A stretch of 64,000 bases of DNA. It comes from Leuconostoc gelidum subsp. gelidum KCTC 3527 (GTDB lineage: Bacteria; Bacillota; Bacilli; Lactobacillales; Lactobacillaceae). The notes under the pieces were generated by a model. That model did no database searches, was not told where the DNA came from, and saw nothing but the letters and a program-made list of their open reading frames with translations. The stretch is from positions 124,001 through 188,000 of the forward strand of contig NZ_AEMI01000036.1 of assembly GCF_000166715.1 (NCBI RefSeq), written 5' to 3'. Of this stretch, positions 1 through 64,000 are shown piece after piece; position 1 is the stretch's first letter; every line of letters begins with the position of its first letter. The position numbers and the translations under genes were made by a program.

Positions 1-864
1 ATAAACCCAACAGTTGGAACAATTATAAAGGCAAATGTGACAGATGAAAATGATCGTTATTTTTTTGCTCAAGTGGATGGTCATACCTATGAAATTGATA
101 AGTTAGAACTTGAAAAATCATTAAAAATAGGTGGTTTCGTAACAGGATTTGCTTATGAAAATGAAAATCATAAGTTTCAGATAACAAAGCAACTGCCTAC
201 GGTACAAAAAGATGTCTATGGTTGGGGAACGGTTGTCGCTAATCGTCATGACTTAGGCGTTTTTGTAGCTATCGGCTTGCCCAATAAAGACTTAGTTGTA
301 TCATTAGATGATTTACCAACAATTTCAACTTTGTGGCCACAAAAAGGTGATAAACTAATGTTGGCTATGAAAGAAGACAATAAGGGACGACTATGGGGTG
401 AAATTGCACAGCAACAAATTATTGATGCTGTTTCTCGTCGTGCACCTCAAGAATTGAAATCAAAAACAGTCAAAGCAACTGTTTATCGTAACAAAATAGC
501 GGGTACGTTAGTCATAACAGACGAGTATTATCTTGGGTTTATTCATCCCTCGCAACGTGATGATGAGCCACGTTTGGGACAAGTTGTTGACGCGCGTGTC
601 ATTGGTGTACGTGAGGATGGGGCGCTTAATTTGTCGTTAAAGCCTTTGGCATATAAAACGATGGACGAAGATGCACAATTTTTGTTATTGCAATTGCAAC
701 GTCGCGCTGACCATTTTTTGCCATTTAATGATAAAAGTAACCCAGAAGCGATTAAAAAGCAATTTGGATTTAGCAAAAGTCAATTTAAAAGAGCATTGGG
801 ACATTTATATAAAGGCCGTGTCATAGAACAAGTTGATGATGGCATTAAATTAATTGAGGAATAA
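1..864 (+). CDS. cvfB: CvfB-type S1 RNA-binding protein, 5' end outside window
   Basis: The frame is open from base 1 (reading I-N-P-T-V-G-T-I-I-K), so the true start lies upstream of the window; the GTG at 37 is an internal codon. About 287 residues are visible. The layout fits the CvfB/YitL family: OB/S1-like RNA-binding modules (a clear one near residues 150-215, containing YLGFIHPSQ and GALNLSLKP) followed by a C-terminal winged-helix segment (FGFSKSQFKRALGHLYKGRVIEQ). Family members bind RNA and influence virulence or stress gene expression in other Firmicutes; the role here is inferred. The stop codon shares one base with the xerD start, suggesting co-transcription. Confidence 0.85.
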   Translation: MNPTVGTIIKANVTDENDRYFFAQVDGHTYEIDKLELEKSLKIGGFVTGFAYENENHKFQITKQLPTVQKDVYGWGTVVANRHDLGVFVAIGLPNKDLVVSLDDLPTISTLWPQKGDKLMLAMKEDNKGRLWGEIAQQQIIDAVSRRAPQELKSKTVKATVYRNKIAGTLVITDEYYLGFIHPSQRDDEPRLGQVVDARVIGVREDGALNLSLKPLAYKTMDEDAQFLLLQLQRRADHFLPFNDKSNPEAIKKQFGFSKSQFKRALGHLYKGRVIEQVDDGIKLIEE

Positions 865-1760
865 TGACACATAAAATAGATAATGCGATTGCTGATTATT
901 TACATTACATACGCATTGAGCGTGGACTATCAGATAATACGATTAAAAGCTACCACCAAGATCTACAGCAATTTGCGTTTTATGTGACAACCCAAAAATT
1001 ACAATTAAATGATATTGACCATATTGTCATATTGACTTGGTTGAACAATTTACGCGAGCAGGGTAAGTCAAATAACTCAGTTATTCGTATGGTGACGTCA
1101 TTACGTAAATTCTTTGGTTATTTATTGCAAGAAGGACTTATTTTGCACAATCCAATGACAGATGTTAGACCACCCAAAAAAGCTGAACACTTACCATCTG
1201 TGTTAACTGTTGCAGAAATTGATGCTTTGTTAGCGGTACCAACTGAAACAACACCTTTGGGCGTGCGTAATCGAACCCTGATTGAAGTACTGTATGCTAC
1301 TGGCTTACGTGTGAGCGAACTGGTAAATTTAAAGATGAGTGATTTACATCTGCAACTTGGTTTAATTCAAACAATTGGAAAGGGCGACAAAGAACGTATT
1401 ATTCCAATTGGCGAAGTTGCTGCTGATTGGTTAGGAAAATATTTTTCTAATAGCCGATTGTTGTTATTAAAAGGTGGTGAGTCACCTTTTGTTTTTTTAA
1501 ATGATCGTGGTAACCAACTGAGTCGACAGGGTGTTTGGAAAATTATTAAAAAATTAGTTTTGTTAGCAGGTATTAATAAAGATGTTTCGCCGCACACATT
1601 ACGTCATTCGTTTGCTACGCATATCTTGGAAAATGGTGCGGATTTACGAATTGTGCAAGAATTGTTGGGACATGCAGATATTTCGACGACACAAATTTAC
1701 ACACATATTTCCAAAAAAAGGCTGAGTGAAGTGTATGATAATTTTCATCCACGCGCATAA
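864..1760 (+). CDS. xerD: Tyrosine recombinase XerD
   Basis: 298 residues, the normal XerC/D length. An N-terminal SAM-like core-binding domain covers about residues 1-100. The catalytic domain carries the R-K-H-R-H-Y set: Arg in ATGLRVSEL, Lys in GKGDKERIIPIG, HTLRHSFATH, LLGH, and the nucleophile Tyr in TTQIYTHISKKRL. The ending NFHPRA is typical of Firmicutes XerD rather than XerC. The protein resolves chromosome dimers at dif with XerC during division. It overlaps the upstream gene by one base and precedes the ribT-scpAB genes, a standard lactobacillal arrangement that groups chromosome-segregation functions. Confidence 0.93.
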   Translation: MTHKIDNAIADYLHYIRIERGLSDNTIKSYHQDLQQFAFYVTTQKLQLNDIDHIVILTWLNNLREQGKSNNSVIRMVTSLRKFFGYLLQEGLILHNPMTDVRPPKKAEHLPSVLTVAEIDALLAVPTETTPLGVRNRTLIEVLYATGLRVSELVNLKMSDLHLQLGLIQTIGKGDKERIIPIGEVAADWLGKYFSNSRLLLLKGGESPFVFLNDRGNQLSRQGVWKIIKKLVLLAGINKDVSPHTLRHSFATHILENGADLRIVQELLGHADISTTQIYTHISKKRLSEVYDNFHPRA

Positions 1761-1788
1761 TTTTCACGACGAAAATGCAGGAGAAACA

Positions 1789-2157
1789 ATGCTAACACAG
1801 GTTAGAAACGACAATCAGAAAACAGTTATGGGTATTTTGTCATTGTTACCAGGACTGCGAGAATTATCTCATTTGAACGCAGAAATTGCTTGGTACAATG
1901 ATCGTGACACACGCCTTTTGTATATTTGGCAAAGCGATAGCCGTGTGCAAGGCGTTTTAGGGGTTGAACTATTACCACAAGAAATTGCCCTGATCCGACA
2001 CGTGGCCTTAACACCGGAATCTCGAACAGCCGCAAATTATTTTGCGATGTTATCAGAATTTCAAAACCAAAATCAAACGGCATTTGTTATGGGGACGTTG
2101 GATAATCAAAAATTAATTAATAAATGGAGAAAGTCGTCATCGGAACACATAGTTTAA
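1789..2157 (+). CDS. ribT: RibT-like protein (GNAT-type fold)
   Basis: 122 residues from ATG 1789, chosen because AGGAG at 1779-1783 lies just upstream; an in-frame start at 1726 would overlap xerD and has no ribosome-binding site. The segment VLGVELLPQEIALIRHVALTPESR resembles the small N-acetyltransferase-like RibT proteins found between xerD and scpA in lactobacilli and at the end of the rib operon in Bacillus. The biochemical role is not established; despite the name there is no evidence of reductase activity. The 3' end overlaps scpA by 34 bases. Confidence 0.65.
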   Translation: MLTQVRNDNQKTVMGILSLLPGLRELSHLNAEIAWYNDRDTRLLYIWQSDSRVQGVLGVELLPQEIALIRHVALTPESRTAANYFAMLSEFQNQNQTAFVMGTLDNQKLINKWRKSSSEHIV

Positions 2158-2900
2158 CAATTAAATTAAGTGATTTTGAAGGGCCACTGGATCTACTGCT
2201 ACATTTAATTAAGAAATCAGAGATGGATATTTTTGATTTACAGATTGCCAAAATTACGGAACAATACTTAGTATTTATTCATGAACAAAAAAAAATGCAA
2301 TTAGATGTTGCAAGTGAGTATCTTGTCATGGCAGCGACCCTAGTGCAAATCAAGTCGGCTGACTTGTTACCTCAAGAAACTTTTGAAGAAAATTTCGTTG
2401 AAGAATCATATTTTGATCCGCGTGAAGAACTAATGGCGCAATTGCTGACTTATAAGCAGTTTCAAGTAGCCAGTGATCAATTGCGTGAACGCGAGAAACA
2501 GCATCAGCAATCATTTGCTAGATTACCTTTGTTACCACCAAATGATATCAAATTAGAAACAAAGTTAGCACCTGGGCTTGGATTAATTGATCTACAAACT
2601 GCTTTTGCGCATTTATTAAAGAAAAAAAAGCAACAAAAACCTATTAGTCGGCGCGTTATCAGTGAAAAATATACTATGGCGATAGCCATTAAGAACATAA
2701 GACAACGCTTTTTAGCTCAAAAAATCGGGGACATGATGACCTTTGATTCATTGTTTGATCATGTTTATGATCGTGAGCCGTTGGTAATGACTTTTTTAGC
2801 TTTACTTGAAATGGCTAAAGAAGATAAAGTATCATTACATCAAGAAGATGCACAGTCAGAAATATTTTTAAAAATTGAAAAGTTGGACGATAATGAATAA
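2124..2900 (+). CDS. scpA: Segregation and condensation protein A
   Basis: 258 residues. The kleisin N-terminal signature is clear: LSDFEGPLDLLLHLIKKSEMDIFDL near residues 11-35, then VASEYLVMAATLVQIKSADLLP. The C-terminal winged-helix part (DSLFDHVYDREPLVMTFLALLEMA) contacts SMC. ScpA bridges the SMC heads together with ScpB in the condensin complex that organises newly replicated DNA. The start lies inside the end of ribT and the stop overlaps scpB by 8 bases, implying translational coupling within one operon. Confidence 0.93.
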   Translation: MEKVVIGTHSLTIKLSDFEGPLDLLLHLIKKSEMDIFDLQIAKITEQYLVFIHEQKKMQLDVASEYLVMAATLVQIKSADLLPQETFEENFVEESYFDPREELMAQLLTYKQFQVASDQLREREKQHQQSFARLPLLPPNDIKLETKLAPGLGLIDLQTAFAHLLKKKKQQKPISRRVISEKYTMAIAIKNIRQRFLAQKIGDMMTFDSLFDHVYDREPLVMTFLALLEMAKEDKVSLHQEDAQSEIFLKIEKLDDNE

Positions 2901-3495
2901 TCTAGCTCAAGTAGAGGCCTTGTTATTTGTAGCAGGAGATGAAGGTATTAAAATTGAAGATATCTGTCAGATGACACAATTTGATAAGTCAGCTGTGATT
3001 ACTTTGATTGATGAGTTAGCAACAAATTATGCTAACAATTTAAATAGTGCTTTAGAGATTCGAGAATCAGATGGGGCTTATCGCTTAGTCACAAAGCCAG
3101 AACTTGGTGCCACTGTGAAAGGCTATTTTGATGCACCGCTAAATGCTACCTTGTCGCAAGCACAATTAGAAACACTAGTAATTGTTGCCTATAAACAGCC
3201 TATAACGCGTGTTGAAATTGATCAAATCCGTGGCGTGCAGTCTTCTGGAACATTACAAAAATTAGCACTACGCCAATTAATTGTAGCGACGGGGCGAAAA
3301 GATGAACCAGGTAGACCAATCATGTATGGTACGACGACTGAATTTTTAGACTATTTTGGGCTAAAAAAACTAGCAGAGTTACCACCCTTACCAGATTTTG
3401 ACACATTGGAAATTGGCGATGAGGGTGGCGAGTTATTTACCAGCGCGTTTGAAGCACGCGTGGCAGAAACGGAAGAAGAGAATAAACATGTCTGA
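2893..3495 (+). CDS. scpB: Segregation and condensation protein B
   Basis: 200 residues from ATG 2893; a TTG at 2875 in the same frame was rejected because MNNLAQVEALLFVAGDEGI is the normal family N-terminus. Two winged-helix domains are expected; the conserved core LSQAQLETLVIVAYKQPITRVEIDQIRGV and the GRPIMYGTTTEFLDYFGL tail are both visible. ScpB binds ScpA in the SMC complex. It overlaps scpA (8 bases) and rluB (8 bases), so the three genes are tightly coupled. Confidence 0.93.
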   Translation: MNNLAQVEALLFVAGDEGIKIEDICQMTQFDKSAVITLIDELATNYANNLNSALEIRESDGAYRLVTKPELGATVKGYFDAPLNATLSQAQLETLVIVAYKQPITRVEIDQIRGVQSSGTLQKLALRQLIVATGRKDEPGRPIMYGTTTEFLDYFGLKKLAELPPLPDFDTLEIGDEGGELFTSAFEARVAETEEENKHV

Positions 3496-4237
3496 AGAAG
3501 CACAACGTTTACAAAAAATCATTGCACAAGCTGGGTTAGCATCACGGCGCGGCGCAGAAGAATTAATTGCCAAAGGGCGTGTGCAAGTTAATGGGCAGAC
3601 GGTTACTGAACTTGGTATGAAGGTTGAACCAAGCGACCATGTTGAAGTAGATGGTTCACCAATTGAGGGCCGTGAAAAATTGGTTTATTATTTATTAAAT
3701 AAACCGCGTGGTGTTGTAACAACTAACAATGATGAAAAAGGACGTCAGACAGTGATAGATCTTTTGGGTGATGTTAGTCAACGTGTTTATCCTATTGGCC
3801 GTTTAGACTATGATACAACTGGCGCTTTGTTATTGACCAACGATGGCGTAGTCGCTAATCAATTAATGCACCCAAAATCACGTGTAGATAAGGTCTATTT
3901 GGCTAAAGTTGAAGGTATAGCTACAGACGAAAAATTAGCGCCGTTGAAGCATGGCGTAGTCATTAAAGGTCGTAAAACAGCACCCGCACGGGTAGCAATT
4001 GAACGGGTTGACAAGGATAAAAAAACAAGTATGGTTCGTGTCATTATTCATGAAGGTCGTAACCATCAAATTAAAAACATGTTACAAAAGGTTCATCTGC
4101 CAGTTGTCAAACTGACGCGTGAACAGTACGCTTTTTTTGATTTAACCGGCTTGCAATCTGGTGAATATCGCAAATTGACAGGTGCTGAAGTGAGACGATT
4201 AAAAGCAGAAGATTATAAAAATTATCGTAGAAAGTAA
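3488..4237 (+). CDS. rluB: Ribosomal large-subunit pseudouridine synthase B
   Basis: 249 residues from ATG 3488, which begins MSEEAQRLQKIIAQAGLASRR; an upstream in-frame start at 3398 lies deep in scpB and adds non-family sequence. An S4 RNA-binding domain (about residues 8-65) precedes the RsuA/RluB catalytic domain. The GRLDYDTTGALLLTNDG motif holds the catalytic Asp. The enzyme modifies 23S rRNA, by family near position 2605. It is the last gene of the overlapping xerD-scpAB run; an independent promoter for ribU follows at once. Confidence 0.92.
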   Translation: MSEEAQRLQKIIAQAGLASRRGAEELIAKGRVQVNGQTVTELGMKVEPSDHVEVDGSPIEGREKLVYYLLNKPRGVVTTNNDEKGRQTVIDLLGDVSQRVYPIGRLDYDTTGALLLTNDGVVANQLMHPKSRVDKVYLAKVEGIATDEKLAPLKHGVVIKGRKTAPARVAIERVDKDKKTSMVRVIIHEGRNHQIKNMLQKVHLPVVKLTREQYAFFDLTGLQSGEYRKLTGAEVRRLKAEDYKNYRRK

Positions 4238-4241
4238 TTAG

Positions 4242-4270
4242 TTGTTTTTAATTTATATATTTGATACAAT
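4242..4270 (+). promoter_or_regulatory. Promoter of the ribU riboswitch transcript
   Basis: TTGTTT at 4242-4247 and TACAAT at 4265-4270 are separated by 17 bp, a good sigma-A type promoter. Transcription would begin near 4277, about ten bases before the FMN aptamer. Confidence 0.7.
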
Positions 4271-4285
4271 AATAAAAATTGAATA

Positions 4286-4413
4286 AACTTCAGGGTCGGG
4301 TGTAAATCCCAACCGGCGGTGAGACATGCATGACATGGTAAGCCCGCGACCTGCGAAAGCAGTTGATCTGGTCAAAATCCGGAGCCGACCGTAAAGTCGG
4401 GTATAAAGAAGTT
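4286..4413 (+). ncRNA. FMN riboswitch (RFN element)
   Basis: All main RFN blocks are present in order: CTTCAGGGTCGGGTG, AATCCCAACCGGCGGTGA, AAGCCCGCGA, TGATCTGGT, AATCCGGAGCCGAC and a closing GAAG. The terminal P1 helix is formed by AACTTC (4286-4291) with GAAGTT (4408-4413). It sits in the leader of ribU, so FMN excess should switch off riboflavin uptake. The expression platform is the terminator hairpin downstream. Confidence 0.95.
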
Positions 4414-4429
4414 AAAAAAAAGAAAGTTG

Positions 4430-4473
4430 AAACTGCCTTTTTGTGCTACCCTGACAAATTGTGCAGTTTTTTT
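4430..4473 (+). terminator. Riboswitch-controlled intrinsic terminator
   Basis: AAACTGC (4430-4436) pairs with GCAGTTT (4463-4469) followed by a T-run. TTTGT and ACAAA inside can extend the stem. Its loop holds ACCCTGA (4448-4454), an exact complement of TCAGGGT (4290-4296) in the 5' part of the aptamer. This gives a plausible antiterminator that forms only when FMN is absent. Confidence 0.8.
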
Positions 4474-4485
4474 GAGGTTTAAAAT

Positions 4486-5073
4486 ATGTCTACAGCTACA
4501 ACAACACGAACACAGAAATTAACATTGATTGCGATATTAAGTGCGATATCATTTGGCTTAATGTTATTTCCACAAGTGCCAATTATTCCTGGTGCCAGTT
4601 TTTTAAAGTTAGACTTTTCGATTGTTCCGATCATTATTGCTGGTTATTGGATTGATATTTCGGCAGCCATGTGGACAGTTGTTTTGCGAACACTATTAAA
4701 ATTAATTTTGGCAAATGAAGGGGTCAACACCTACTTAGGACTACCAGTTAACTTAGTTGCTGTGGTTGTTTTTTCTGTTATTATGCTGTGGGTAATGCCG
4801 TATGTCTCATCGAAAAATATTGGCAGAAGCCTATTAGCAATTTTATTGGCAACAATAGGTATGACAGGATCAGCAGTTATAATGAACTGGTTTGTTGCAG
4901 TACCACTGTATGCACAATTTGCGAATTTCAACATTGCAAAAATCATTGGATTGAGCCGCTACTTTATTGCTATGGTGTTACCGTTTAATTTGATACAAGG
5001 TATTGTTTGGGGAGGTGTGAGCTTAATTGTATTATCAATAGTAAAACCACTTCAAAATAAATTGACTTCTTAA
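4486..5073 (+). CDS. ribU: Riboflavin transporter RibU, ECF S-component
   Basis: 195 residues with about six hydrophobic segments, the size and topology of ECF S-components. The early KLTLIAILSAISFGLMLFPQ and the LDFSIVPIIIAGYW segment match the RibU family. It binds riboflavin and works with the EcfA-A'-T energising module, which is not encoded here. The FMN riboswitch directly upstream is strong independent support. No rib biosynthetic gene is in the window, consistent with reliance on uptake, though that cannot be proved from here. Confidence 0.92.
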   Translation: MSTATTTRTQKLTLIAILSAISFGLMLFPQVPIIPGASFLKLDFSIVPIIIAGYWIDISAAMWTVVLRTLLKLILANEGVNTYLGLPVNLVAVVVFSVIMLWVMPYVSSKNIGRSLLAILLATIGMTGSAVIMNWFVAVPLYAQFANFNIAKIIGLSRYFIAMVLPFNLIQGIVWGGVSLIVLSIVKPLQNKLTS

Positions 5074-5101
5074 TAAAACATTATAAACACGGAAGAGTTC
5101 A

Positions 5102-5129
5102 TTGTGGTAAAATTTTAAGTGAATATACT
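5102..5129 (+). promoter_or_regulatory. Probable promoter of the LysM-protein gene
   Basis: TTGTGG (5102-5107) and TATACT (5124-5129) with a 16-bp spacer. The likely transcription start is about 12 bases before the GTGGAGG ribosome-binding region. Confidence 0.55.
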
Positions 5130-5149
5130 ATAGTGGAGGTCGTTATATA

Positions 5150-5698
5150 ATGAACGATTTTGATCCGAGTAACATGAGCCGAGTGGCTAAGAATAAAAAG
5201 AAAAAAATAGAACCAAAATTTGCCCGTGAAACAGAGAAAAAAACAAGTGAGCATAAAGGTTTGCGAATAGTTTTGATCATATTAGCATTCGCTATTTTGG
5301 CTAGTGTCCCTGTGTATGGTTCTTGGGCTAATAAAAAAGAACCACAGAAGCAGACGGCAACTTCTGTGAGTCGTAAAATGTCATCAACCGTTGTGAAAGC
5401 AACAACCTCTTCAGAAAGTCAATCTGAAGAACCCTCAAGTTCGGAAACAGTATCAAGTAGTACTGAACCGAGTTCTGAAGTTAGTTCGACACCGTCATCT
5501 AGTGAAGCAGTAAGTAGTAGTGCAGCAGATACTGCCTCTAGTGTGGCAGGACAGACAGCAGTGCTTGGCGCTAGCCAGACATTGTATAATTTTGCTATTA
5601 CCCATGGTATGACGACAGATCAAGTCGTTGCACTAAACCCTGGATTGACAGTTGGCAATTACACACAATACTCAGGAAGAGATCTTAATATTCAATAA
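5150..5698 (+). CDS. Membrane-anchored LysM domain protein
   Basis: 182 residues in three parts. A short lysine-rich cytoplasmic N-terminus ([10 protein letters not shown]) precedes a single transmembrane helix at about residues 38-60 ([20 protein letters not shown]). A Ser/Thr-rich extracellular linker covers roughly residues 75-135. The C-terminal LysM module has the typical [23 protein letters not shown] core. LysM binds N-acetylglucosamine in peptidoglycan, so the protein probably tethers to the cell wall. No catalytic domain is present. It has its own promoter and a strong ribosome-binding site (GTGGAGG), and stops 14 bases before cmk. Confidence 0.85.
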
Positions 5699-5711
5699 TT
5701 TAGAGGAAACT

Positions 5712-6389
5712 ATGACAGAAAATTTTCAAGTAGCAATTGATGGACCAGCATCAGCAGGTAAGTCAACAATTGCTAAAATATTGGCAACGGACTTTAAATA
5801 TGTCTACGTTGACACTGGTGCAATGTATCGTACTATTACGTTAGCAGCCAATAAAGCAGGGTTAGCTTATGAAGATGAGAAAAAAATCATAGCATTATTG
5901 CCCAAAATAACTATCCGATTTGAACCTGATCCATTTATGCAACGTGTTTTTTTGAACGATGAAGAAGTTACTGATGATATTCGATCAACTGAGATCACTA
6001 ATAATGTCTCATTGGTTTCATCATATGCGGCTATTCGTGAAGATTTAGTCAAAAGGCAACGAAACATCGCAGATAGTCAAAATGTCATTATGGACGGGCG
6101 AGATATTGGTACCACAGTATTACCTAATGCCCAGGTTAAAATATTTTTAGTTGCTAGCGTATCAGAACGAGCCGAACGACGGTATAAAGAAAATATTGCT
6201 AAAGGTATGACGACAAATTTAGCAGATTTAAAGGCAGATATTGAATTGCGTGATTACAAAGATTCTCATCGTAAAATTAGCCCATTAGTACAAGCTAAAG
6301 ATGCAATTTTGGTTGATACAACGGGTCAAAAAATTGAAGATGTTGTATCTGAAATCACTAAAATCATTAAGAATAATCAATATCAATAA
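5712..6389 (+). CDS. cmk: Cytidylate kinase
   Basis: 225 residues from ATG 5712, preceded by AGAGG. In-frame codons upstream from 5652 overlap the LysM gene and are not family sequence. The P-loop [11 protein letters not shown] is at about residues 8-18, followed by VDTGAMYRT and the DGRDIGT CMP-binding motif. The enzyme phosphorylates CMP and dCMP with ATP. Its position just before rpsA is conserved in many bacteria. A strong intrinsic terminator 4 bases after the stop separates the two genes here. Confidence 0.96.
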
Positions 6390-6392
6390 TTT

Positions 6393-6415
6393 ACAGCGTG
6401 AAAACGCTGTTTTTT
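6393..6415 (+). terminator. Intrinsic terminator after cmk
   Basis: ACAGCGT (6393-6399) and ACGCTGT (6404-6410) pair perfectly around a GAAA tetraloop and run into TTTTTT. Confidence 0.9.
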
Positions 6416-6484
6416 ACTATACAAGAGCGGACTATTCTGGTAAACTATATTCATAGTGTAAATTGTAGGAGGACGTTAGACGTC

Positions 6485-7678
6485 ATGAGTGAAACAAACA
6501 ACGAGTTCTTAGCAGCTCTCGAAAGCGCAGCAGATCAAATTAAGGTGGGAGATGTTGTTATAGGTGAACTTCTAGCCATTGACAACGATAACCAAGCAGT
6601 AGTTGGTTTGCCTACCGGTGAAGAAGGAGTTGTGCCAGCACGTGAGTACTCAGACGATCGTAACATCAACCTGGCAGACGAATTGAAAATTGGTGACAGT
6701 ATTGAAGCTGTCGTTATTTCTAATGTGACAAGTGACAAAGAAGGCGTGGCCTATTTGTTATCAAAGAAGCGTTTAGATGCGCGAAAGGCATGGGAAAACT
6801 TGAGCTTCGGCGAAGGCGATACAGTTGATGCCAAAGTTATCAACGCCGTTCGTGGTGGTTTGATTGTCGATGTAAATGGTGTTCGTGGTTTTGTGCCAGC
6901 ATCAATGGTTGCAGAACGCTTTGTTTCTGATTTAAACCAGTTCCGAAATAAAGATATTAAAGCACAAGTTATCGAAATTGATCCTGCTAATGCACGATTG
7001 ATTTTGTCACGTAAGGCTGTTGCAGCTCAAGAACGTGCTGCACAGTTGGCTGAAATATTCAGTAAGTTGTCAGTTGGCGAAGTTGTTGAAGGAACTGTTG
7101 CACGTTTGACAGACTTTGGTGCCTTTGTTGATTTAGGTGGTGTAGATGGTTTGGTTCACGTTTCAGAAATCTCACATGATCGTGTCAAAAACCCTGCAGA
7201 TGTTTTGACAAAGGGTGATAAAGTCAATGTTAAAATTTTGGCTTTGGATACTGAAAAGGGTCGTATTTCGTTGTCAATTAAAGCAACACAACGTGGACCT
7301 TGGGATGAAGCAGCAGAACAAATTGCTGCTGGTGCAGTTCTTGAAGGTACAGTTAAGCGCGTAAAAGATTTTGGTGCCTTTGTTGAAATTTTGCCTGGTA
7401 TTGAAGGACTTGTCCACGTATCACAAATTTCAAACAAGCGTATTGAAAACCCTTCAGAAGTTTTGAAGTCAGGTGACACGGTACAAGTTAAAGTGTTGGA
7501 TATTAAACCAGCAGAAGAACGTATTTCATTATCAATGAAAGCATTGGAAGAAAAGCCACAACGTGAAGATCGTCGTGGAAACGATGGCGCAGCTTCACGT
7601 GCAGATATTGCTGCTTATAAGCAACATGGGGATGACTCAGGTGCGACATTGGGCGACATTTTCGGTGATAAGTTGTAA
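6485..7678 (+). CDS. rpsA: 30S ribosomal protein S1 homologue
   Basis: 397 residues from ATG 6485, with AGGAGG at 6467-6472; the open frame upstream to 6398 is untranslated leader. Four S1 RNA-binding domains are visible at roughly residues 20-90, 105-175, 190-260 and 275-345. The last two repeat the patterns LTDFGAFVDLGGVDGLVHVSEIS and VKDFGAFVEILPGIEGLVHVSQIS. This four-domain form is typical of low-GC Gram-positives, shorter than the six-domain E. coli S1. It is expected to aid mRNA binding to the ribosome. The C-terminal tail after residue 350 is charged and low-complexity. Confidence 0.93.
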   Translation: MSETNNEFLAALESAADQIKVGDVVIGELLAIDNDNQAVVGLPTGEEGVVPAREYSDDRNINLADELKIGDSIEAVVISNVTSDKEGVAYLLSKKRLDARKAWENLSFGEGDTVDAKVINAVRGGLIVDVNGVRGFVPASMVAERFVSDLNQFRNKDIKAQVIEIDPANARLILSRKAVAAQERAAQLAEIFSKLSVGEVVEGTVARLTDFGAFVDLGGVDGLVHVSEISHDRVKNPADVLTKGDKVNVKILALDTEKGRISLSIKATQRGPWDEAAEQIAAGAVLEGTVKRVKDFGAFVEILPGIEGLVHVSQISNKRIENPSEVLKSGDTVQVKVLDIKPAEERISLSMKALEEKPQREDRRGNDGAASRADIAAYKQHGDDSGATLGDIFGDKL

Positions 7679-7686
7679 TATGAGCT

Positions 7687-7720
7687 AAAAAAGAGCTGGA
7701 TTTCCAGTTCTTTTATTTTT
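7687..7720 (+). terminator. Intrinsic terminator after rpsA
   Basis: AAGAGCTGG (7691-7699) pairs with CCAGTTCTT (7704-7712, one G-U) across a four-base loop. Upstream A's and downstream T's extend the hairpin. Confidence 0.88.
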
Positions 7721-7780
7721 GAAGAAAATTTGAGTGTGCATTATTGGCAGCACACGGTAAGAAAATAAGGAGGTGTCATT

Positions 7781-9094
7781 ATGGCAGCACCAGTAGTAGC
7801 AATTGTGGGACGACCAAACGTTGGTAAGTCAACAATATTTAATCGTATGGCAGGCGAGCGTATTGCGATAGTTGAAGATCAACCAGGGGTTACACGTGAC
7901 CGGTTGTACGCACCAGCAGAATGGTTGAATTATGAATTTCGAATGATTGATACCGGTGGTATTGAACTTGGGGATGCACCGTTTTTAGCTGAGATTCGGG
8001 CACAAGTAGAGTTGGCAATAGATGAAGCTGATGTGATTGTCATGATTACGTCTGGTCGTGAAGGTGTAACGTCAGCGGATGAAGTTGTTGCAAAAATGTT
8101 ATATAAAACTGATAAACCAGTAGTGTTAGCAATTAATAAAGTCGATAACCCTGAAATGCGACAAGATATTTATGATTTTTATTCGCTTGGGCTAGGCGAT
8201 CCGTTCCCAGTCTCTGGATCACATGGACTTGGTTTAGGTGATTTATTGGATGAAGTCGTTAAACATTTTCCAGATGAAGCAGCTGAACAAGAAGACGAAG
8301 GGGCGATTAAATTTAGTATTATTGGCCGACCAAACGTTGGAAAATCGTCTATTGTTAATGCCATGCTTGGTGAAGATCGTGTCATTGTTTCTAACATTGA
8401 AGGTACGACAAGAGATGCTATCGATTCTCGTTTTGTAACACCTGAAGGTGATGAGTTTATCATGGTTGATACAGCGGGTATGCGCAAACGTGGTAAGGTA
8501 TATGAGAATACTGAAAAATATTCTGTTATGCGTGCATTGAAAGCAATTGATAACAGTAATGTTATTTTGATGGTTATTGATGCTGAAGCGGGTATTCGGG
8601 AGCAAGACAAGCACGTAGCTGGTTTTGCACATGAAGCCGGACGAGCTATGATTATTGTTGTTAATAAATGGGATGCAGTTGAAAAAGATGATCACACGAT
8701 GAAAGAATTTGAAAACTTGATTCGTTCTGAGTTCAAGTTTTTAGATTATGCGCCAATTACCTTTGTTTCTGCAAAAACTGGTCAACGTTTAGATCGCTTA
8801 CCACAATTAGTGAAAGACGTTGATAATAATCATCGCAAACGAATTTCATCTTCTACTTTGAATGATGTTATTATGGATGCAATTGCTATTAATCCAACAC
8901 CATCTGACAATGGTCGCCGTTTACGTGTTTATTATGCGACACAAGTAGCAATTCAACCGCCAACGTTTGTTATTTTTGTTAACGATGTTGAATTGATGCA
9001 CTTTTCATATGAACGTTTCTTGGAAAATAAAATTCGTGAAGCCTTTGACTTCACAGGAACACCTATTAAATTAATTGTGCGCGCACGTAAATGA
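7781..9094 (+). CDS. der: Ribosome biogenesis GTPase Der (EngA)
   Basis: 437 residues with the hallmark two tandem GTPase domains. The first P-loop is [12 protein letters not shown] near residue 10 with NKVD later; the second is [12 protein letters not shown] near residue 183 with NKWD. A C-terminal KH-like domain follows ([26 protein letters not shown]). Der is needed for 50S subunit maturation. A strong AAGGAGG ribosome-binding site precedes ATG 7781. The gene is monocistronic by the flanking terminators. Confidence 0.97.
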
Positions 9095-9113
9095 TGAGTA
9101 GTTTTATCAAAAT

Positions 9114-9136
9114 GGGTATCGTCAGGATACTTTTTT
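9114..9136 (+). terminator. Probable terminator after der
   Basis: GTATC (9116-9120) pairs with GATAC (9126-9130); flanking G-T wobbles extend the stem before a TTTTTT tract. The stem is short. Confidence 0.6.
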
Positions 9137-9197
9137 GCATAAACATGATTTTTATGTAACAAAAAGATTACGAAACAGCGAAAACCCGCGTAAATAC

Positions 9198-9226
9198 TAC
9201 ACATTCAGGCTTTCTTATGGTATTCT
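9198..9226 (+). promoter_or_regulatory. Possible hup promoter
   Basis: TACACA (9198-9203) and TATTCT (9221-9226) spaced by 17 bp, with a start near 9233. The -35 match is partial (4 of 6). Confidence 0.4.
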
Positions 9227-9303
9227 AGTTACATGAAATAATGTTTCGACACATTTCAAGAAAACCGCTCGACGGTTAATAAATACTCCCAGGAGAAGCA
9301 AAA

Positions 9304-9579
9304 ATGGCTAACAAGCAAGAATTAGTAGATTCAGTTGCAAAAGCAACTGGTTTGACAAAGAAAGATGCTACTGCATCAGTTGATGCAGTATTTGCCTCAA
9401 TTGAAGCAGCTTTGAAGAATGGCGAAAAAGTTCAATTGATTGGTTTTGGTAACTTTGAAGTTCGTGATCGCGCAGCTCGTAAGGGCCGTAATCCACAAAC
9501 AGGTGCAGAAATTGAAATTCCAGCATCAAAAGTACCAGCTTTCAAGCCTGGTAAGGCTTTGAAGGAAGCTGTTAAATAA
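9304..9579 (+). CDS. hup: DNA-binding protein HU
   Basis: 91 residues. [22 protein letters not shown] opens the family fold, and [41 protein letters not shown] is the DNA-contacting beta-arm region (described in parts: [27 protein letters not shown]). HU is the abundant nucleoid protein that bends DNA. The codon use is strongly biased, as expected for a highly expressed gene, and the ribosome-binding site is AGGAG. Its location after der is typical for Firmicutes. Confidence 0.97.
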
Positions 9580-9660
9580 ATAATCGTTTAAAAACATATT
9601 TAAAATAGTTTTTGAAACATGTTAGAATAAATTTCTTATTTTAACACACTTCAACACACA

Positions 9661-9692
9661 AAAAGTAACTCTTAAAAAGGGTTACTTTTTTT
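9661..9692 (+). terminator. Intrinsic terminator after hup
   Basis: AAAGTAACTC (9662-9671) pairs with GGGTTACTTT (9679-9688, one wobble) and runs into a T-tract. Confidence 0.88.
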
Positions 9693-9697
9693 ATTAG

Positions 9698-9744
9698 TAT
9701 CATAATTGAGACTTATTATTATACAATAAGTCTCAATTATGATA
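9698..9744. repeat. Perfect 20-bp inverted repeat upstream of first csbD
   Basis: The arms 9698-9717 and 9725-9744 are exact reverse complements around the 7-base centre ATTATAC. It is AT-rich and not followed by a T-run in the + direction, so it is not an obvious terminator. It overlaps the likely csbD promoter region: TATACA at 9720-9725 and TAAAAT at 9743-9748 are 17 bp apart. It could be an operator or a cruciform. The second csbD gene has no equivalent. Confidence 0.8.
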
Positions 9745-9788
9745 AAATCAGTTTGTAACATCAAATAAAATTTCAAGGAGAATTAATT

Positions 9789-10016
9789 ATGACAGTTGAA
9801 GAAAAGTTTGATAACGCCAAGGACAAAATTGCTGGTAAGGCAAAAGAAGTAGAAGGTAAGGTTACCGGTGACAAAAGTCGCGAAGCAGAAGGTAAGGCAC
9901 AAAGTTTCTTTGGTAAAGCTAAGGATAAAGTTGTAGATGCTACCGAGGCAGTAAAAGATAAAGCAGAAGACGCTTTTGAAGCAGTAAAAGATGGCGTTGA
10001 CAACCTCAAAAAGTAG
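9789..10016 (+). CDS. CsbD-family stress protein (copy 1)
   Basis: 75 residues, hydrophilic, rich in Lys, Asp, Glu and Ala, with the CsbD core [34 protein letters not shown]. In Bacillus, CsbD is a sigma-B general stress protein of unknown mechanism. The C-terminus adds Ala/Lys-rich helix-like repeats ([21 protein letters not shown]). A close paralogue lies at 14870-15076. Both share the leader pattern TTGTAACATCAAATAA followed by CAAGGAG, indicating a duplicated gene with its ribosome-binding region. Confidence 0.88.
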
Positions 10017-10029
10017 TCCATATTATTAT

Positions 10030-10062
10030 AAATCGTTATCCTAAAGGATAACGATTTTTATT
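10030..10062 (+). terminator. Intrinsic terminator after csbD copy 1
   Basis: AAATCGTTATCC (10030-10041) pairs perfectly with GGATAACGATTT (10046-10057) across TAAA, then TTTATTT. Confidence 0.92.
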
Positions 10063-10256
10063 TAAGATTAGGGTAGGTTGGTAGTTGAATCAGCAATTGC
10101 GTAAATTAAAAAATCGGACATAGTGTTCATAGCTTTTTTTATGTTAAAATAATATGTTATTAGAAATGCACAGTTAGACAAGAAAACATGATCATTTAAA
10201 TAACGTGTATTAATATTATTTAGCATGTTAAAAGTGCACTTTTAAGGGAGCAATTT

Positions 10257-11522
10257 ATGGAAACGAATTATGCACAACAAATGTTAGATGCTTTATCGAG
10301 TGGGCAACTAGAAGGCGCGCAACGTTTATTTACGCAATCTTTACGACATGATAATGACGATTTAATATATAGTTTAGCCGAAGAGTTATATGCACTTGGT
10401 TTTTTAAATCAATCACGAAGAGCTTATAAAAAATTATTAGAAAAATATCCGAAAGAGGATGAAATTCGTACGGCATTGGCAGATATAGCAATTGAAGACG
10501 GTGAGATTGATGAAGCACAAAATTATTTAGCCCAAATTCAACCAAGTTCAGAGTCTTATTTACGTTCATTACTTGTAAAAGCTGATATTTACCAGAGCGA
10601 AGGGTTGAATGAGTCCGCCGAATATAGTTTGTTACAAGCTGAAAAAATTGCGCCAGATGAGGATGTTATTCAATTTGCTTTGGCGGAATTTTACTATGCT
10701 AATCAGGCCTTTAAAAAAGCAATCATACGTTATCGTGCTTTATTGCTAAAAGGGCAACGCGAGATTAGTCGTGTAGATATCGTTGCTCGTATTGGTGTTG
10801 CTTACGCACAGATAGGTAATTATGAAAATGCTATTGGCTATTTAGAACAAATTAAGTTGAATAAAATGACAACAGATACGCGTTTTCAGTTAGCAATTTT
10901 ATATCAAGAAAATAATCGTGAAGAAGAAGCAATTCGTATCTTTAATGATATTTTGGAAATTGATCCAAAATATACATCTGTTTATCCATTACTAGGTCTT
11001 GCTTATGAAAAGCAGCAACAACTAGATGATGCTTATCGTACATATCAGGCTGGTTTAGCACAAGATGAGACAAATGTACGTTTATATCGTTTGGCGGGCT
11101 TAGCGGCTGAAAAAACAGGAGATAAAACGACAGCAAAGGGATACTACCATAAAGCTTTGAAAATTGATGATGCTGATGTCATGACAATTATTGCGTTGTC
11201 TGAACTATTAATAACCCAGCATAAATTTGATGAAATGATTAATATGTTAACACAATACTTGGCTGAGGATATTTCGGATCCACAATTTTATTGGTATTTA
11301 GCACGCGCTTATCAGGTTACAGGTAATGATGATAAGGCGCAAGAATATTGGGAACAATCAGAACCTTTGTTTCAAGAAAATGCCACGTTCATGTTAGATA
11401 TCATAGAATGGTACCATCAACAAGGTATTCGTGATGCGGAAATTTCTGCTATGAAACAGTACTTATTTTTGGAACCAAACGATGCGGATATGCAGATACG
11501 ATTGGAAGATTTAGTTTTTTAA
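10257..11522 (+). CDS. Tetratricopeptide repeat protein (YpiA-like)
   Basis: 421 residues made almost wholly of TPR helical pairs. Repeats are recognisable from about residue 20 to the end, for example LYALGFLNQSRRAYKKLLEKYP, GNYENAIGYLEQIK, NREEEAIRIFNDILEIDPKY and GDKTTAKGYYHKALKIDDADV. There is no signal peptide or transmembrane segment, so it is cytoplasmic and probably a protein-interaction scaffold. Placement between hup and cca resembles the ypiA region of Bacillus, but no partner can be named. The ribosome-binding site is AGGGAG. Confidence 0.82.
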   Translation: METNYAQQMLDALSSGQLEGAQRLFTQSLRHDNDDLIYSLAEELYALGFLNQSRRAYKKLLEKYPKEDEIRTALADIAIEDGEIDEAQNYLAQIQPSSESYLRSLLVKADIYQSEGLNESAEYSLLQAEKIAPDEDVIQFALAEFYYANQAFKKAIIRYRALLLKGQREISRVDIVARIGVAYAQIGNYENAIGYLEQIKLNKMTTDTRFQLAILYQENNREEEAIRIFNDILEIDPKYTSVYPLLGLAYEKQQQLDDAYRTYQAGLAQDETNVRLYRLAGLAAEKTGDKTTAKGYYHKALKIDDADVMTIIALSELLITQHKFDEMINMLTQYLAEDISDPQFYWYLARAYQVTGNDDKAQEYWEQSEPLFQENATFMLDIIEWYHQQGIRDAEISAMKQYLFLEPNDADMQIRLEDLVF

Positions 11523-11636
11523 ATGACCAAATCATTAACTTATCTGTAATTGAATAAATGATCAACTACAAATGTTTTGTATGAATTTTAATTTTAAAAA
11601 GAACCTCAAGTTTAAACGTATTAATTGTATGTTTTT

Positions 11637-11645
11637 TGGTATAAT
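11637..11645 (+). promoter_or_regulatory. Extended -10 promoter element before cca
   Basis: TATAAT at 11640-11645 is preceded by TGG, giving the TGn extended -10. No good -35 is seen. The expected start is about 14 bases before the cca ATG. Confidence 0.6.
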
Positions 11646-11665
11646 TTGATTAAGGACTTTTAACG

Positions 11666-12877
11666 ATGAAAATTAATACACTGCCACAAGAATTTATTGA
11701 CGCGCAACCTGTTTTGAAGACACTTGAAAATGCTGGATTTGAAGCTTATTTTGTTGGCGGGGCAGTGCGTGACATGCTTTTAAATAAACCGATACATGAT
11801 GTGGATATTGCGACCTCTGCTTTTCCTGAAGAAGTTAAATTGTTGTTTGATAAAACGATAGATACTGGTATTCAGCATGGGACGGTCATGGTGTTAGATC
11901 ATGGTGCGGGTTATGAAATAACAACATTTAGAACTGAATCAACCTATACAGACTTTCGTAGACCTGATAAGGTAACATTCGTTCGTAGTCTGAAAGAAGA
12001 TTTAAAAAGGCGAGACTTCACGATCAATGCACTAGCCATGAATTATTCTGGTGATATGGTGGATCTATTTGACGGGTTAAGCGATTTAAAAAATGGTATT
12101 GTGCGAGCTGTTGGAGACGCGGAAGTACGGTTTACAGAAGACGCTTTGCGCATGATGAGAGCCTTACGATTTAGTGCCCAACTTGAGTTTGCTATTGATT
12201 TTAATACGCAACAGGCACTGCGTAAGTTAGCGCCTAATCTTGAAAAAATTGCTGTTGAACGCATTCGAGTGGAATTTGAAAAATTATTAATGGGATCACA
12301 AGCATCGGAGAGTCTCCAAATAGCAATCCGTGATCAGATGATGGCATATTTACCTGGTGACATTGTCACGTGGGACTTATCAAGGGTAATATTAGATCTT
12401 GAATCTAATCAAGCTAATACCGCACAAGTAGCTTGGACCCATTTATTGGCCCGTTCAGATTTAAATGAAAAAAAAATAACGCAATTTATGCGCATATGGA
12501 AAATGAGCCGTGAAGATATAAAAGTGACTGCCCTTATTGCACCTTTGGTACGTCATATTGAAGCTGTTCGTAAATTTCAGCTCTATCAAGTCTATGCATA
12601 TCGTGACATATTGTTTGAGGTGTTATGTTTGATGAGAGTGCCCGATGAAACAGTGCAACAGATAAACACTATATTTGCAACTTTACCAATCTCTAAAAGC
12701 GCTGATCTGGCAATTAATGGGGCTGATTTAATAATGACTGGTTTAGTAAAACCTGGGCCTGAAATGGGGCGCACATTAAGAATGATGGAAAAGGCAGTTG
12801 TGCTTGGTCAACTTGAAAACACACCTGATGTACTATTAACATATATAAAGGGGTTGAAGTCCGATGACAAAAATTAA
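11666..12877 (+). CDS. cca: CCA tRNA nucleotidyltransferase
   Basis: 403 residues, class II type. The nucleotidyltransferase head shows FVGGAVRDMLL (about residues 30-40), the metal-binding DVDIATSA, and RRDFTINALAM. The neck motif RFTEDALRMMRALRFSAQ follows at about residue 155. The enzyme adds or repairs the 3' CCA end of tRNAs. The 3' end overlaps dfrA by 14 bases, so cca-dfrA-degV are likely one transcript. No unusual substitutions were noticed in the head domain. Confidence 0.95.
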   Translation: MKINTLPQEFIDAQPVLKTLENAGFEAYFVGGAVRDMLLNKPIHDVDIATSAFPEEVKLLFDKTIDTGIQHGTVMVLDHGAGYEITTFRTESTYTDFRRPDKVTFVRSLKEDLKRRDFTINALAMNYSGDMVDLFDGLSDLKNGIVRAVGDAEVRFTEDALRMMRALRFSAQLEFAIDFNTQQALRKLAPNLEKIAVERIRVEFEKLLMGSQASESLQIAIRDQMMAYLPGDIVTWDLSRVILDLESNQANTAQVAWTHLLARSDLNEKKITQFMRIWKMSREDIKVTALIAPLVRHIEAVRKFQLYQVYAYRDILFEVLCLMRVPDETVQQINTIFATLPISKSADLAINGADLIMTGLVKPGPEMGRTLRMMEKAVVLGQLENTPDVLLTYIKGLKSDDKN

Positions 12878-13364
12878 AATGGTGTGGGCAGAAGATCAGC
12901 AGCATGCTATTGGTAAAGATGGAAAATTACCTTGGCATATACCCGCTGATTTGAAATTATTTCGCGAAGAGACAACGGATACATTAATGATTATGGGGCG
13001 TACAACATGGTTAAGTATTGGCCGACCCTTGCCAAATAGAACAAGTTTAGTGTTAACGAGACAACCGACATGGCAAACCGATTTTGACGATGTTTTGATT
13101 GCACATTCTTCTGATGACGTGTTATCGTTTATTAAGAATGATTCAAGAGATGTCTCTATTGTGGGTGGCGCGTCGATTTATCGTACTTTTATGCCATATG
13201 CGACTGATTTAATCGTGACACGTATTGACGCTGTGATTAATGGTGATACCTTTGTGGATGAAATCGATTTAACGCAGTTTGAGTTAATTAGTCAACAGCT
13301 ACATGAAAAAGATGATAAGAATGAATATGCCTTTGTTGTAGAACGTTATCAGCGTAAGAATTGA
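12864..13364 (+). CDS. dfrA: Dihydrofolate reductase
   Basis: 166 residues. The N-terminal MVWAEDQQHAIGKDGKLPWHIPADLKLF carries the substrate-binding LPWHIPAD element, IMGRTTWLSIGRPLPNR binds NADPH, and IVGGASIYRTF is the Gly-Gly loop. It reduces dihydrofolate to tetrahydrofolate and is the trimethoprim target. The start sits within the end of cca, preceded by AAGGGG, and degV follows after 7 bases. Confidence 0.95.
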   Translation: MTKIKMVWAEDQQHAIGKDGKLPWHIPADLKLFREETTDTLMIMGRTTWLSIGRPLPNRTSLVLTRQPTWQTDFDDVLIAHSSDDVLSFIKNDSRDVSIVGGASIYRTFMPYATDLIVTRIDAVINGDTFVDEIDLTQFELISQQLHEKDDKNEYAFVVERYQRKN

Positions 13365-13371
13365 GGAGAAA

Positions 13372-14223
13372 ATGTCTAATATTAAAATTGTTACAGATTC
13401 AGCGGTTGCCTTAACTCCAGAAGAAATAAAACAATATGATATAACAGTTATACCGCTGACCGTCCAAATTGATGGTGTCGTGTATGAAGATGGTGTAACT
13501 ATTCAACGCGATGAATTTTTAGAAAAAATGACAACAAGCCATAGCTTACCGCAAACTTCTCAACCATCAATTGGTAAATTTCAAGCAGTTTATGAGGCTA
13601 TTCATGAAAAAAATCCAGATACTGAAATTTTGAGTTTACATATATCTTCAGGTTTATCTGGTACGGTACATGCAGCTGATCAGGCAGCAGCACTGACAGC
13701 TGCTAAAATTACCACCTTTGATACGTTAAATGCCGATCGTGCACAAGCTTTTTGTGTTTTAGCTGCGGCTAAAATGGCACAAGATGGCGCCACGATGTCT
13801 GAAATTTTGATTGAAATTAAAAAAATACGTGAGAATTCTCACACGTTTTTAAGTTTCACATCACTCGATAATATGGTTGCTGGTGGACGTCTTAGTAAAA
13901 CATCTGGGCTTATTGGCAACCTACTTAACATTAAAGTTGGTGCTGGTGTCGACAAAACAGGGTCAGTTGAAGTCATTACAAAAGGTCGTGGTATGAAGGC
14001 ACTTAGTAAATTTAATGATGGCGTGATTGCTAAGATGCAAGCATATTCTGACATATTAGCAATTGGCGTCTCACATGCAGGTGTTCCAGAGGTTGCTGAG
14101 AAAATGGCAGTACGCTTAAACAAAATTTGGCCAGATATTAAAATTGAAGTGATGACAACAGGGCCTATCATATCAACTCATACTGGTGTTGGTGCATTGG
14201 CTATTTTGTACCATGCACGTTGA
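13372..14223 (+). CDS. DegV family fatty-acid-binding protein
   Basis: 283 residues. IKIVTDSAVALTPEEI opens the DegV fold, TSQPSIGKFQAVYEA and LHISSGLSGTVHAADQAA form the lipid head-group site, and GGRLSKTSGLIGNLLNIK is the second conserved block. DegV/FakB proteins bind fatty acids and, with FakA kinase, can feed exogenous fatty acids into phospholipid synthesis. FakA is not encoded here, so a FakB role is an inference. The ribosome-binding site is GAGGAG. The stop codon is embedded in a 21-bp terminator stem. Confidence 0.9.
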   Translation: MSNIKIVTDSAVALTPEEIKQYDITVIPLTVQIDGVVYEDGVTIQRDEFLEKMTTSHSLPQTSQPSIGKFQAVYEAIHEKNPDTEILSLHISSGLSGTVHAADQAAALTAAKITTFDTLNADRAQAFCVLAAAKMAQDGATMSEILIEIKKIRENSHTFLSFTSLDNMVAGGRLSKTSGLIGNLLNIKVGAGVDKTGSVEVITKGRGMKALSKFNDGVIAKMQAYSDILAIGVSHAGVPEVAEKMAVRLNKIWPDIKIEVMTTGPIISTHTGVGALAILYHAR

Positions 14224-14266
14224 GCACAATAAAACCCAAACTATGTTTGGGTTTTATTGTGCTCAA
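14220..14266 (+). terminator. Long terminator overlapping the degV stop codon
   Basis: A perfect 21-bp stem (14220-14240 with 14246-14266, loop CTATG) starts one base before the TGA stop of degV. The upper part AAAACCCAAA/TTTGGGTTTT followed by ATT is terminator-like. It would also work for minus-strand transcripts from the decayed gene next door. Confidence 0.85.
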
Positions 14267-14342
14267 ATTTTTGATATTGTAAATATTTATCAAAATTAAT
14301 ACGTTAGTATCAGATTGGTTTAAAAAATTGATCAGGAAAAAA

Positions 14343-14740
14343 TTAAGGGAGCACATCAGTTTTGAGAAATACAGGTTTATTAACTTCTTGTGGGCGCCAT
14401 CCTAGAAAAGGCGGGTATGTATTTTATTTCGTAATGTAATATGGTTCGAATTTGCAATATCTAATGTGTCAACATGATAGGTTAAATTAAATAATGTTTT
14501 GTATCTTGTGTCCATACATTCTGTCTATTCTTCAATTTTATTTGCAGCACCCAATAGAGAAGATATCTTTAATTGAAACATTTTGATTCGTTATAAATTG
14601 TTGAAATTGATTTGTAGTCCGATAAAGTAGGAGATTAATAAAACATTTTTCATAGTCATCACTGGTCATGTTTTTAACGAGATTCAGTGCACGTATATGT
14701 ACGCCTCGAAGTGGTAACCAGCAGGCAGTGAACGACCCAG
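14343..14740 (-). pseudogene. Decayed gene remnant, family unrecognised
   Basis: No intact ORF occupies 14270-14820, but the minus strand keeps coding-like stretches in different frames. One block just before a TAA at 14343-14345 reads PPFLGWRPQEVNKPVFLKTDVLP. A second, at about 14550-14725, reads through LRGVHIRALNLVKNMTSDDYEK into NLLLYRTTNQFQQF. Stops and frame changes separate them. This looks like a gene broken by several indels, flanked by degV and csbD copy 2. The family is not recognised and the exact limits are uncertain. Confidence 0.4.
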
Positions 14741-14800
14741 AATAATGATAGTGCGGCTGACTTTAAATATTTTGTGCCAATGCCAGCATGAGCATATATT

Positions 14801-14829
14801 TTGAAATAATTTAATAATGACGTTACAAT
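14801..14829 (+). promoter_or_regulatory. Promoter of csbD copy 2
   Basis: TTGAAA (14801-14806) and TACAAT (14824-14829) with an exact 17-bp spacer, a good vegetative-type promoter. No sigma-B-like motif was recognised. Confidence 0.75.
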
Positions 14830-14869
14830 ATACTTGTAACATCAAATAAGAATCAAGGAGAATAACATT

Positions 14870-15076
14870 ATGTCAATTGAAGAAAAGTTTGATAGCGCCA
14901 AGGACAAGATTGCTGGCAAGGCAAAAGAAGTAGAAGGCAAGGTTACCGGTGACAAAAATCGCGAAGCAGAGGGTAAAGCACAAGGTGTTCTAGGCAAAGT
15001 GAAAGATACAATCACAGATGTTAAGGATAACGTTAAAGATACTATTGCAGATTTAAAAAAAGATAGCAAAAAGTAA
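14870..15076 (+). CDS. CsbD-family stress protein (copy 2)
   Basis: 68 residues, nearly identical to copy 1 over the first 40 residues ([33 protein letters not shown]). The C-terminus differs and is rich in D, K, V and T (KDTITDVKDNVKDTIADLKKDSKK). Like copy 1 it should be a small soluble stress protein of unknown mechanism. It has its own consensus-like promoter and terminator, so it is expressed independently. Confidence 0.88.
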   Translation: MSIEEKFDSAKDKIAGKAKEVEGKVTGDKNREAEGKAQGVLGKVKDTITDVKDNVKDTIADLKKDSKK

Positions 15077-15092
15077 TTTAAACTATAAAGTT

Positions 15093-15124
15093 AAAAGGAA
15101 CTGACATTTGTTAGTTCCTTTTTA
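15093..15124 (+). terminator. Intrinsic terminator after csbD copy 2
   Basis: A 14-bp stem (15093-15106 with 15109-15122, one G-U) with a two-base centre, ending in a T-tract. The core is AAGGAACT/AGTTCCTT. Confidence 0.9.
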
Positions 15125-15406
15125 TTCGTAAGATAAGTTTAAGTGATGTGTGGTATCACATTAAAAAATGTCGATGATACTTTAATATTTAAATAATCTG
15201 GCTCAGGCATAATTAAAGACATAAACTTAGCAGGTTGACTTCTTTTAAATTCTCATTCTTCCAAATGCAAAATTTTTACACTATACCTGCTAGTTTTTTA
15301 TTTGCCTATATACTGATAATGATTACAGCTAGTTACATAGAACTATAAAGCAAGTGACACAGTAGTGTTGAATCAATATAAATGGTTCGTTTAAAATTAT
15401 TTATAC

Positions 15407-15446
15407 ATTGCATACGCTAATTTTTTGGAAAACCATCGTATGCAAT
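15407..15446. repeat. 10-bp inverted repeat upstream of the aromatic operon promoter
   Basis: ATTGCATACG (15407-15416) and CGTATGCAAT (15437-15446) are exact reverse complements 20 bases apart, ending 22 bases before the -35 hexamer. It could be a regulator site or the stem of a short RNA. The rest of 15125-15468 holds no ORF or recognised motif except TAGCAGGT (15228-15235) and ACCTGCTA (15285-15292), which could form a long-looped hairpin before a T-run. Confidence 0.6.
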
Positions 15447-15468
15447 AATGTTGTAAAATAATGAGAAT

Positions 15469-15497
15469 TTGACAAATTCAATATTAGGAAGTATAAT
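15469..15497 (+). promoter_or_regulatory. Consensus promoter of the aromatic operon
   Basis: TTGACA (15469-15474), a 17-bp spacer and TATAAT (15492-15497): a perfect match to the sigma-A consensus. The start near 15504 gives a leader of about 260 bases before tkt. Such a strong promoter is typical of operons controlled afterwards by attenuation. Confidence 0.9.
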
Positions 15498-15527
15498 TAA
15501 TATATTAAATAATGATAAGAGAATAAA

Positions 15528-15590
15528 ATGATGGATAAGCAAATTTTGAAAAGAAAAAATAATAGTTATTATTACTTCTGGTTTATGTAG
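15528..15590 (+). CDS. Aromatic-rich leader peptide of the tkt-aro operon
   Basis: A 20-codon ORF (ATG 15528 or the adjacent ATG 15531, TAG 15588-15590) begins 24-27 bases into the predicted transcript. Its C-terminal residues are NSYYYFWFM: six consecutive aromatic residues at 15567-15584, covering all three aromatic amino acids. A weak AAGAGA Shine-Dalgarno-like element is at 15517-15522, 8 bases before the second ATG. The peptide directly precedes a series of mutually exclusive hairpins and the operon for aromatic amino acid synthesis, the classic setting of a leader peptide used as an amino-acid sensor. It is not similar to any protein family, as expected. Confidence 0.8.
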   Translation: MMDKQILKRKNNSYYYFWFM

Positions 15591-15594
15591 AACC

Positions 15595-15690
15595 GTCGCT
15601 AAGTGCGTCGGTTTTCGACGCACTTAGCGACCAGGAGCTTTTCAAGGTTCAGTCACTAAGTGGAATTTCAACACTTAGTGACTTTTTATT
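15595..15690 (+). promoter_or_regulatory. Attenuator of the aromatic operon: alternative hairpins and first terminator
   Basis: Segment 1 (15595-15610) pairs with segment 2 (15616-15631) as a perfect 16-bp stem. Segment 3 (15651-15662, AGTCACTAAGTG) pairs with segment 4 (15672-15683, CACTTAGTGACT) as a 12-bp terminator followed by TTTTTATTT. Segment 2 can instead pair with segment 3 over 11 positions (10 matched), which would block the 3:4 terminator. This 1:2, 2:3, 3:4 logic is that of leader-peptide attenuators. Segment 1 starts only 4 bases after the leader stop. Confidence 0.8.
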
Positions 15691-15713
15691 TGGCAGCGTA
15701 TAACTGTTTTAAT

Positions 15714-15753
15714 AAACCGTACTAGGTGAACGACACTAGTACGGTTTTTTATT
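15714..15753 (+). terminator. Second terminator just before the tkt ribosome-binding site
   Basis: AAACCGTACTAG (15714-15725) pairs with CTAGTACGGTTT (15736-15747), followed by TTTATT. It lies between the first attenuator and the tkt AGGAG (15754-15758). Its left arm (15720-15728) can alternatively pair with segment 4 of the first terminator (15672-15680; 9 pairs, two G-U), so the two terminators may be linked in one switching chain. Confidence 0.8.
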
Positions 15754-15764
15754 AGGAGAGAATT

Positions 15765-17702
15765 ATGAATGAAACATTAGCGCTACCTACTGAGTCATTA
15801 AAATTAATTAATAGCATGCGATTAATTGCTAATCAAATGATTTCAAAGGCTGGATCTGGACATCCTGGTATTGCGCTTGGTGCTGCGCCGATTTTATATG
15901 AGTTATATGCAAACCAGTTAGTGGTTGATCCTGATAATCCAGATATGATTAATCGCGATCGTTTTGTATTGTCAGCTGGACATGGCGCTGCGTTGCTTTA
16001 CACCACGTTGTATGCCGCTGGTTTTGACCTATCATCTGCTGACTTGGCACATTTTAGATCACCACACTCAAAAACACCTGGTCATCCAGAAGTTGGCATA
16101 ACCCCTGGTGTTGAAGCAACAACAGGACCCTTGGGTCAGGGACTAGGCATGGCTGTCGGCATGGCAATGGCAGAAGCGAAATTACATGATCAATTTCCAA
16201 ATGTGGTAGATCATTATACATATGTCCTCGTTGGAGATGGTGATCTTATGGAAGGCGTCAGTCATGAAGCTGCGTCATTAGCTGGTAAACAAGGTTTATC
16301 GAAATTAATTGTTATACATGATGATAACAGTATTAGCCTTGATGGTGACAAAAATAGATCAGATATTTCAGATAATATGGCACGCTTTGCAAGTTACGGT
16401 TGGCATGTACTTGAAGTACCTGATGGTAATGATGTTTCTGCCATTCATCATGCGATTGATAAAGCTAAAATAAACTCAAAGCCAACATTTATTTCAGTTA
16501 AAACAATCATTGGAAATTACGGTCCTTACTCTGGCACCAATAAAGCCCATGGTACGCCGTTAACTCAAACACAACTTGATGCGTTGGCGACTAATTTAAA
16601 TACGGAAATAAGTGATTTTGAAATAGATATTGACGTTCTTCAAGATATACGCCAACGTATTCATGACCGTTTGACTCATCAACAGGTAACGGATATTGAT
16701 GAATTAACAGCCTACAAATTTTTTACGCAACATCAAGTGACTACGACACCAAAATTGACAGAATCCATTAAATCCCAAGCTGGCCGTAAAATTTCCAAAT
16801 TTGCTATACAAGCATTTTCAAAACAGTTACCGCAGTTATGGGGTGGATCAGCAGACTTAGTCGCTTCAACTAATGCCGAAATTGTTGAAACATCACTATT
16901 TAACTCGGATAATCGTTCAGGACGAAATATTGCTTTTGGCGTCAGAGAATTTGGTATGGGGGCTGTCATGAATGGGATTGCATTACATGGTGGCACTAAA
17001 ATTTTTGGCGCCACATTTCTAGTGTTTTCAGATTATATGAAGGCAGCTATTCGTTTGAGTGCTTTACAAAAACTACCAGTTATTTATGTGTTCACACATG
17101 ATAGCATTACAGTTGGAGAAGATGGGCCGACGCACCAACCAATTGAACAAATTATGAGTTTAAGATTGATTCCGGGCATTGATGTTTTACGACCTGGAAC
17201 AGCCGAAGAAATTACAGCAGCGTGGCAAAAAGCACTTATGTCTGTTAATCGACCAACAGTTTTAATTTTGAGTCGTGGTCCCATTGGATCTCAAGGAACA
17301 GTACAACAAGCAAAGTCGGCCATCGAAAATGGGGCAGTTAATATTGCGACGCAACCCAAAGCTGTCATAAATTTAATTGCTTCAGGATCAGAAGTACAAT
17401 TAGCTCTGACGGTTAGCCAGAAATTGAGCGTTCCTAGCCGTGTGATTTCAATGCCTAATTTGAAGCAGTTTTTGTCTCTTGATTTGAAAGATCAAACACA
17501 AATTATTCCCAAAGCGGCTGCAGAAAATGTGATAATAGAAGCAGGAACAACACTTGGCTTGCAAGTATTAACCGGTGATACTGGGCTTATATTTGGTATT
17601 GATCAATTTGGTATGAGCGCTGCACCTCAAATGATGTTAGATGAATATGGTTTGAACGCAAGTACAATTGTTAAAAAAATTGCACAATATTTGGAGAAAT
17701 AA
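15765..17702 (+). CDS. tkt: Transketolase
   Basis: 645 residues, usual length. Thiamine diphosphate binding is shown by GDGDLMEGVSHEAASLAG near residue 155 and SLDGDKN; the N-terminal SGHPGIALGAAPILYEL and the pyrimidine domain FGVREFGMGAVMNGIALHGG with FSDYMKAAIRLSAL are typical. It interconverts sugar phosphates and can make erythrose-4-phosphate, an AroF substrate. As the first gene of an aromatic operon, behind the leader-peptide attenuator, its likely task here is precursor supply for the shikimate pathway. That fits an organism relying on phosphoketolase rather than a complete pentose phosphate cycle (inferred). Confidence 0.95.
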   Translation: MNETLALPTESLKLINSMRLIANQMISKAGSGHPGIALGAAPILYELYANQLVVDPDNPDMINRDRFVLSAGHGAALLYTTLYAAGFDLSSADLAHFRSPHSKTPGHPEVGITPGVEATTGPLGQGLGMAVGMAMAEAKLHDQFPNVVDHYTYVLVGDGDLMEGVSHEAASLAGKQGLSKLIVIHDDNSISLDGDKNRSDISDNMARFASYGWHVLEVPDGNDVSAIHHAIDKAKINSKPTFISVKTIIGNYGPYSGTNKAHGTPLTQTQLDALATNLNTEISDFEIDIDVLQDIRQRIHDRLTHQQVTDIDELTAYKFFTQHQVTTTPKLTESIKSQAGRKISKFAIQAFSKQLPQLWGGSADLVASTNAEIVETSLFNSDNRSGRNIAFGVREFGMGAVMNGIALHGGTKIFGATFLVFSDYMKAAIRLSALQKLPVIYVFTHDSITVGEDGPTHQPIEQIMSLRLIPGIDVLRPGTAEEITAAWQKALMSVNRPTVLILSRGPIGSQGTVQQAKSAIENGAVNIATQPKAVINLIASGSEVQLALTVSQKLSVPSRVISMPNLKQFLSLDLKDQTQIIPKAAAENVIIEAGTTLGLQVLTGDTGLIFGIDQFGMSAAPQMMLDEYGLNASTIVKKIAQYLEK

Positions 17703-17703
17703 A

Positions 17704-18531
17704 ATGGCAGTATACGGTTTAATAGCACATCCGGCAGGACATTCACGATCACCTGTTATGCAAAATAAAATGATTTTTCAACGACAGATTGATGCGTATT
17801 ATCATAAATTTGATGTTCAACCCGAGAATTTAGCAATGGCTATCAAAGGATTACGACTTTTAAATTGTGGTGGGTTTAATGTTTCTACGCCATATAAAGA
17901 AGATATTATACAGTATTTAGATGAGTTAACACCATCAGCAAACCGTTTACAGGCGGTAAATACAGTCAAAAATGTTAATGGTCGTTTGATTGGTACAAGT
18001 ACTGATGGCGACGGATTTTGGCAAAGCATGAACCCTAATCAACCACATGAAAATGTTGTGATCCTTGGGACTGGTGGTGCAGCAAGAGCTGTTATTGCTG
18101 CAGCACAGCAGTATGGTGTTCGCCACTTGACGGCATTTAATCGGCCACATTCAGGGTGGTCCCAACGTGAAACTGCTGTTGCGTATCTTAGTCAAGGTAT
18201 TGGTCAATTAGCAGATTTATCTGATAATCGTGCATTGACAAATGCCTTACAACAGGCGGATTTATTGATCAATGCAACAACTGTGGGTATGAATGATGCG
18301 AGAACATTATTAACAGATTACCAAGTCGGTTTGCTACCACAACATGCATTGGTAGTCGATATGGTTTATCGTAACCAACAAACAGGATTACTAAAAGCAG
18401 CCAAAAAGCATCAATTACTCACACAAAATGGCTTACCAATGTTAGTGGGTCAGGGGGCGCTAAGCTTCGAATTCTGGTTCAATCAACCTGCTGATCGACA
18501 GTTAATGGCGCAAGCTATAGAAGGAAAATAA
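17704..18531 (+). CDS. aroE: Shikimate dehydrogenase
   Basis: 275 residues from ATG 17704, one base after the tkt stop. An in-frame upstream codon at 17668 lies inside tkt and is not family sequence. GLIAHPAGHSRSPVMQNKMI is the substrate-binding N-terminus, FNVSTPYKEDI contains the catalytic Lys, and ILGTGGAARAVIAA is the NADP-binding Gly-rich loop. GQGALSFEFW is the C-terminal conserved block. It reduces 3-dehydroshikimate to shikimate. The usual N-V-P-K motif reads NVSTPYK here, a familiar variant. Confidence 0.95.
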   Translation: MAVYGLIAHPAGHSRSPVMQNKMIFQRQIDAYYHKFDVQPENLAMAIKGLRLLNCGGFNVSTPYKEDIIQYLDELTPSANRLQAVNTVKNVNGRLIGTSTDGDGFWQSMNPNQPHENVVILGTGGAARAVIAAAQQYGVRHLTAFNRPHSGWSQRETAVAYLSQGIGQLADLSDNRALTNALQQADLLINATTVGMNDARTLLTDYQVGLLPQHALVVDMVYRNQQTGLLKAAKKHQLLTQNGLPMLVGQGALSFEFWFNQPADRQLMAQAIEGK

Positions 18532-18532
18532 G

Positions 18533-19543
18533 ATGATTTTAATTACAAAAAGCAATGATAAAGCACAAGAGATTGCCCAAAAATTAGACACTAATAATCC
18601 CATTAAACCAGTGTTCGTGCATGAAAATCGCGTGGCGTTGGCAGGGGTAAAAAACTTGCCTGACAGTACTTTGAATGAAATTTCACAATATATTGTTGAA
18701 ACAATCACAAATCACCATCCAGCGATTGTTTCTTCTCGAGATTTCCACCCAAATGATTCAATAATAAAGACCAACCATTCAATCATTGGGGGAAATCATT
18801 TTATCTTTATGGCTGGTCCAGATTCGATTGAAAGTGCAGAACATGTGCTTGAAATGGGTCGTCAAGTTAAAGCGGCCGGCGCAACAATTTTGCGTGGCGG
18901 CGCTTTCAAGCCACGAACTTCACCTTACTCTTTTCAAGGTAATGGCGAAGTGGGACTGAAAGCTCATCGTGCAGCCGCAGATGAACTTGGTATGGATATG
19001 ATTACTGAAATTTTAGATACACGAGATGTTGATTTAGTTGACTCGTATACGGATATTTTTCAGGTTGGCACGCGAAATATGCAAAATTTTGCTTTGTTGA
19101 AGGCTCTAGGCCAAAAGCGCAAGCCAGTTGTCTTAAAACGTGGGATGTCCGCAACGATTGATGATTTATTAAATGCCGCAGAATATATTGCAGCAGGTGG
19201 TAACATGCAAATCATGCTAATGGAGCGTGGCATTCGAACGTACGACAATAAGTACACACGCAATACGATTGATGTTTCAGCTATTCCTGTTTTACAAAGT
19301 TTAACGCATTATCCAGTTATTGCGGATGCATCACATGCAGCTGGAGTTGCAAAATTTGTGACACCATTGGCGTTGGCGGCTACTGCAGCTGGTAGTCAAG
19401 GACTCATGACGGAAATACACGATGATCCGGCACACGCATTTGTAGATGGCGCACAAGCATTGACACCGGAAGCCTTTTCTCAACTTGCTGACAAAGTGAG
19501 AAAAATTCATGATATTGTTGCACACGATAACTTAGAATACTAA
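18533..19543 (+). CDS. aroF: 3-deoxy-D-arabino-heptulosonate-7-phosphate synthase (type I-beta)
   Basis: 336 residues: an N-terminal ferredoxin-like regulatory domain (residues 1-70) fused to the KDO8P/DAHP synthase barrel, as in type I-beta enzymes. It condenses PEP with erythrose-4-phosphate, the first shikimate step. Visible motifs are GGAFKPRTSPYSFQG, KRGMSATIDD and ADASHAAG. The metal ligand usually seen as Cys in AGPCSxE is Asp97 here (MAGPDSIES), while the other ligands (His in ASHAAG, Glu in MTEIHDDP, Asp in FVDGAQ) are kept. The regulatory domain suggests feedback inhibition, effector unknown. AAGGA precedes the start, 1 base after aroE. Confidence 0.93.
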   Translation: MILITKSNDKAQEIAQKLDTNNPIKPVFVHENRVALAGVKNLPDSTLNEISQYIVETITNHHPAIVSSRDFHPNDSIIKTNHSIIGGNHFIFMAGPDSIESAEHVLEMGRQVKAAGATILRGGAFKPRTSPYSFQGNGEVGLKAHRAAADELGMDMITEILDTRDVDLVDSYTDIFQVGTRNMQNFALLKALGQKRKPVVLKRGMSATIDDLLNAAEYIAAGGNMQIMLMERGIRTYDNKYTRNTIDVSAIPVLQSLTHYPVIADASHAAGVAKFVTPLALAATAAGSQGLMTEIHDDPAHAFVDGAQALTPEAFSQLADKVRKIHDIVAHDNLEY

Positions 19544-19565
19544 TAATTAGTTAGAAAGGATAGTT

Positions 19566-20627
19566 ATGTCAACCGTACATGTATCTTTTGATCAAAAAGC
19601 GTATGCCGTTAAAATTAATAATACAGCACATACTCAAATCGGATCAGAAATTTTAGCTGTTTGGTCGCTTCGTAAAATCGCCTTGCTGACTGACAGTCAT
19701 GTTGGACCGCTTTACTTGACGACAACACAACAGCAGCTTGAAGCTGCAGGATTTGATGTGTTACCCTTACAAGTGCCGGCCGGTGAACAATCCAAGTCAT
19801 TAACAGTGGCTGGTGAATTGATCGCCAAAATGGCTGCAGCTGGATTTACGCGAGGAGATGGCCTAATTGCTTTAGGTGGTGGTGTTGTTGGCGATTTAGG
19901 TGGTGTTGTGGCTTCTCTTTATATGCGGGGTATTAGCTTTATTCAAATTGCAACATCTCTCACAGCACAAGTTGACTCGTCAGTTGGTGGCAAAACGGCC
20001 GTTAATTTGGGCGATACTAAAAATATTGCGGGCACCTTTTATCAACCAGATTTAGTTTTGGTTGATAGCACATATTTAAATACATTAACAGATCGTGATT
20101 TAGTTGAAGGCTATGGAGAAGTTGTTAAAACTTCGGCGCTTGATAGTCAAGAATTCTTTGACTTCACTGGGACTATACAATCAATTCAAGATATTCGCAT
20201 GCATGCACAGAAACTGTCACAATTGGCTATTGCCTATAAAGCAAAAATTGTGATGCATGATGAAAAGGAATCAGGCCAACGGCAATACCTTAACTTTGGG
20301 CACACAATAGGACATGCAATTGAGTTATTAGCACATGGGAATCTGCGACATGGTGAGGCTGTCGCGATTGGTATGATAGCGATGACTGAACGGATGGCTC
20401 GTGATGGTGTGTCATCTGATGATTTGACTAACGCTCTCAAAGCACGTTTAGAGGCGGTAGGGTTACCAACAAGCTCAAATTTAATAGGCACGTCTGAATT
20501 TTTTGATCATTTGATTAATGATAAAAAAAATCGTGGTGGCATTCTAAATCTTGTGGCACTCAAAAAAATTGGCAGTCCTGTGATTGTCCAAAAAAAATTG
20601 GCAGATATGCCAGATTTTATTAAATAA
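19566..20627 (+). CDS. aroB: 3-dehydroquinate synthase
   Basis: 353 residues. PAGEQSKSL and GGGVVGDLGGVVASLYMRGISF are the NAD-binding signatures. TSLTAQVDSSVGGKTAVN contributes catalytic residues, and FGHTIGHAIE plus HGEAVAIGM hold the Zn-binding His residues. It converts DAHP to 3-dehydroquinate. Spacing to aroF is 22 bases with AAAGGA as ribosome-binding site. All visible active-site motifs are intact. Confidence 0.96.
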   Translation: MSTVHVSFDQKAYAVKINNTAHTQIGSEILAVWSLRKIALLTDSHVGPLYLTTTQQQLEAAGFDVLPLQVPAGEQSKSLTVAGELIAKMAAAGFTRGDGLIALGGGVVGDLGGVVASLYMRGISFIQIATSLTAQVDSSVGGKTAVNLGDTKNIAGTFYQPDLVLVDSTYLNTLTDRDLVEGYGEVVKTSALDSQEFFDFTGTIQSIQDIRMHAQKLSQLAIAYKAKIVMHDEKESGQRQYLNFGHTIGHAIELLAHGNLRHGEAVAIGMIAMTERMARDGVSSDDLTNALKARLEAVGLPTSSNLIGTSEFFDHLINDKKNRGGILNLVALKKIGSPVIVQKKLADMPDFIK

Positions 20628-20684
20628 AACTCTGAAAGGAATGTGTGAGGAATAGTTATTATACACTTCATACAATAAATAATT

Positions 20685-21863
20685 ATGCGCTATACAACAG
20701 CAGGTGAAAGCCATGGGCCAGAAGAAATTGCTATCATTGAGGGCATACCAGCAGGATTACATATTACTCAAGAAGATATTAATGAAGAATTAGCGCGTCG
20801 TCAACATGGTTATGGTCGTGGTGAACGGCAACAAATTGAAACAGACACTGTGACTTTTCTAACTGGCGTGCGGCATCAAATCACATTAGGATCACCCATA
20901 ACACTAAATGTACACAATGATGATCACAATAGCTGGTCTAAAATTATGGCACCAAATGATCCTGCGACACCAGAAAATACCTTACGAAAAGTTTTACGAC
21001 CACGTCCTGGCCATGCTGATTTAGTAGGTGGTATGAAATATCGACATCATAATGATTTGCGCAATGTGTTGGAACGATCATCAGCTCGCGAAACAACCAT
21101 GCGCGTTGCTGTAGGTGCAGTAGCAAAAAAATTATTACGAGAAATTAACGTTGATGTTCACGGATTTGTTGTCAATGTAGGTCCTGCAAAATCAGATTTA
21201 AATGTCTTAACACAGTATAAAAATTTGCAAGAATTACGTGCGGTGACTGAAAGCTTTGCAACGCGAGCCTTAACAGCTGAAGCTGATGAAGCTATTCGTC
21301 AAGTGATTGACAAGACGAAGCGTGATGCAAATACAGTTGGTGGTCAGGTACAAGTTATCGCAACAGGTATGCCTGTTGGACTTGGGTCATATGTATCAGC
21401 TGATGAAAAGTTAGATGGCAAGATTGCGCGTGCAATTGTTGGTATCAATGCTTTCAAAGGGGTACAGTTTGGCGGTGGATTTGATAATTCTGAAAAATAT
21501 GGCGATCAAATTATGGACGAAATTTTTTGGGATTCAGAAAAAGGATTTTACCGTGGTACTGATAATTTGGGTGGCTTTGAAGGTGGTATGACAACTGGTG
21601 AAGCGATTACTGTTCGTGGCGTTGTGAAACCAATCCCAACCTTATATCGGCCGATGAAATCGGTCGATATTGACACACATCAAGAACATAAAGCCTCTAT
21701 TGAACGTTCAGATACAACTGCTGTTACAGCAGCAGCGGTTATTGCCGAGTCTATGGTAGCTATTGAACTTGCAATAGCTGTTTTGGATAAATTTGATGCG
21801 GATAATATTGAGCGCATGAAAGAACAGGTAGCAGCATATCGTGAAGAAATTCGTACATTTTAA
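20685..21863 (+). CDS. aroC: Chorismate synthase
   Basis: 392 residues. MRYTTAGESHGPEE is the conserved N-terminus, RRQHGYGRGERQ, RPGHADLVGGMKY and SSARETTMRVAVGAVAK follow, and the C-terminal RSDTTAVTAAAVIAE is the FMN-binding signature. It makes chorismate from EPSP using reduced FMN. The 57-base gap before it holds no Shine-Dalgarno within the usual distance. The nearest purine-rich run (GAGGAA) is over 30 bases upstream, while TACAAT (20671-20676) sits where a -10 would give a near-leaderless message. The start itself is fixed by family alignment. Confidence 0.95.
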   Translation: MRYTTAGESHGPEEIAIIEGIPAGLHITQEDINEELARRQHGYGRGERQQIETDTVTFLTGVRHQITLGSPITLNVHNDDHNSWSKIMAPNDPATPENTLRKVLRPRPGHADLVGGMKYRHHNDLRNVLERSSARETTMRVAVGAVAKKLLREINVDVHGFVVNVGPAKSDLNVLTQYKNLQELRAVTESFATRALTAEADEAIRQVIDKTKRDANTVGGQVQVIATGMPVGLGSYVSADEKLDGKIARAIVGINAFKGVQFGGGFDNSEKYGDQIMDEIFWDSEKGFYRGTDNLGGFEGGMTTGEAITVRGVVKPIPTLYRPMKSVDIDTHQEHKASIERSDTTAVTAAAVIAESMVAIELAIAVLDKFDADNIERMKEQVAAYREEIRTF

Positions 21864-21908
21864 CTAAGTAGCCTTGGCTACGTACATACTTAAAAAGGTA
21901 GAGTACTT

Positions 21909-23213
21909 ATGATCAAACTTATCAAAGCACCAAAATCAGGTCTGCATGGTGAAATTACCGTGCCAGGGGACAAATCAATTTCACACCGGGCATTAATGTT
22001 TGCGGCTATTGCGACTGGTGATACGCTCATTGACAATTTTTTAATGTCAGATGATGTGATGCGCACAATGACTGTATTTCGTGAACTTGGTGTGGATGTG
22101 AGTCAAGTAGGTTCACAAATAAAAGTGATAGGAAAAGGATTGGATAGCTTTACAAAACCAGAACATGCACTTAATATGGGAAATTCTGGGACATCAACGC
22201 GCCTTTTAATGGGCTTGTTAAGTAAACAGCCTTTTGATATTCCTTTTTTCGGTGATGAATCATTGAGCAATAGGCCGTTGCGTCGCGTTGCAGGGCCATT
22301 ATCATTAATGAATGCTAAGGTTGATCTAACAGGTGATAATTTTTTACCGGGAACGATTCGAGCAAATAATAGATTGCAGGGTATTACCTACGAAATGCCC
22401 GTTGCATCGGCACAGGTTAAAAGTGCTATTTTATTGGCTGGCATACAGGCAGAAGGTGAAACCATTATTATTGAAAAAGTGACTTCAAGAGATCATACGG
22501 AACGTATGCTACGCCAATTTGGAGGGGTCATTACAACAAATAATGGGGTAATCACTGTACAACAACAGCCGCAATTACGTGGACAACATGTGCTAGTCCC
22601 TTCAGATATTTCAAGTGCGGCATTCTTTATGGTGGCGGGCTTAATTACGCCAAATTCTGAGTTAACCTTAAAAAAGGTTGGTGTTAATCCAACGCGTGTT
22701 GGTGTGATTAAATTACTTGAACGTATGGGCGCAAAGATTAAGCAAGAGCCAATTCTTTCAGACGGCGAAGCACTTGCAGACATTGTCATTAAATCGCAGT
22801 CTTTACATGGCATTAATATTGTGGCGAATGATATTCCAAGTGCTGTTGACGAGCTACCAATTTTAGCATTAGCCGCAACACAAGCAATTGGAGATACTGT
22901 GATTAGTGGTGCTGCAGAATTGCGGGTAAAAGAAACCGATCGTATTGCAACGGTGATCAGTGAACTCACAAAACTTGGTGCCGATATTGAAGAAAAACAA
23001 GACGGCATGATTATTCATGGCGGCACACCGCTGCGTACAATGCAGGATTCTGCATTACTTGATTCGCATGGCGACCATCGTATTGGAATGATGAATGCCG
23101 TTGCTGCATTAATTACTGAGGGAAATGTTATTTTAACAGGCGAAGACGCAATGAGCGTTTCATATCCTGGATTTTTGGCTGATTTGACAGCTGTAATGAG
23201 AGAAAAATTATGA
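21909..23213 (+). CDS. aroA: 3-phosphoshikimate 1-carboxyvinyltransferase (EPSP synthase)
   Basis: 434 residues. The two-domain EPSPS fold is indicated by VPGDKSISHRALMFAA near residue 18, LNMGNSGTSTRLLMGLL, LSNRPLRRV, and ELRVKETDRIATV in the second domain. It transfers enolpyruvate from PEP to shikimate-3-phosphate. The segment GNSGTSTR has Thr-Ser where many class I enzymes have Gly-Thr-Ala-Met; this resembles the class II pattern of Gram-positives that tends to tolerate glyphosate (inference from family). A small hairpin (GTAGCC/GGCTAC) sits between aroC and aroA, and AAGG precedes the ATG. Confidence 0.95.
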   Translation: MIKLIKAPKSGLHGEITVPGDKSISHRALMFAAIATGDTLIDNFLMSDDVMRTMTVFRELGVDVSQVGSQIKVIGKGLDSFTKPEHALNMGNSGTSTRLLMGLLSKQPFDIPFFGDESLSNRPLRRVAGPLSLMNAKVDLTGDNFLPGTIRANNRLQGITYEMPVASAQVKSAILLAGIQAEGETIIIEKVTSRDHTERMLRQFGGVITTNNGVITVQQQPQLRGQHVLVPSDISSAAFFMVAGLITPNSELTLKKVGVNPTRVGVIKLLERMGAKIKQEPILSDGEALADIVIKSQSLHGINIVANDIPSAVDELPILALAATQAIGDTVISGAAELRVKETDRIATVISELTKLGADIEEKQDGMIIHGGTPLRTMQDSALLDSHGDHRIGMMNAVAALITEGNVILTGEDAMSVSYPGFLADLTAVMREKL

Positions 23214-24052
23214 TAAATATAGTTGTTGTGGGACTTGGTGAAATGGGCGCATCATTGGCTGAAATTTTAAATACGCAATCTAACAATTATGTTGTCGGGG
23301 TGGATATTAATGAACAGTCTTTGCGTTATGCGATAGAGAATAATCTTGTTTCAGCAACTAGTTCTCAATTGCGTGATGTTGCACCACAAGCTGATGTCAT
23401 TGTTTTAGCCACACCGGTAACTAGTATTGAAAAAAATATGCATCAATTAGCAAAAATGGTGTTGAAAGAAAACGTTATTATAACTGATACAGGGTCAACA
23501 AAACGAGATATCATGGCAGTGGCCGAAGAAGTATTAACACCAATTAATATCACATTCATTGGTGGACACGCAATGGCTGGCACGCATCAAAGTGGCGTGA
23601 CTTACGCTAATAAACACCTATACAAACACGTGACGTATTTTTTAGTGCCAAGTTCTATGAGTGACAGTCGTAGATTACAAACAGTATTTAAACCATTGGA
23701 TGCTAAATTTATCACCATTGATATTGTCAAACATGATGCGTTAATGGCAATAATTAGTGACGTACCACATATTGTTGCTTTTGCATTAATGAATACGGCA
23801 ACAGCACAGTTAGGACCAGCAACACTGTTTGGTCAATATGTTGCTGGCGGGTTTAAAGATACAACACGTATTGCAGCGAGTGATTCTAAACTTTGGGCAG
23901 ATGTTTTATTGAGTAATAAACAAGCTGTGTTAGAAAGTCAAAAGCAACTGATAAAACAATTAAACTTCTTTTCACAGGCAATCGAAAATAATGATGAAGA
24001 TGCACTGATAACACTTATTTCTGATGCACGACAATCAAGAGAAAATTTATAA
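23210..24052 (+). CDS. tyrA: Prephenate dehydrogenase
   Basis: 280 residues, starting in an ATGA overlap with the aroA stop. IVVVGLGEMGASLAEIL is the NAD(P)-binding loop. TDTGSTKRDI, GGHAMAGTHQSG and ISDVPHIVAFAL are the conserved substrate and catalytic blocks (His in GGHAMAG). It converts prephenate to 4-hydroxyphenylpyruvate toward tyrosine. There is no C-terminal ACT domain, unlike Bacillus TyrA, so direct allosteric control by tyrosine through ACT is not expected. Confidence 0.93.
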   Translation: MINIVVVGLGEMGASLAEILNTQSNNYVVGVDINEQSLRYAIENNLVSATSSQLRDVAPQADVIVLATPVTSIEKNMHQLAKMVLKENVIITDTGSTKRDIMAVAEEVLTPINITFIGGHAMAGTHQSGVTYANKHLYKHVTYFLVPSSMSDSRRLQTVFKPLDAKFITIDIVKHDALMAIISDVPHIVAFALMNTATAQLGPATLFGQYVAGGFKDTTRIAASDSKLWADVLLSNKQAVLESQKQLIKQLNFFSQAIENNDEDALITLISDARQSRENL

Positions 24053-24068
24053 TTAAAGTGAGAAAATA

Positions 24069-24869
24069 ATGATTAAAGAACCAGATACATTGATGCTTAT
24101 TGGTTTTATGGGTGCAGGAAAAACAACTGTAGGCAAAGAAATAGCCCGTCAGCATCATTCTAAATTTCTTGATATTGATTCTGAAATTGAGCGTGTTGCT
24201 GGACAAACTATCAGTGAGATTTTTGAAACGCGCGGTGAAGTTGGGTTTCGTCAATTGGAGACTGAGGTTTTAAATGATGTGCAAACATTTAAAGGCATTG
24301 TTGCAACAGGTGGTGGCGTCGTAGAACGACAAGAAAATTTAGAGGTGTTACAACATTCGCCAGCGACGGTTATCTACTTACATGGTAACTTGGAAAGTAC
24401 AATTGGTCGGTTAATATTGGAAGGACAACGACCATTATTGCAAGAAAAGTCTACAGCAGAATTTTTTGCCTTGTGGCAAAAACGTGATCCAAAATATCAA
24501 CAAATAGCTAATTTCACTGTAGAAACGGTTGGTAAAAAACCTTCACGTATTGCTGCTGAAATTATTGCATTATTTAGTGCCAATCAGGATGAATTGGCAT
24601 TATTACAGCTGCGATCACAAATTGATGCTTTTGATCGTCAAATTTTTCAAACAATTGCTGAACGCTTTCAAGTAGTTGAAGATATTGCGCGCTACAAAGA
24701 AAAATTTGGTATAGCAACAATACAAAATAATCGTATGATTCAGCAGCGAATAGCTCTGAAAAGTGATTTTTATGCAAATAAAGACATCACTGATGACATG
24801 ATTGATAATATTATGACCATTTTAATGCAGGCAGCGATTGATAAAGAAGTAAAACAATTGAATAGGTGA
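24069..24869 (+). CDS. aroK: Shikimate kinase - chorismate mutase fusion
   Basis: 266 residues. Residues 1-170 form a complete shikimate kinase: P-loop GFMGAGKTT (12-20), LDIDSEIERVAGQTISEIF, GEVGFRQLE, and ATGGGVV. Residues from about 175 to 266 form an AroQ-type chorismate mutase: LALLQLRSQIDAFDRQIFQTIAERFQVVEDIARYKEKF, described in parts as LRSQIDAFDRQI and IARYKEKFG. The kinase acts before chorismate and the mutase after it, so the fusion bridges non-adjacent pathway steps. The reading frame is continuous with no sign of a sequencing join. It lies between tyrA and the prephenate-dehydratase-like gene. Confidence 0.9.
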   Translation: MIKEPDTLMLIGFMGAGKTTVGKEIARQHHSKFLDIDSEIERVAGQTISEIFETRGEVGFRQLETEVLNDVQTFKGIVATGGGVVERQENLEVLQHSPATVIYLHGNLESTIGRLILEGQRPLLQEKSTAEFFALWQKRDPKYQQIANFTVETVGKKPSRIAAEIIALFSANQDELALLQLRSQIDAFDRQIFQTIAERFQVVEDIARYKEKFGIATIQNNRMIQQRIALKSDFYANKDITDDMIDNIMTILMQAAIDKEVKQLNR

Positions 24870-24872
24870 GTT

Positions 24873-25427
24873 ATGAATATACATACACTTGGTCCTACTG
24901 GGACTGATTCAGATCGTGCAGCACAGCATTATTTAACACATGAAACTTTAATTTTGCATACAAGTTTTGAAGAAATAATCATGAATTTTCACAATTATCG
25001 TGGCGATAAAATATTGATGCCAGTTGCATTCAAGTCTAATAAATTGGCTGGCATAGACTGGGCAGAGTTTAACTATTTGAATTGGATGAATCTTGAGATT
25101 GAATCAACATTTTCATTGCCTTTAATGACAATGAGTCTTGTTGAAAACACACAGTATCAACGAAATATCGCGTTAATTCATGCCGCTACTGAAGGTTTAA
25201 TGAAGCGTTATTTAACAAAAATAGCGTTGAATAATGCTGCTGGACCATCAATTGTATTTGCACCAAGTAAAATTGTAGCATTACAGGACTTTATAAAAAA
25301 CCGAAATCGGTTTACAATTATTTCAGAAGAACAATTCAAAAAAATTCCAGAAAGCAGTGATGAAAAATATCGAATTAGGCAAGTTTTAAAGCCTCAAATG
25401 ATATGGGTCGTCTACAAAATATTATGA
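24873..25427 (+). CDS. Prephenate dehydratase-like protein without ACT domain
   Basis: 184 residues. HTLGPTGTDSDRAAQHYL (residues 4-21) matches the N-terminus of prephenate dehydratases and of BacA-type prephenate decarboxylases. The length is far below the roughly 280 residues of PheA, and there is no ACT domain. The dehydratase Thr-Arg-Phe catalytic motif appears to be Asn145-Arg146-Phe147. It could be a divergent dehydratase for phenylalanine, a BacA-like enzyme acting on prephenate, or an inactive regulatory relic. Operon context (chorismate mutase before, aroD after with ATGA overlap) supports a prephenate-related role. Confidence 0.6.
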   Translation: MNIHTLGPTGTDSDRAAQHYLTHETLILHTSFEEIIMNFHNYRGDKILMPVAFKSNKLAGIDWAEFNYLNWMNLEIESTFSLPLMTMSLVENTQYQRNIALIHAATEGLMKRYLTKIALNNAAGPSIVFAPSKIVALQDFIKNRNRFTIISEEQFKKIPESSDEKYRIRQVLKPQMIWVVYKIL

Positions 25428-26314
25428 CACTAAGAGAATTATTACATCTGCCAAGCACCAATGATAAACCGGTTATCACGGTGCCTTTAACCTTAGGGCC
25501 TTCCGATAAGTTTGGGCCATTCACACAAAAATTGCAGCAACAAAATCCAGACGCAGTTGAATGGCGAGCAGATTATATAGTAGATAACTTTAGTCAAGCT
25601 GTGATGTGGCAACAAGTTAAATTAGGGGCACAAAATGAACTCGCACAAAAAAATGTGTCAGTGATGACTGAAGCAAAGATGTTAGCTGAAATAGACAACG
25701 CGAAGCAAGAGTTCACTGCCAATTGGCCTGTAATGAATCAGCAAATTACCAAAGAATTAGTTGGAACTGTATTTAATAGTATTGGTGGTTTCCCGGTTAT
25801 TTTGACGTATCGGACGACATCTCAGGGTGGGCAAGGAGAGATGTCACCTGTTGAGTACACGACTTTTTTGGTTAATGCACTTTATGCAGGTTACCCATTT
25901 GCAGCTGTTGATGTGGAATATTCATTAGAAGAACTTTTACGTCAAAAGATTATTGATGTGGCACATGAAGTAAGTGTCCCTGTTATATTGTCATATCATG
26001 ATTTTAATATGACGCCAAAAAATAGTACAGAGATCATATTGGATATGTCAAAACAACCAGCAGATATTATTAAATTAGCAGTAATGTCACAATCTGAAAA
26101 AGACACACAATATTTACTAGATGTAACCAAAAGTGCTGTGGGTAGTGTTAGTCAGCCATTGATTACTATGAGTATGGGTGAATTTGGTAAACGTTCACGA
26201 ATAGAAGGTTATCATTACGGTTCAGAAATGACATTTGCTGTACTCGACGGGACACGAGTCAGTGCGCCAGGTCAGTTAACAGTTAACGATCTTGTTCAAG
26301 AATGGCAAGAATAA
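25424..26314 (+). CDS. aroD: 3-dehydroquinate dehydratase, type I
   Basis: 296 residues from ATG 25424, in an ATGA overlap with the previous gene. Type I features: VEWRADYIVDNF near residue 48, PVILTYRTTSQGG, ILSYHDFNMTP with the catalytic His, and IIKLAVMSQ with the Schiff-base Lys. SMGEFGKRSRI and GSEMTFA follow. It converts dehydroquinate to dehydroshikimate. It is about 40 residues longer than usual because of extra sequence at about residues 65-120. Being last, out of pathway order, it is followed by a strong bidirectional terminator that ends the operon. Confidence 0.93.
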   Translation: MTLRELLHLPSTNDKPVITVPLTLGPSDKFGPFTQKLQQQNPDAVEWRADYIVDNFSQAVMWQQVKLGAQNELAQKNVSVMTEAKMLAEIDNAKQEFTANWPVMNQQITKELVGTVFNSIGGFPVILTYRTTSQGGQGEMSPVEYTTFLVNALYAGYPFAAVDVEYSLEELLRQKIIDVAHEVSVPVILSYHDFNMTPKNSTEIILDMSKQPADIIKLAVMSQSEKDTQYLLDVTKSAVGSVSQPLITMSMGEFGKRSRIEGYHYGSEMTFAVLDGTRVSAPGQLTVNDLVQEWQE

Positions 26315-26346
26315 AAAAAGACGTGAATTATTCACGTCTTTTTTTA
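26314..26346. terminator. Bidirectional terminator between aroD and the DUF2929 gene
   Basis: AAAAAAGACGTGAA (26314-26327) pairs with TTCACGTCTTTTTT (26331-26344), loop TTA, with A/T tracts on both sides. It serves the convergent aroD (+) and small membrane protein gene (-). Confidence 0.92.
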
Positions 26347-26541
26347 TTCTTCGGCGGTAATTTTCTTTGATGCAGCTGATCCCGAAATTGCAGGGATTGC
26401 GATGATTGCAATTTCACCAACAATAACGGCAATAATTGCAACTGTTGTGAATGAATAGGTTCCCTCAGATAGTTGAGAAACAATATAGCCTAAAATTTCA
26501 CCAAAAATTGCTGACCAAATAGCAACAGTAATAAACTTCAT
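26344..26541 (-). CDS. DUF2929 small membrane protein (YjzD-like)
   Basis: 65 residues from ATG at 26541 (minus strand), with AGAGGTGG about 8 bases upstream; an in-frame GTG three codons earlier overlaps that ribosome-binding site and was rejected. Two transmembrane helices are predicted: residues about 3-22 (FITVAIWSAIFGEILGYIVS) and 32-56. The layout matches the DUF2929/YjzD family of small Firmicutes membrane proteins of unknown function. It is transcribed divergently from dnaE, and its stop lies within the shared terminator. Confidence 0.75.
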   Translation of the reverse strand: MKFITVAIWSAIFGEILGYIVSQLSEGTYSFTTVAIIAVIVGEIAIIAIPAISGSAASKKITAEE

Positions 26542-26668
26542 AATGTCCACCTCTTTACAAAACTATCATACGCTCTTTAAAAAAAAGCGCAACCTTTTTT
26601 GATGCGTTTCGTGTATAATTAAAGGGAACAAATTTTCGTATCAACATAGTAAGCGTAGTGGAGGCCTA

Positions 26669-29600
26669 ATGTACGCACCTTTACAGATTTTGAGTGCTTA
26701 TAGCTTATTAAAAAATCCTAATACAATTGAACAGATTATTGAAACTGCCAAAAAACGTCATTATCAGGCTATTGCTTTAACCGATATCAATGTGATGTAT
26801 GGCGCTGTTAAATTTTATCAAGTTGCAAAAGAAAATAATATCAAGCCGTTATTTGGTGTGACTTTACAAGTTAATGGCTTGGTCAATACTGCGACTGTTT
26901 TTCCGATAGTACTCATCGCCGAAAATCAAACAGGCTATCAGAATTTGATGTGGATTTCTTCAGCTAAAATGACTACCAAAGTCAGTGAAATGACACTAGA
27001 TGTTATTACTGGGCATTTGGCAGGTATCAACGTCATTTTTCCTAATGATAGTGAAATTTCGCAGTTTATCGCTTCTGAATATACACAATCAGTTGATTAT
27101 TGGCAACAGCTTAGTACAAAAATTGATCCAAAAAAATTATATTTAGGCATTAATCCGCAATTAGCGCCACAAATTCAAGAACGATTAGTGACATTTAGTG
27201 AAAAGAATCAAGCAAAGCTGATTGCGTTGGATACGGTTGACTATCTCAATCCCGATGATGCATTCACAACACAAGTTTTAAAGGCAATTGAGACAAATAC
27301 CAAGCTAGATGATATTAAATTGCTCGCACAGCAGGTTGGAACCCATGTATTGCAAGATTTTAATGAAGTTCAGATAGCTTATTTGGCTAATGATGCATTA
27401 AAAATAGCTTACTTGAACAATGAATTACTAGTATCAAAGAGCCACGTTGAAATCATATTTAAGCAAACAGCAACATTACCAAAATTTCATTTACCAAACG
27501 AAAATCAGACTTCAGAAAATTATTTGCGTTATATTGCAGAAAAAGGTTTATTAGAACGAATAAACGGACGACAAGTGGCTTTAGATCAGTATGAGAAACG
27601 CTTGCAACACGAATTGCAAATCATCAATAATTTAGCGTTTAACGATTATTTTTTAATTGTCTGGGATATTGTTAATTTTGCTCATCAAAAAAATATTCAA
27701 ATGGGTGCTGGGCGTGGGTCTGCGGCAGGTTCCTTAGTTGCCTATGCTTTGAGAATTACTGATGTCGATCCGATACAGTTTGGCTTATTATTTGAACGTT
27801 TCTTGAATCCACAACGTATCCAAATGCCAGATATTGATATTGATTGGCCAGATAATAAACGTGATTTAATATTAAACTATCTACATGATAAATATGGGCA
27901 ACGTAATTTTGCGCAAATATTGACTTTTGGCACTTTAGCAGCCAAGCAGGCATTAAGAGATACTGCCCGGGTGTTTGGTTTATCCCAGCAAATGATGAGT
28001 CGCATTAGTAATGCTGTACCTCAGGGTAAACAAGGGCGTAAAGTATTAATTCAAGATACTTTAAATGAGTCTAATGTTTTGCGGACTGTTTTATCTGATG
28101 TTGACAATGGGGATTTACTACTTAAAGTAGCACAACATATTGAGGGACTACCACGTAATTACTCAACTCATGCTGCTGGTGTAGTATTAAGCTCAGAGTC
28201 ATTGATTAAGACCTTACCAGTACAATCAGGATCAGATGATCGATTATTGACACAATTTGAAAAAAATCCAGTTGAAGCACTAGGATTACTTAAAATAGAT
28301 ATCCTTGGCCTATCCAATTTATCTATTTTAGCGCAAACGTTATATGATGCAAAAAAACAGTTACCAGATCATTTTGATATTAGTAAAATACCACTTGATG
28401 ATTCAAAAACTTTGGCTTTATATGCTAAGGGTGATACGAACGGGGTCTTTCAGTTTGAATCTTCAGGCATTAAAAATGTGTTGCGCCAATTAAAACCAAC
28501 AACTTTTGAACATATTGTGGCGGTTAATGCGCTTTATCGACCAGGCCCAAGTCGGAATATACAAGCGTTTATTCAGCGACGCCATGGTCGCGAAAAAGTC
28601 ACAATACTTGATTCAAGTCTTAAAACAATTTTGGCGCCAACTTTTGGCATTATTGTCTACCAAGAACAAGTCATGCTAGTTGCAGAAACTTTTGCAGGCT
28701 TCACCTTAGGTGAAGCTGATCTTTTGCGAAGTGCTATGTCAAAGAAAAAAATAGAAAAAATGACAGCAATGCAGGAAAAATTTGTGCAAGGGGCAATTGA
28801 TTTGGGTCATGATAGTGAACAAGCTGAGCAGATTTTTGCTTATATCGATGAGTTTGCAAATTACGGCTTTAACAGATCACATGCTGTTGCATACAGTAAA
28901 TTATCTTTTGAATTAGCCTATATGAAAGCACATTATCCGGTTGCTTTTTTTACAGCATTATTAAATGCTAATCTTGGATCGCCTGAAAAAATACGAAGCT
29001 ACATTATGGAAGCAAAGTCACGTAATATAGAAGTTAGCCCACCGAATATCAACCAATCACAACGTTTTTGGACAGCAGATGATCAAAAATTGCAAATGGG
29101 TTTAAATAATATTCGAGGTGTGCGAACTGACTTTGTGTCTGCTGTATTAGAAGAACGACGAGAGAATGGACGTTTTAAATCAATTCAGTCGTTTATTCGT
29201 CGTTTGCCCGATAAATTGCGTAAGCAAGACACTTTGATACAACTTGTTTATGCTGGGGCGTTGGATGCATTTGGTTATAATCGGTCAGAATTAATAACTG
29301 CTTTGGCTGACTTAATTGAGGCAGCTGGGTTTGGTGACTTTATTTTAAGTGAAACAAAAATAAAGAAAAGTGATGATTTAACGTTGACTGATAAGTTAGC
29401 ACATGAAAAAGAAGTAATAGGAGTTAATTTATCGGGACATCCATTAGATGCTTACTCAGCATTAATTATCAGTAAAAAATTCGAACAAATTGCCGATATG
29501 ATAAAAAAAGATCAAAAAATAAAAGGCATAGTGATTATTGATAGTGTTCGTAAAACGCGTACAAAAAAAGGTGAAGAAATGGCGTTCATGACTGTTTCTG

Positions 29601-30016
29601 ATATAACCGGAACAATTGGTATAACAGTGTTTAGTCAAGTGTTGACTAAAACAAGTGATCTATTAAAAGCAGGGGCAATGATTGAAATTACTGGAAAAGT
29701 AGATAGTTATAATGACAAACTATCAATTATTGCAAATCAAATACATCATGCGCCCGATTTAGAACCATTGGGAAAGGTATCTGGTACTTGGTTTTTACAA
29801 TTTGATGATGAACATGATACGGTTGAAAATCGTCATGACGTGGTTGAAATACTCAAAAAAAACCATGGCGATAACCCAGTTGTGATATATTGGCAAAATA
29901 CGGAACAAAAGCAAACACTCGATGCAAAATTTTGGATGAGTGATGAAACCGTTATCATTGTTGAATTATCAACTTTATTAGGCTATAAAAATGTTGTGTT
30001 TAGAAGAAGTCAATAA
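26669..30016 (+). CDS. dnaE: DNA polymerase III alpha subunit DnaE
   Basis: 1115 residues. A PHP domain at 1-200 is followed by the C-family polymerase core (GAGRGSAAGSLVAYALRIT; catalytic Asps in PDIDIDWPDNKR; GLPRNYSTHAAGVV; VNALYRPGPS), a helix-hairpin-helix region and an OB domain (about 950-1030). DnaE extends RNA primers in Firmicutes that use PolC as main replicase. The PHP metal motif, usually HxH near the start (HLHxxSxYS), reads PLQILSAYS, so both His are lost and PHP exonuclease activity is unlikely. GTGGAGG precedes the ATG, and a TATAAT at 26614-26619 is a candidate -10. Confidence 0.95.
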   Translation: MYAPLQILSAYSLLKNPNTIEQIIETAKKRHYQAIALTDINVMYGAVKFYQVAKENNIKPLFGVTLQVNGLVNTATVFPIVLIAENQTGYQNLMWISSAKMTTKVSEMTLDVITGHLAGINVIFPNDSEISQFIASEYTQSVDYWQQLSTKIDPKKLYLGINPQLAPQIQERLVTFSEKNQAKLIALDTVDYLNPDDAFTTQVLKAIETNTKLDDIKLLAQQVGTHVLQDFNEVQIAYLANDALKIAYLNNELLVSKSHVEIIFKQTATLPKFHLPNENQTSENYLRYIAEKGLLERINGRQVALDQYEKRLQHELQIINNLAFNDYFLIVWDIVNFAHQKNIQMGAGRGSAAGSLVAYALRITDVDPIQFGLLFERFLNPQRIQMPDIDIDWPDNKRDLILNYLHDKYGQRNFAQILTFGTLAAKQALRDTARVFGLSQQMMSRISNAVPQGKQGRKVLIQDTLNESNVLRTVLSDVDNGDLLLKVAQHIEGLPRNYSTHAAGVVLSSESLIKTLPVQSGSDDRLLTQFEKNPVEALGLLKIDILGLSNLSILAQTLYDAKKQLPDHFDISKIPLDDSKTLALYAKGDTNGVFQFESSGIKNVLRQLKPTTFEHIVAVNALYRPGPSRNIQAFIQRRHGREKVTILDSSLKTILAPTFGIIVYQEQVMLVAETFAGFTLGEADLLRSAMSKKKIEKMTAMQEKFVQGAIDLGHDSEQAEQIFAYIDEFANYGFNRSHAVAYSKLSFELAYMKAHYPVAFFTALLNANLGSPEKIRSYIMEAKSRNIEVSPPNINQSQRFWTADDQKLQMGLNNIRGVRTDFVSAVLEERRENGRFKSIQSFIRRLPDKLRKQDTLIQLVYAGALDAFGYNRSELITALADLIEAAGFGDFILSETKIKKSDDLTLTDKLAHEKEVIGVNLSGHPLDAYSALIISKKFEQIADMIKKDQKIKGIVIIDSVRKTRTKKGEEMAFMTVSDITGTIGITVFSQVLTKTSDLLKAGAMIEITGKVDSYNDKLSIIANQIHHAPDLEPLGKVSGTWFLQFDDEHDTVENRHDVVEILKKNHGDNPVVIYWQNTEQKQTLDAKFWMSDETVIIVELSTLLGYKNVVFRRSQ

Positions 30017-30025
30017 TATTGTGTC

Positions 30026-30054
30026 TTGTGTAAACACTTAATAATGTATAAAAT
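30026..30054 (+). promoter_or_regulatory. Probable pyk promoter
   Basis: TTGTGT (30026-30031), 17-bp spacer, TAAAAT (30049-30054). The leader to the pyk ATG is about 50 bases. Confidence 0.6.
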
Positions 30055-30111
30055 AGAGTTTGGGTAGAGTTGCACAAGCAACAACCAAGATAACTAAGGA
30101 GCTATTTAACC

Positions 30112-31533
30112 ATGAAAAAGACGAAAATCGTCTCAACACTTGGTCCGTCATCATCTGATGTCGAAACAATCGTAAAGTTAATCCAAGCGGGTGCCAATGT
30201 ATTCCGTTTTAACTTCTCACACGGCGATCATGAAGAACATTTGGGTCGTATGAATGCAGTTCATGAAGCTGAAAAAATCACTGGTATAACAGTTGGTATT
30301 TTGTTGGATACAAAGGGTGCAGAAATCCGTACAACAAAACAAGCTGCTGGTAAAATTGAATTCCATACAGGCGATACATTACGTATTGCAATGGATGAAA
30401 ATCTTGAAGGCACAAAGGACAAAATTGCGGTTACTTATGCCGGCTTATTTGATGATGTTAATGTTGGCGGGCAAGTTTTGTTCGATGACGGCTTGCTTGG
30501 TACAACAGTTCTTGAAAAAGACATGGCTAATCGCGAGCTTGTTGTTCGTATAGATAACGATGGTATTTTAGGTTCACGTAAGGGTGTTAACGCACCTGGT
30601 GTTGCAATTAATTTACCTGGTATCACTGAAAAAGATGCTGACGATATTCGTTTTGGTTTGGATCATGAGATTAACTATATCGCTGCTTCATTTGTTCGTA
30701 AGCCTGAGGATGTACTTGAAATTCGTGCATTATTGAAGGAAAAGAACATGGAACATGTACAAATTATTCCTAAGATTGAATCTCAAGAAGGTATCGATAA
30801 TCTTGATGCTATTCTGGAAGTTTCGGATGCATTGATGGTACCACGTGGTGACATGGGTGTTGAAATTCCTGCGGAAAATGTGCCTTTGGTTCAAAAAGAC
30901 ATGATTCGTAAGATGAATAAATTTGGTTTGCCTGTTATTACAGCAACACAAATGCTTGATTCAATGGAAGAAAATCCACGTCCTACACGTGCTGAAGCTT
31001 CCGATGTTGCTAACGCTGTATTTGATGGCACAGATGCAACAATGCTATCTGGTGAATCAGCTAATGGTGATTACCCAGTTGAATCTGTTGCTACAATGGC
31101 TGCAATTAACGAAAAAGCTGAAACTTCATTACGTGAAAATGGTCGTCACCAAGAAATTTTGTTTGACGAATCTAGTGCAACAGAGTCTGTAGCATCTGCT
31201 GTGACTCGTATTTCACGCAGCGTTAATGCTAAAGCTGTTGTTGTATCAACAAACTCAGGTTACACAGCACGCATGGTTTCAAAGCACCGTCCTGATGTCA
31301 ATGTGTTGGCAGTGACGTATTCAGAACGTGTACAACGTGGTTTGACTTTGAACTATGGTGTTGTACCTGTTGTTTACGAGGCACCATCAACAATTGATGA
31401 AATGATTGCCTTGGCAAAGACAGCGGTTAAAGAACAAGGCTTGGCTAACTCAGGTGATACAATTGTTATCGCAGCTGGCGTACCAATGTCACAGTCTGGT
31501 ACAACAAACATGATTACTGTTCAAACAGTATAA
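30112..31533 (+). CDS. pyk: Pyruvate kinase
   Basis: 473 residues. KTKIVSTLGPSSSD and FRFNFSHGDHEEH open the barrel, LLDTKGAEIRT and the active-site block IPKIESQEGIDN, GDMGVEIPAENVP and ITATQMLDSM follow. It converts PEP and ADP to pyruvate and ATP. The protein ends after the standard C domain and lacks the extra PEP-utiliser-like C-terminal domain of Bacillus pyruvate kinase, as is common in lactic acid bacteria outside some lactobacilli. Codon use is strongly biased, in keeping with a high-expression glycolytic gene. The ribosome-binding site is AAGGAG. Confidence 0.97.
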   Translation: MKKTKIVSTLGPSSSDVETIVKLIQAGANVFRFNFSHGDHEEHLGRMNAVHEAEKITGITVGILLDTKGAEIRTTKQAAGKIEFHTGDTLRIAMDENLEGTKDKIAVTYAGLFDDVNVGGQVLFDDGLLGTTVLEKDMANRELVVRIDNDGILGSRKGVNAPGVAINLPGITEKDADDIRFGLDHEINYIAASFVRKPEDVLEIRALLKEKNMEHVQIIPKIESQEGIDNLDAILEVSDALMVPRGDMGVEIPAENVPLVQKDMIRKMNKFGLPVITATQMLDSMEENPRPTRAEASDVANAVFDGTDATMLSGESANGDYPVESVATMAAINEKAETSLRENGRHQEILFDESSATESVASAVTRISRSVNAKAVVVSTNSGYTARMVSKHRPDVNVLAVTYSERVQRGLTLNYGVVPVVYEAPSTIDEMIALAKTAVKEQGLANSGDTIVIAAGVPMSQSGTTNMITVQTV

Positions 31534-31592
31534 ATCACATATATAATAAATATTGTATAGGCCTAATTTAGCATATATGGGTTTAATAAATC

Positions 31593-31629
31593 AAAAAAGC
31601 GATAGTTTCAGCTGAAACTATTGCTTTTT
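31593..31629 (+). terminator. Intrinsic terminator after pyk
   Basis: AAAAAGCGATAGTTTCAG and CTGAAACTATTGCTTTTT form an 18-bp near-perfect palindrome (one G-U), ending in a T-tract; A-rich flank on the other side. Confidence 0.92.
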
Positions 31630-31661
31630 ATATTAATCTAAAAAATAGTAGATGTTATAAA

Positions 31662-31713
31662 ACCTGTCATAATCAAACCGTTATAATTGGTCTACCTGTT
31701 ATGATTATAACAA
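31662..31713 (+). promoter_or_regulatory. Candidate operator region of amtB
   Basis: ACCTGTCATAATCA (31662-31675) is repeated as ACCTGTTATGATTA (31695-31708), 33 bp apart (about three helical turns). The second copy begins the dyad TGTTATGATTATAACA (31698-31713). This resembles a GlnR/TnrA box (TGTnAn7TnACA) but is one base short in the spacer. A TATAAT lies at 31682-31687. Nitrogen control of amtB is plausible; the regulator is not proved. Confidence 0.45.
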
Positions 31714-31734
31714 CGATAGATAGAGGAGTTTTTT

Positions 31735-32931
31735 ATGAATACAGGTGATTTGGCTTGGGTTTTAATATCTTCAGCATTGGTGTGGTTAATGACACCAGGA
31801 TTAGCCCTTTTTTATGGCGGTTTAGGTGAAAAACGTAATCTACTCCACACAATGTTTGTACCAATTCTAATAATTGGTATTGCCACATTAGTCTGGTTTG
31901 TTGTGGGATATTCGTTGGCTTTTGGGGGATCGGGTAATGTGATAGGTAATTTTAACCACATGTTTATGACTAACGTATCATTTACAAAGTCAACTAAAAA
32001 TTTAACAATTCCAGATGGGGCTTTTGCTTTATTTCAAGGCATGTTCCCGATTATCACAGCAGCAATTATCACTGGATCTGTTATTGGTCGTGTGCGTATT
32101 AAAGCGATGATTGTATTCATTACATTGTGGTTGATTTTTATTTATTCACCTTTGGCACATATGGTCTGGGGTGGTGGCTTGTTAGCACAATTAGGTGCGA
32201 TTGATTTTGCTGGTGGCACAGTAGTTCATATTTCAAGTGGTGTAACTGGCTTAGTGCTAGCGCTAATGATTGGTCATCGTCATCATGACAAACATATTCC
32301 TGTTAGACCATCATATGTTTTAATTGGTGGTGCGTTACTTTGGGTTGGCTGGTTTGGATTTAACTCAGGATCAGCTTTGGCTGCCAATGGTACAGCTGTA
32401 TTGGCTTTAGTTAATACGTGGCTTGCTTCTGCGGTAAGTGTTTTAACTTGGGGTATAGCCGAGTATAAACGACATGGTCGCGCAACCTTGGCTGGTATTA
32501 CAAGTGGTGGCGTGGCAGGATTAGTAGCCATCACACCTGCTGCAGGATTTGTTGCACCCTGGGCTGCAGTAATTATGGGATTAGTAGCTGGATTTATTGG
32601 TTTTGCTGGCATTACGTTTGTAAAAAATAGTTTTGGTTATGATGATACATTAGATGCTTTTGGTATTCATGGCATTGGTGGTGCAGTGGGCGCAATTTTG
32701 ACTGCCGTGTTTGCTGATAAAAGTATTGGCGGTGTGGCCGGCGTTATCAATGGTGACGTATCATTGCTTTGGAAACAACTTGTCGCAATTTTGTTTACCA
32801 TAGCTTTTGCAGCAATTGGGACATTCATTTTGGCAAAAATTACTGAATTTATTGCGGCACCTCTTCGGTTGACAGCATCTGAAGAGGCACAAGGGTATGA
32901 TAATATTCTTCATGATTTAACACTTGAATGA
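31735..32931 (+). CDS. amtB: Ammonium transporter
   Basis: 398 residues with about 11 transmembrane helices. Amt family blocks include FYGGLGEKRNLLHTMF, DFAGGTVVHISSGVTGLVLALMIG, GALLWVGWFGFNSGSALAANG, GGVAGLVAITPAAGFV and FGIHGIGGAVGAILTAVF. The channel His pair and the Asp in the IDFAGG segment are kept. It conducts ammonia/ammonium. No adjacent glnK/PII gene is present, unlike many amtB loci. The ribosome-binding site is GAGG, and possible operator repeats lie upstream. Confidence 0.95.
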   Translation: MNTGDLAWVLISSALVWLMTPGLALFYGGLGEKRNLLHTMFVPILIIGIATLVWFVVGYSLAFGGSGNVIGNFNHMFMTNVSFTKSTKNLTIPDGAFALFQGMFPIITAAIITGSVIGRVRIKAMIVFITLWLIFIYSPLAHMVWGGGLLAQLGAIDFAGGTVVHISSGVTGLVLALMIGHRHHDKHIPVRPSYVLIGGALLWVGWFGFNSGSALAANGTAVLALVNTWLASAVSVLTWGIAEYKRHGRATLAGITSGGVAGLVAITPAAGFVAPWAAVIMGLVAGFIGFAGITFVKNSFGYDDTLDAFGIHGIGGAVGAILTAVFADKSIGGVAGVINGDVSLLWKQLVAILFTIAFAAIGTFILAKITEFIAAPLRLTASEEAQGYDNILHDLTLE

Positions 32932-32932
32932 T

Positions 32933-32951
32933 GGGCATTAGCCCTTTTTTT
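32933..32951 (+). terminator. Short terminator after amtB
   Basis: GGGC (32933-32936), loop ATTA, GCCC (32941-32944) then a T-run. The stem is only four G-C pairs, so efficiency may be modest. Confidence 0.6.
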
Positions 32952-32992
32952 GTGTTAAAATTAAAAGAAAACATATAAAGGGGATCTGTCAT

Positions 32993-34003
32993 TTGTCAAT
33001 ACAAATACAGCAAATTTTTACATTTGAAAATGCAGAACAACAAGCAAAATTAATTGGTGTTAATGATAATTTTCTGCGTCTAATAGAAGAAGGTTTGGCA
33101 GTCAAGTTACATGCACGTGGCGATCAAATGACTATTAACGGTGATGAAGATAAAGTAGCGCTAGCTAATGCTGTAGTGCATGAATTAACTAGTTTAATCA
33201 AACATCAAATTAATATTTCACCAACTGATGTTGTTAGCGCAGTCACAATGGCACAGCGTGGGACATTGGACTATTTTAGTGATTTGTACTCTGAAACATT
33301 GATCAAAGACAACAAAGGACGTGCAGTACGCGTTAAAAATTTTGGACAACGACAATATGTACAGGCTATACGAAAGAGTGATATCACATTTGGTATTGGT
33401 CCTGCAGGAACAGGAAAAACCTATCTAGCAGTTGTGATGGCAATTGCCTCGCTCAAACGCGGCGACGTGGAACGTATTATTATTACACGTCCTGCCGTTG
33501 AAGCCGGTGAATCACTCGGGTTTTTACCTGGCGATTTGAAAGAAAAAGTTGATCCATATTTACGTCCAATTTATGATGCCATGAATGGCATCATTGGCGC
33601 AGAACATACACAGCGTTTAATGGATCGTGGTGTGATAGAAATTGCACCTTTAGCTTATATGCGTGGTCGTACATTAGATGATGCCTTTATTATTTTGGAT
33701 GAGGCACAAAATACAACAAACCAACAAATGAAAATGTTTTTAACGCGTCTAGGGTTTGGTTCAAAAATGATTGTCAACGGTGACATTTCTCAAATAGACT
33801 TACCACGTGGTGCACAGTCTGGATTAATTTCAGCACAACACATTTTAAAAGATGTTAACCGTATCATGTTTATCAATTTTAGTAGTGCTGATGTTGTACG
33901 TCATCCAGTGGTTGGTTTGATAGTTAATGCGTATGAAGCAGCAGAAACCAAATTGGCAGCGTTAAAAAAGGAGCAAAATGCTAATGGATTTAGCAATAAT
34001 TGA
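32993..34003 (+). CDS. phoH: PhoH-like ATPase
   Basis: 336 residues from TTG 32993, placed 9 bases after AAGGGG; no ATG fits the family N-terminus better. The PhoH domain shows GPAGTGKTYLAVVMAI (P-loop, about residue 138), TRPAVEAGESLGFLPGDL, and FIILDEAQNTTNQQMKMFLTR (Walker B). A KH-like N-terminal part precedes it (residues 1-110). PhoH with YbeY and Era is a conserved ribosome/RNA-maturation cluster, and that order is seen here. Biochemical function is not settled. Confidence 0.92.
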   Translation: MSIQIQQIFTFENAEQQAKLIGVNDNFLRLIEEGLAVKLHARGDQMTINGDEDKVALANAVVHELTSLIKHQINISPTDVVSAVTMAQRGTLDYFSDLYSETLIKDNKGRAVRVKNFGQRQYVQAIRKSDITFGIGPAGTGKTYLAVVMAIASLKRGDVERIIITRPAVEAGESLGFLPGDLKEKVDPYLRPIYDAMNGIIGAEHTQRLMDRGVIEIAPLAYMRGRTLDDAFIILDEAQNTTNQQMKMFLTRLGFGSKMIVNGDISQIDLPRGAQSGLISAQHILKDVNRIMFINFSSADVVRHPVVGLIVNAYEAAETKLAALKKEQNANGFSNN

Positions 34004-34466
34004 TCAGACAAAAAATAGTGTGACACAATACCACAAAGATTTAGTTTATATGATTTTAAATTTTGCTGGAACGGCTTTAGAGTTACCAGATAACACAGAA
34101 ATGTCAGTAACATTTGTTAATAGTGATGAAATTCAACGTTATAATCGCGAGTACCGTGGCGTAGATAAACCAACAGACGTTATTAGCTTCGCGTTAGAAG
34201 AAGGGGATGACACATTTGATTTATCCCCTGAAGGTGATTGGGCAGATGATATCGCTAAAAATATTGGCGATATTTTAGTGTCAGTTGACATTATTGCCAC
34301 ACAAGCTGACTATTTAGGTCATAGTTATGAACGTGAACTTGGGTTTTTGGTCGTTCACGGTTTCTTGCATTTAAATGGTTATGATCATATGCTAGGTGAT
34401 GCTGAAGAAAAAGAAATGTTTGATTTACAACGAAAGATTTTGGATGATTATGGCCTCAAGAGATAA
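33984..34466 (+). CDS. ybeY: Endoribonuclease YbeY
   Basis: 160 residues from ATG 33984 (MDLAIIDQTKN matches the family start; AAGGAG is 10 bases upstream). An ATG at 33978 would add two residues and cannot be excluded. The zinc-binding motif HGFLHLNGYDH near residue 125 has all three His; ADVISF-type core reads PTDVISFALEEG. YbeY takes part in 16S rRNA 3'-end maturation and 70S quality control. It overlaps phoH by 20 bases and dgkA by 17. Confidence 0.95.
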   Translation: MDLAIIDQTKNSVTQYHKDLVYMILNFAGTALELPDNTEMSVTFVNSDEIQRYNREYRGVDKPTDVISFALEEGDDTFDLSPEGDWADDIAKNIGDILVSVDIIATQADYLGHSYERELGFLVVHGFLHLNGYDHMLGDAEEKEMFDLQRKILDDYGLKR

Positions 34467-34923
34467 CGAGCGAACAGAACTAGAGGGTTTACCAGAACAT
34501 GAAAAGCGACAAACAGTGCGTAATGGTAGTTTTTTTAAAGCGATGCGTAACTCACTGAATGGTATTTGGATGATTTTAGTCCGTGAACGAAACATGCGAA
34601 TTCATGTCGTTCTAGCTTTTCTGATTTTAGTTGCAGGTCTACACTACGGTTTATACCGTGCAGACTGGTTATGGGTTACAATGGCTATTTTTATTGTAAT
34701 TTTTAGTGAATTTTTAAACACAATTATTGAAGCTGTGGTAGACTTAGTTGTTGAGAAAAAATATCATCCCCTTGCTAAACTTGCCAAAGATGTTGCAGCT
34801 GGTGCAGTACTAGTAGCTGTAGGGGTTGAAATCATTATTTTGTTGCTGATTTTTCAACCATATGTATGGCGTCAATTTGGTATTGTAACTAATTTTTCGG
34901 ATTTATTACACCGGTTTCAGTAA
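34450..34923 (+). CDS. dgkA: Diacylglycerol/undecaprenol kinase
   Basis: 157 residues from ATG 34450. The family core AMRNSLNGIWMILVRERNMRIHVVLAF, three transmembrane helices, and FLNTIIEAVVDLVVEKKYHPLAKLAKDVAAGAVL (active-site Glu and Asp; seen in parts NTIIEAVVDL and LAKDVAAGAV) identify it. In Gram-positives this enzyme phosphorylates undecaprenol for cell-wall lipid carrier recycling. A polar extension of about 20 residues (ASRDNERTELEGLPEHEKR) precedes the core. It overlaps ybeY and lies in the phoH-ybeY-dgkA-era cluster. Confidence 0.92.
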   Translation: MASRDNERTELEGLPEHEKRQTVRNGSFFKAMRNSLNGIWMILVRERNMRIHVVLAFLILVAGLHYGLYRADWLWVTMAIFIVIFSEFLNTIIEAVVDLVVEKKYHPLAKLAKDVAAGAVLVAVGVEIIILLLIFQPYVWRQFGIVTNFSDLLHRFQ

Positions 34924-35034
34924 TAAATCATGGTATGAATGTGGAATGATATATCTATAATATTAGAATATAACGTTGGGCAATGTGCTCAAGTATATAA
35001 CAGGAGAAAGTCGACCTAGGCGTCGCATTTATTT

Positions 35035-35946
35035 ATGACAGAAATACCGTTTAAATCAGGATTTGTCACCATTATTGGTCGACCAAACGTTGGAAAATCA
35101 ACGTTACTTAATTGCATTGTTGGCGAAAAAATTGCCATAATGTCAGATAAAGCACAGACAACACGTAATAAAATACAGGGTATTTATACGACAGATTCGG
35201 CACAGGTTGTATTTATCGATACACCGGGCATACATAAACCACAAAACTCATTAGGTGATTTTATGGTCAAATCAGCTTTCTCTGCTCTACACGGTGCAGA
35301 TGCGATTTGGTTTGTTGTGGACGCTTCAATGCCACGTGGCCGTGGTGATGATTTTATCATTAACCGGTTAAAGGAAATTAAAAACACAGCAATTTATTTA
35401 TTAATTAATAAAGTAGATTTACTAGCACCTAAAGACCTATTAAATATTATTGCAAGTTATCAAGAAGATGCGCCAGAGTGGGCAGAAGTGTTTCCAATTT
35501 CAGCACGTGAAGGTGATAATGTATCCGAGTTACTAGACAATGTTGTTGCTGGCCTTGACGAAGGACCACAATATTTTGATGCCGATCAACTAACAGATCA
35601 TCCTGAACGTTTTGTCATTGGCGAGCTGATTCGGGAAAAAGTATTACAATTAACAAGACAAGAAGTACCCCATTCAGTTGCTGTTGTTATTGATAAAATT
35701 TCACGTGAAAGCGAAGAAAAAATCCATATTCAAGCCTCTATTGTTGTTGAACGGCCAACACAAAAAAATATTATTATCGGTAAACAAGGGGCAATGATTA
35801 AAGAAATTGGGACACGAGCACGTAAAGATATTGAACGTTTGATGGGGGATAAAGTATTTCTTGAGACATGGGTTAAGGTAGAGCCTCGTTGGCGTGAGCG
35901 GCCGCAAGCATTACAAACATTGGGATATAGTGAAGATGACTATTAA
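35035..35946 (+). CDS. era: GTPase Era
   Basis: 303 residues. The GTPase domain has [32 protein letters not shown] and NKVD; the C-terminal KH domain shows [22 protein letters not shown]. Era binds 16S rRNA 3' end and assists 30S assembly. The nearest good Shine-Dalgarno (AGGAG 35002-35006) is 28 bases before ATG 35035; a short hairpin, CGAC/GTCG, lies between them and could shorten the effective distance. No other in-frame start is possible because TAG occurs at 35017-35019. Confidence 0.95.
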
Positions 35947-35995
35947 CAGTAATTAATCAAAAGTAGTATTTTTTGTGCATTCATGAAGGTGATCG

Positions 35996-36787
35996 ATGTC
36001 AATAATCAAAGGTATTGTGTTGTACACAAGACAATATAAAGATAATGATTTGTTAGTTCGTATGCTCACAGAAACACGTGGGTTGCGAACTTTTTTGGCG
36101 CGTGGTGCAAAAAAGCAAAAATCTCATTTAAGTGCAGCTATGCAGCCGTATACGGTAGTTATATTTGAAGGTGCTTTTTCAAAAAAAACTGCCGGTTTAG
36201 GTTATATTAACGATATTCAGCAGGCTACCTATCATAGACGACTTGTTGATGATATTGAAGCAAATGCCTATGCTGCTTTGATTGCTAGTCTTATCGACGA
36301 AACATTTGAAGAAGGTGAAGTCATTACCCGATGGTATAATCAATTACTATTGGCGCTTTTAAAACTTGACGAAGGATTAGATCCACAAATTATTGCTAAT
36401 ATTTTTGAAATTCAATTATTAGTGCCCTTAGGCGTGGCACCAAACTGGCGAGCTGATCCAATTAGTGGGCAAACGACAGGACGTTTTGATTATTCTGAAA
36501 AATACAATGGTATTATTTCGGAAAGCCATTATGGACTAGATGAACATCGTTTAATGATAGATCAAAAAACAATGTTTTATTTGAGACAATTTAGTGTCAT
36601 AGATTTGAGACAAATTCATCAAATTAAAATTTCGACGACTACAAAACGTGGCTTACAACGTGTCATTGACTATATTTATGATAATCAATTGGGTTTAAAA
36701 CCTCGTGCTAAAAAATTTATTGAACAAATGCATGCGTGGCAAAGCACACTGAAAAATTTCAGACAAAAAAAAGAAGGTACATCATGA
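35996..36787 (+). CDS. recO: DNA repair protein RecO
   Basis: 263 residues. The N-terminal OB fold is clear (GIVLYTRQYKDNDLLVRMLTETRGLRTFLARGAKKQKS, recognised in parts YKDNDLLVRMLTE and FLARGAKK). The helical remainder matches the family length. No zinc-finger Cys cluster is seen, as in many Firmicutes RecO. It helps load RecA on gapped DNA. The position directly after era is conserved. The stop overlaps the asparaginase start (ATGA). Confidence 0.9.
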   Translation: MSIIKGIVLYTRQYKDNDLLVRMLTETRGLRTFLARGAKKQKSHLSAAMQPYTVVIFEGAFSKKTAGLGYINDIQQATYHRRLVDDIEANAYAALIASLIDETFEEGEVITRWYNQLLLALLKLDEGLDPQIIANIFEIQLLVPLGVAPNWRADPISGQTTGRFDYSEKYNGIISESHYGLDEHRLMIDQKTMFYLRQFSVIDLRQIHQIKISTTTKRGLQRVIDYIYDNQLGLKPRAKKFIEQMHAWQSTLKNFRQKKEGTS

Positions 36788-37752
36788 CCATAAAAAAAAT
36801 TTTGGTGCTTCATACGGGCGGCACAATTTCAATGCATGAAGATCAAGACGGTGATGTTGAAACTGGATTGAATAATCCCTTGATTGATGTCAAAATGGCA
36901 ATACCAAATGTTGATTTAACAGTTGAAAGTATTTTTAACTTACCAAGTGAGCACATTGGCCCGGAGCATATGCTGCAGCTTCAACGTCGTATTTTGGCAG
37001 CAGAGAATGAATTCGATGGGGTCGTTATTACGCATGGTACTGACACCCTAGAAGAAACGTCCTTTTTTTTGGATAGTACGTTGTCCGTAGATTTTCCAAT
37101 TGTTATGACAGGGGCGATGCGCTCTTCAAATGAATTAGGATCCGATGGCTTATATAACTACCATTCTGCTTTACGTGTTGCATCTCATGAAAATTCGCGC
37201 AATCGTGGTGTTTTAGTGGTTATGAATGATGAAATACATGCAGCGCGTTTTGTGACAAAGACTCATACAACTAATGTTGCAACGTTTGGTTCGCCAATCA
37301 GTGGCACAATGGGGCTCTTAACAAAACGTCAAATTATCTTTTTTTATGATTTACCAAAACGTCGGGTATTACCGGTGGCTCATGTACAAAAAAGCATTCC
37401 AGTTTTGAAGGCTTACGCAGGAATGGATGGGCAATTATTAGAATTATTGGCAGCGGCAAATATTGATGGTATAGTTATTGAAGCACTAGGTGCTGGTAAT
37501 TTATCTAAAGAAGCAGCAACTGGTGTGCATTACCTTTTATCACGAAATATTCCTGTTGTTATTGTATCAAGAAGTTTTAATGGCGTTGCTGAGCCAGTAT
37601 ATGATTATTTGGGTGGCGGTGTGCAATTAGAAAGAGATGGTGTTATTTTTGCCACTAGTATTAATGGTCAAAAAGCACGTTTAAAATTATTAATTGGCCT
37701 AGATAATCAACTCAATAATCATGATTTGCATGATTATTTGCATCAATTATGA
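36784..37752 (+). CDS. ansA: L-asparaginase
   Basis: 322 residues from ATG 36784 (AGAAGGT upstream). The catalytic Thr motifs are LVLHTGGTISM near residue 7 and VITHGTDTLEETSFFL near residue 88. There is no signal peptide, so it is cytoplasmic and type I-like. It hydrolyses asparagine to aspartate and ammonia; aspartate can feed the lysine/threonine pathway genes nearby (inference). It overlaps recO upstream and the histidine phosphatase gene downstream by ATGA. Confidence 0.92.
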   Translation: MTIKKILVLHTGGTISMHEDQDGDVETGLNNPLIDVKMAIPNVDLTVESIFNLPSEHIGPEHMLQLQRRILAAENEFDGVVITHGTDTLEETSFFLDSTLSVDFPIVMTGAMRSSNELGSDGLYNYHSALRVASHENSRNRGVLVVMNDEIHAARFVTKTHTTNVATFGSPISGTMGLLTKRQIIFFYDLPKRRVLPVAHVQKSIPVLKAYAGMDGQLLELLAAANIDGIVIEALGAGNLSKEAATGVHYLLSRNIPVVIVSRSFNGVAEPVYDYLGGGVQLERDGVIFATSINGQKARLKLLIGLDNQLNNHDLHDYLHQL

Positions 37753-38309
37753 AAATGATAACAAACGTTTATTTTATCCGACATAGTATTCGGAATACGG
37801 CTATCCAAAACGATATGTTAGCACCGTTGACAAATGAGGGCCGTTTGTTGGCGGATGGTTTGACCGCTTTGTTTAAAGAATTACAGATAACCGCTATCTA
37901 TTCATCACCATATAGTCGTACGCTTCAAACAATTCAACCAACAGCCTCATTACTTAAATTACCTATTATAAAAATTGATGATTTTCGTGAACGTCGCACT
38001 GTACCTTGTCAAAATTGGGAAGATCATTTAAAGTTCTTATGGACTGACTTTAACTTATCGTGGCCTGGGGAAGAAAGCTTAATGTCAGTTTCTAATCGTG
38101 TTGTAGCTGCATTCAATACGATTTTATCTTCAGAAACTGGTGATTTTATTATTTCGAGTCATGGCACAGCATTGTCTGTGCTATTCTATGCTTTAACTGA
38201 CGGCCAGTTCACTTTTGAAGATTGGGAAAAAATGGCTATGCCTGAAGTGTATGTTGCACAATTTGAGTCACAAAGACTGCTATCTTTCAAAAAAATGTCA
38301 GTTAATTAA
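37749..38309 (+). CDS. Histidine phosphatase family protein
   Basis: 186 residues. The phosphoglycerate-mutase-like fold is shown by YFIRHSIRN (the catalytic His, usually RHG but RHS here), AIYSSPYSRTLQTIQPTA, the RERR element and IISSHGTALSVLFYAL with the second His. The substrate is unknown; such proteins act on diverse phosphate esters. It overlaps the asparaginase gene by four bases (ATGA) and ends at a strong bidirectional terminator. Start ATG 37749 or the ATG two codons later. Confidence 0.85.
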   Translation: MKMITNVYFIRHSIRNTAIQNDMLAPLTNEGRLLADGLTALFKELQITAIYSSPYSRTLQTIQPTASLLKLPIIKIDDFRERRTVPCQNWEDHLKFLWTDFNLSWPGEESLMSVSNRVVAAFNTILSSETGDFIISSHGTALSVLFYALTDGQFTFEDWEKMAMPEVYVAQFESQRLLSFKKMSVN

Positions 38310-38374
38310 AAAAGCGTCTGGATTATCGTATGATTTTGGTGAAATTTATAAGTGATTCAGTATGTTTGACAGCC

Positions 38375-38419
38375 TGAAAAAGAAACCTTACTAGAGTATC
38401 TAGTAAGGTTTCTTTTTCA
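38375..38419. terminator. 21-bp bidirectional terminator
   Basis: Perfect stem 38375-38395 with 38399-38419, three-base loop GTA, flanked by A-run and T-run (GAAAAAG / CTTTTTC). It separates the convergent histidine phosphatase (+) and lysC (-) transcripts. Confidence 0.94.
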
Positions 38420-38432
38420 AATATACGATTTT

Positions 38433-39791
38433 TTAGGCTTTGAAGATATTGTCATAAATGGCTTTTACAGCACGATCAGCTAAATCAGGTTGAATGCCAA
38501 GCATAATTGAAATTTCACTAGCACCTTGATTGACCATCTGTAAACTTATACCATGTTCTTTCAAAGGGGTAACAATTTCCGTTAACGCACCAATACGATT
38601 GCGCATGCCTTCACCAACAATCATGATAATGCCATAGCTAGGGATCCATTTTAGTGTATCTGGTTTAATATCAGAAGCTATGTCTGCTAACATGTTGTCA
38701 ACTTGCTCTTGTGATAGGCTTGTTTTATCAAAAATAATTGTTAAGTCATCGATTCCTGAAGGCATATGTTCATAGGAAATATTATGACGTTTTAATATTT
38801 CTAAAATTCGTAAGGTAAAACCCACTTCTTTGTTTAGAAGGTAGCGGTGTAAATATAAAGCCGCAAAACGATTTGAATTTGCAATACCTGTCACAGGCCG
38901 TGTTTGCTGTACTTCGGTGGGTGGTACAATAAATGTGCCAGGTGCATCTGGTTCATTAGTATTTTTGATATTGATTCGAATACCACCTTGAATGGCTGGA
39001 ATAATGGCTTCATCATGGAAAACAGCAAAACCAGCATAAGACAGTTCGCGCATTTCATCATAAGTCATTTGCTCAATGGCTGCTGGTTGATTGATAATTG
39101 TTGGGTTAACAGCATAGATAGCACTCACATCTGTAAAGTTTTCATACAAATCGGCACTTAAGCCACGAGCCATAATGGCGCCAGTGATGTCGGAACCGCC
39201 TCGTGAAAAGGTAGCCATGTCACCATTTTTCGTATAACCAAAAAAGCCAGGTATAATGAGACGTTCACTTGTATTTAAGTCAAGTTTAGCAATTGATGTA
39301 TATGATTTCACATCGAATGTTGCAGAACGTGCATTATCATCTACTTGTAACCCAATTTCTTGTGGGTCAATAAAGCGGGCGGGAATGCCGAGATGACTAA
39401 AAACTTTAGCGATAAGTTGTGCATTTAAATACTCACCATGTGCTGCGAAAGCAGCATAAAGATAATCGAACGAACGGTAATGTTTTGTTGAAAGATGATC
39501 AATTTGTTCATCGATATCTGCTAGTTCATACGCCGGTAGTTTGAAATGATCACCAATGGCATGATAACGATTTTTAATTGTTTCGATAATTTCTGTTGCA
39601 TCTGTATCTTCAACGGTTGCTTTTGCATACGAGAGTAGCAAGTCAGTTACTTTTGTATCGTCTTTAAAACGTTTTCCTGGCGCGGATACAACAATAACTT
39701 TGCGATTTTCATCTGATTGGATGATATCAAAAACACGTTGTAATTGACGCCCATCAGCTAGGGAAGAACCGCCAAATTTTGAGACTTTCAT
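38433..39791 (-). CDS. lysC: Aspartate kinase (class III, YclM-like)
   Basis: 452 residues. VSKFGGSSLADGRQLQRVFDII is the kinase N-terminus, FGYTKNGDMATFSRGGSDITGA the substrate region, and the C-terminus carries two ACT-like domains (SLQMVNQGASEISIMLGI). The VVSAPGKRFKDDTKVTDLLL insert resembles Bacillus YclM/ThrD (threonine-linked aspartokinase III). It makes aspartyl phosphate. It is the last gene of hom-thrB-lysC, 1 base after thrB, consistent with a threonine-directed role. Confidence 0.93.
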   Translation of the reverse strand: MKVSKFGGSSLADGRQLQRVFDIIQSDENRKVIVVSAPGKRFKDDTKVTDLLLSYAKATVEDTDATEIIETIKNRYHAIGDHFKLPAYELADIDEQIDHLSTKHYRSFDYLYAAFAAHGEYLNAQLIAKVFSHLGIPARFIDPQEIGLQVDDNARSATFDVKSYTSIAKLDLNTSERLIIPGFFGYTKNGDMATFSRGGSDITGAIMARGLSADLYENFTDVSAIYAVNPTIINQPAAIEQMTYDEMRELSYAGFAVFHDEAIIPAIQGGIRINIKNTNEPDAPGTFIVPPTEVQQTRPVTGIANSNRFAALYLHRYLLNKEVGFTLRILEILKRHNISYEHMPSGIDDLTIIFDKTSLSQEQVDNMLADIASDIKPDTLKWIPSYGIIMIVGEGMRNRIGALTEIVTPLKEHGISLQMVNQGASEISIMLGIQPDLADRAVKAIYDNIFKA

Positions 39792-39792
39792 G

Positions 39793-40674
39793 CTAGTTTT
39801 CTTCTTTCATGATTGTTAGACCCATAAGATCTTGTTTGAGAATTTTGACTTGACCTGGTAGATGCGCCGCCAACAATGCCGATAATAAAATATCGGTTTG
39901 GTCTTTAGCGACAATTGTCATGACTGTTGGTCCAGCACCAGATAAATAAGTACCAACAATGTTTAATTTGTGAGCAATTTGACGAATGACTGCTAAATGA
40001 GGAACCAGCGTGGCACGGGCATTTTCGTGAAAATGATCTTGTTCAATCAATTCGCCAGCGATTGCAAAATCATTGGCGTTTAAAGCAGCGACTAGTGTAT
40101 TACTAATAGCGCTTGCTGCCACACTCTCATGAAATGATAAACTGTCAGGTAGCGCTGATCGTGCTGCAGATGTTAGCAACTTATAATTAGGAATAAATGT
40201 CACAAAGTCAACATTTTTTGGCATTTTTAACGGTGCATGGAAAACACGTGAACCATCATAATACGCGGCAACACCACCGCCTAATAGTGCAGGTGCCACA
40301 TTATCAGGATGACCTTCTAGCAATGATGCACTGTACAATAGTGCATCATTGGATAAATTCAAGTCAGACAAAATGTTGGCCATTGCTAATCCAGCTATTA
40401 GTGCAGATGACGATGATCCTAAACCTCGGGCTAGGGGAATATCAGATGTAACAATGATATGATGTGGTTTTATATTAGCAGATAAGGAAAGTGCTGTTTG
40501 TACAATAAAGTGTTTTTCATCATGTGGCATGGCATCTGAAAAATCATGATCAACAATCCAAGTGGGCGTTTCTTCGTGAATTTCTAATGTTAAGTAAAGT
40601 TGTAAGGCGACACCAAGTGAATCAAATCCGGGGCCGATATTTGCACTTGTTGCGGGTACTTTGATTGTTATCAT
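39793..40674 (-). CDS. thrB: Homoserine kinase
   Basis: 293 residues of the GHMP kinase family: VPATSANIGPGFDSLGVALQLYL at the N-terminus, PLARGLGSSSSALIAGLAMAN as the ATP loop (about residues 85-105), and YLSGAGPTVMTIV near the C-terminus. It phosphorylates homoserine for threonine synthase (thrC lies divergently). It begins in an ATGA overlap with hom and ends 1 base before lysC. Confidence 0.95.
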   Translation of the reverse strand: MITIKVPATSANIGPGFDSLGVALQLYLTLEIHEETPTWIVDHDFSDAMPHDEKHFIVQTALSLSANIKPHHIIVTSDIPLARGLGSSSSALIAGLAMANILSDLNLSNDALLYSASLLEGHPDNVAPALLGGGVAAYYDGSRVFHAPLKMPKNVDFVTFIPNYKLLTSAARSALPDSLSFHESVAASAISNTLVAALNANDFAIAGELIEQDHFHENARATLVPHLAVIRQIAHKLNIVGTYLSGAGPTVMTIVAKDQTDILLSALLAAHLPGQVKILKQDLMGLTIMKEEN

Positions 40675-41957
40675 GAGAATATTTTATACTCCGCGGCTAA
40701 GTTAATACCATCTGCATTACGCAGTGTGGTGCGAATGACGTTTAGTTGCGCATCGCTTGCCGGATGTGTTAGGGCAACTAGGCGAGCAGTACCATTGGCT
40801 GCAGGTGTTTGTTTCAAATCAGTGAAACTCATCTTGGCTGCAGCAAACATACCCGTAACAGAGTACATAGCACCAGGAGTATCATCGACCTCAACAACGA
40901 TAAATCGGCGTGCAATACGTTGTGAAGGTTTAGCTAAATCAAGATCTTGGTTGAATGAATTAAAAGGATGTCCCGGTGTATTTAAAGCTAAATCTGTCGC
41001 AACATTTGTCAAGTCACTTAAAACAGAATTAGCTGTAGGCATTTCGCCAGCACCAGGGCCATACAGCATGACTTCACCAACAGATTCACCATTGACGAGT
41101 ACCGCGTTATTTTCGTTATGAACAGTTGCAAGTGGATGCGTGAAAGGCACGAGCTGTGGGGAAACTTCGATGCTGATGGCTTCTTTTGCACTACCAACCA
41201 CTTGCGCCACACCGAGTAATTTAATAACATAACCGAAAGTATTCGCATCAGCTATGTCAGCATCGGTGACATTAGAAATGCCGGTAATTGACAAATCACC
41301 TAAGACAGGTTGTACGCCAAAAGCAAAGTTTGACAAAATAATTAACTTGTACGCGGCATCAAATCCTTCAACATCATTTGTTGGATCTGATTCTGCAAAA
41401 CCTTTATTTTGAGCTAATTTTAGTGCATCAGCATAGGACAAGTTATTACTTGCCATCTGAGTTAAAATAAAGTTACTTGTACCATTAATGATGCCTGCTA
41501 CGCGCGAAATTTCATCGGCAGTGAAACTAGTCGATAGTGTACGTAGTATTGGTACACCACCTGCAACCGCAGCCTCGAAAAATAGATCAACACCGTTTAT
41601 TTCAGCGATGGCTACTAGTTCTTGTCCACGACTTGCAATTAAATCTTTGTTTGCTGTCACAACATGCTTTTTGGCATTTAATGATCGTTTGATAATGTCA
41701 TAGGCTTGATCTAATGTTCCCATGACTTCAACAACAATTTGAATATCTGGGTTGTCTAAAATGTCTGTTGCTTGATTTGTAATAGGGAAATTTTTAACAA
41801 AACCGGTACGTTCTTTTGTCAAATTATGAATGACGGCATGCTTGACAATTAATCGAGAGCCCGTGCGTTTTGTAATTTGTTCTGCGTTTTCTTGTAAAAT
41901 TTTAACGACGCCACGGCCAACTGTTCCTAAGCCAAAAAGGCCAATTCCAATATCCAT
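40671..41957 (-). CDS. hom: Homoserine dehydrogenase
   Basis: 428 residues. IGLFGLGTVGRGVVKIL is the nucleotide loop, TANKDLIASRGQEL and VAGGVPILRTL follow, and GIINGTSNFILTQM plus FAESDPTNDVEGFDAAYKL are the homoserine-binding signature. A C-terminal ACT domain (FIVVEVDDTPGAMYSVTGMFAA) suggests feedback control by threonine. It reduces aspartate semialdehyde to homoserine. It is the first gene of the minus operon with AAAGGGATGG ahead of the ATG. Aspartate-semialdehyde dehydrogenase is not in the window. Confidence 0.95.
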   Translation of the reverse strand: MDIGIGLFGLGTVGRGVVKILQENAEQITKRTGSRLIVKHAVIHNLTKERTGFVKNFPITNQATDILDNPDIQIVVEVMGTLDQAYDIIKRSLNAKKHVVTANKDLIASRGQELVAIAEINGVDLFFEAAVAGGVPILRTLSTSFTADEISRVAGIINGTSNFILTQMASNNLSYADALKLAQNKGFAESDPTNDVEGFDAAYKLIILSNFAFGVQPVLGDLSITGISNVTDADIADANTFGYVIKLLGVAQVVGSAKEAISIEVSPQLVPFTHPLATVHNENNAVLVNGESVGEVMLYGPGAGEMPTANSVLSDLTNVATDLALNTPGHPFNSFNQDLDLAKPSQRIARRFIVVEVDDTPGAMYSVTGMFAAAKMSFTDLKQTPAANGTARLVALTHPASDAQLNVIRTTLRNADGINLAAEYKIFS

Positions 41958-42001
41958 AATCCATCCCTTTATTTGTTATTCTTATAATTCTATCATTTTT
42001 A

Positions 42002-42030
42002 TTCATAATTATGTAGTTATTTGTTATAAT
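42002..42030 (+). promoter_or_regulatory. thrC promoter
   Basis: TTCATA (42002-42007), 17-bp spacer, TATAAT (42025-42030). It lies in the roughly 100-bp divergent region shared with hom. No T-box or other riboswitch signature was found there. Confidence 0.65.
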
Positions 42031-42059
42031 TTAATAAATCAGATAAAAGGAAGTTTCAC

Positions 42060-43523
42060 ATGATGAAATATGTTTCCACACGTGGGCAAGCACCGGCAGT
42101 AACAGCAAGTCAAGCTATTTTGAATGGTATTTCACCAGATGGCGGGTTATACGTACCGGAAAAATGGCCTGAAATACCACTCGACTGGTCGGTCTTAAAA
42201 ACGCAAACTTATTCCGATTTGGCAACATTAATATTTGATGCCTTTTTTGATGACTTTAGTGTCTCTGAAATCGATTATATTGTTAAGAAAGCTTATGGCA
42301 AACAATGGAAAAAAGACAATGTGGTATCATTCCACGAAGAAAACGATTTAACATACGTTGAGTTATTTCATGGCCCAACGCTTGCATTTAAAGACGTTGC
42401 TTTACAGGCACTACCACATTTAATGACTACTGCTGCAAAAAAACAGGCTATGAGTGATAAAATTGTTATCCTCACTGCCACATCAGGGGACACAGGCACA
42501 GCTGCTATGAGTGGTTTTGGAGATGTTTCTCAAACAGAAATAATTGTTTTTTATCCAGAAGAAGGTGTCAGTGAGATTCAAAGGCAGCAAATGCAAACAG
42601 AGACAGCTGATAATGCCCATGTCATTGCAATTACTGGTAATTTTGATGACGCTCAAAAGGCAGTTAAGATTTTACTTGCTGATGAATCATTAGCAAAAGA
42701 TTTAAAGGCGGAAGGTTTGCGATTTTCATCCGCAAATTCGATTAATATTGGACGTCTTGTGCCACAAATTGTTTATTATATATATGCCTATGCTCAGCTG
42801 ATTAAAGACGAAAAAATTCAGGCTGGAGATGAAATTAATATTGTTGTGCCAACCGGTAACTTTGGCAATGTTTTGGCAGCCTACTATGCGAGTCAAATCG
42901 GATTACCAGTGAAACAGTTTATTGTCGCTTCAAACGAAAACAATGTGTTAACAGATTTCTTTACAACGGGTAAATATGATAGTAAACGTCAGTTCAGAGT
43001 GACAAACGCACCAGCAATGGATATCCTTGTATCTAGTAATTTAGAACGTTTATTATACTTTGCTAGCGGTCAAAATGGTGATGAAATTCAAGCATATATG
43101 ACAGCATTACAGGCAAATGGGGAATATGTTGTCAAACCTGATACACGTGCCAACTTAAATAAATTTGTTGCTGCGTTTGCGACACAAGATCAAGTATCTA
43201 AAACAATTAACAAAATTGCTAACACGACAAACTATACAATTGATCCTCATACAGCCGTTGGTCGTTATGTCTATGAGCAAACTGGTGTGACAGGACCAAC
43301 GTTAATTGCTGCAACAGCAAGCCCTTATAAGTTTTCAGAAACTGTACTACGGGCACTTAACATGGCGCCGGTGTCAGGACAAGCCGCACTTGCCCAATTG
43401 TCAAAAATAACAGAAACTGAAATTCCTGTTCAAATTGCAACATTATTTAATAAGCCAGTGCGACATAAACAGGTAATAGATTCAAAACAAATTTTAGCTA
43501 CTCTCAGGCATGAAATTTTTTAA
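42060..43523 (+). CDS. thrC: Threonine synthase
   Basis: 487 residues. MKYVSTRGQAPAVTASQAILNGISPDGGLYVPE is the family N-terminus in a recognisable form (STRG, PDGGLYVP). The PLP Lys lies in HGPTLAFKDVALQ near residue 107, and TATSGDTGTAAM binds the phosphate. It makes threonine from phosphohomoserine. Two adjacent ATGs (42060, 42063) follow AAGGAAG; either may be used. It completes the threonine branch with the divergent hom-thrB-lysC operon. Confidence 0.95.
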   Translation: MMKYVSTRGQAPAVTASQAILNGISPDGGLYVPEKWPEIPLDWSVLKTQTYSDLATLIFDAFFDDFSVSEIDYIVKKAYGKQWKKDNVVSFHEENDLTYVELFHGPTLAFKDVALQALPHLMTTAAKKQAMSDKIVILTATSGDTGTAAMSGFGDVSQTEIIVFYPEEGVSEIQRQQMQTETADNAHVIAITGNFDDAQKAVKILLADESLAKDLKAEGLRFSSANSINIGRLVPQIVYYIYAYAQLIKDEKIQAGDEINIVVPTGNFGNVLAAYYASQIGLPVKQFIVASNENNVLTDFFTTGKYDSKRQFRVTNAPAMDILVSSNLERLLYFASGQNGDEIQAYMTALQANGEYVVKPDTRANLNKFVAAFATQDQVSKTINKIANTTNYTIDPHTAVGRYVYEQTGVTGPTLIAATASPYKFSETVLRALNMAPVSGQAALAQLSKITETEIPVQIATLFNKPVRHKQVIDSKQILATLRHEIF

Positions 43524-43539
43524 ACACGAACTATTTTAT

Positions 43540-43608
43540 TTTTTAAGTTTAATAATTCGGATTTATCCGGACTATTAAACTTAAAAATAACGTAAAATAC
43601 GTTATAAT
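43540..43608 (+). promoter_or_regulatory. Dyads and promoter upstream of glyA
   Basis: A long imperfect dyad runs from 43540 to 43587: 15 perfect A/T-rich pairs, one mismatch, then TTCGGA/TCCGGA. The + strand continuation is not a T-run, so it is a doubtful terminator. A second dyad, ATAACGT (43587-43593) and ACGTTAT (43599-43605), overlaps the -10 TATAAT (43603-43608), a position suited to a repressor. No named regulator matches. Confidence 0.5.
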
Positions 43609-43636
43609 TAGATTATTAATCGATTAGGAGAATAAC

Positions 43637-44869
43637 ATGTCATTTAAAGAACGAGATCCCGAGGTTTGGAGCGCAATTCAACAAGAAGGTGCGCGTCAAA
43701 ATCGCACGATTGAATTAATTGCTTCAGAAAACTTTGCCTCAAAAGGTGTCCGTGCGGCGCAAGGTTCTGTTTTAACTAATAAGTACGCTGAAGGGTACCC
43801 GTATAAACGATACTATGGTGGAACAGAATATGTTGATGTCATTGAACAACTGGCTATTGATCGATTAAAAGAACTTTTTGGTGCAGAATATGCCAATGTG
43901 CAACCTCATTCAGGCTCACAGGCCAATGCTGCAGCTTATATGGCATTTTTGAAACCAGGTGACAAGATTTTAGGGATGAATTTAGATGCAGGTGGACACC
44001 TGACACATGGTGCCAAGGTGTCATTTTCAGGTAAGATATATGATTCTTATACCTATGGATTGAATTCTGAGACAGAACGACTAGATTATGAGGCCATTGC
44101 AAAACAGGCACGAGAAGTAAAGCCGCAATTAATTGTCGCTGGCGCCTCTGCTTATTCACGTATCATTGATTTTACAAAGTTCCGTGAAATTGCTGATGAA
44201 GTTGGTGCTTATTTGATGGTTGATATGGCACATATTGCTGGCCTTGTTGCTGCGGGATTGCATCCGAATCCAGTCGGTATTGCTGATGTGGTAACTTCAA
44301 CGACACACAAAACTTTACGTGGACCCCGTGGCGGTGTTATCTTATCACAAGAACAATATGCTAAGAAACTTAATTCCGCAATTTTCCCAGGTTCACAAGG
44401 TGGCCCCTTGGAGCACGTGATAGCCGGTAAGGCCATTGCATTTGGTGAAGCCTTACAACCTGAATTTAAAGTATATGCTGAACAAGTCATTAAAAATGCA
44501 CAAGCAATGGCTGATGTCTTTAATCGTACTGAAGACATTCGTGTTGTGGCTGGTGGGACAGATAATCATTTGTTTAACTTGGATTTGACAAAAACCGGTT
44601 TAAACGGTAAGCAAACACAAGAATTGTTAGATACTGTTTCGATTACCACAAACAAAGAAGCGTTACCAAATGAAACTTTGAGTCCATTTGTAACATCTGG
44701 TATTCGAATTGGCACACCTGCGATGACAACACGGGGCTTTAACGAGGCTGATGCGCGACAAGTTGCCGAGTTAATTGTAACAGCTATTCATAACTATGAT
44801 GATCCAAAAGTACTAAAAGAAGTTAAAAAAGATACTGAAATTTTAGCTATGACACATTTGTTTGAATAA
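43637..44869 (+). CDS. glyA: Serine hydroxymethyltransferase
   Basis: 410 residues. [35 protein letters not shown] and the PLP-Lys motif [16 protein letters not shown] near residue 225 identify it. It interconverts serine and glycine and charges tetrahydrofolate with one-carbon units. The next gene, 5-formyl-THF cyclo-ligase, also belongs to one-carbon metabolism, and dfrA lies elsewhere in the window. The ribosome-binding site is AGGAG. Confidence 0.96.
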
Positions 44870-44873
44870 AGGT

Positions 44874-45413
44874 ATGTTAGATAAGAAAATAGTGCGCACT
44901 GTGCAAAAGCGGCATTTAGCTAATTACGTTGGATCTCAGCGCATGCAAGAAGAAATGGCATTACGAAAGTTATTATTTCGCAGCAATCAATGGCAAAAAG
45001 CCCAAATAATTGCTGTTTTTTTGAGTACCGCCACAGAAATCAATACACAACCAATTATTGCTCGTGCATGGTCAGAAAATAAACGAACGGTTGTACCTAA
45101 AATTATTAATAAGCAAATGGTATTTGTTGAAATAACGTCTGGTTCTAGCTTTCGTTTAGGCAAAATGAATATTAAAGAACCAATAGATAGTACTGTTTTC
45201 GATATTACTTTGATTGATTTAGCAATTGTTCCGGGTTTAGCGTTTACTACACATGGGGAGCGGTTAGGTTTTGGCGCTGGCTATTATGATCGCTTTCTAT
45301 CACTATTTAGTGGTGATACTGTATCATTGGTTCTGGATGTGCAACTTGTGACATCTCTACCAATAGAGAGACACGATCAAAAAGTTGATCATGTTTTGAT
45401 TCAAAGTAAATAA
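44874..45413 (+). CDS. fau: 5-formyltetrahydrofolate cyclo-ligase
   Basis: 179 residues from ATG 44874. The signature PGLAFTTHGERLGFGAGYYDRFLS lies near residue 120, described in parts as GLAFTTHGERLG and GAGYYDRF. N-terminal basic residues (KRHLANYVGSQRMQEEMALRKLLF) are typical. It converts 5-formyl-THF to 5,10-methenyl-THF, countering a side product of GlyA. The start is uncertain: AAAGG abuts ATG 44874 too closely, and a TTG at 44862 overlapping glyA is an alternative. Confidence 0.9.
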   Translation: MLDKKIVRTVQKRHLANYVGSQRMQEEMALRKLLFRSNQWQKAQIIAVFLSTATEINTQPIIARAWSENKRTVVPKIINKQMVFVEITSGSSFRLGKMNIKEPIDSTVFDITLIDLAIVPGLAFTTHGERLGFGAGYYDRFLSLFSGDTVSLVLDVQLVTSLPIERHDQKVDHVLIQSK

Positions 45414-45520
45414 TAATATCCCTAACCCTAACCTCTGGGAAATATAGATACTTCGCAGTTTTCTGTCGAAGATAATAAAATATTGGTTATTTTAAAGTCG
45501 TGTTATTCAAATCAAATTGT

Positions 45521-45549
45521 TTGACTTTTCACAAGTCACTCTATATACT
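45521..45549 (+). promoter_or_regulatory. Promoter of the DoxX-family gene
   Basis: TTGACT (45521-45526), 17-bp spacer, TATACT (45544-45549); close to consensus. TGACT...AGTCA inside the spacer forms a small dyad. Confidence 0.75.
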
Positions 45550-45603
45550 TACTATTTGTAATAGAAATTAAGATGAATATGCATAGTATAAGGAGAATAG
45601 ATC

Positions 45604-46116
45604 ATGATAACATGGCTTCGTAACTCACCAGTCGCAATGTGGATTTTAACAATTTTACGCGTGTATCTGGGCTATCAGTGGACCTTGGATGGTTGGGAAA
45701 AAATAACAACTAGCGGTGGATTTGATGCTTCTGGGCTAATTATAGGTGCGATCAAAAACCCTGTATTAACACCAGATAAGACGAAGGCATTTCCATGGTA
45801 TGATTGGTTTTTGAATGTCACAACAAGCCATGGCAAAAATACGGCAATTTTTTCATTCCTTGTGTCTTGGGGCGAGTTATTGGTGGGATTAGGTTTGATT
45901 TTTGGCACGTTAACACTAGCTGCAGCCTTTTTTGGATTAGTCATGAATTTTTCTTATCTCGGCGCTGGTGTTGTGTCAGTTAATCCGACGTTTATAGTTA
46001 TCGGTGCGCTTTTGTTGATTGGTGGCTATAACTCTGGAAAAATTGGTTTAGATCATTGGGTTACACCTTATTTACGTCAAAAATTTCCTTTTTTGAAAAA
46101 TGATATTAAAGTATAA
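45604..46116 (+). CDS. DoxX family membrane protein
   Basis: 170 residues with about four transmembrane helices. ILRVYLGYQWTLDGWEKI is the typical DoxX opening, followed by FSFLVSWGELLVGLGLIFGTLTLAAAFFGLVMNFSYLG-like hydrophobic segments and an AxGxISVNP-type stretch (GAGVVSVNPTFIVIG). The family includes thiosulfate:quinone oxidoreductase subunits and proteins linked to redox stress, but no activity can be assigned. It has its own promoter and ribosome-binding site (AAGGAG) and a strong terminator. Confidence 0.8.
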   Translation: MITWLRNSPVAMWILTILRVYLGYQWTLDGWEKITTSGGFDASGLIIGAIKNPVLTPDKTKAFPWYDWFLNVTTSHGKNTAIFSFLVSWGELLVGLGLIFGTLTLAAAFFGLVMNFSYLGAGVVSVNPTFIVIGALLLIGGYNSGKIGLDHWVTPYLRQKFPFLKNDIKV

Positions 46117-46121
46117 CGACA

Positions 46122-46165
46122 AAAAACGACACGATCTTTTAAAAAGGATCGTGTCGTTTTTGTTG
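46122..46165. terminator. Bidirectional terminator between the DoxX gene and the minus-strand pair
   Basis: AAAAACGACACGATC (46122-46136) pairs with GATCGTGTCGTTTTT (from 46147); inner A/T bases extend it. A and T tracts flank both sides. Confidence 0.92.
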
Positions 46166-46176
46166 CTATATGATTT

Positions 46177-46476
46177 TTAATCAACTAATGGCAAAATATT
46201 AACAATAGAAATGCGATCACTATCATCATTTTTTAAACGTGAGATGATGTCATTGTAACGATGTTCTGATAATGGTTCTTTTTTGTCAAAAGTTAGAATT
46301 TTATTATCAATATGATTACTCGTACTTGGATATTCTTCAATACGATAGATAATTAATAGTTTTTTATAGGCAAAGGGTTGAACAATCATACCGTCTAAAT
46401 GTTCTTCTACTTGCTCTGTTGTTTGATTGGCAATGTTGTCTTCAAACGCTTGTTTTGTTTTTTTAAATAAAGCCAT
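46177..46476 (-). CDS. Uncharacterised 99-residue protein
   Basis: 99 residues, soluble, no signal peptide or transmembrane segment. The family is not recognised. The N-terminus is basic and polar (MALFKKTKQAFEDNIANQTTEQVEEHLDG), and the middle has a beta-strand-like KKLLIIYRIEEYP. The start overlaps the amidase stop by one base (TAATG) with GGAG upstream, so it is translated from the amidase transcript. A cell-wall-linked role is suggested only by that coupling. Coding is supported by the ribosome-binding site and the tight overlap. Confidence 0.75.
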   Translation of the reverse strand: MALFKKTKQAFEDNIANQTTEQVEEHLDGMIVQPFAYKKLLIIYRIEEYPSTSNHIDNKILTFDKKEPLSEHRYNDIISRLKNDDSDRISIVNILPLVD

Positions 46477-47378
46477 TATTTTATCTCCGTATTTTGTTTA
46501 AAGTAAGTAGTTAATCCGTGGGTGACTAAAGTCGCAATTTGTTGTTGATATTTTTCTGTACGAATTTTTTTAAAATTTTCTGGGTTATTGATGTAGCCCA
46601 GTTCGAGTAGTACGGCGGGCCGAGTAACATGGTCTAATACAAGGTACTGCGTTCTATCAATACCACGATTGTTAATGGGTAAGCCATCGAGCGCATTTTT
46701 AAGCGCAGTAACCAATGCGTAACTATTTTGATGATAATAGAATTGAGAAACGCCACTTGCTGTTGTTGCACTATCCTCATTGCCATCGTGATCAAAGTGA
46801 ATTGAAATTTGGGCATCTGCTTGATAGTGTTCGGCTAGACGTGGAATATGGAGTAATGGGACAAGAACGTCTTTATCACGTGTCATAAACACACGGGCAC
46901 CAGTTTTTTGTAGTGCTGAGCGCATTTGTCGCGCTGTACGTAATGTATACGTCTTTTCAAAAAATTTACCGTTAACGGATGCTGAACCATTATCGCCGGA
47001 TAAACCGTCGTATTTTTTGTCTGGATTACCACCATGACCCGGATCTAAAACAATTGTAGCCTCACTAATCGGTGTGGCTGTGCGCAATGTTTTTGATTCA
47101 GCAACCCAGCCAGCGACCCAGCCAACTTTCTCATTGTCGGTACGTCGAACTTTGTACCAACCGCGTGTCTTTTTTAAAATGATGAGGTCTGTACCACTTT
47201 TCAAAGATGCTGTAGATGTATATGTTCGGCCAGGTCCAGTACGAAATTGTACGTTATTGGGTTGTGTTGTTGTTTTATCTTTATTAACAAGAGAGAGAAT
47301 CAGACCAAATGTTGTTATTAATACAAGGGCAGTTATTACAATGCCAATTAAATTACTTAAGAGCCATTTTTTAATCAT
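46476..47378 (-). CDS. N-acetylmuramoyl-L-alanine amidase with SH3 domain
   Basis: 300 residues. An N-terminal signal-anchor lies at about residues 8-31 (LIGIVITALVLITTFGLIL). A bacterial SH3 domain follows (about 40-100, VRFRTGPGRTYTSTASLKSG in part, ending VGWVAGWVA), then an Amidase_3 domain. Zn ligands are seen in TIVLDPGHGG, in the Glu after the KFFEKTYTLRTARQM segment, and in DAQISIHFDH; the catalytic Glu is in VLLELGYINN. It cleaves the MurNAc-L-Ala bond in peptidoglycan. The gene is transcribed divergently from ackA. Confidence 0.92.
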   Translation of the reverse strand: MIKKWLLSNLIGIVITALVLITTFGLILSLVNKDKTTTQPNNVQFRTGPGRTYTSTASLKSGTDLIILKKTRGWYKVRRTDNEKVGWVAGWVAESKTLRTATPISEATIVLDPGHGGNPDKKYDGLSGDNGSASVNGKFFEKTYTLRTARQMRSALQKTGARVFMTRDKDVLVPLLHIPRLAEHYQADAQISIHFDHDGNEDSATTASGVSQFYYHQNSYALVTALKNALDGLPINNRGIDRTQYLVLDHVTRPAVLLELGYINNPENFKKIRTEKYQQQIATLVTHGLTTYFKQNTEIK

Positions 47379-47532
47379 TTTATACCTACGTGAGTCAATT
47401 TATATGTATCAATATTGTAACACATATCAACGTGTCCTTTACTTTCAAAAAATGTTACAATAATTCTATGACATATCAAGCGGCGCATGTTGTGAAGGTA
47501 TACTGAAACTTAAAGGTAAAAAGGAAAACATT

Positions 47533-48780
47533 ATGTCAAAAGTAATGGCGGTCAACGCCGGTAGTTCATCACTTAAATTTCAATTGCTAGAAATGCCTGA
47601 AGAAAAAGTATTAATGCAGGGAATTATTGAGCGCATTGGTCAGGAAAATGCTGAAATTACCATTAAATATGGTCAAAACATTGAACCAAAGCGTTTGATT
47701 GGTACTGAAGAAGGTCATATCACACTGACAAAAAATGGTGGTCAAAAGTTTGAACATGAAATGGCAATTAAGGATCATGATCAGGCAATTGATATCTTGT
47801 TACAAAAAATGACAGATCTTGGTATTGTCAAAGATTTCAATGAAATTACAGGTGTCGGACACCGTGTTGTTGCTGGTGGTGAATGGTTTAATCATTCTGT
47901 TGTTGTAACTGAAGAAGTTTTGACAAAAATTGATCGTTTGGCAGATTATGCACCATTACACAATCCAGCCAATGCTATGGGTATTCGTGCTTTTCAAAAA
48001 TTGTTACCGAATGCATTGTCTGTGGCAGTATTTGACACTTCTTTTCACCAAACAATGCCTGAAAAAAATTATCTCTATAGTATTCCTTATGAATATTATG
48101 CACGATACGGCGCCCGTAAATATGGTGCGCATGGCACATCGCATCGCTATGTGACTGAACGTGCAGCTAAAAAATTAGGTATCCCACTTGATGAATTTAA
48201 TGCAATTTCATTTCATTTAGGTGCGGGCGCTTCAATTACAGCAATTAAGAATGGTAAATCATATGATACATCAATGGGATTCACGCCGTTAGCAGGATTG
48301 ACGATGGCAACACGTTCTGGGGATGTTGATCCATCATTAGTTTACTATATTCAAGAGCGTGAAGGTCTGTCAAATGAAGAAATGTTGTCAGTATTAAACA
48401 AAAAATCTGGTTTACTGGGTATTTCAACAATTTCAAGCGATATGCGTGATTTAGAAGAAGTTCAAGAAACTAATACACATGCTAAATTAGCGCTTGATAT
48501 GTTCTATGATCGTGTTATTCGTTATGCTGGACAATACTTTGCTGAATTGGGACGTGTTGATGCGGTTATCTTCACTGCTGGTATTGGTGAAAATGATGCC
48601 GTAACACGTGCAAAAGTTTTGGAATCATTGGCATTTGCTGGCGTTAAAATAGATACTGATGCTAATAATGTCCGTGGTAAAGAAGCTATTTTGACTACTG
48701 AAGATTCAACTGTTGCTGGATTATTGATCCCAACTAATGAAGAATTAATGATTGCGCGTGATGTGGAATCATTACGTTAA
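47533..48780 (+). CDS. ackA: Acetate kinase
   Basis: 415 residues. MAVNAGSSSLKFQL, GVGHRVVAGGE, FDTSFHQTMP, AHGTSHRYVTERAAK and FTAGIGEND are the ASKHA-fold signatures. It converts acetyl phosphate and ADP to acetate and ATP. In phosphoketolase heterofermenters this gives the extra ATP when an electron acceptor spares ethanol formation. A TATACT at 47499-47504 may be the -10; no convincing -35 was found. AAAAGGAAAAC precedes the ATG. Confidence 0.96.
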   Translation: MSKVMAVNAGSSSLKFQLLEMPEEKVLMQGIIERIGQENAEITIKYGQNIEPKRLIGTEEGHITLTKNGGQKFEHEMAIKDHDQAIDILLQKMTDLGIVKDFNEITGVGHRVVAGGEWFNHSVVVTEEVLTKIDRLADYAPLHNPANAMGIRAFQKLLPNALSVAVFDTSFHQTMPEKNYLYSIPYEYYARYGARKYGAHGTSHRYVTERAAKKLGIPLDEFNAISFHLGAGASITAIKNGKSYDTSMGFTPLAGLTMATRSGDVDPSLVYYIQEREGLSNEEMLSVLNKKSGLLGISTISSDMRDLEEVQETNTHAKLALDMFYDRVIRYAGQYFAELGRVDAVIFTAGIGENDAVTRAKVLESLAFAGVKIDTDANNVRGKEAILTTEDSTVAGLLIPTNEELMIARDVESLR

Positions 48781-48804
48781 AAAAATGAAGTCATTATATT
48801 TTAG

Positions 48805-48838
48805 AAGCAAGCTGTCTATAATCAGCTTGCTTTTATTT
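48805..48838 (+). terminator. Intrinsic terminator after ackA
   Basis: AAGCAAGCTG (48805-48814) pairs with CAGCTTGCTT (48823-48832), loop TCTATAAT, followed by TTATTTTG. Confidence 0.88.
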
Positions 48839-48852
48839 TGTTGTTAGGACCT

Positions 48853-48893
48853 ATAAAGGAGGGTGATATTTTTAAAATATCACCCTCCTTTAT
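48853..48893. repeat. Perfect 20-bp palindrome with Shine-Dalgarno-like core
   Basis: Arms 48853-48872 and 48874-48893 are exact reverse complements around a single T. It stands between the convergent ackA and pyrD, 3 bases from the pyrD stop, and may end pyrD transcription although the T-tract is short. Each strand carries AAAGGAGGGTGAT, close to a perfect Shine-Dalgarno, which would be sequestered in the stem. Confidence 0.85.
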
Positions 48894-48896
48894 GAC

Positions 48897-49835
48897 TTAT
48901 GCTATGATTTTTAATTGTCCACGTACGTCATCCAAAGAATGGTAGCCTTTTTTTGTGAGTATTTCGGTTAGTTCTTTCTCTAATCGTTCAAAGACAGTAA
49001 TGCCTTCAATAGCAAGTTGCGAACCAACTTCAATTAAATCAGCACCACATAATAGATGGTCATAGACATCACGACCAGTTGTAACGCCACCTGTGCCAAT
49101 GATTTTAATATTTGTATTTAATCTGTCTCGTAGTGCACGAACATTGGCTAACGCTGTTGCTTTGACCAATGTGCCACCAATACCACCAAAACCTGCTTTA
49201 GGTTTAATAACGACCGTATCAGTGTTTTGATCAATGACTAATCCGTTGCCAATTGAATTAATCGTATTAACAAAAGCTAAAGGAAATTTATTTAGGATCG
49301 CAGCAATATCATCAAAATGAACAATGTCAAAATAGGGTGGTAATTTGACTCCTAAGGGCTTTTTAAAGAAAGCAAAGGCTTCAGTTAGTATTTGTTCTGT
49401 GGCTTCAAAATCATAACCTGTTTGAGGCTTACCAGGAACATTTGGGCATGACAGATTTAATTCAATGAGACCATCAAAATCAGCATCTTGTAATTGGTGT
49501 AACATAGCAATGTTTTCTTGTTTGGATAAACCAGCAATTGAAAAGAAAATTGGTTTATATGTTTCTTTAGCGGAGACATAGTTCATGTAATAGTCAAAGC
49601 CTTCATTTGGTAATCCCATTGAATTAATAGTCCCTAAACCATTATTTAATTCATAATAACGTGGTGCAGGATTACCAGGGCGTACCAAGGGTGTGGCAGA
49701 TTTAGTGACAACTGCTCCAGTATATTCAGAAGCTAGAACAGCATCTAACTCCGTGCTAGTTTGACACATGACACCAGCAGCGTTAAGTAAAATGTGATTA
49801 AAATGGTAGTTTTGAATATCGGCTGTGAGTTGCAT
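48897..49835 (-). CDS. pyrD: Dihydroorotate dehydrogenase, class 1A
   Basis: 312 residues. NAAGVMCQTSTELDAV, TKSATPLVRPGNPAPRYYE, NSMGLPNEGFDYYM and IELNLSCPNVPGKPQTGYD match the cytosolic fumarate-dependent class 1A enzyme, whose catalytic base is the Cys in LSCPN. GTGGVTTGRDVYDHLLCGADLIEVGS binds FMN phosphate. It oxidises dihydroorotate in pyrimidine synthesis. It stands alone, away from any pyr operon, with AGAGGAA as ribosome-binding site. Class 1A fits an organism without a respiratory quinone requirement for this step. Confidence 0.95.
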   Translation of the reverse strand: MQLTADIQNYHFNHILLNAAGVMCQTSTELDAVLASEYTGAVVTKSATPLVRPGNPAPRYYELNNGLGTINSMGLPNEGFDYYMNYVSAKETYKPIFFSIAGLSKQENIAMLHQLQDADFDGLIELNLSCPNVPGKPQTGYDFEATEQILTEAFAFFKKPLGVKLPPYFDIVHFDDIAAILNKFPLAFVNTINSIGNGLVIDQNTDTVVIKPKAGFGGIGGTLVKATALANVRALRDRLNTNIKIIGTGGVTTGRDVYDHLLCGADLIEVGSQLAIEGITVFERLEKELTEILTKKGYHSLDDVRGQLKIIA

Positions 49836-49918
49836 AATTGGTTTCCTCTGACTTATATGATTTTCTCGTGAAATGTTTATCTAAGTATAACAAAAAAATA
49901 ACACGATAAAAAGGAGCA

Positions 49919-49942
49919 ATGTTGGGTATAATAATAATATGA
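49919..49942 (+). CDS. Possible 7-codon leader peptide upstream of the ABC-F gene
   Basis: ATG TTG GGT, four ATA codons, TGA. The ATG is 2 bases after a strong AAGGAG (49911-49916), and the stop overlaps the ABC-F start as ATGA. Four consecutive rare-type isoleucine codons could slow a ribosome. The spacing to the Shine-Dalgarno is short, and the same bases contain TATAAT (49927-49932), which may instead be a -10 element, so this is tentative. Confidence 0.35.
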   Translation: MLGIIII

Positions 49943-51819
49943 AACAATTTAGAGTAGACAATTTAAAAAGTACATATGGTGAGAAGGTATTATTTAATGA
50001 TATCTCATTTTTAATGACAGAAGGTGACCGCATTGGTCTGATTGGTGTTAATGGGTCTGGAAAAACTTCCCTACTCAATGCTATTTCTGGTGTCAATCTG
50101 GCCGATTCAGGTAAAATTTTCAAACAAAATGATTATAGTATTGGTTATCTAACACAAAATCCAACATTAGATGATAATGCTTTAGTTATGGATGCTATTT
50201 TATCTGGTGACCAACCAGTTTTCAAAACGATTAGACAATACCAGTACGCGTTGCAACAATTTGGCGAACAGCCGACTAATATTAAAGTTGCGCAAAATTT
50301 CGAAGATGCACAAAATGCAATGGATCGTGACGAAGCGTGGACAACTGAGGCACAAGTTAAAGCAATTTTAACGCAATTACATATGCCTGACTTGCAACGT
50401 CAAATTGGCGAATTATCGGGTGGACAGCGTAAACGTGTCGGTTTAGCGCAAATATTAATTGAAGCGCCTGATCTATTGATTTTAGATGAACCAACAAACC
50501 ACCTAGATTTTGATTCAATTGCTTGGTTAGAAAAATATCTTGCTAATTATAAAGGTGTTGTACTGGCAGTAACCCATGATCGTTATTTTTTGGATGCAGT
50601 GACGACACGTATTTTCGAACTATCATTTGGTGATCTGTATGAATATAAAGGCAATTATCAAGATTATATGATTGGTAAATCCCAACGTGTTGAACAAAGT
50701 AAAGTTGCTGATCATAAGCAGCAACAGCTTTATAAGCAAGAGTTGGCTTGGATGCGTAAGTCAGCACGCGCGCGAACAACGAAACAAACAGCCCGTGAGA
50801 ATGCTTTTTCTGAATTAGAGTCACAGATGGGTAATTTAAAATTAGACGACGATGTTGCTGTTAATTTAGGACAGCAGCGTTTGGGAAAAAAAGTGATTGT
50901 TATTGACAATGCTAGTATTAAGTTTGATGATAAAATCATATTGAAAAATTTTAATTTGCGTATAGCAGCAGGTGACCGTATTGGCATCACTGGTGAAAAC
51001 GGTGCCGGCAAGTCAACCTTTTTGAATGCAATCGCAGGTCGATTACCTGTAACAAGTGGCGTGATTGAATTAGGTGAAACGGTCAAGATGGCCTATTATA
51101 CGCAAAGTACAGAAGAAATACCAGATGATAAAAGGGTTATTGCCTATTTATCAGATGTTGCTGAATCGGTGACGGATAAAAATGGTAATCAGGTGAGTGT
51201 TTCAGAATTGTTAGAGCAATTTTTATTTCCACCCTTCATGCACGGTACACTGATACGTAAGTTGTCTGGTGGTGAAAAAAGGCGATTGTATCTCTTAAAA
51301 CTTTTATTACAACAACCAAACGTTTTATTATTAGATGAACCAACAAATGATTTAGATATTGGGACGTTGACCGTGTTAGAGGATTTTTTGTCAGGATTTT
51401 CTGGGGCTGTCATTACTGTTTCTCATGACCGTTACTTTTTAGATAAGATAGCAAATCAATTATATATGTTCCAAGGTCAGGGCGTTGTTGAACGTTATGA
51501 TGGTTTATTTAGCCAATATTTAATAGAGCATGCAGATGATCGACTAAAAGTGTCGGAAAAGATATCTGTTTCAAAATCTAAACCAGTTACGATACAAAAG
51601 AAGAAATTAACCTATAATGAAAAAAAAGAATGGGAAACAATTGAAGATGATATTGCAAAGTTAGAAACTAGATTAGGTGCTATACCAGATGACATGGCAA
51701 AAAACGGCACTGACTATGTTAAGCTTGGTGATTTGCAAAAAGAATCCGACAAACTTGAAGCAGAACTTGATAAAAAAATGGATCGGTGGGAGTATTTGAG
51801 CGATATTGTCGCAGGCTAA
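49939..51819 (+). CDS. yfmR: ABC-F ATPase, YfmR/Uup type
   Basis: 626 residues with two soluble ABC domains and no transmembrane segments. Walker A: GVNGSGKTSLLN (about residue 36) and GENGAGKSTFLN. Signatures: LSGGQRKRVGLAQ and LSGGEKRRLYLLK. The interdomain linker (about 240-310) is charged, as in ABC-F proteins. A C-terminal coiled-coil (KKLTYNEKKEWETIEDDI... DKKMDRWEYLSD) matches Uup/YfmR rather than EttA. Such proteins act on stalled ribosomes; Bacillus YfmR works alongside EF-P at prolines. A resistance role cannot be excluded. Confidence 0.88.
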   Translation: MKQFRVDNLKSTYGEKVLFNDISFLMTEGDRIGLIGVNGSGKTSLLNAISGVNLADSGKIFKQNDYSIGYLTQNPTLDDNALVMDAILSGDQPVFKTIRQYQYALQQFGEQPTNIKVAQNFEDAQNAMDRDEAWTTEAQVKAILTQLHMPDLQRQIGELSGGQRKRVGLAQILIEAPDLLILDEPTNHLDFDSIAWLEKYLANYKGVVLAVTHDRYFLDAVTTRIFELSFGDLYEYKGNYQDYMIGKSQRVEQSKVADHKQQQLYKQELAWMRKSARARTTKQTARENAFSELESQMGNLKLDDDVAVNLGQQRLGKKVIVIDNASIKFDDKIILKNFNLRIAAGDRIGITGENGAGKSTFLNAIAGRLPVTSGVIELGETVKMAYYTQSTEEIPDDKRVIAYLSDVAESVTDKNGNQVSVSELLEQFLFPPFMHGTLIRKLSGGEKRRLYLLKLLLQQPNVLLLDEPTNDLDIGTLTVLEDFLSGFSGAVITVSHDRYFLDKIANQLYMFQGQGVVERYDGLFSQYLIEHADDRLKVSEKISVSKSKPVTIQKKKLTYNEKKEWETIEDDIAKLETRLGAIPDDMAKNGTDYVKLGDLQKESDKLEAELDKKMDRWEYLSDIVAG

Positions 51820-51935
51820 ATTTTCATTTTAATTGTTTTAGAATAAACGGTTGTTTCAGTTATAATCAACGCTGTATTATGATTTTTTTGTGATACCAAC
51901 CATGTTACAACGTATTATTTTCTGAGGAAAACGAT

Positions 51936-52802
51936 ATGAACTTAAACCAACAATTACTAGCAATTCATTTGACACAAGGAATTGGCATTGCGACTGAGTC
52001 TCGTCTTATTGAAGCTATGAATTCTAACTTGTTACCAAGTATTTATCCTTGGCCGCTAGATTTATTGCTACAAATAACGCATCGTGTTTACCATGATAGA
52101 ATTCGTGCAACCTATACGACGGCGTTACAACGCGCAAGTAATTTTAAGGGTAACTATATTACTTATTCTGATGATAGCTACCCACAACGTTTGCGAGAAA
52201 TATTTGAACCACCACTTGTGTTGTTTTATGAAGGGCAATTAGCAGCTTTAAATTTACCGAGTTTATCAGTCGTAGGGACACGTTCGGCTACGGTTTATGG
52301 TCTAAATAGTTTGCGTCATTTATTACCACCAGTTATTCAATCTAGTATTGCAATTGTTTCTGGTTTGGCACAAGGAATAGACGTCATGGCTCATCAAATT
52401 ACTTTTGCTAACAATGGTGTCCCAATTGCAGTTATCGGTACTGGTACGGACGTTGCATACCCTAGACGCAACACGTCACTGCAAAAGCAAATTATACAAC
52501 AAGGATTAGTAGTCAGTGAGTATGGCCCTGGTGTCGGACCACATCGCTCCCATTTTCCGGCAAGAAATCGTATCATTGCTGGATTATCCTCAGCCACTTT
52601 AGTCGTTGAGGCAAAAATAAAATCAGGTAGTTTAATTACTGCTAATGCTGCCTTGCAAAATAATCGTGAGGTATTATCAATTCCAGGCTCTATCTTTTCA
52701 GAAGAATCACAGGGTACGAATGAATTACTCAGTTTAGGTGCTAAGTTAATCACAAAATCCCAGGATATTATAGAAAGTGTCCAAATACTTGATACAATCT
52801 GA
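51936..52802 (+). CDS. dprA: DNA processing protein DprA
   Basis: 288 residues. The Rossmann-like domain carries YPQRLREIFEPPLVLFYEG, VVGTRSATVYGLNSL, IVSGLAQGIDVMAH, GTGTDVAYPRRN and GPHRSHFPARNRIIAGLS. These are the family hallmarks. DprA loads RecA on incoming single-stranded DNA during transformation. It stands directly before topA, the usual Firmicutes arrangement. TATAAT at 51861-51866 with TTAGAA 17 bp upstream may be its promoter, and the ribosome-binding site is GAGGAAA. Confidence 0.95.
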   Translation: MNLNQQLLAIHLTQGIGIATESRLIEAMNSNLLPSIYPWPLDLLLQITHRVYHDRIRATYTTALQRASNFKGNYITYSDDSYPQRLREIFEPPLVLFYEGQLAALNLPSLSVVGTRSATVYGLNSLRHLLPPVIQSSIAIVSGLAQGIDVMAHQITFANNGVPIAVIGTGTDVAYPRRNTSLQKQIIQQGLVVSEYGPGVGPHRSHFPARNRIIAGLSSATLVVEAKIKSGSLITANAALQNNREVLSIPGSIFSEESQGTNELLSLGAKLITKSQDIIESVQILDTI

Positions 52803-52841
52803 TATGCTATATACTAAGAAGTAAATTATAAGGCATATCTA

Positions 52842-54932
52842 ATGGTAGAGACAAAAAATAAAACAACAAAATCAGTTACAAAGAAAACAACAAAACGTAA
52901 GCGAGCTAAGGTTAAGAAAAATCTTGTCATTGTTGAAAGCCCGTCGAAGGCAAAGACAATAGAGAAATATCTCGGAAGCTCATATAAAGTCGTTGCGAGT
53001 CTAGGACATATTCGTGATTTACCAAAATCAACGCTTGGCGTTGATGTTGAAAATGATTACGATCCCAAATATATTAACATCCGCGGTAAAGGGGATGTTA
53101 TTAAGGGATTACGTAAAGAAGCAAAAGCAGCTAAAAAAGTTTATCTCGCAAGTGATCCGGATCGTGAAGGAGAAGCTATTGCTTGGCATTTACAACATAT
53201 TTTAGATTTAAACCCTGAAGAGCCTAATCGTGTGGTTTTTAATGAGATTACGAAAGATACTATTAAAAACGCCTTTAAGACACCGCGCAAGATAAATCAA
53301 GATCTTGTTGATGCACAACAAGCACGCCGTATTTTAGATCGCTTAGTCGGTTATTCAATTTCGCCCATTTTGTGGAAAACAGTCAAACGTGGTTTATCTG
53401 CAGGACGTGTGCAATCAGTCGCGCTTGGACTGATTATCACGCGTGAACGTAAAATTCAGGCATTTGAACCAGAAGAATATTGGACATTAGACTCAGAATT
53501 TAAGAAGTCTCGTTCAAAGTTTAAATCTGCTTTCTATGGTTTCGACGGTAAAAAACAGCCACTACCGGATAATGATAGCGTTCAATATGTCTTAAAACAG
53601 ATTGATCAATCCGCTGATTTTAATATTGTCAAAGTTGAGGCTAAAGAACGTAAACGCAATCCACAGCAGCCTTTTACAACGTCAACGATGCAACAAACTG
53701 CTAATACACAGTTAAATTTTAGAACACGTAAAACGATGATGGCTGCGCAGCAATTATATGAAGGGGTTAATTTAGGGCGTGGAATTGGCCAAACTGGCCT
53801 GATTACGTATATGCGTACGGACTCAACACGTATTTCTTCTCTGGCTCGTAATGCAGCTGCTTTATATATTCACGATACTTGGGGAGAGGCATACTCGCAA
53901 CATAAACCGATTCAAGGTAAGTTACCTGAAGGCGCTCAAGATGCACACGAAGCTGTTCGTCCGACTGATGTGACAAGGACACCTGAAAGCATAAAAGATA
54001 AATTAACCCCAGACCAATTTAAACTATATTCACTAATCTGGTCGCGTTTTGTTGCAAGTCAAATGACGCCAGAAATACTGGATACCATGGCCGTGACAAT
54101 TGAGCAAAATAATGTTGTTTTTCGCGCAAACGGTTCTAAAACAAAATTTCAAGGGTTTACTAAAGCATACCCAGCAGCTAAAGAAAAAGATAATACCTTG
54201 CCTGATTTATCAGTTGGAGACAAGGTTAAATTAACGAATACGAATCCAGAACAACACTTCACATTACCACCGGCGCGCTACTCTGAAGCTGCGTTAATCA
54301 AAGCTTTGGAAGAAAACGGTGTTGGCCGACCATCAACTTATGCACCAACGTTAGACACAATACAACGACGAAACTACGTTAGGATTGATGCGCGTAAATT
54401 TGTGCCCACTGAATTGGGTGAAATTGTACAAACAATTGTTGAAGAGAGTTTCCCAGATATAACAGATACACATTTTACAGCTAGTATAGAGCATGAGCTA
54501 GATGAGGTAGAAATAGGGGACAAACACTGGGTACCAGTGATTGATTCGTTTTATAAACCGTTTTCAAAAGAAGTTGAGCAAGCAGCAGCTACTTTAGAAA
54601 AAGTCATTATGCATGATGAGCTTGCTGGTATGAATTGCGAAATTTGTGGTGCACCAATGATTGTTAAAATGGGTCGTTATGGCAAATTTTATGCCTGTGC
54701 TCGATTTCCAGATTGTCGCAACACACAAACAATTATTAAAGAGATTGGTTTGCCATGTCCAAAATGTCATAAAGGTCAAATCGTTGAGCGTAAAACGAAG
54801 CGGCAACGTACATTTTATGGTTGTTCTCGTTATCCGGATTGTGAATTTGTATCCTGGGATAAACCCACAGAAAAAACTTTGCCGGATGGTACCACACCAA
54901 AAGTACCCGAAGATGAAGTATCAAAAGCATAA
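52842..54932 (+). CDS. topA: DNA topoisomerase I
   Basis: 696 residues. A lysine-rich N-terminal extension of about 26 residues precedes the Toprim domain ([33 protein letters not shown]). The active Tyr323 is in [12 protein letters not shown]. Two C-terminal four-Cys zinc ribbons are seen: CEICGAPM...CARFPDC and CPKCHKGQ...CSRYPDC. It relaxes negative supercoils. Many related enzymes have three zinc ribbons; two are visible here. It follows dprA by 39 bases. Confidence 0.96.
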
Positions 54933-55093
54933 TATTAGATTAGTATTCAGTACAGTTTCAACTCATAAATATATGTCAAAAGCTTAGTCATGACGAAAAT
55001 TAACCAAATCTGTTAGATTTTTTCTAACTATTTGAAAAAATTTTTTAATCAAGACAGGCTTTTTTATTATTTTCTTATTATTGAGGAACGTTG

Positions 55094-55122
55094 TTGTTTT
55101 TTTCTAAAAAAAAGCGTAAAAT
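55094..55122 (+). promoter_or_regulatory. Promoter of the mannose-family PTS operon
   Basis: TTGTTT (55094-55099), 17-bp spacer, TAAAAT (55117-55122), start near 55129. No -12/-24 sigma-54 motif was seen, although many mannose-family PTS operons use one. Confidence 0.65.
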
Positions 55123-55135
55123 ATTAATTAAGGTA

Positions 55136-55149
55136 TGTAAGCGCTTACA
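55136..55149 (+). promoter_or_regulatory. Catabolite-responsive element (cre)
   Basis: TGTAAGCGCTTACA is a perfect palindrome matching the CcpA cre consensus; flanking TA and TA extend symmetry to 55134-55151. It lies just after the predicted start, where bound CcpA would block transcription when a preferred sugar is present. Confidence 0.88.
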
Positions 55150-55186
55150 TACATAAGAGTCATTTCACTAAAAGTGGGAGGAAAAA

Positions 55187-55621
55187 ATGAAATATCTTAT
55201 TTTGGTAAGTCATGGTAAGTTTTCAGAAGGTTTGAAAGATGCCCTAGGTATGTTTGTTGGTGATAACATGGATTCAGTACGAGCAATCGGCTTGCAACCA
55301 GGTGAAGACACACAAATTTTGGCTACGCGTTTTAAAAAACTTGTTTCTGAATTAACTGCTGATGCGGAACTCGTTGTATTGGGAGATATCATGGGAGGGA
55401 GCCCTTTAACTACAATAACTAACGTTTTGAATCAAGAAGGGAAACTAGAAAAATCCATTATCTTGGGTGGCATGAATTTTCCAATGGCGCTGAATGCTGC
55501 TATTTTAAAAGATAGTCTCAGTCAACAGGATTTAGTAACAGCTATTATGAAAGAGGCAGTATCATCAGTGAAACAATTTTCATTAGTTGAAAAATCGAAT
55601 GAAAATGATGATGATATTTGA
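55187..55621 (+). CDS. PTS mannose-family IIA component
   Basis: 144 residues. LILVSHGKFSEGLKDALGMFVGD carries the phosphorylated His9, and VLGDIMGGSPLTTITNVL is the IIA-Man signature. It takes phosphate from HPr and passes it to IIB. It is a separate IIA protein, not fused to IIB as in ManL/ManX. It is the first gene of the operon behind cre, with GGGAGG as ribosome-binding site. Confidence 0.92.
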   Translation: MKYLILVSHGKFSEGLKDALGMFVGDNMDSVRAIGLQPGEDTQILATRFKKLVSELTADAELVVLGDIMGGSPLTTITNVLNQEGKLEKSIILGGMNFPMALNAAILKDSLSQQDLVTAIMKEAVSSVKQFSLVEKSNENDDDI

Positions 55622-55636
55622 AAAGGAGAATAGATT

Positions 55637-56131
55637 ATGAGCATTTCATTTGTGCGTATTGATGATAGAATTATCCATGGACAAACAGTCACACGTTGGG
55701 CAAAAGAATATCCTTGTGATGGTTTAATAGCGGTAAACGATGCTGCCGCATCAAATCCAGTTTTAAAGGAAGCTTTTATAAGTGCTTCTGAAAAAAAGAC
55801 GTTTGTTTGGACGTTGGCACACTTTAAGGAAAAACAGGCGCAAGTATTGGCCTCTAAACGTCAGTATTTTCTCATAACAAAAACACCACAAGACATGAAA
55901 ACAATCCTTGTTGATTTTGAATTTGTACCAGGAGATGTTAAAAAAGTCATTGTTGGACCGGCCAATGATCGACCTCATGCTATCAAATTAGGTAATAATC
56001 AATCTATCATTCCTGAAGAAGCTGTAGCATTTGAAGCAATTCAAGCGCAAGGTTATCAGGTTAAATTCCAATTATTACCTGACGTTTCAATTGGCTATTG
56101 GAATGATTTTAAAGGAAAATTTAATTTGTAA
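55637..56131 (+). CDS. PTS mannose-family IIB component
   Basis: 164 residues. SFVRIDDRIIHGQTVTRWA holds the phosphorylated His14. The remainder (ITKTPQDMKTILVDF, VKKVIVGPANDRP) matches IIB of the mannose/fructose/sorbose family. It transfers phosphate to the sugar taken up by IIC-IID. It lies 15 bases after IIA, with AAGGAG upstream. The sugar cannot be named from sequence. Confidence 0.92.
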   Translation: MSISFVRIDDRIIHGQTVTRWAKEYPCDGLIAVNDAAASNPVLKEAFISASEKKTFVWTLAHFKEKQAQVLASKRQYFLITKTPQDMKTILVDFEFVPGDVKKVIVGPANDRPHAIKLGNNQSIIPEEAVAFEAIQAQGYQVKFQLLPDVSIGYWNDFKGKFNL

Positions 56132-56155
56132 CGTGATATAGAAAAGGTGAGGAAT

Positions 56156-57016
56156 ATGACAATTAGTTGGATACAAGCAAGTATTCTAGGTATTTTTGCC
56201 AGTTTGTCGTCTATGCCAGGAATGGCAGGATCTACAATTGGTAATTATACATTAGGACGTCCATTAGTTGGTGGTTTAGTCTGTGGACTTGTTCTAGGAG
56301 ACTTAAAAACAGGTATTGCGGCTGGTGTGGCCATGCAGTTAGTTTATATTGCACTAGTAACGCCGGGTGGGACTGTTTCTGCAGATTTGCGAGCGGTATC
56401 ATACATCGGAATACCACTTGCTATGGTTGCCATCCATGCACAAGGTTTAGCAGCCACATCTGGTAATGCCGCTGACTTAGCCAAGTCAATGGGCACGTTG
56501 GTGGGTACTGTCGGTACAGTATTATTCTATGGTACTGCAACGATGAATTTAGTTTGGCAACATATAGGCTGGCGTGCAGTTGAAAAAGGTGAGTTTAAAA
56601 AATTATACGCGGTTGACTGGGGTTATCCTTGGATTTCACATTTGTTTTTCTCCTTCATTCCAACAGTACTAATGACACATTTTGGTTCGAGTGCTGTTCA
56701 TGCACTTAGAACGGCGTTACCTATGGATGGTATTCCAATGAAAACATTATTTACTGTTGGGGCATTACTGCCTTGTGTTGGTATTGCTATTTTGTTAAAA
56801 CAAATAGTTGAGGGTCCAATTGATTTTATACCGTTTTTTGTTGGATTTACGTTTGCTGCGTCACTAAAATTAAACTTAGTTTCAGTTACTGTTATATCAC
56901 TTATTTTTGCAATGATCTTTTACAAGTTGGATATGGCAATTAGTACTAATCGACAGCCAATACTGAATGGTTCAAATGACACAATAACTGATGATGAGGA
57001 AGAGGAGGATATTTAA
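56156..57016 (+). CDS. PTS mannose-family IIC component
   Basis: 286 residues from ATG 56156, preceded by AAAGGTGAGG; an in-frame GTG at 56147 lies in that ribosome-binding site. Several transmembrane segments are present. GRPLVGGLVCGLVLGDLKTGIAAGVAMQLVYIA and GGTVSADLRAVSYIGIPLAM match the sorbose-type IIC family. It forms the translocation channel with IID. The C-terminal tail is acidic (DDEEEEDI). Confidence 0.92.
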   Translation: MTISWIQASILGIFASLSSMPGMAGSTIGNYTLGRPLVGGLVCGLVLGDLKTGIAAGVAMQLVYIALVTPGGTVSADLRAVSYIGIPLAMVAIHAQGLAATSGNAADLAKSMGTLVGTVGTVLFYGTATMNLVWQHIGWRAVEKGEFKKLYAVDWGYPWISHLFFSFIPTVLMTHFGSSAVHALRTALPMDGIPMKTLFTVGALLPCVGIAILLKQIVEGPIDFIPFFVGFTFAASLKLNLVSVTVISLIFAMIFYKLDMAISTNRQPILNGSNDTITDDEEEEDI

Positions 57017-57017
57017 G

Positions 57018-57872
57018 ATGGCAAATATAGAAAAAAAGACACTTTCTCGTAAAACTCTAAATAAATCTTTTCATCACTGGTTCTATGGTCATCTGACAGT
57101 ATTTTCTCAAGAACATATGCAGACATTTGGTTACTTAACTTCTATGTTACCCATTGTTGAAGAACTATATGATAACAAAGAAGATCAAGAAAAAGCAATG
57201 AAAACTTATACTGCGTTCTTCAATACAGAACCACAACTTGGGACTGTCATTGTAGGTATTACAGCTAGTTTAGAAGAAGCACGTGCTAGTCAAGGAATTG
57301 ATGATGGCGAGGTAGATGATGCCACGATTAATGGTTTACGTGCAGGTCTTATGGGTCCCATTGCAGGTATTGGAGATTCACTTGTTGTTGGAACACTAAT
57401 TCCGGTAATCCTAGGTATTGCGCTTGGGATGTCATCGGGTGGCTCACCTTTAGGTGCGATATTTTATATTATTGTATGGAACTTACTTGGCTATTTCGGT
57501 ATGCGTTTTGCTTATTTCAAAGGATACGAATTAGGTGATAAGGCCGTCGGTATTTTAATTGGCGCGCAGGGAAAAGCAATTAGAAAAGCGATTGCGACCA
57601 TTGGTGGTATGGTTGTTGGTGGTGTCGCTGCAACTTGGGTGACTGTAAAAACATCGTTTAAGCTCACAAATGGTTCCGGAAAGTCATATTTAGTGTTACA
57701 AAACCAACTTGATTCTGTTTATCCTGGATTGTTGACTGCCTTGTTCATAGTTCTCTGCTGGTGGTTAATGGCCAAAAAAAATATTTCTCCTATTAGAGTT
57801 ATGCTAATTTTGGTAGTCGTTGCACTCGTTGGTGTACTAGTTGGTTTCTTTAATCCAGGGTTAACATACTAA
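57018..57872 (+). CDS. PTS mannose-family IID component
   Basis: 284 residues from ATG 57018, with GAGGAGG at the very end of the IIC gene. LNKSFHHWFYGHLTVFSQEHMQTFGYLTSMLPIVEELY is a clear IID N-terminus (recognised in parts), followed by INGLRAGLMGPIAGIGDSLVVGTLIPVI. Family topology is mostly one soluble part plus C-terminal membrane segments. It partners IIC in the membrane. Its in-frame upstream extension overlaps IIC and is not family sequence. Confidence 0.92.
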   Translation: MANIEKKTLSRKTLNKSFHHWFYGHLTVFSQEHMQTFGYLTSMLPIVEELYDNKEDQEKAMKTYTAFFNTEPQLGTVIVGITASLEEARASQGIDDGEVDDATINGLRAGLMGPIAGIGDSLVVGTLIPVILGIALGMSSGGSPLGAIFYIIVWNLLGYFGMRFAYFKGYELGDKAVGILIGAQGKAIRKAIATIGGMVVGGVAATWVTVKTSFKLTNGSGKSYLVLQNQLDSVYPGLLTALFIVLCWWLMAKKNISPIRVMLILVVVALVGVLVGFFNPGLTY

Positions 57873-57892
57873 TTAGCGTTGAGGTGAGGGTA

Positions 57893-58186
57893 ATGACAGT
57901 AGATACTGATAGTATAGAAAAAGCTTATAAAATAGAAATATTATTTCAAGAACGTATGATTCATAATTTACAACATTGGCAATCAATTTTTTCATTATTG
58001 ACAGGTGTTGGTGTGTTATTCATTTATTTTTTCAAAAATAAAAATATCTGGTTTTTGGGTTCGGGCATAGCGTTATGCGTGATTGGCATATTAGTGATAC
58101 TGACTGTTGGATACGCAATTTATATTGGTAAAAAAAATGTCACGCGAGTTATTGATCGTTATGAAAATGCCGAAAAAAAAGCTTGA
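57893..58186 (+). CDS. Small two-helix membrane protein at the end of the PTS operon
   Basis: 97 residues from ATG 57893, with GAGGTGAGG upstream; family not recognised. A polar N-terminus (about 1-35) is followed by two transmembrane helices, roughly 36-52 (SIFSLLTGVGVLFIYFF) and 58-80 (FLGSGIALCVIGILVILTVGYAIYI), and a short basic tail. It follows IID by 20 bases and is closed by a terminator, so it is co-transcribed with the PTS. Small accessory proteins occur with some mannose-family PTS; whether this one modulates transport is a guess. Confidence 0.7.
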   Translation: MTVDTDSIEKAYKIEILFQERMIHNLQHWQSIFSLLTGVGVLFIYFFKNKNIWFLGSGIALCVIGILVILTVGYAIYIGKKNVTRVIDRYENAEKKA

Positions 58187-58262
58187 TATATCTTGCGTGG
58201 TAATTTGTTGAGGCTATTCAAAAATGCAATTTGATGTACATTAAACGAACGATATATTATTA

Positions 58263-58308
58263 AAAACCTTCAGTGATATGCCATTAGGAAAGAACTGAAG
58301 GTTTTGAT
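58263..58308 (+). terminator. Terminator of the PTS operon
   Basis: AAAACCTTCAGT (58263-58274) pairs perfectly with ACTGAAGGTTTT (58294-58305); the 19-base loop is rather long and the T-run short. Confidence 0.65.
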
Positions 58309-58459
58309 GTCAAGATACAAAAAGAAAGAAATAGTTTGATTTTAGATACGCTGAAATAGATTTCCTAAAAATTCAAATCAAAGACTAGTCAAACAGATGT
58401 TATTCCGGTAGAATAAGTATTTAGCTTACGACTACTTATTTTTGGAGATGTGATTGATT

Positions 58460-59812
58460 ATGCGCGATTTAACTCAAGGTTCACCAGCTAAGCAAATTTT
58501 ATTTTTTACCATACCATTGGTTATTGGTAATCTTTTTCAGCAACTTTACAATTTTTCCGATACCGTTATTGTTGGACAAACATTAGGGGTTAAATCTTTG
58601 GCAGCTGTGGGTGCCACTGGATCCATTATGTTTTTGATTTTAGGATTTGTGCAAGGATTTACGGCTGGTTTATCCATTATCACAGCACAACGTTATGGTG
58701 CCCGTGATATTGCAGGTGTGCGTAAAAGTATGGCCTCAACGTTAATTGTTTCAGCATTAACAACCGTTATCGTCACGATTTTGAGTTTACTTGCTGTCTA
58801 TCCATTACTAAAAATTATGCAAACGCCTGCAGAAATTTTTAATCAAGCATTTATTTTTATCGCCATTATCTTAGGCGGTATTTTTGCTACGATGGGTTAC
58901 AATGTCACGGCGAATTCACTGCGTGCTATTGGTGATTCGCGCTCACCATTAGTTTATCTTATTGTTGGCATGATCATTAACATTGTGCTTGAATTATGGT
59001 TTATCATCGGTTTGAACTACGGCGTTGCCGGTGCTGCTTTGGCGACAGTTATCGCACAACTTGTATCAACGGTGCTAAGTTTTTGGCATATTTATCATTT
59101 TTCGCCTTTACTGCAAGTTCATCGTTCTGATCTCAAATGGGATCCGGTAGATATTAGAATCCATTTACGTGCTGGATTACCAATGGGTTTTCAAAGTTCG
59201 ATAATCGCTATTGGCGCACTCGTACTACAGGGTGCTCTTAACACATTAGGAACAGATGCAGTAGCCGCAACGACGGCTGCACAACGTATTGATCAAGTTG
59301 CCACGTTACCGTTAATGTCGTTTGGTATTACAATGGCAACTTTTGCTGCCCAAAATTATGGGGCTAAACAATATGAACGTATTCTTATTGGGGTGAAACA
59401 GGCGTTATTCATGAGCATGGGATTTGGCCTATTTATGGGAATTCTAGAAATTGCCTTTGGTGATTTTGCGGTCATGTTGTTTGTGGGCGCAGATCAGCAG
59501 CGTGTGCTTGATTTGGCGCAACAATATTTCTGGGCTAATGGTGCTTTTTATTATATTCTATCAGCACTGTTTATTATTCGATATGTGTTGCAAGGATTAA
59601 ATGATTCCAAAACACCAACTTTTGCAGGCATTGCAGAATTGATAATGCGTACGGTGGCGGCCATTACTTTGGTCGGACCCTTTGGCTTTTTTGGTGCCAG
59701 CTTGGCTAATGTGTTGGCGTGGATTGGCTCATTAATCGTGATGATCCCTGCTTATAGAAGAATTATTAAAAAACTTCGTGAACAGCAAAAAAAAATAAAT
59801 GAGCAACATTAA
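58460..59812 (+). CDS. MATE family efflux transporter
   Basis: 450 residues with about 12 transmembrane helices. MRDLTQGSPAKQILFFTIPLVIGNLFQQLYNFSDTVIVG is the typical opening (in parts), and GVAGAALATVIAQLVS and FGASLANVLAW mark the two repeats. It probably exports cationic compounds using an ion gradient; substrate unknown. ATG 58460 is preferred, but a TTG two codons earlier has better spacing to GGAG (58444-58447). The gene is monocistronic by context, and its 3' end is followed by repeat copy 1. Confidence 0.88.
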   Translation: MRDLTQGSPAKQILFFTIPLVIGNLFQQLYNFSDTVIVGQTLGVKSLAAVGATGSIMFLILGFVQGFTAGLSIITAQRYGARDIAGVRKSMASTLIVSALTTVIVTILSLLAVYPLLKIMQTPAEIFNQAFIFIAIILGGIFATMGYNVTANSLRAIGDSRSPLVYLIVGMIINIVLELWFIIGLNYGVAGAALATVIAQLVSTVLSFWHIYHFSPLLQVHRSDLKWDPVDIRIHLRAGLPMGFQSSIIAIGALVLQGALNTLGTDAVAATTAAQRIDQVATLPLMSFGITMATFAAQNYGAKQYERILIGVKQALFMSMGFGLFMGILEIAFGDFAVMLFVGADQQRVLDLAQQYFWANGAFYYILSALFIIRYVLQGLNDSKTPTFAGIAELIMRTVAAITLVGPFGFFGASLANVLAWIGSLIVMIPAYRRIIKKLREQQKKINEQH

Positions 59813-59830
59813 TGATGTGCTCGCTATGTC

Positions 59831-59973
59831 TTGAATAGAAAAATGAAGTTGAAGTATGGTCTCAATGGCAGTACTGTCATGTGATGATAAATTAGAAAAC
59901 ATAAGCTGTGGACTCTTTATGGTTGATTTTTACAATGACCATTAAAATTTCTGCAGCTTTTTTTTGTGCGCTG
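59831..59973 (+). repeat. Repeat copy 1 ending in a terminator hairpin
   Basis: This non-coding stretch matches 61101-61234. The first 100 bases align without gaps and agree at about 83 positions by hand count. It ends in a hairpin AAGCTGTGGA/TCTGCAGCTT followed by eight T's. It fills most of the gap after the MATE gene and probably serves as its 3' UTR terminator. No ORF or known RNA family was recognised. The rest of 59974-60061 shows nothing recognisable. Confidence 0.8.
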
Positions 59974-60061
59974 TTTAATTTACAATCTACTATCTTGTGC
60001 AACGGCAGTTGTTTAAAATTGTTGAGATGACTGTTTAGTATTTTTGTTATCAAAAAAATTC

Positions 60062-60090
60062 TTGACACATAAATAATAATAGTTTATATT
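60062..60090 (+). promoter_or_regulatory. Promoter of the SRPBCC-marR pair
   Basis: TTGACA (60062-60067), 17-bp spacer, TATATT (60085-60090); strong. The AT-rich -10 region TTTATATTATATGTACAC is a plausible MarR autoregulation site, but no clear dyad was defined. Confidence 0.8.
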
Positions 60091-60123
60091 ATATGTACAC
60101 TTATAAAAAGGAAAAAAGAGAAT

Positions 60124-60558
60124 ATGAAATATAGTTTTGAGCAGAAAACAAACGCTTCAATTACAGATGTATGGCCGCTGTACGAAAACGTCAACAAGTG
60201 GTTTACTTGGGAAAATGATTTAGAGGAAATTTCTTTAGAAGGATTATTTGAAGCTAATACTAAGGGTAGTATGACATTGACGAACATGCCACCTATGTCA
60301 TTTGAACTCGTTAAAGTTATTCCCGAGGAAGTTTTTATTGATAAAACAACTATTCCAAATATGGGAGATATTAATTTTATTCATGAATTGAGTGAAACTA
60401 ATCATAAAGAAACAGTCATTAGACATTCTGTTGAATTTGTGCCTTTAAACAGGGAACCAAAAGCTAATGATTTGAAATTTCTTTCTAAGATATTTGAAAA
60501 CATTCCAGCAAGCGTTTTTTCACTCATTGAGGTTGCTACTAGTGATCCAAAAATTTAA
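60124..60558 (+). CDS. SRPBCC-fold (polyketide cyclase/START-like) protein
   Basis: 144 residues, no signal peptide. The opening KYSFEQKTNASITDVWPLYENVNKWFTWENDLEEI is typical of small SRPBCC proteins (pattern: residues of the form INAPIEKVWPLYTDVNKW), followed by FELVKVIPEEVFIDKT and a hydrophobic cavity-like pattern. These proteins bind small hydrophobic ligands; the ligand is unknown. The gene has a strong promoter and AAGGA ribosome-binding site, and overlaps the marR gene by 17 bases, suggesting a ligand sensor or target gene paired with its regulator. Confidence 0.75.
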   Translation: MKYSFEQKTNASITDVWPLYENVNKWFTWENDLEEISLEGLFEANTKGSMTLTNMPPMSFELVKVIPEEVFIDKTTIPNMGDINFIHELSETNHKETVIRHSVEFVPLNREPKANDLKFLSKIFENIPASVFSLIEVATSDPKI

Positions 60559-61021
60559 TTCAGAATTTAAAGATAACGCGACTAATTCCTTAGGGTTCTC
60601 TTTTATTAAAGTTTATAACTCATGGCACACATTAATTAAAACTAAATTACGCCAGTATAATTTAACACATCCTCAATTTATTGTATTATCGACATTAGCT
60701 TATTTGACTCAACATAATGATGAAGTTAACCAAGTCAATATTTCAAAGCATTCTGATATTGATGTTATGACTGTCTCTGTGATTATAAAAAACCTAGAAA
60801 AATCAGGATTTGTTGTACGTGAAGTTTCAAAAAAAGACACGAGATCAAAAATTATAAAATTGACGCAAAGTGGTTCAGACATTATTAATGAGACGTTACC
60901 AATAGTTGAAAAAGTCGATCAGGAATTCTTTTCGGTTCTAAAGGACGATAAAAATAAGTTCAATGATTTGCTTCAATTATTAATATCAGCTGATCTAGGA
61001 TCGGACATAGAGTCAAAATAA
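60542..61021 (+). CDS. MarR family transcriptional regulator
   Basis: 159 residues from GTG 60542, chosen because GAGG (60529-60532) lies 9 bases upstream; a TTG at 60494 lies deeper in the preceding gene. The winged-helix domain is clear: LRQYNLTHPQFIVLSTLAYL, VNISKHSDIDVMTVSVIIKNLEKSGFV, and the wing REVSKKDTRSKIIKLTQSG. The NATNSLGFSFIKVYNSWHTLIK helix should dimerise. It likely regulates its own SRPBCC-marR operon and perhaps the adjacent MATE gene (inference). Confidence 0.85.
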   Translation: MIQKFNSEFKDNATNSLGFSFIKVYNSWHTLIKTKLRQYNLTHPQFIVLSTLAYLTQHNDEVNQVNISKHSDIDVMTVSVIIKNLEKSGFVVREVSKKDTRSKIIKLTQSGSDIINETLPIVEKVDQEFFSVLKDDKNKFNDLLQLLISADLGSDIESK

Positions 61022-61100
61022 TATTTATATTATGTAGATTGCCATAATTAATCGATTACTGCATGTTGCAGAAGAACGGTTTGAGAAAATGAACAGGTGC

Positions 61101-61234
61101 CTGAATAGAAAAATGAGGTTGAAGCAGTGTTTCAATGACAGCATGTTCATGAGATGATAAATTAGAAGACATAAGCTGCAGACCCTTTATGGTTGGTTTT
61201 AGACAACTACTATTAAAGGCTCCGCAGCTTTTTT
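61101..61234 (+). repeat. Repeat copy 2 ending in a terminator hairpin
   Basis: Second copy of the 59831-59973 element, in the same orientation, placed after marR. The hairpin AAGCTGCAGA/TCCGCAGCTT plus a T-run keeps the structure of copy 1; T-G in copy 1 is C-G here, a structure-preserving change. The rest of the gap 61022-61486 holds CTGCA/TGCAG (a small hairpin near 61060), a TATAAT at 61395-61400 as probable -10 for the next gene, and a doubtful 13-codon ORF at 61418. Confidence 0.8.
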
Positions 61235-61486
61235 TGCAGGTTGTTCGGCGTCATTTTACAACCTACCTTAAACAAACCATAAATATTGTGATTGTTGATT
61301 ATTTTTTAAAAATAAATCTAATGTCGAGCTGATTTAGTTTTTAGATTTTTTATTTTTTTTAAAATCACAAAAAAATAAAGATTAGCGACTATAGTATAAT
61401 TAGAAGGAATGAAATAAATGACAGTGTATTGTATGATAAAACAACATGACAATGTATGAAAATATTTAAAATATGCAAGGAGCGTT

Positions 61487-62872
61487 ATGAATTCGTTAGT
61501 GTCATTCATTAATAAAAATGATTTGTTGAAAATTGAATTAATGAACTATGTCTTAGAAACTGATCAAAAATTTTATGAGACCAAAACCTTAGAACAGGAG
61601 TTTGCTGTTTCTAATTATATGTTGCGTGAAATCTTAGATTCCTTGAATATAGATTTACATAATATTTTAGATTCAGATTGGCTATTACTTCAAAAAGGGT
61701 TGGTTTATCCTAGATATCGTGTGACGAGATACCATTTATATAAAATGTCACAGTACTATTTTAATCTTTCGGCTTTGAAGCCACTTCTTGAGACGAGAGT
61801 TTTAACGGGTTCTCTGCCAACGTATACAACGATTCAATACGATTATGGATGGAGCCCTTCATATTTTTTTTCACAGAAAAAAATATTAAATGGTCTTGTG
61901 AATGATAATGATTCTTATGAGTTTATTCAAGCAGGCTATGTTATCTATAATTATTTTGATGAAAAACCGATATTTTCTGATCGTATCAAAGTAATTGGTC
62001 AAGAAATGCTAAAATTTTTATTGGAAAATCATTTCATTAACGATTTAAATCAGCGGCAAAAAATGTTACTTATCAACTTTTGTGTGTCTGAAATGTTATA
62101 TAATAATCAAGCACTTTTTGAAAATAGAGAAGTCGCAATTCATACTGTCGTATCTCTACCAATAATTATTACCTCTTTTATAGGCAATGATTCTGACAAA
62201 ATTTTGTCAGTATTGCTAGAAATGTTAGATATTTTTGACTTTTTATTAGAGAATAAAAACTATAAGTACTCACAATATGTAAGTGATAAGATTGTACTTT
62301 TGCAAAATGACATCATGCCAGTCTTAGAAAATTTTTTCTCCCAGTCAACGAAAAATGAAATAGCACAATTGAGTTATAAAATTTCAGTTTATAGTTTGCG
62401 TTTTGGATTTAAAAATCAATGGTTTGTAACAAATGAAGGTGAAGTCAATCTAAATTACTTTCGCGATATCTATCCATCAATTTTTAAATTAATAACTTAC
62501 CTTATTGATATTATTAACATACAAGAAACGATAGTCAATAATTATCAGCGTGAGCTATTTTGCTTCAATCTTATAGGTATCATGTTTAGAAATATTACGA
62601 ATACAAGCATTGATAGAGTGAATATTAGTGTTAATTTCTCAGCAACACCAATTACTAATGATATGATGATTACAATGCTTAAAAATCATATTAATCATGC
62701 GAGTGTAGACTTCACATGTACAGATAAAATTGCTGATATTTATTTATCTGATATGATCGACGATGATGTACTTGGAGAACAAGTGATCTGGAAAAAGCCA
62801 CCTACATTAAGTGATTGGACGGCATTGGGTGAACTAATTGTGAAAATTAAAAAAATGAAAAGTGTAAAATGA
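61487..62872 (+). CDS. Mga-like helix-turn-helix regulator
   Basis: 461 residues. The N-terminal HTH (LEQEFAVSNYMLREILDSLNIDL, about 30-55) and a second HTH-Mga region (GSLPTYTTIQYDYGWSPSYFFSQKKIL in part, about 105-130) precede long helical PRD-like domains. A C-terminal EIIB-like fold is suggested by DFTCTDKIADIYLSD near 405. Mga-type activators of streptococci control surface protein genes in response to sugar status. The stop overlaps the start of the lectin-like surface protein (ATGA), strongly suggesting regulation of that gene. AT-rich; ribosome-binding site AAGGAG. Confidence 0.78.
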   Translation: MNSLVSFINKNDLLKIELMNYVLETDQKFYETKTLEQEFAVSNYMLREILDSLNIDLHNILDSDWLLLQKGLVYPRYRVTRYHLYKMSQYYFNLSALKPLLETRVLTGSLPTYTTIQYDYGWSPSYFFSQKKILNGLVNDNDSYEFIQAGYVIYNYFDEKPIFSDRIKVIGQEMLKFLLENHFINDLNQRQKMLLINFCVSEMLYNNQALFENREVAIHTVVSLPIIITSFIGNDSDKILSVLLEMLDIFDFLLENKNYKYSQYVSDKIVLLQNDIMPVLENFFSQSTKNEIAQLSYKISVYSLRFGFKNQWFVTNEGEVNLNYFRDIYPSIFKLITYLIDIINIQETIVNNYQRELFCFNLIGIMFRNITNTSIDRVNISVNFSATPITNDMMITMLKNHINHASVDFTCTDKIADIYLSDMIDDDVLGEQVIWKKPPTLSDWTALGELIVKIKKMKSVK

Positions 62873-64000
62873 AAAACAAACAAGTTAGAATCAGGCCCTT
62901 GTTTTATATGACCACAGTATCTGTCATATTGCTATCAGTCAGTTCGATAACATCAGACTATAACGTCAGTGCTAAAACTATTACGCTGTCGCAATTACGC
63001 AATCAAAACAATCTAGCTAGTCAACTCATATTAAATGGTTCATCTTCAGTAAATGACAACTTAATAACACTGACATCAGACAATTCTGAGCAATCAGGAA
63101 CAGCTTATATTAAAACACCCATTAATTTTTCAAATGATGTTTCTTTAGATTTAAGCGTCAACATTGGCAATAAGTCGCAACAACATGATGGCGGAGATGG
63201 TATGGCTGTTAGCTTCGTTCCTGCTGATCAAATAAAAAAAGTCAATCAAAAAAATGGCGGAAGTTTAGGGTTAGGTGGTCTATCAAATATCTTTGGATTT
63301 AAAATTGATACCTATTTTAATCGCTTTCCTGAGGAAGGCTCTTTTGAAGCAGATCCAGTTCAGTTTGGTCATAGGCAAGGTGATGGCCAAAGTTTCGGCG
63401 CATTCTTTGATTCCCAAAATGAAGGGGTTATTCATACAATAACGGATGAAGCACAACCAATTGATGAAAAATTTAACAACCAGTTTAAATCACTCATTGT
63501 TTCATACAATAGTCAGTCTGGCGCGTTTACAGTTACTTATAACAATCAAGTTTGGCATTATAAAAGCATGCAAAAATTCCAAGGTCCCATGTACTTGGTA
63601 TTTTCAGCAGCAACAGGCATTAATCATAATGTCCAGCAGATTATGATTGATGATACGAATTACAAACCTTTCACATCATCTGTGACAGTAAACTATTTTG
63701 ATAACAGAAAAAATATGATACTGCCTTCTACCAAGTTTACTGGTAATATTGGTGAAACCTATAAAATAAATGAAGAAAAAATTCCAGGGTACGTTCTGTC
63801 TAATACATCGCAAAATAGTTCGGGTGTATTTAATGAAACAGATTCAGAAATTAATTTTTATTATCAACCAATTCGACACCATGTCATTGTTAATTTTCGA
63901 TACAATAATAGCATATTACGCAAAGAGGTATTTTCTGGAGATACAGGTGAGACAATTAATTATGCTATGATGCCTGTGCTAGAAGTTTTAAAAAAATATC
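62869..64000 (+). CDS. Secreted L-type lectin/MucBP surface protein, 3' end outside window
   Basis: The frame from ATG 62869 stays open to the window edge: 377 codons are visible with no stop. Residues 1-36 form a signal peptide (basic start, hydrophobic FYMTTVSVILLSVSSI, cleavage near VSAKT). A legume-lectin-like (L-type) domain spans about 45-265: QHDGGDGMAVSFVP, LGLGGLSNIFGFKIDTYFNR, SLIVSYNSQSGAFTVTYN and YLVFSAATG. From about 273, MucBP-type modules begin (SVTVNYFDNR...KIPGYVLS; then HHVIVNFRYNN). Such proteins bind glycans or mucin at the cell surface; an LPxTG anchor would lie beyond the edge. Confidence 0.85.
   Translation, partial: MKNKQVRIRPLFYMTTVSVILLSVSSITSDYNVSAKTITLSQLRNQNNLASQLILNGSSSVNDNLITLTSDNSEQSGTAYIKTPINFSNDVSLDLSVNIGNKSQQHDGGDGMAVSFVPADQIKKVNQKNGGSLGLGGLSNIFGFKIDTYFNRFPEEGSFEADPVQFGHRQGDGQSFGAFFDSQNEGVIHTITDEAQPIDEKFNNQFKSLIVSYNSQSGAFTVTYNNQVWHYKSMQKFQGPMYLVFSAATGINHNVQQIMIDDTNYKPFTSSVTVNYFDNRKNMILPSTKFTGNIGETYKINEEKIPGYVLSNTSQNSSGVFNETDSEINFYYQPIRHHVIVNFRYNNSILRKEVFSGDTGETINYAMMPVLEVLKKY

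Follow-up and report, generated by a model that had tools for sequence, protein, structure and literature searches.

The tkt-aro operon in the 64,000-nucleotide stretch of Leuconostoc gelidum subsp. gelidum KCTC 3527 DNA analysed here (the window; leader and operon coordinates are on its plus strand) is preceded by a leader that its anatomy marks as a real, conserved leader-peptide attenuator. The best explanation, which we consider probable, is a ribosome-mediated transcription attenuator that reads tRNA charging for Tyr, Phe and Trp and employs a relay hairpin. The relay step, which would proceed via a hairpin at the stop codon of the leader peptide (X), is the least certain part, above all in the window's own copy.

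Anatomy of the leader and its operon

The first gene of the operon, tkt (transketolase, 15765-17702), matches TIGR00232 with an E value of 2.3e-202 and 673.9 bits, just below the cut-off of 682.25. It is followed by aroE, aroF, aroB, aroC, aroA, tyrA, aroK-chorismate mutase, a pheA-like gene and aroD (17704-26314), assigned through family matches of which several lie below the NCBIfam cut-offs, and the gene spacing suggests that tkt and the aro genes are co-transcribed. The stretch 24069-24869 encodes a single protein comprising shikimate kinase and then a chorismate mutase-like domain, and the pheA-like gene (24873-25427) is divergent and encodes only 184 amino acids, its product having no NCBIfam match and reaching 22.2 bits with Pfam PDT, below the cut-off of 25.2. 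Elsewhere in the window, an FMN riboswitch (4282-4417) is the sole Rfam match at the gathering threshold, and a very strong 20-pair terminator (14220-14266) lies 3' of the gene at 13372-14223.

The leader begins with a sigma-A promoter, TTGACA-17-TATAAT (15469-15497), which matches at 12 of 12 positions, a score unique among the 10 promoter-like hits on both strands of 14200-15900; only this perfect score is notable, because shuffles of the same region give 9.0 ± 3.0 hits scoring at least 9/12. Across 91 leaders compared, a promoter of at least 10/12 occurs within 160 nt upstream in 75, versus 11 of 91 mono-shuffled upstream stretches. The leader ORF (15528-15590, with an alternative start at 15531) has 20 codons, MMDKQILKRKNNSYYYFWFM, ends in SYYYFWFM and stops at TAG. 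Shine-Dalgarno-like matches of at least 4 nt precede the ORF in 87/91 leaders and of at least 5 nt in 67/91 (raw counts; two of the four remaining leaders were unscored and one lies at a contig end), which suggests that the ORF is translated; the match in the window is 4 nt only.

The Phe and Trp codons with their flanking bases (S0, 15575-15583) can form a contiguous helix, CTTCTGGTT:GACCAGGAG, with a complementary downstream segment (A', 15629-15637), which starts 41 nt past the first base of the stop codon in the window and 38-55 nt after the stop across the 32 leaders used for the swap tests below. The computed fold contains an extra outer helix between codons 7-9 (15546-15553) and 15638-15645, for which 99.0% of cells are paired and one pair has a two-sided change among 13 genus sequences. 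The predicted hairpin X has a 5' arm that begins within the stop codon (S1, 15589-15599) and a 3' arm (S2, 15605-15615), the latter also supported by genus pair counts, which overlaps the 5' arm of H1. H1 itself (15595-15610/15616-15631) is a 16-bp stem without breaks in the fold, and the 3' part of its 3' arm together with the start of A' constitutes S3. Terminator T1 consists of S4 (15652-15662), for which S3 is an alternative partner, S5 (15672-15682) and the T-run TTTTTATTT (15683-15691). A second tandem terminator, T2 (15714-15747; stem -17.9 kcal/mol), lies just before the tkt ribosome-binding site, and a portion of its 5' arm (S6, 15720-15728) is able to pair with S5 over 9 pairs at -10.9 kcal/mol (CACTTAGTG:TACTAGGTG). 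Both T1 and T2 are present before the first gene in the window; T2 was found by script in 81/91 leaders, and its stem displays compensatory changes in the genus alignment. A terminator scan of 14200-15900 did not list T1 or T2, T1 being absent because the scan takes loops of 3-8 and its loop is 9. The fold of 15530-15700 reaches -63.8 kcal/mol versus -34.05 ± 3.98 kcal/mol for 200 shuffles (z -7.47, none as good).

A sequence-only reading of the same DNA had described the perfect promoter, the 20-codon ORF with its Y-Y-Y-F-W-F tail, pairing segments 1-4 with a T-run, and the capacity of 15575-15583 to pair with 15629-15637, and all of these were recovered here, the segments as nested hairpins and a terminator. 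Its scheme of four segments, in which the arms of H1 are segments 1 and 2, is borne out in that H1, S3:S4 and T1 exist and covary, but it needs correcting: the codons themselves are a pairing segment, as its own caveat had allowed, and X at the stop codon and T2 had been missed.

The leader matches no Rfam family at the gathering threshold, and the listing at E ≤ 10 for 15400-15800 comprises chance-like matches. The T-box leader (RF00230) gave no gathering-score match in the window and none at the aro operon; the genome from which the window comes has 20 T-box matches at E ≤ 1e-3, three of them above the cut-off. RF02863, discussed below, was not matched in the window, in locus L004 (E 0.05) or across the window's genome (E 0.001).

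Distribution in Leuconostoc and Lactobacillaceae

Within the genus Leuconostoc, tkt is present in 18 of 19 genomes, and the leader peptide, with a conserved C-terminal half and the aromatic codons kept, occurs in all 17 loci that extend far enough upstream of tkt (loci L020 and L005 are nearly identical). The peptide tails are mostly SYYYFWFM, with NNYYYFWFM in L012, NRYYYFWFM in L018 and SYFYFWFM in L019. The genus genome lacking a tkt match (G015) keeps the leader before aroE (L041), so the leader travels with the operon and not with tkt. Nucleotide conservation of the leader is high within the genus, where the pairs hardly vary and the variation is too small to prove pairing. The leaders of the window, L006 and L014 are without an insertion of about 4 nt in the 5' arm of H1 that the other genus leaders carry.

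A covariance model built from 13 genus sequences and searched over 397 genomes of the family Lactobacillaceae found matches at E ≤ 0.01 in 32 of them, spread over 8 of 40 genera and including at least one false match (L052, a non-leader). The aroF gene was found in 148/397 family genomes and 25/40 genera. Of the 129 aroF-positive family genomes outside the genus, 111 were taken as 112 regions, 4 entered via covariance-model loci and 14 were left out. An aromatic leader ORF lies on the operon strand before the aro genes in 70 of these 112 loci, a count reached after 10 ORFs that looked like chance occurrences on visual inspection had been discarded, and with them L106, L130 and L158. The other 42 loci lack such a leader according to an ORF filter requiring Trp, although one of them, L055, has a variant. 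Together with the 17 genus loci, these counts agree in anatomy with the proposal of the sequence-only reading that a leader-peptide attenuator precedes the aro operon. In addition, a pattern scan of named genomes returned 27 stretches, of which 23 belong to Leuconostoc (6), Paucilactobacillus (5), Lentilactobacillus (6), Loigolactobacillus (5) and Secundilactobacillus (1), and the remaining four, in unrelated taxa, are chance-like.

The same reading had proposed that one peptide reports on Tyr, Phe and Trp together. All three residues occur together in 89/91 leader tails scored, and L018 and L040 hold all three too; the count is biased because the ORF filter required Trp. L055 is without Trp, and the leaders found outside the family have Tyr and Phe only. 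Variants in genus g4 (L055, L057, L061 and L064) either place Trp ahead of the other aromatic residues (SSSWYYYF) or do without it (RNYYLFYI), and their codon helix is shifted to match.

Rfam searches at the gathering threshold gave no match in any of 20 loci where no leader had been detected (L055 included) and no match on the leader itself in 20 leader loci. Off the leader, the matches were T-boxes (L164 and L086), a tRNA (L101) and an sRNA (L117). No recognised description of this leader for aro operons of lactic acid bacteria was found in a literature search that covered subscription journals thinly, so its absence is unproven; a 2003 comparative study reportedly dealt with aromatic regulation in low-GC Gram-positives.

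Covariation of the pairing segments

Between genera, conservation extends to both the aromatic run and the pairing segments, which change together; a lack of codon conservation in relatives, which the sequence-only reading had named as a refutation, is thus not observed. In swap tests, own partners were compared with foreign partners over 20,000 permutations, each distinct 15-nt core being represented by a single leader (32 of the 91). For S0:A', own partners averaged -16.0 kcal/mol versus -11.7 kcal/mol for foreign ones, and no permutation was as good (0/20,000; 32 leaders). A' follows the codon changes between genera, as in the helices CTTCTGGTT:GACCAGAAG, ACTATTGGTT:GACCAATAGT, ACTACTGGTT:GACCAGTAGT, ACTTTTGGTTC:GAGCCAAAAGT, CCTGGTATGCG:TGCATACCAGG and CTACTTTATC:GATAAAGTAG. 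The own A' is the best partner for just 8/32 leaders, because the common Trp codon gives many A' segments a shared core.

The remaining helices behave similarly. Across the 32 leaders, own and foreign energies were -20.7 versus -11.1 for H1, -15.1 versus -8.7 for X and -16.3 versus -9.7 kcal/mol for S4:S5, each with 0/20,000 permutations as good, and an X-like hairpin starting at the stop codon or a few bases off is predicted in 32/32 representatives. S5:S6, limited to the 26 of 32 leaders with a script-found T2, gave -14.6 versus -8.8 (0/20,000). S3:S4, at -14.1 versus -11.2 in 32 leaders, gave 0/20,000 as a duplex and 5/20,000 as a contiguous helix, the latter being the weakest of the swap tests; this helix is frequently mismatched at one position, for example in CACTTAGCGAC:GTCACTAAGTG and CCTGTGCGACC:GGTCACACAG. 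S0:A' and S3:S4 overlap at the start of A' and are therefore mutually exclusive predicted structures, including the codon region, and both pass the swap test. The 32 leaders share descent and are not independent, but shared descent alone would not keep the pairing, because drift destroys the complementarity of diverged segments. At the level of sequence, these pairings are possible and have changed in coordination between genera; in vivo, they would probably alternate, driven by ribosome stalling.

Tyr/Phe relatives outside the family and RF02863

An order-wide aroF search of 246 genomes returned 30 loci, 21 of them outside Lactobacillaceae. Thirteen of these 21 carry a leader ending in YYFSYFR or similar, without Trp, and no leader was found in the other eight. 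In the nine of these 13 whose full sequence was inspected, S0:A', X, T1 and T2 are all present by eye, and the leaders precede aroE-like and then aroF-like genes, or aroF alone in L220. Rfam family RF02863 (Enterococcus sRNA_2410) reaches its 61-bit cut-off in 5 of 16 loci tested (L205, L213, L215, L219 and L220). Its consensus starts inside the codons F-S-Y-F-R-stop, its outer helix is S0:A' and its first hairpin is X. L219 also contains, at 3495-3596, a weak match (42 bits versus a cut-off of 59) to RF04312, the 'trpB ncRNA motif'; this motif is possibly related to the device.

At E ≤ 0.001, RF02863 matches 131 of 246 order genomes (60 above the cut-off) in 41 of 64 genera, and none of 14 controls. 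From the 131 matching genomes, the 10 best places and 20 further hand-picked ones were read. By eye, nine of the 10 best precede a TrpX-like gene; among the further 20 (L244-L263), all carry an FSYFR-like leader ORF, 19 precede a TrpX-type substrate-binding protein and one (L252) precedes pheA. Family matches to TrpX were obtained for L245 (E 1.3e-111) and L257 (E 5.9e-97), both below the NCBIfam cut-off, L248 matched ABC_sub_bind, and L252 matched prephenate dehydratase. In several families of Lactobacillales, genes for trpX-like ABC transporters are thus preceded by FSYFR-type leaders.

Rfam gives the type of RF02863 as 'Gene; sRNA'. In the available text of PMC5593968, sRNA_2410 of E. faecium is a 195-nt transcript and one of three sRNAs that gave two transcripts on Northern blots. 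These two transcripts could be the output of tandem terminators, a correspondence in number. RF02863 looks like the same kind of element, a leader of aro and trpX-like operons, and its Rfam type may need revision.

Proposed mechanism and alternative explanations

In the proposed mechanism, the leader would form a chain of competing segments: S0 at the codons, S1 at the stop codon, S2 in the 5' arm of H1, S3 running from the 3' arm of H1 into A', S4 and S5 in T1, and S6 and S7 in T2. The OFF state would pair S0:A', S2:S3 (H1), S4:S5 and S6:S7, whereas the ON state would pair S1:S2 (X), S3:S4 and S5:S6 and so remove both terminators together. With no ribosome, S3 would be held by S0:A' and H1, and transcription would stop. 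A ribosome stalled on the aromatic codons would cover S0 and leave S1 free, allowing X to form; X would release S3 to S4 and S5 to S6, so that an opened T1 could disarm T2 via S5:S6 and RNA polymerase would read into tkt. A ribosome at the stop codon would cover S1 and prevent X, and S2 would then capture S3 and the terminators would form. X at the stop codon is accordingly a candidate device for separating 'stalled on codons' from 'arrived at stop'.

The scheme was evaluated by keeping the bases under a ribosome footprint unpaired, codon by codon, and computing the pairing at equilibrium for an RNA ending just past S4, with footprints of -15..+11, -13..+9 and -16..+13. The 42 distinct leaders of the RF02863 group are a set independent of the forming of the idea. 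In this group, the probability of S3:S4 was 0.19 unmasked. Masking codons -14 to -10 gave 0.10-0.13 and masking codons -7 to -3 gave 0.60-0.67, after which the value dropped to 0.41 with the footprint on the last F, 0.27 on R and 0.26 one codon further. As the footprint moved from the codons toward the stop, X fell from 0.68 to 0.02 and H1 rose from 0.23 to 0.83. Over the three footprints, the true stop gave 0.24-0.27, and codons -7 to -3 exceeded the stop in 38, 40 and 38 of the 42 leaders.

With -15..+11, the antiterminator probability averaged over the 32 family representatives was 0.07 unmasked, 0.09 upstream, 0.21 on the aromatic codons and 0.06 at the stop, a modest mean rise with 12/32 never above 0.10; a run with a shorter 5' end put codons -7 to -3 at 0.26-0.38 and the stop at 0.13. 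The outcome is footprint-dependent: the stop was the best position in 4, 2 and 11 of the 32 representatives for -15..+11, -13..+9 and -16..+13, respectively, and with -16..+13 the stop mean was 0.16 versus a codon mean of 0.20. Among genus leaders (-15..+11), 10/16 respond on codons -7 to -2 (0.13-0.89, thus above 0.10), and 15/16 stay at or below 0.10 at the stop. The six that are unresponsive on the codons include all three with an unbroken H1 (window, L006 and L014), and of the 13 without an unbroken H1, L008, L015 and L017 stay at or below 0.06 on the codons. For the window's own leader, masking the aromatic codons yielded 0.00 whichever of the three footprints was used, and masking the stop yielded 0.20, 0.02 and 0.71, respectively (0.35 in another run), the value of 0.71 with the longest footprint being the opposite of the model. 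The modelled equilibrium for the window's own copy therefore speaks against the mechanism, which is favoured there only because of the kinship to other leaders and because X is made before H1 can form; the window's copy may work as predicted for its relatives.

This behaviour of the window's leader, which raises S3:S4 only when the stop is masked and part of segment 1 is thereby covered, is the reason why a simple attenuator of the E. coli trp type keeps some odds, although we regard it as unlikely. Under that explanation, H1 is the 1:2 stem, the ribosome masks segment 1 so that 2:3 forms, and S0:A' and X are side effects; H1, S3:S4 and T1 are indeed present and covarying. However, S0:A' and X pass the swap tests just as H1 does, stop masking in the RF02863-group leaders suppresses X and favours H1, and an ON state at the stop codon would not report starvation. 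Moreover, with the presumed footprint, whose leading edge is at +11 from the A-site codon, a ribosome on any of the aromatic codons would extend no further than 15593, and segment 1 starts at 15595, in line with a caution in the sequence-only reading that a ribosome stalled on the Tyr codons would not shield this segment. The four-segment trp model with H1 as protector was dropped as the whole story, given that no ribosome of this assumed extent on an aromatic codon reaches 15595.

Nascent-peptide arrest, of which TnaC is an example, would have the peptide stall the ribosome near its end upon sensing a free aromatic compound, and the aromatic run at the C-terminus and the conserved tail within the genus would suit it. 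Between genera, however, the tails differ (RFYYYWFR, VRFYSYW, VFYAWYAYFL, SSSWYYYFINE and NYYFSYFR) while the RNA pairing persists and A' tracks the codon changes, and this explanation is highly improbable. Equally little weight falls on the idea that the ORF is incidental and the RNA either binds a metabolite or protein or acts in trans as a small RNA. This idea could draw on the strong nucleotide conservation in the genus, the sRNA type of RF02863 and the Northern bands of sRNA_2410 in the available text of PMC5593968, but is opposed by the FSYFR-like ORF in 20/20 further RF02863 places and by the persistence of ORF and pairings between genera whose letters diverge.

A broader proposal is that relay attenuators constitute a class spanning several Lactobacillales families (aro, pheA and trpX-like operons), in which a stop-codon hairpin reports the arrival of the ribosome, the codons pair, and one decision flips two terminators by partner exchange, with RF02863 being the terminated leader of one such operon. 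We advance this class tentatively, its chances being close to even.

Comparison with known systems

In the E. coli trp attenuator, the leader peptide contains codons for the end product, the codon region pairs with a downstream segment, and an antiterminator competes with a terminator. The leader described here is alike in these three respects. It differs in that a ribosome at the stop codon leaves A' uncovered (at least 38 nt away), so that X would relay the arrival to H1, and in that three amino acids and two tandem terminators are involved. The his leader of E. coli and Salmonella has six segments with alternating partners; the chain here is likewise built on alternating partners, but is longer, holds two terminators and has another segment masked at the stop. 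Amino acid genes of Firmicutes are mostly credited to T-boxes, which sense uncharged tRNA, one T-box reading one tRNA. The sensing of uncharged tRNA would be shared with the present leader, whereas the single tRNA is not, and no T-box was found at this aro operon.

If the proposed mechanism is true, Lactobacillales would commonly control a pathway with three products, Tyr, Phe and Trp, through a leader-peptide attenuator whose three states form a coherent mechanism; a single-tRNA T-box cannot read these products together. A function would also be assigned to an Rfam 'sRNA' (RF02863), and a candidate regulator would be available for trpX genes without a T-box; in the available text of PMC9382623, trpX is reported to have a Trp T-box in S. 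suis and S. pneumoniae but none in S. pyogenes. The codon/A' pairs permit direct compensatory tests.

RF02863 resembles the leader in its start within the codons, its outer helix S0:A' and its first hairpin X, but it is filed as an sRNA, encodes Tyr and Phe only, lies mostly before a TrpX-like gene and has no match in the window's genome. The Leu/phe leader RF01743, which we take to be a peptide leader, is a named leader of this kind within Lactobacillales; it had no match in the window at the Rfam threshold and was not listed at E 10 for 15400-15800. RF01743 appears for Lactococcus lactis in the available text of PMC2864571. The uORFC-13-1 motif of Acholeplasma, as characterised in the available text of PMC8632094, has a uORF with Phe codons before a terminator upstream of aroF, for which its authors propose attenuation. 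Likened by description only, it shares with the present leader the Phe-coding uORF and the terminator upstream of aroF, and differs in its restriction to one genus and environmental sequences and in requiring at least one Phe. Leader-peptide attenuators for His have been proposed by comparison in Firmicutes (PMC2965389 and PMC9413887, in their available text), the 2022 study adding three further Firmicutes groups (PMC9413887); they are alike in having been proposed from comparison, and differ in their His codons and in belonging to other lineages. Judged from its sequence, the leader would work like trp and his attenuation, and would differ from them in codons that pair over a long loop, a possible relay at the stop codon, two terminators that could be flipped together, and the sensing of three amino acids.
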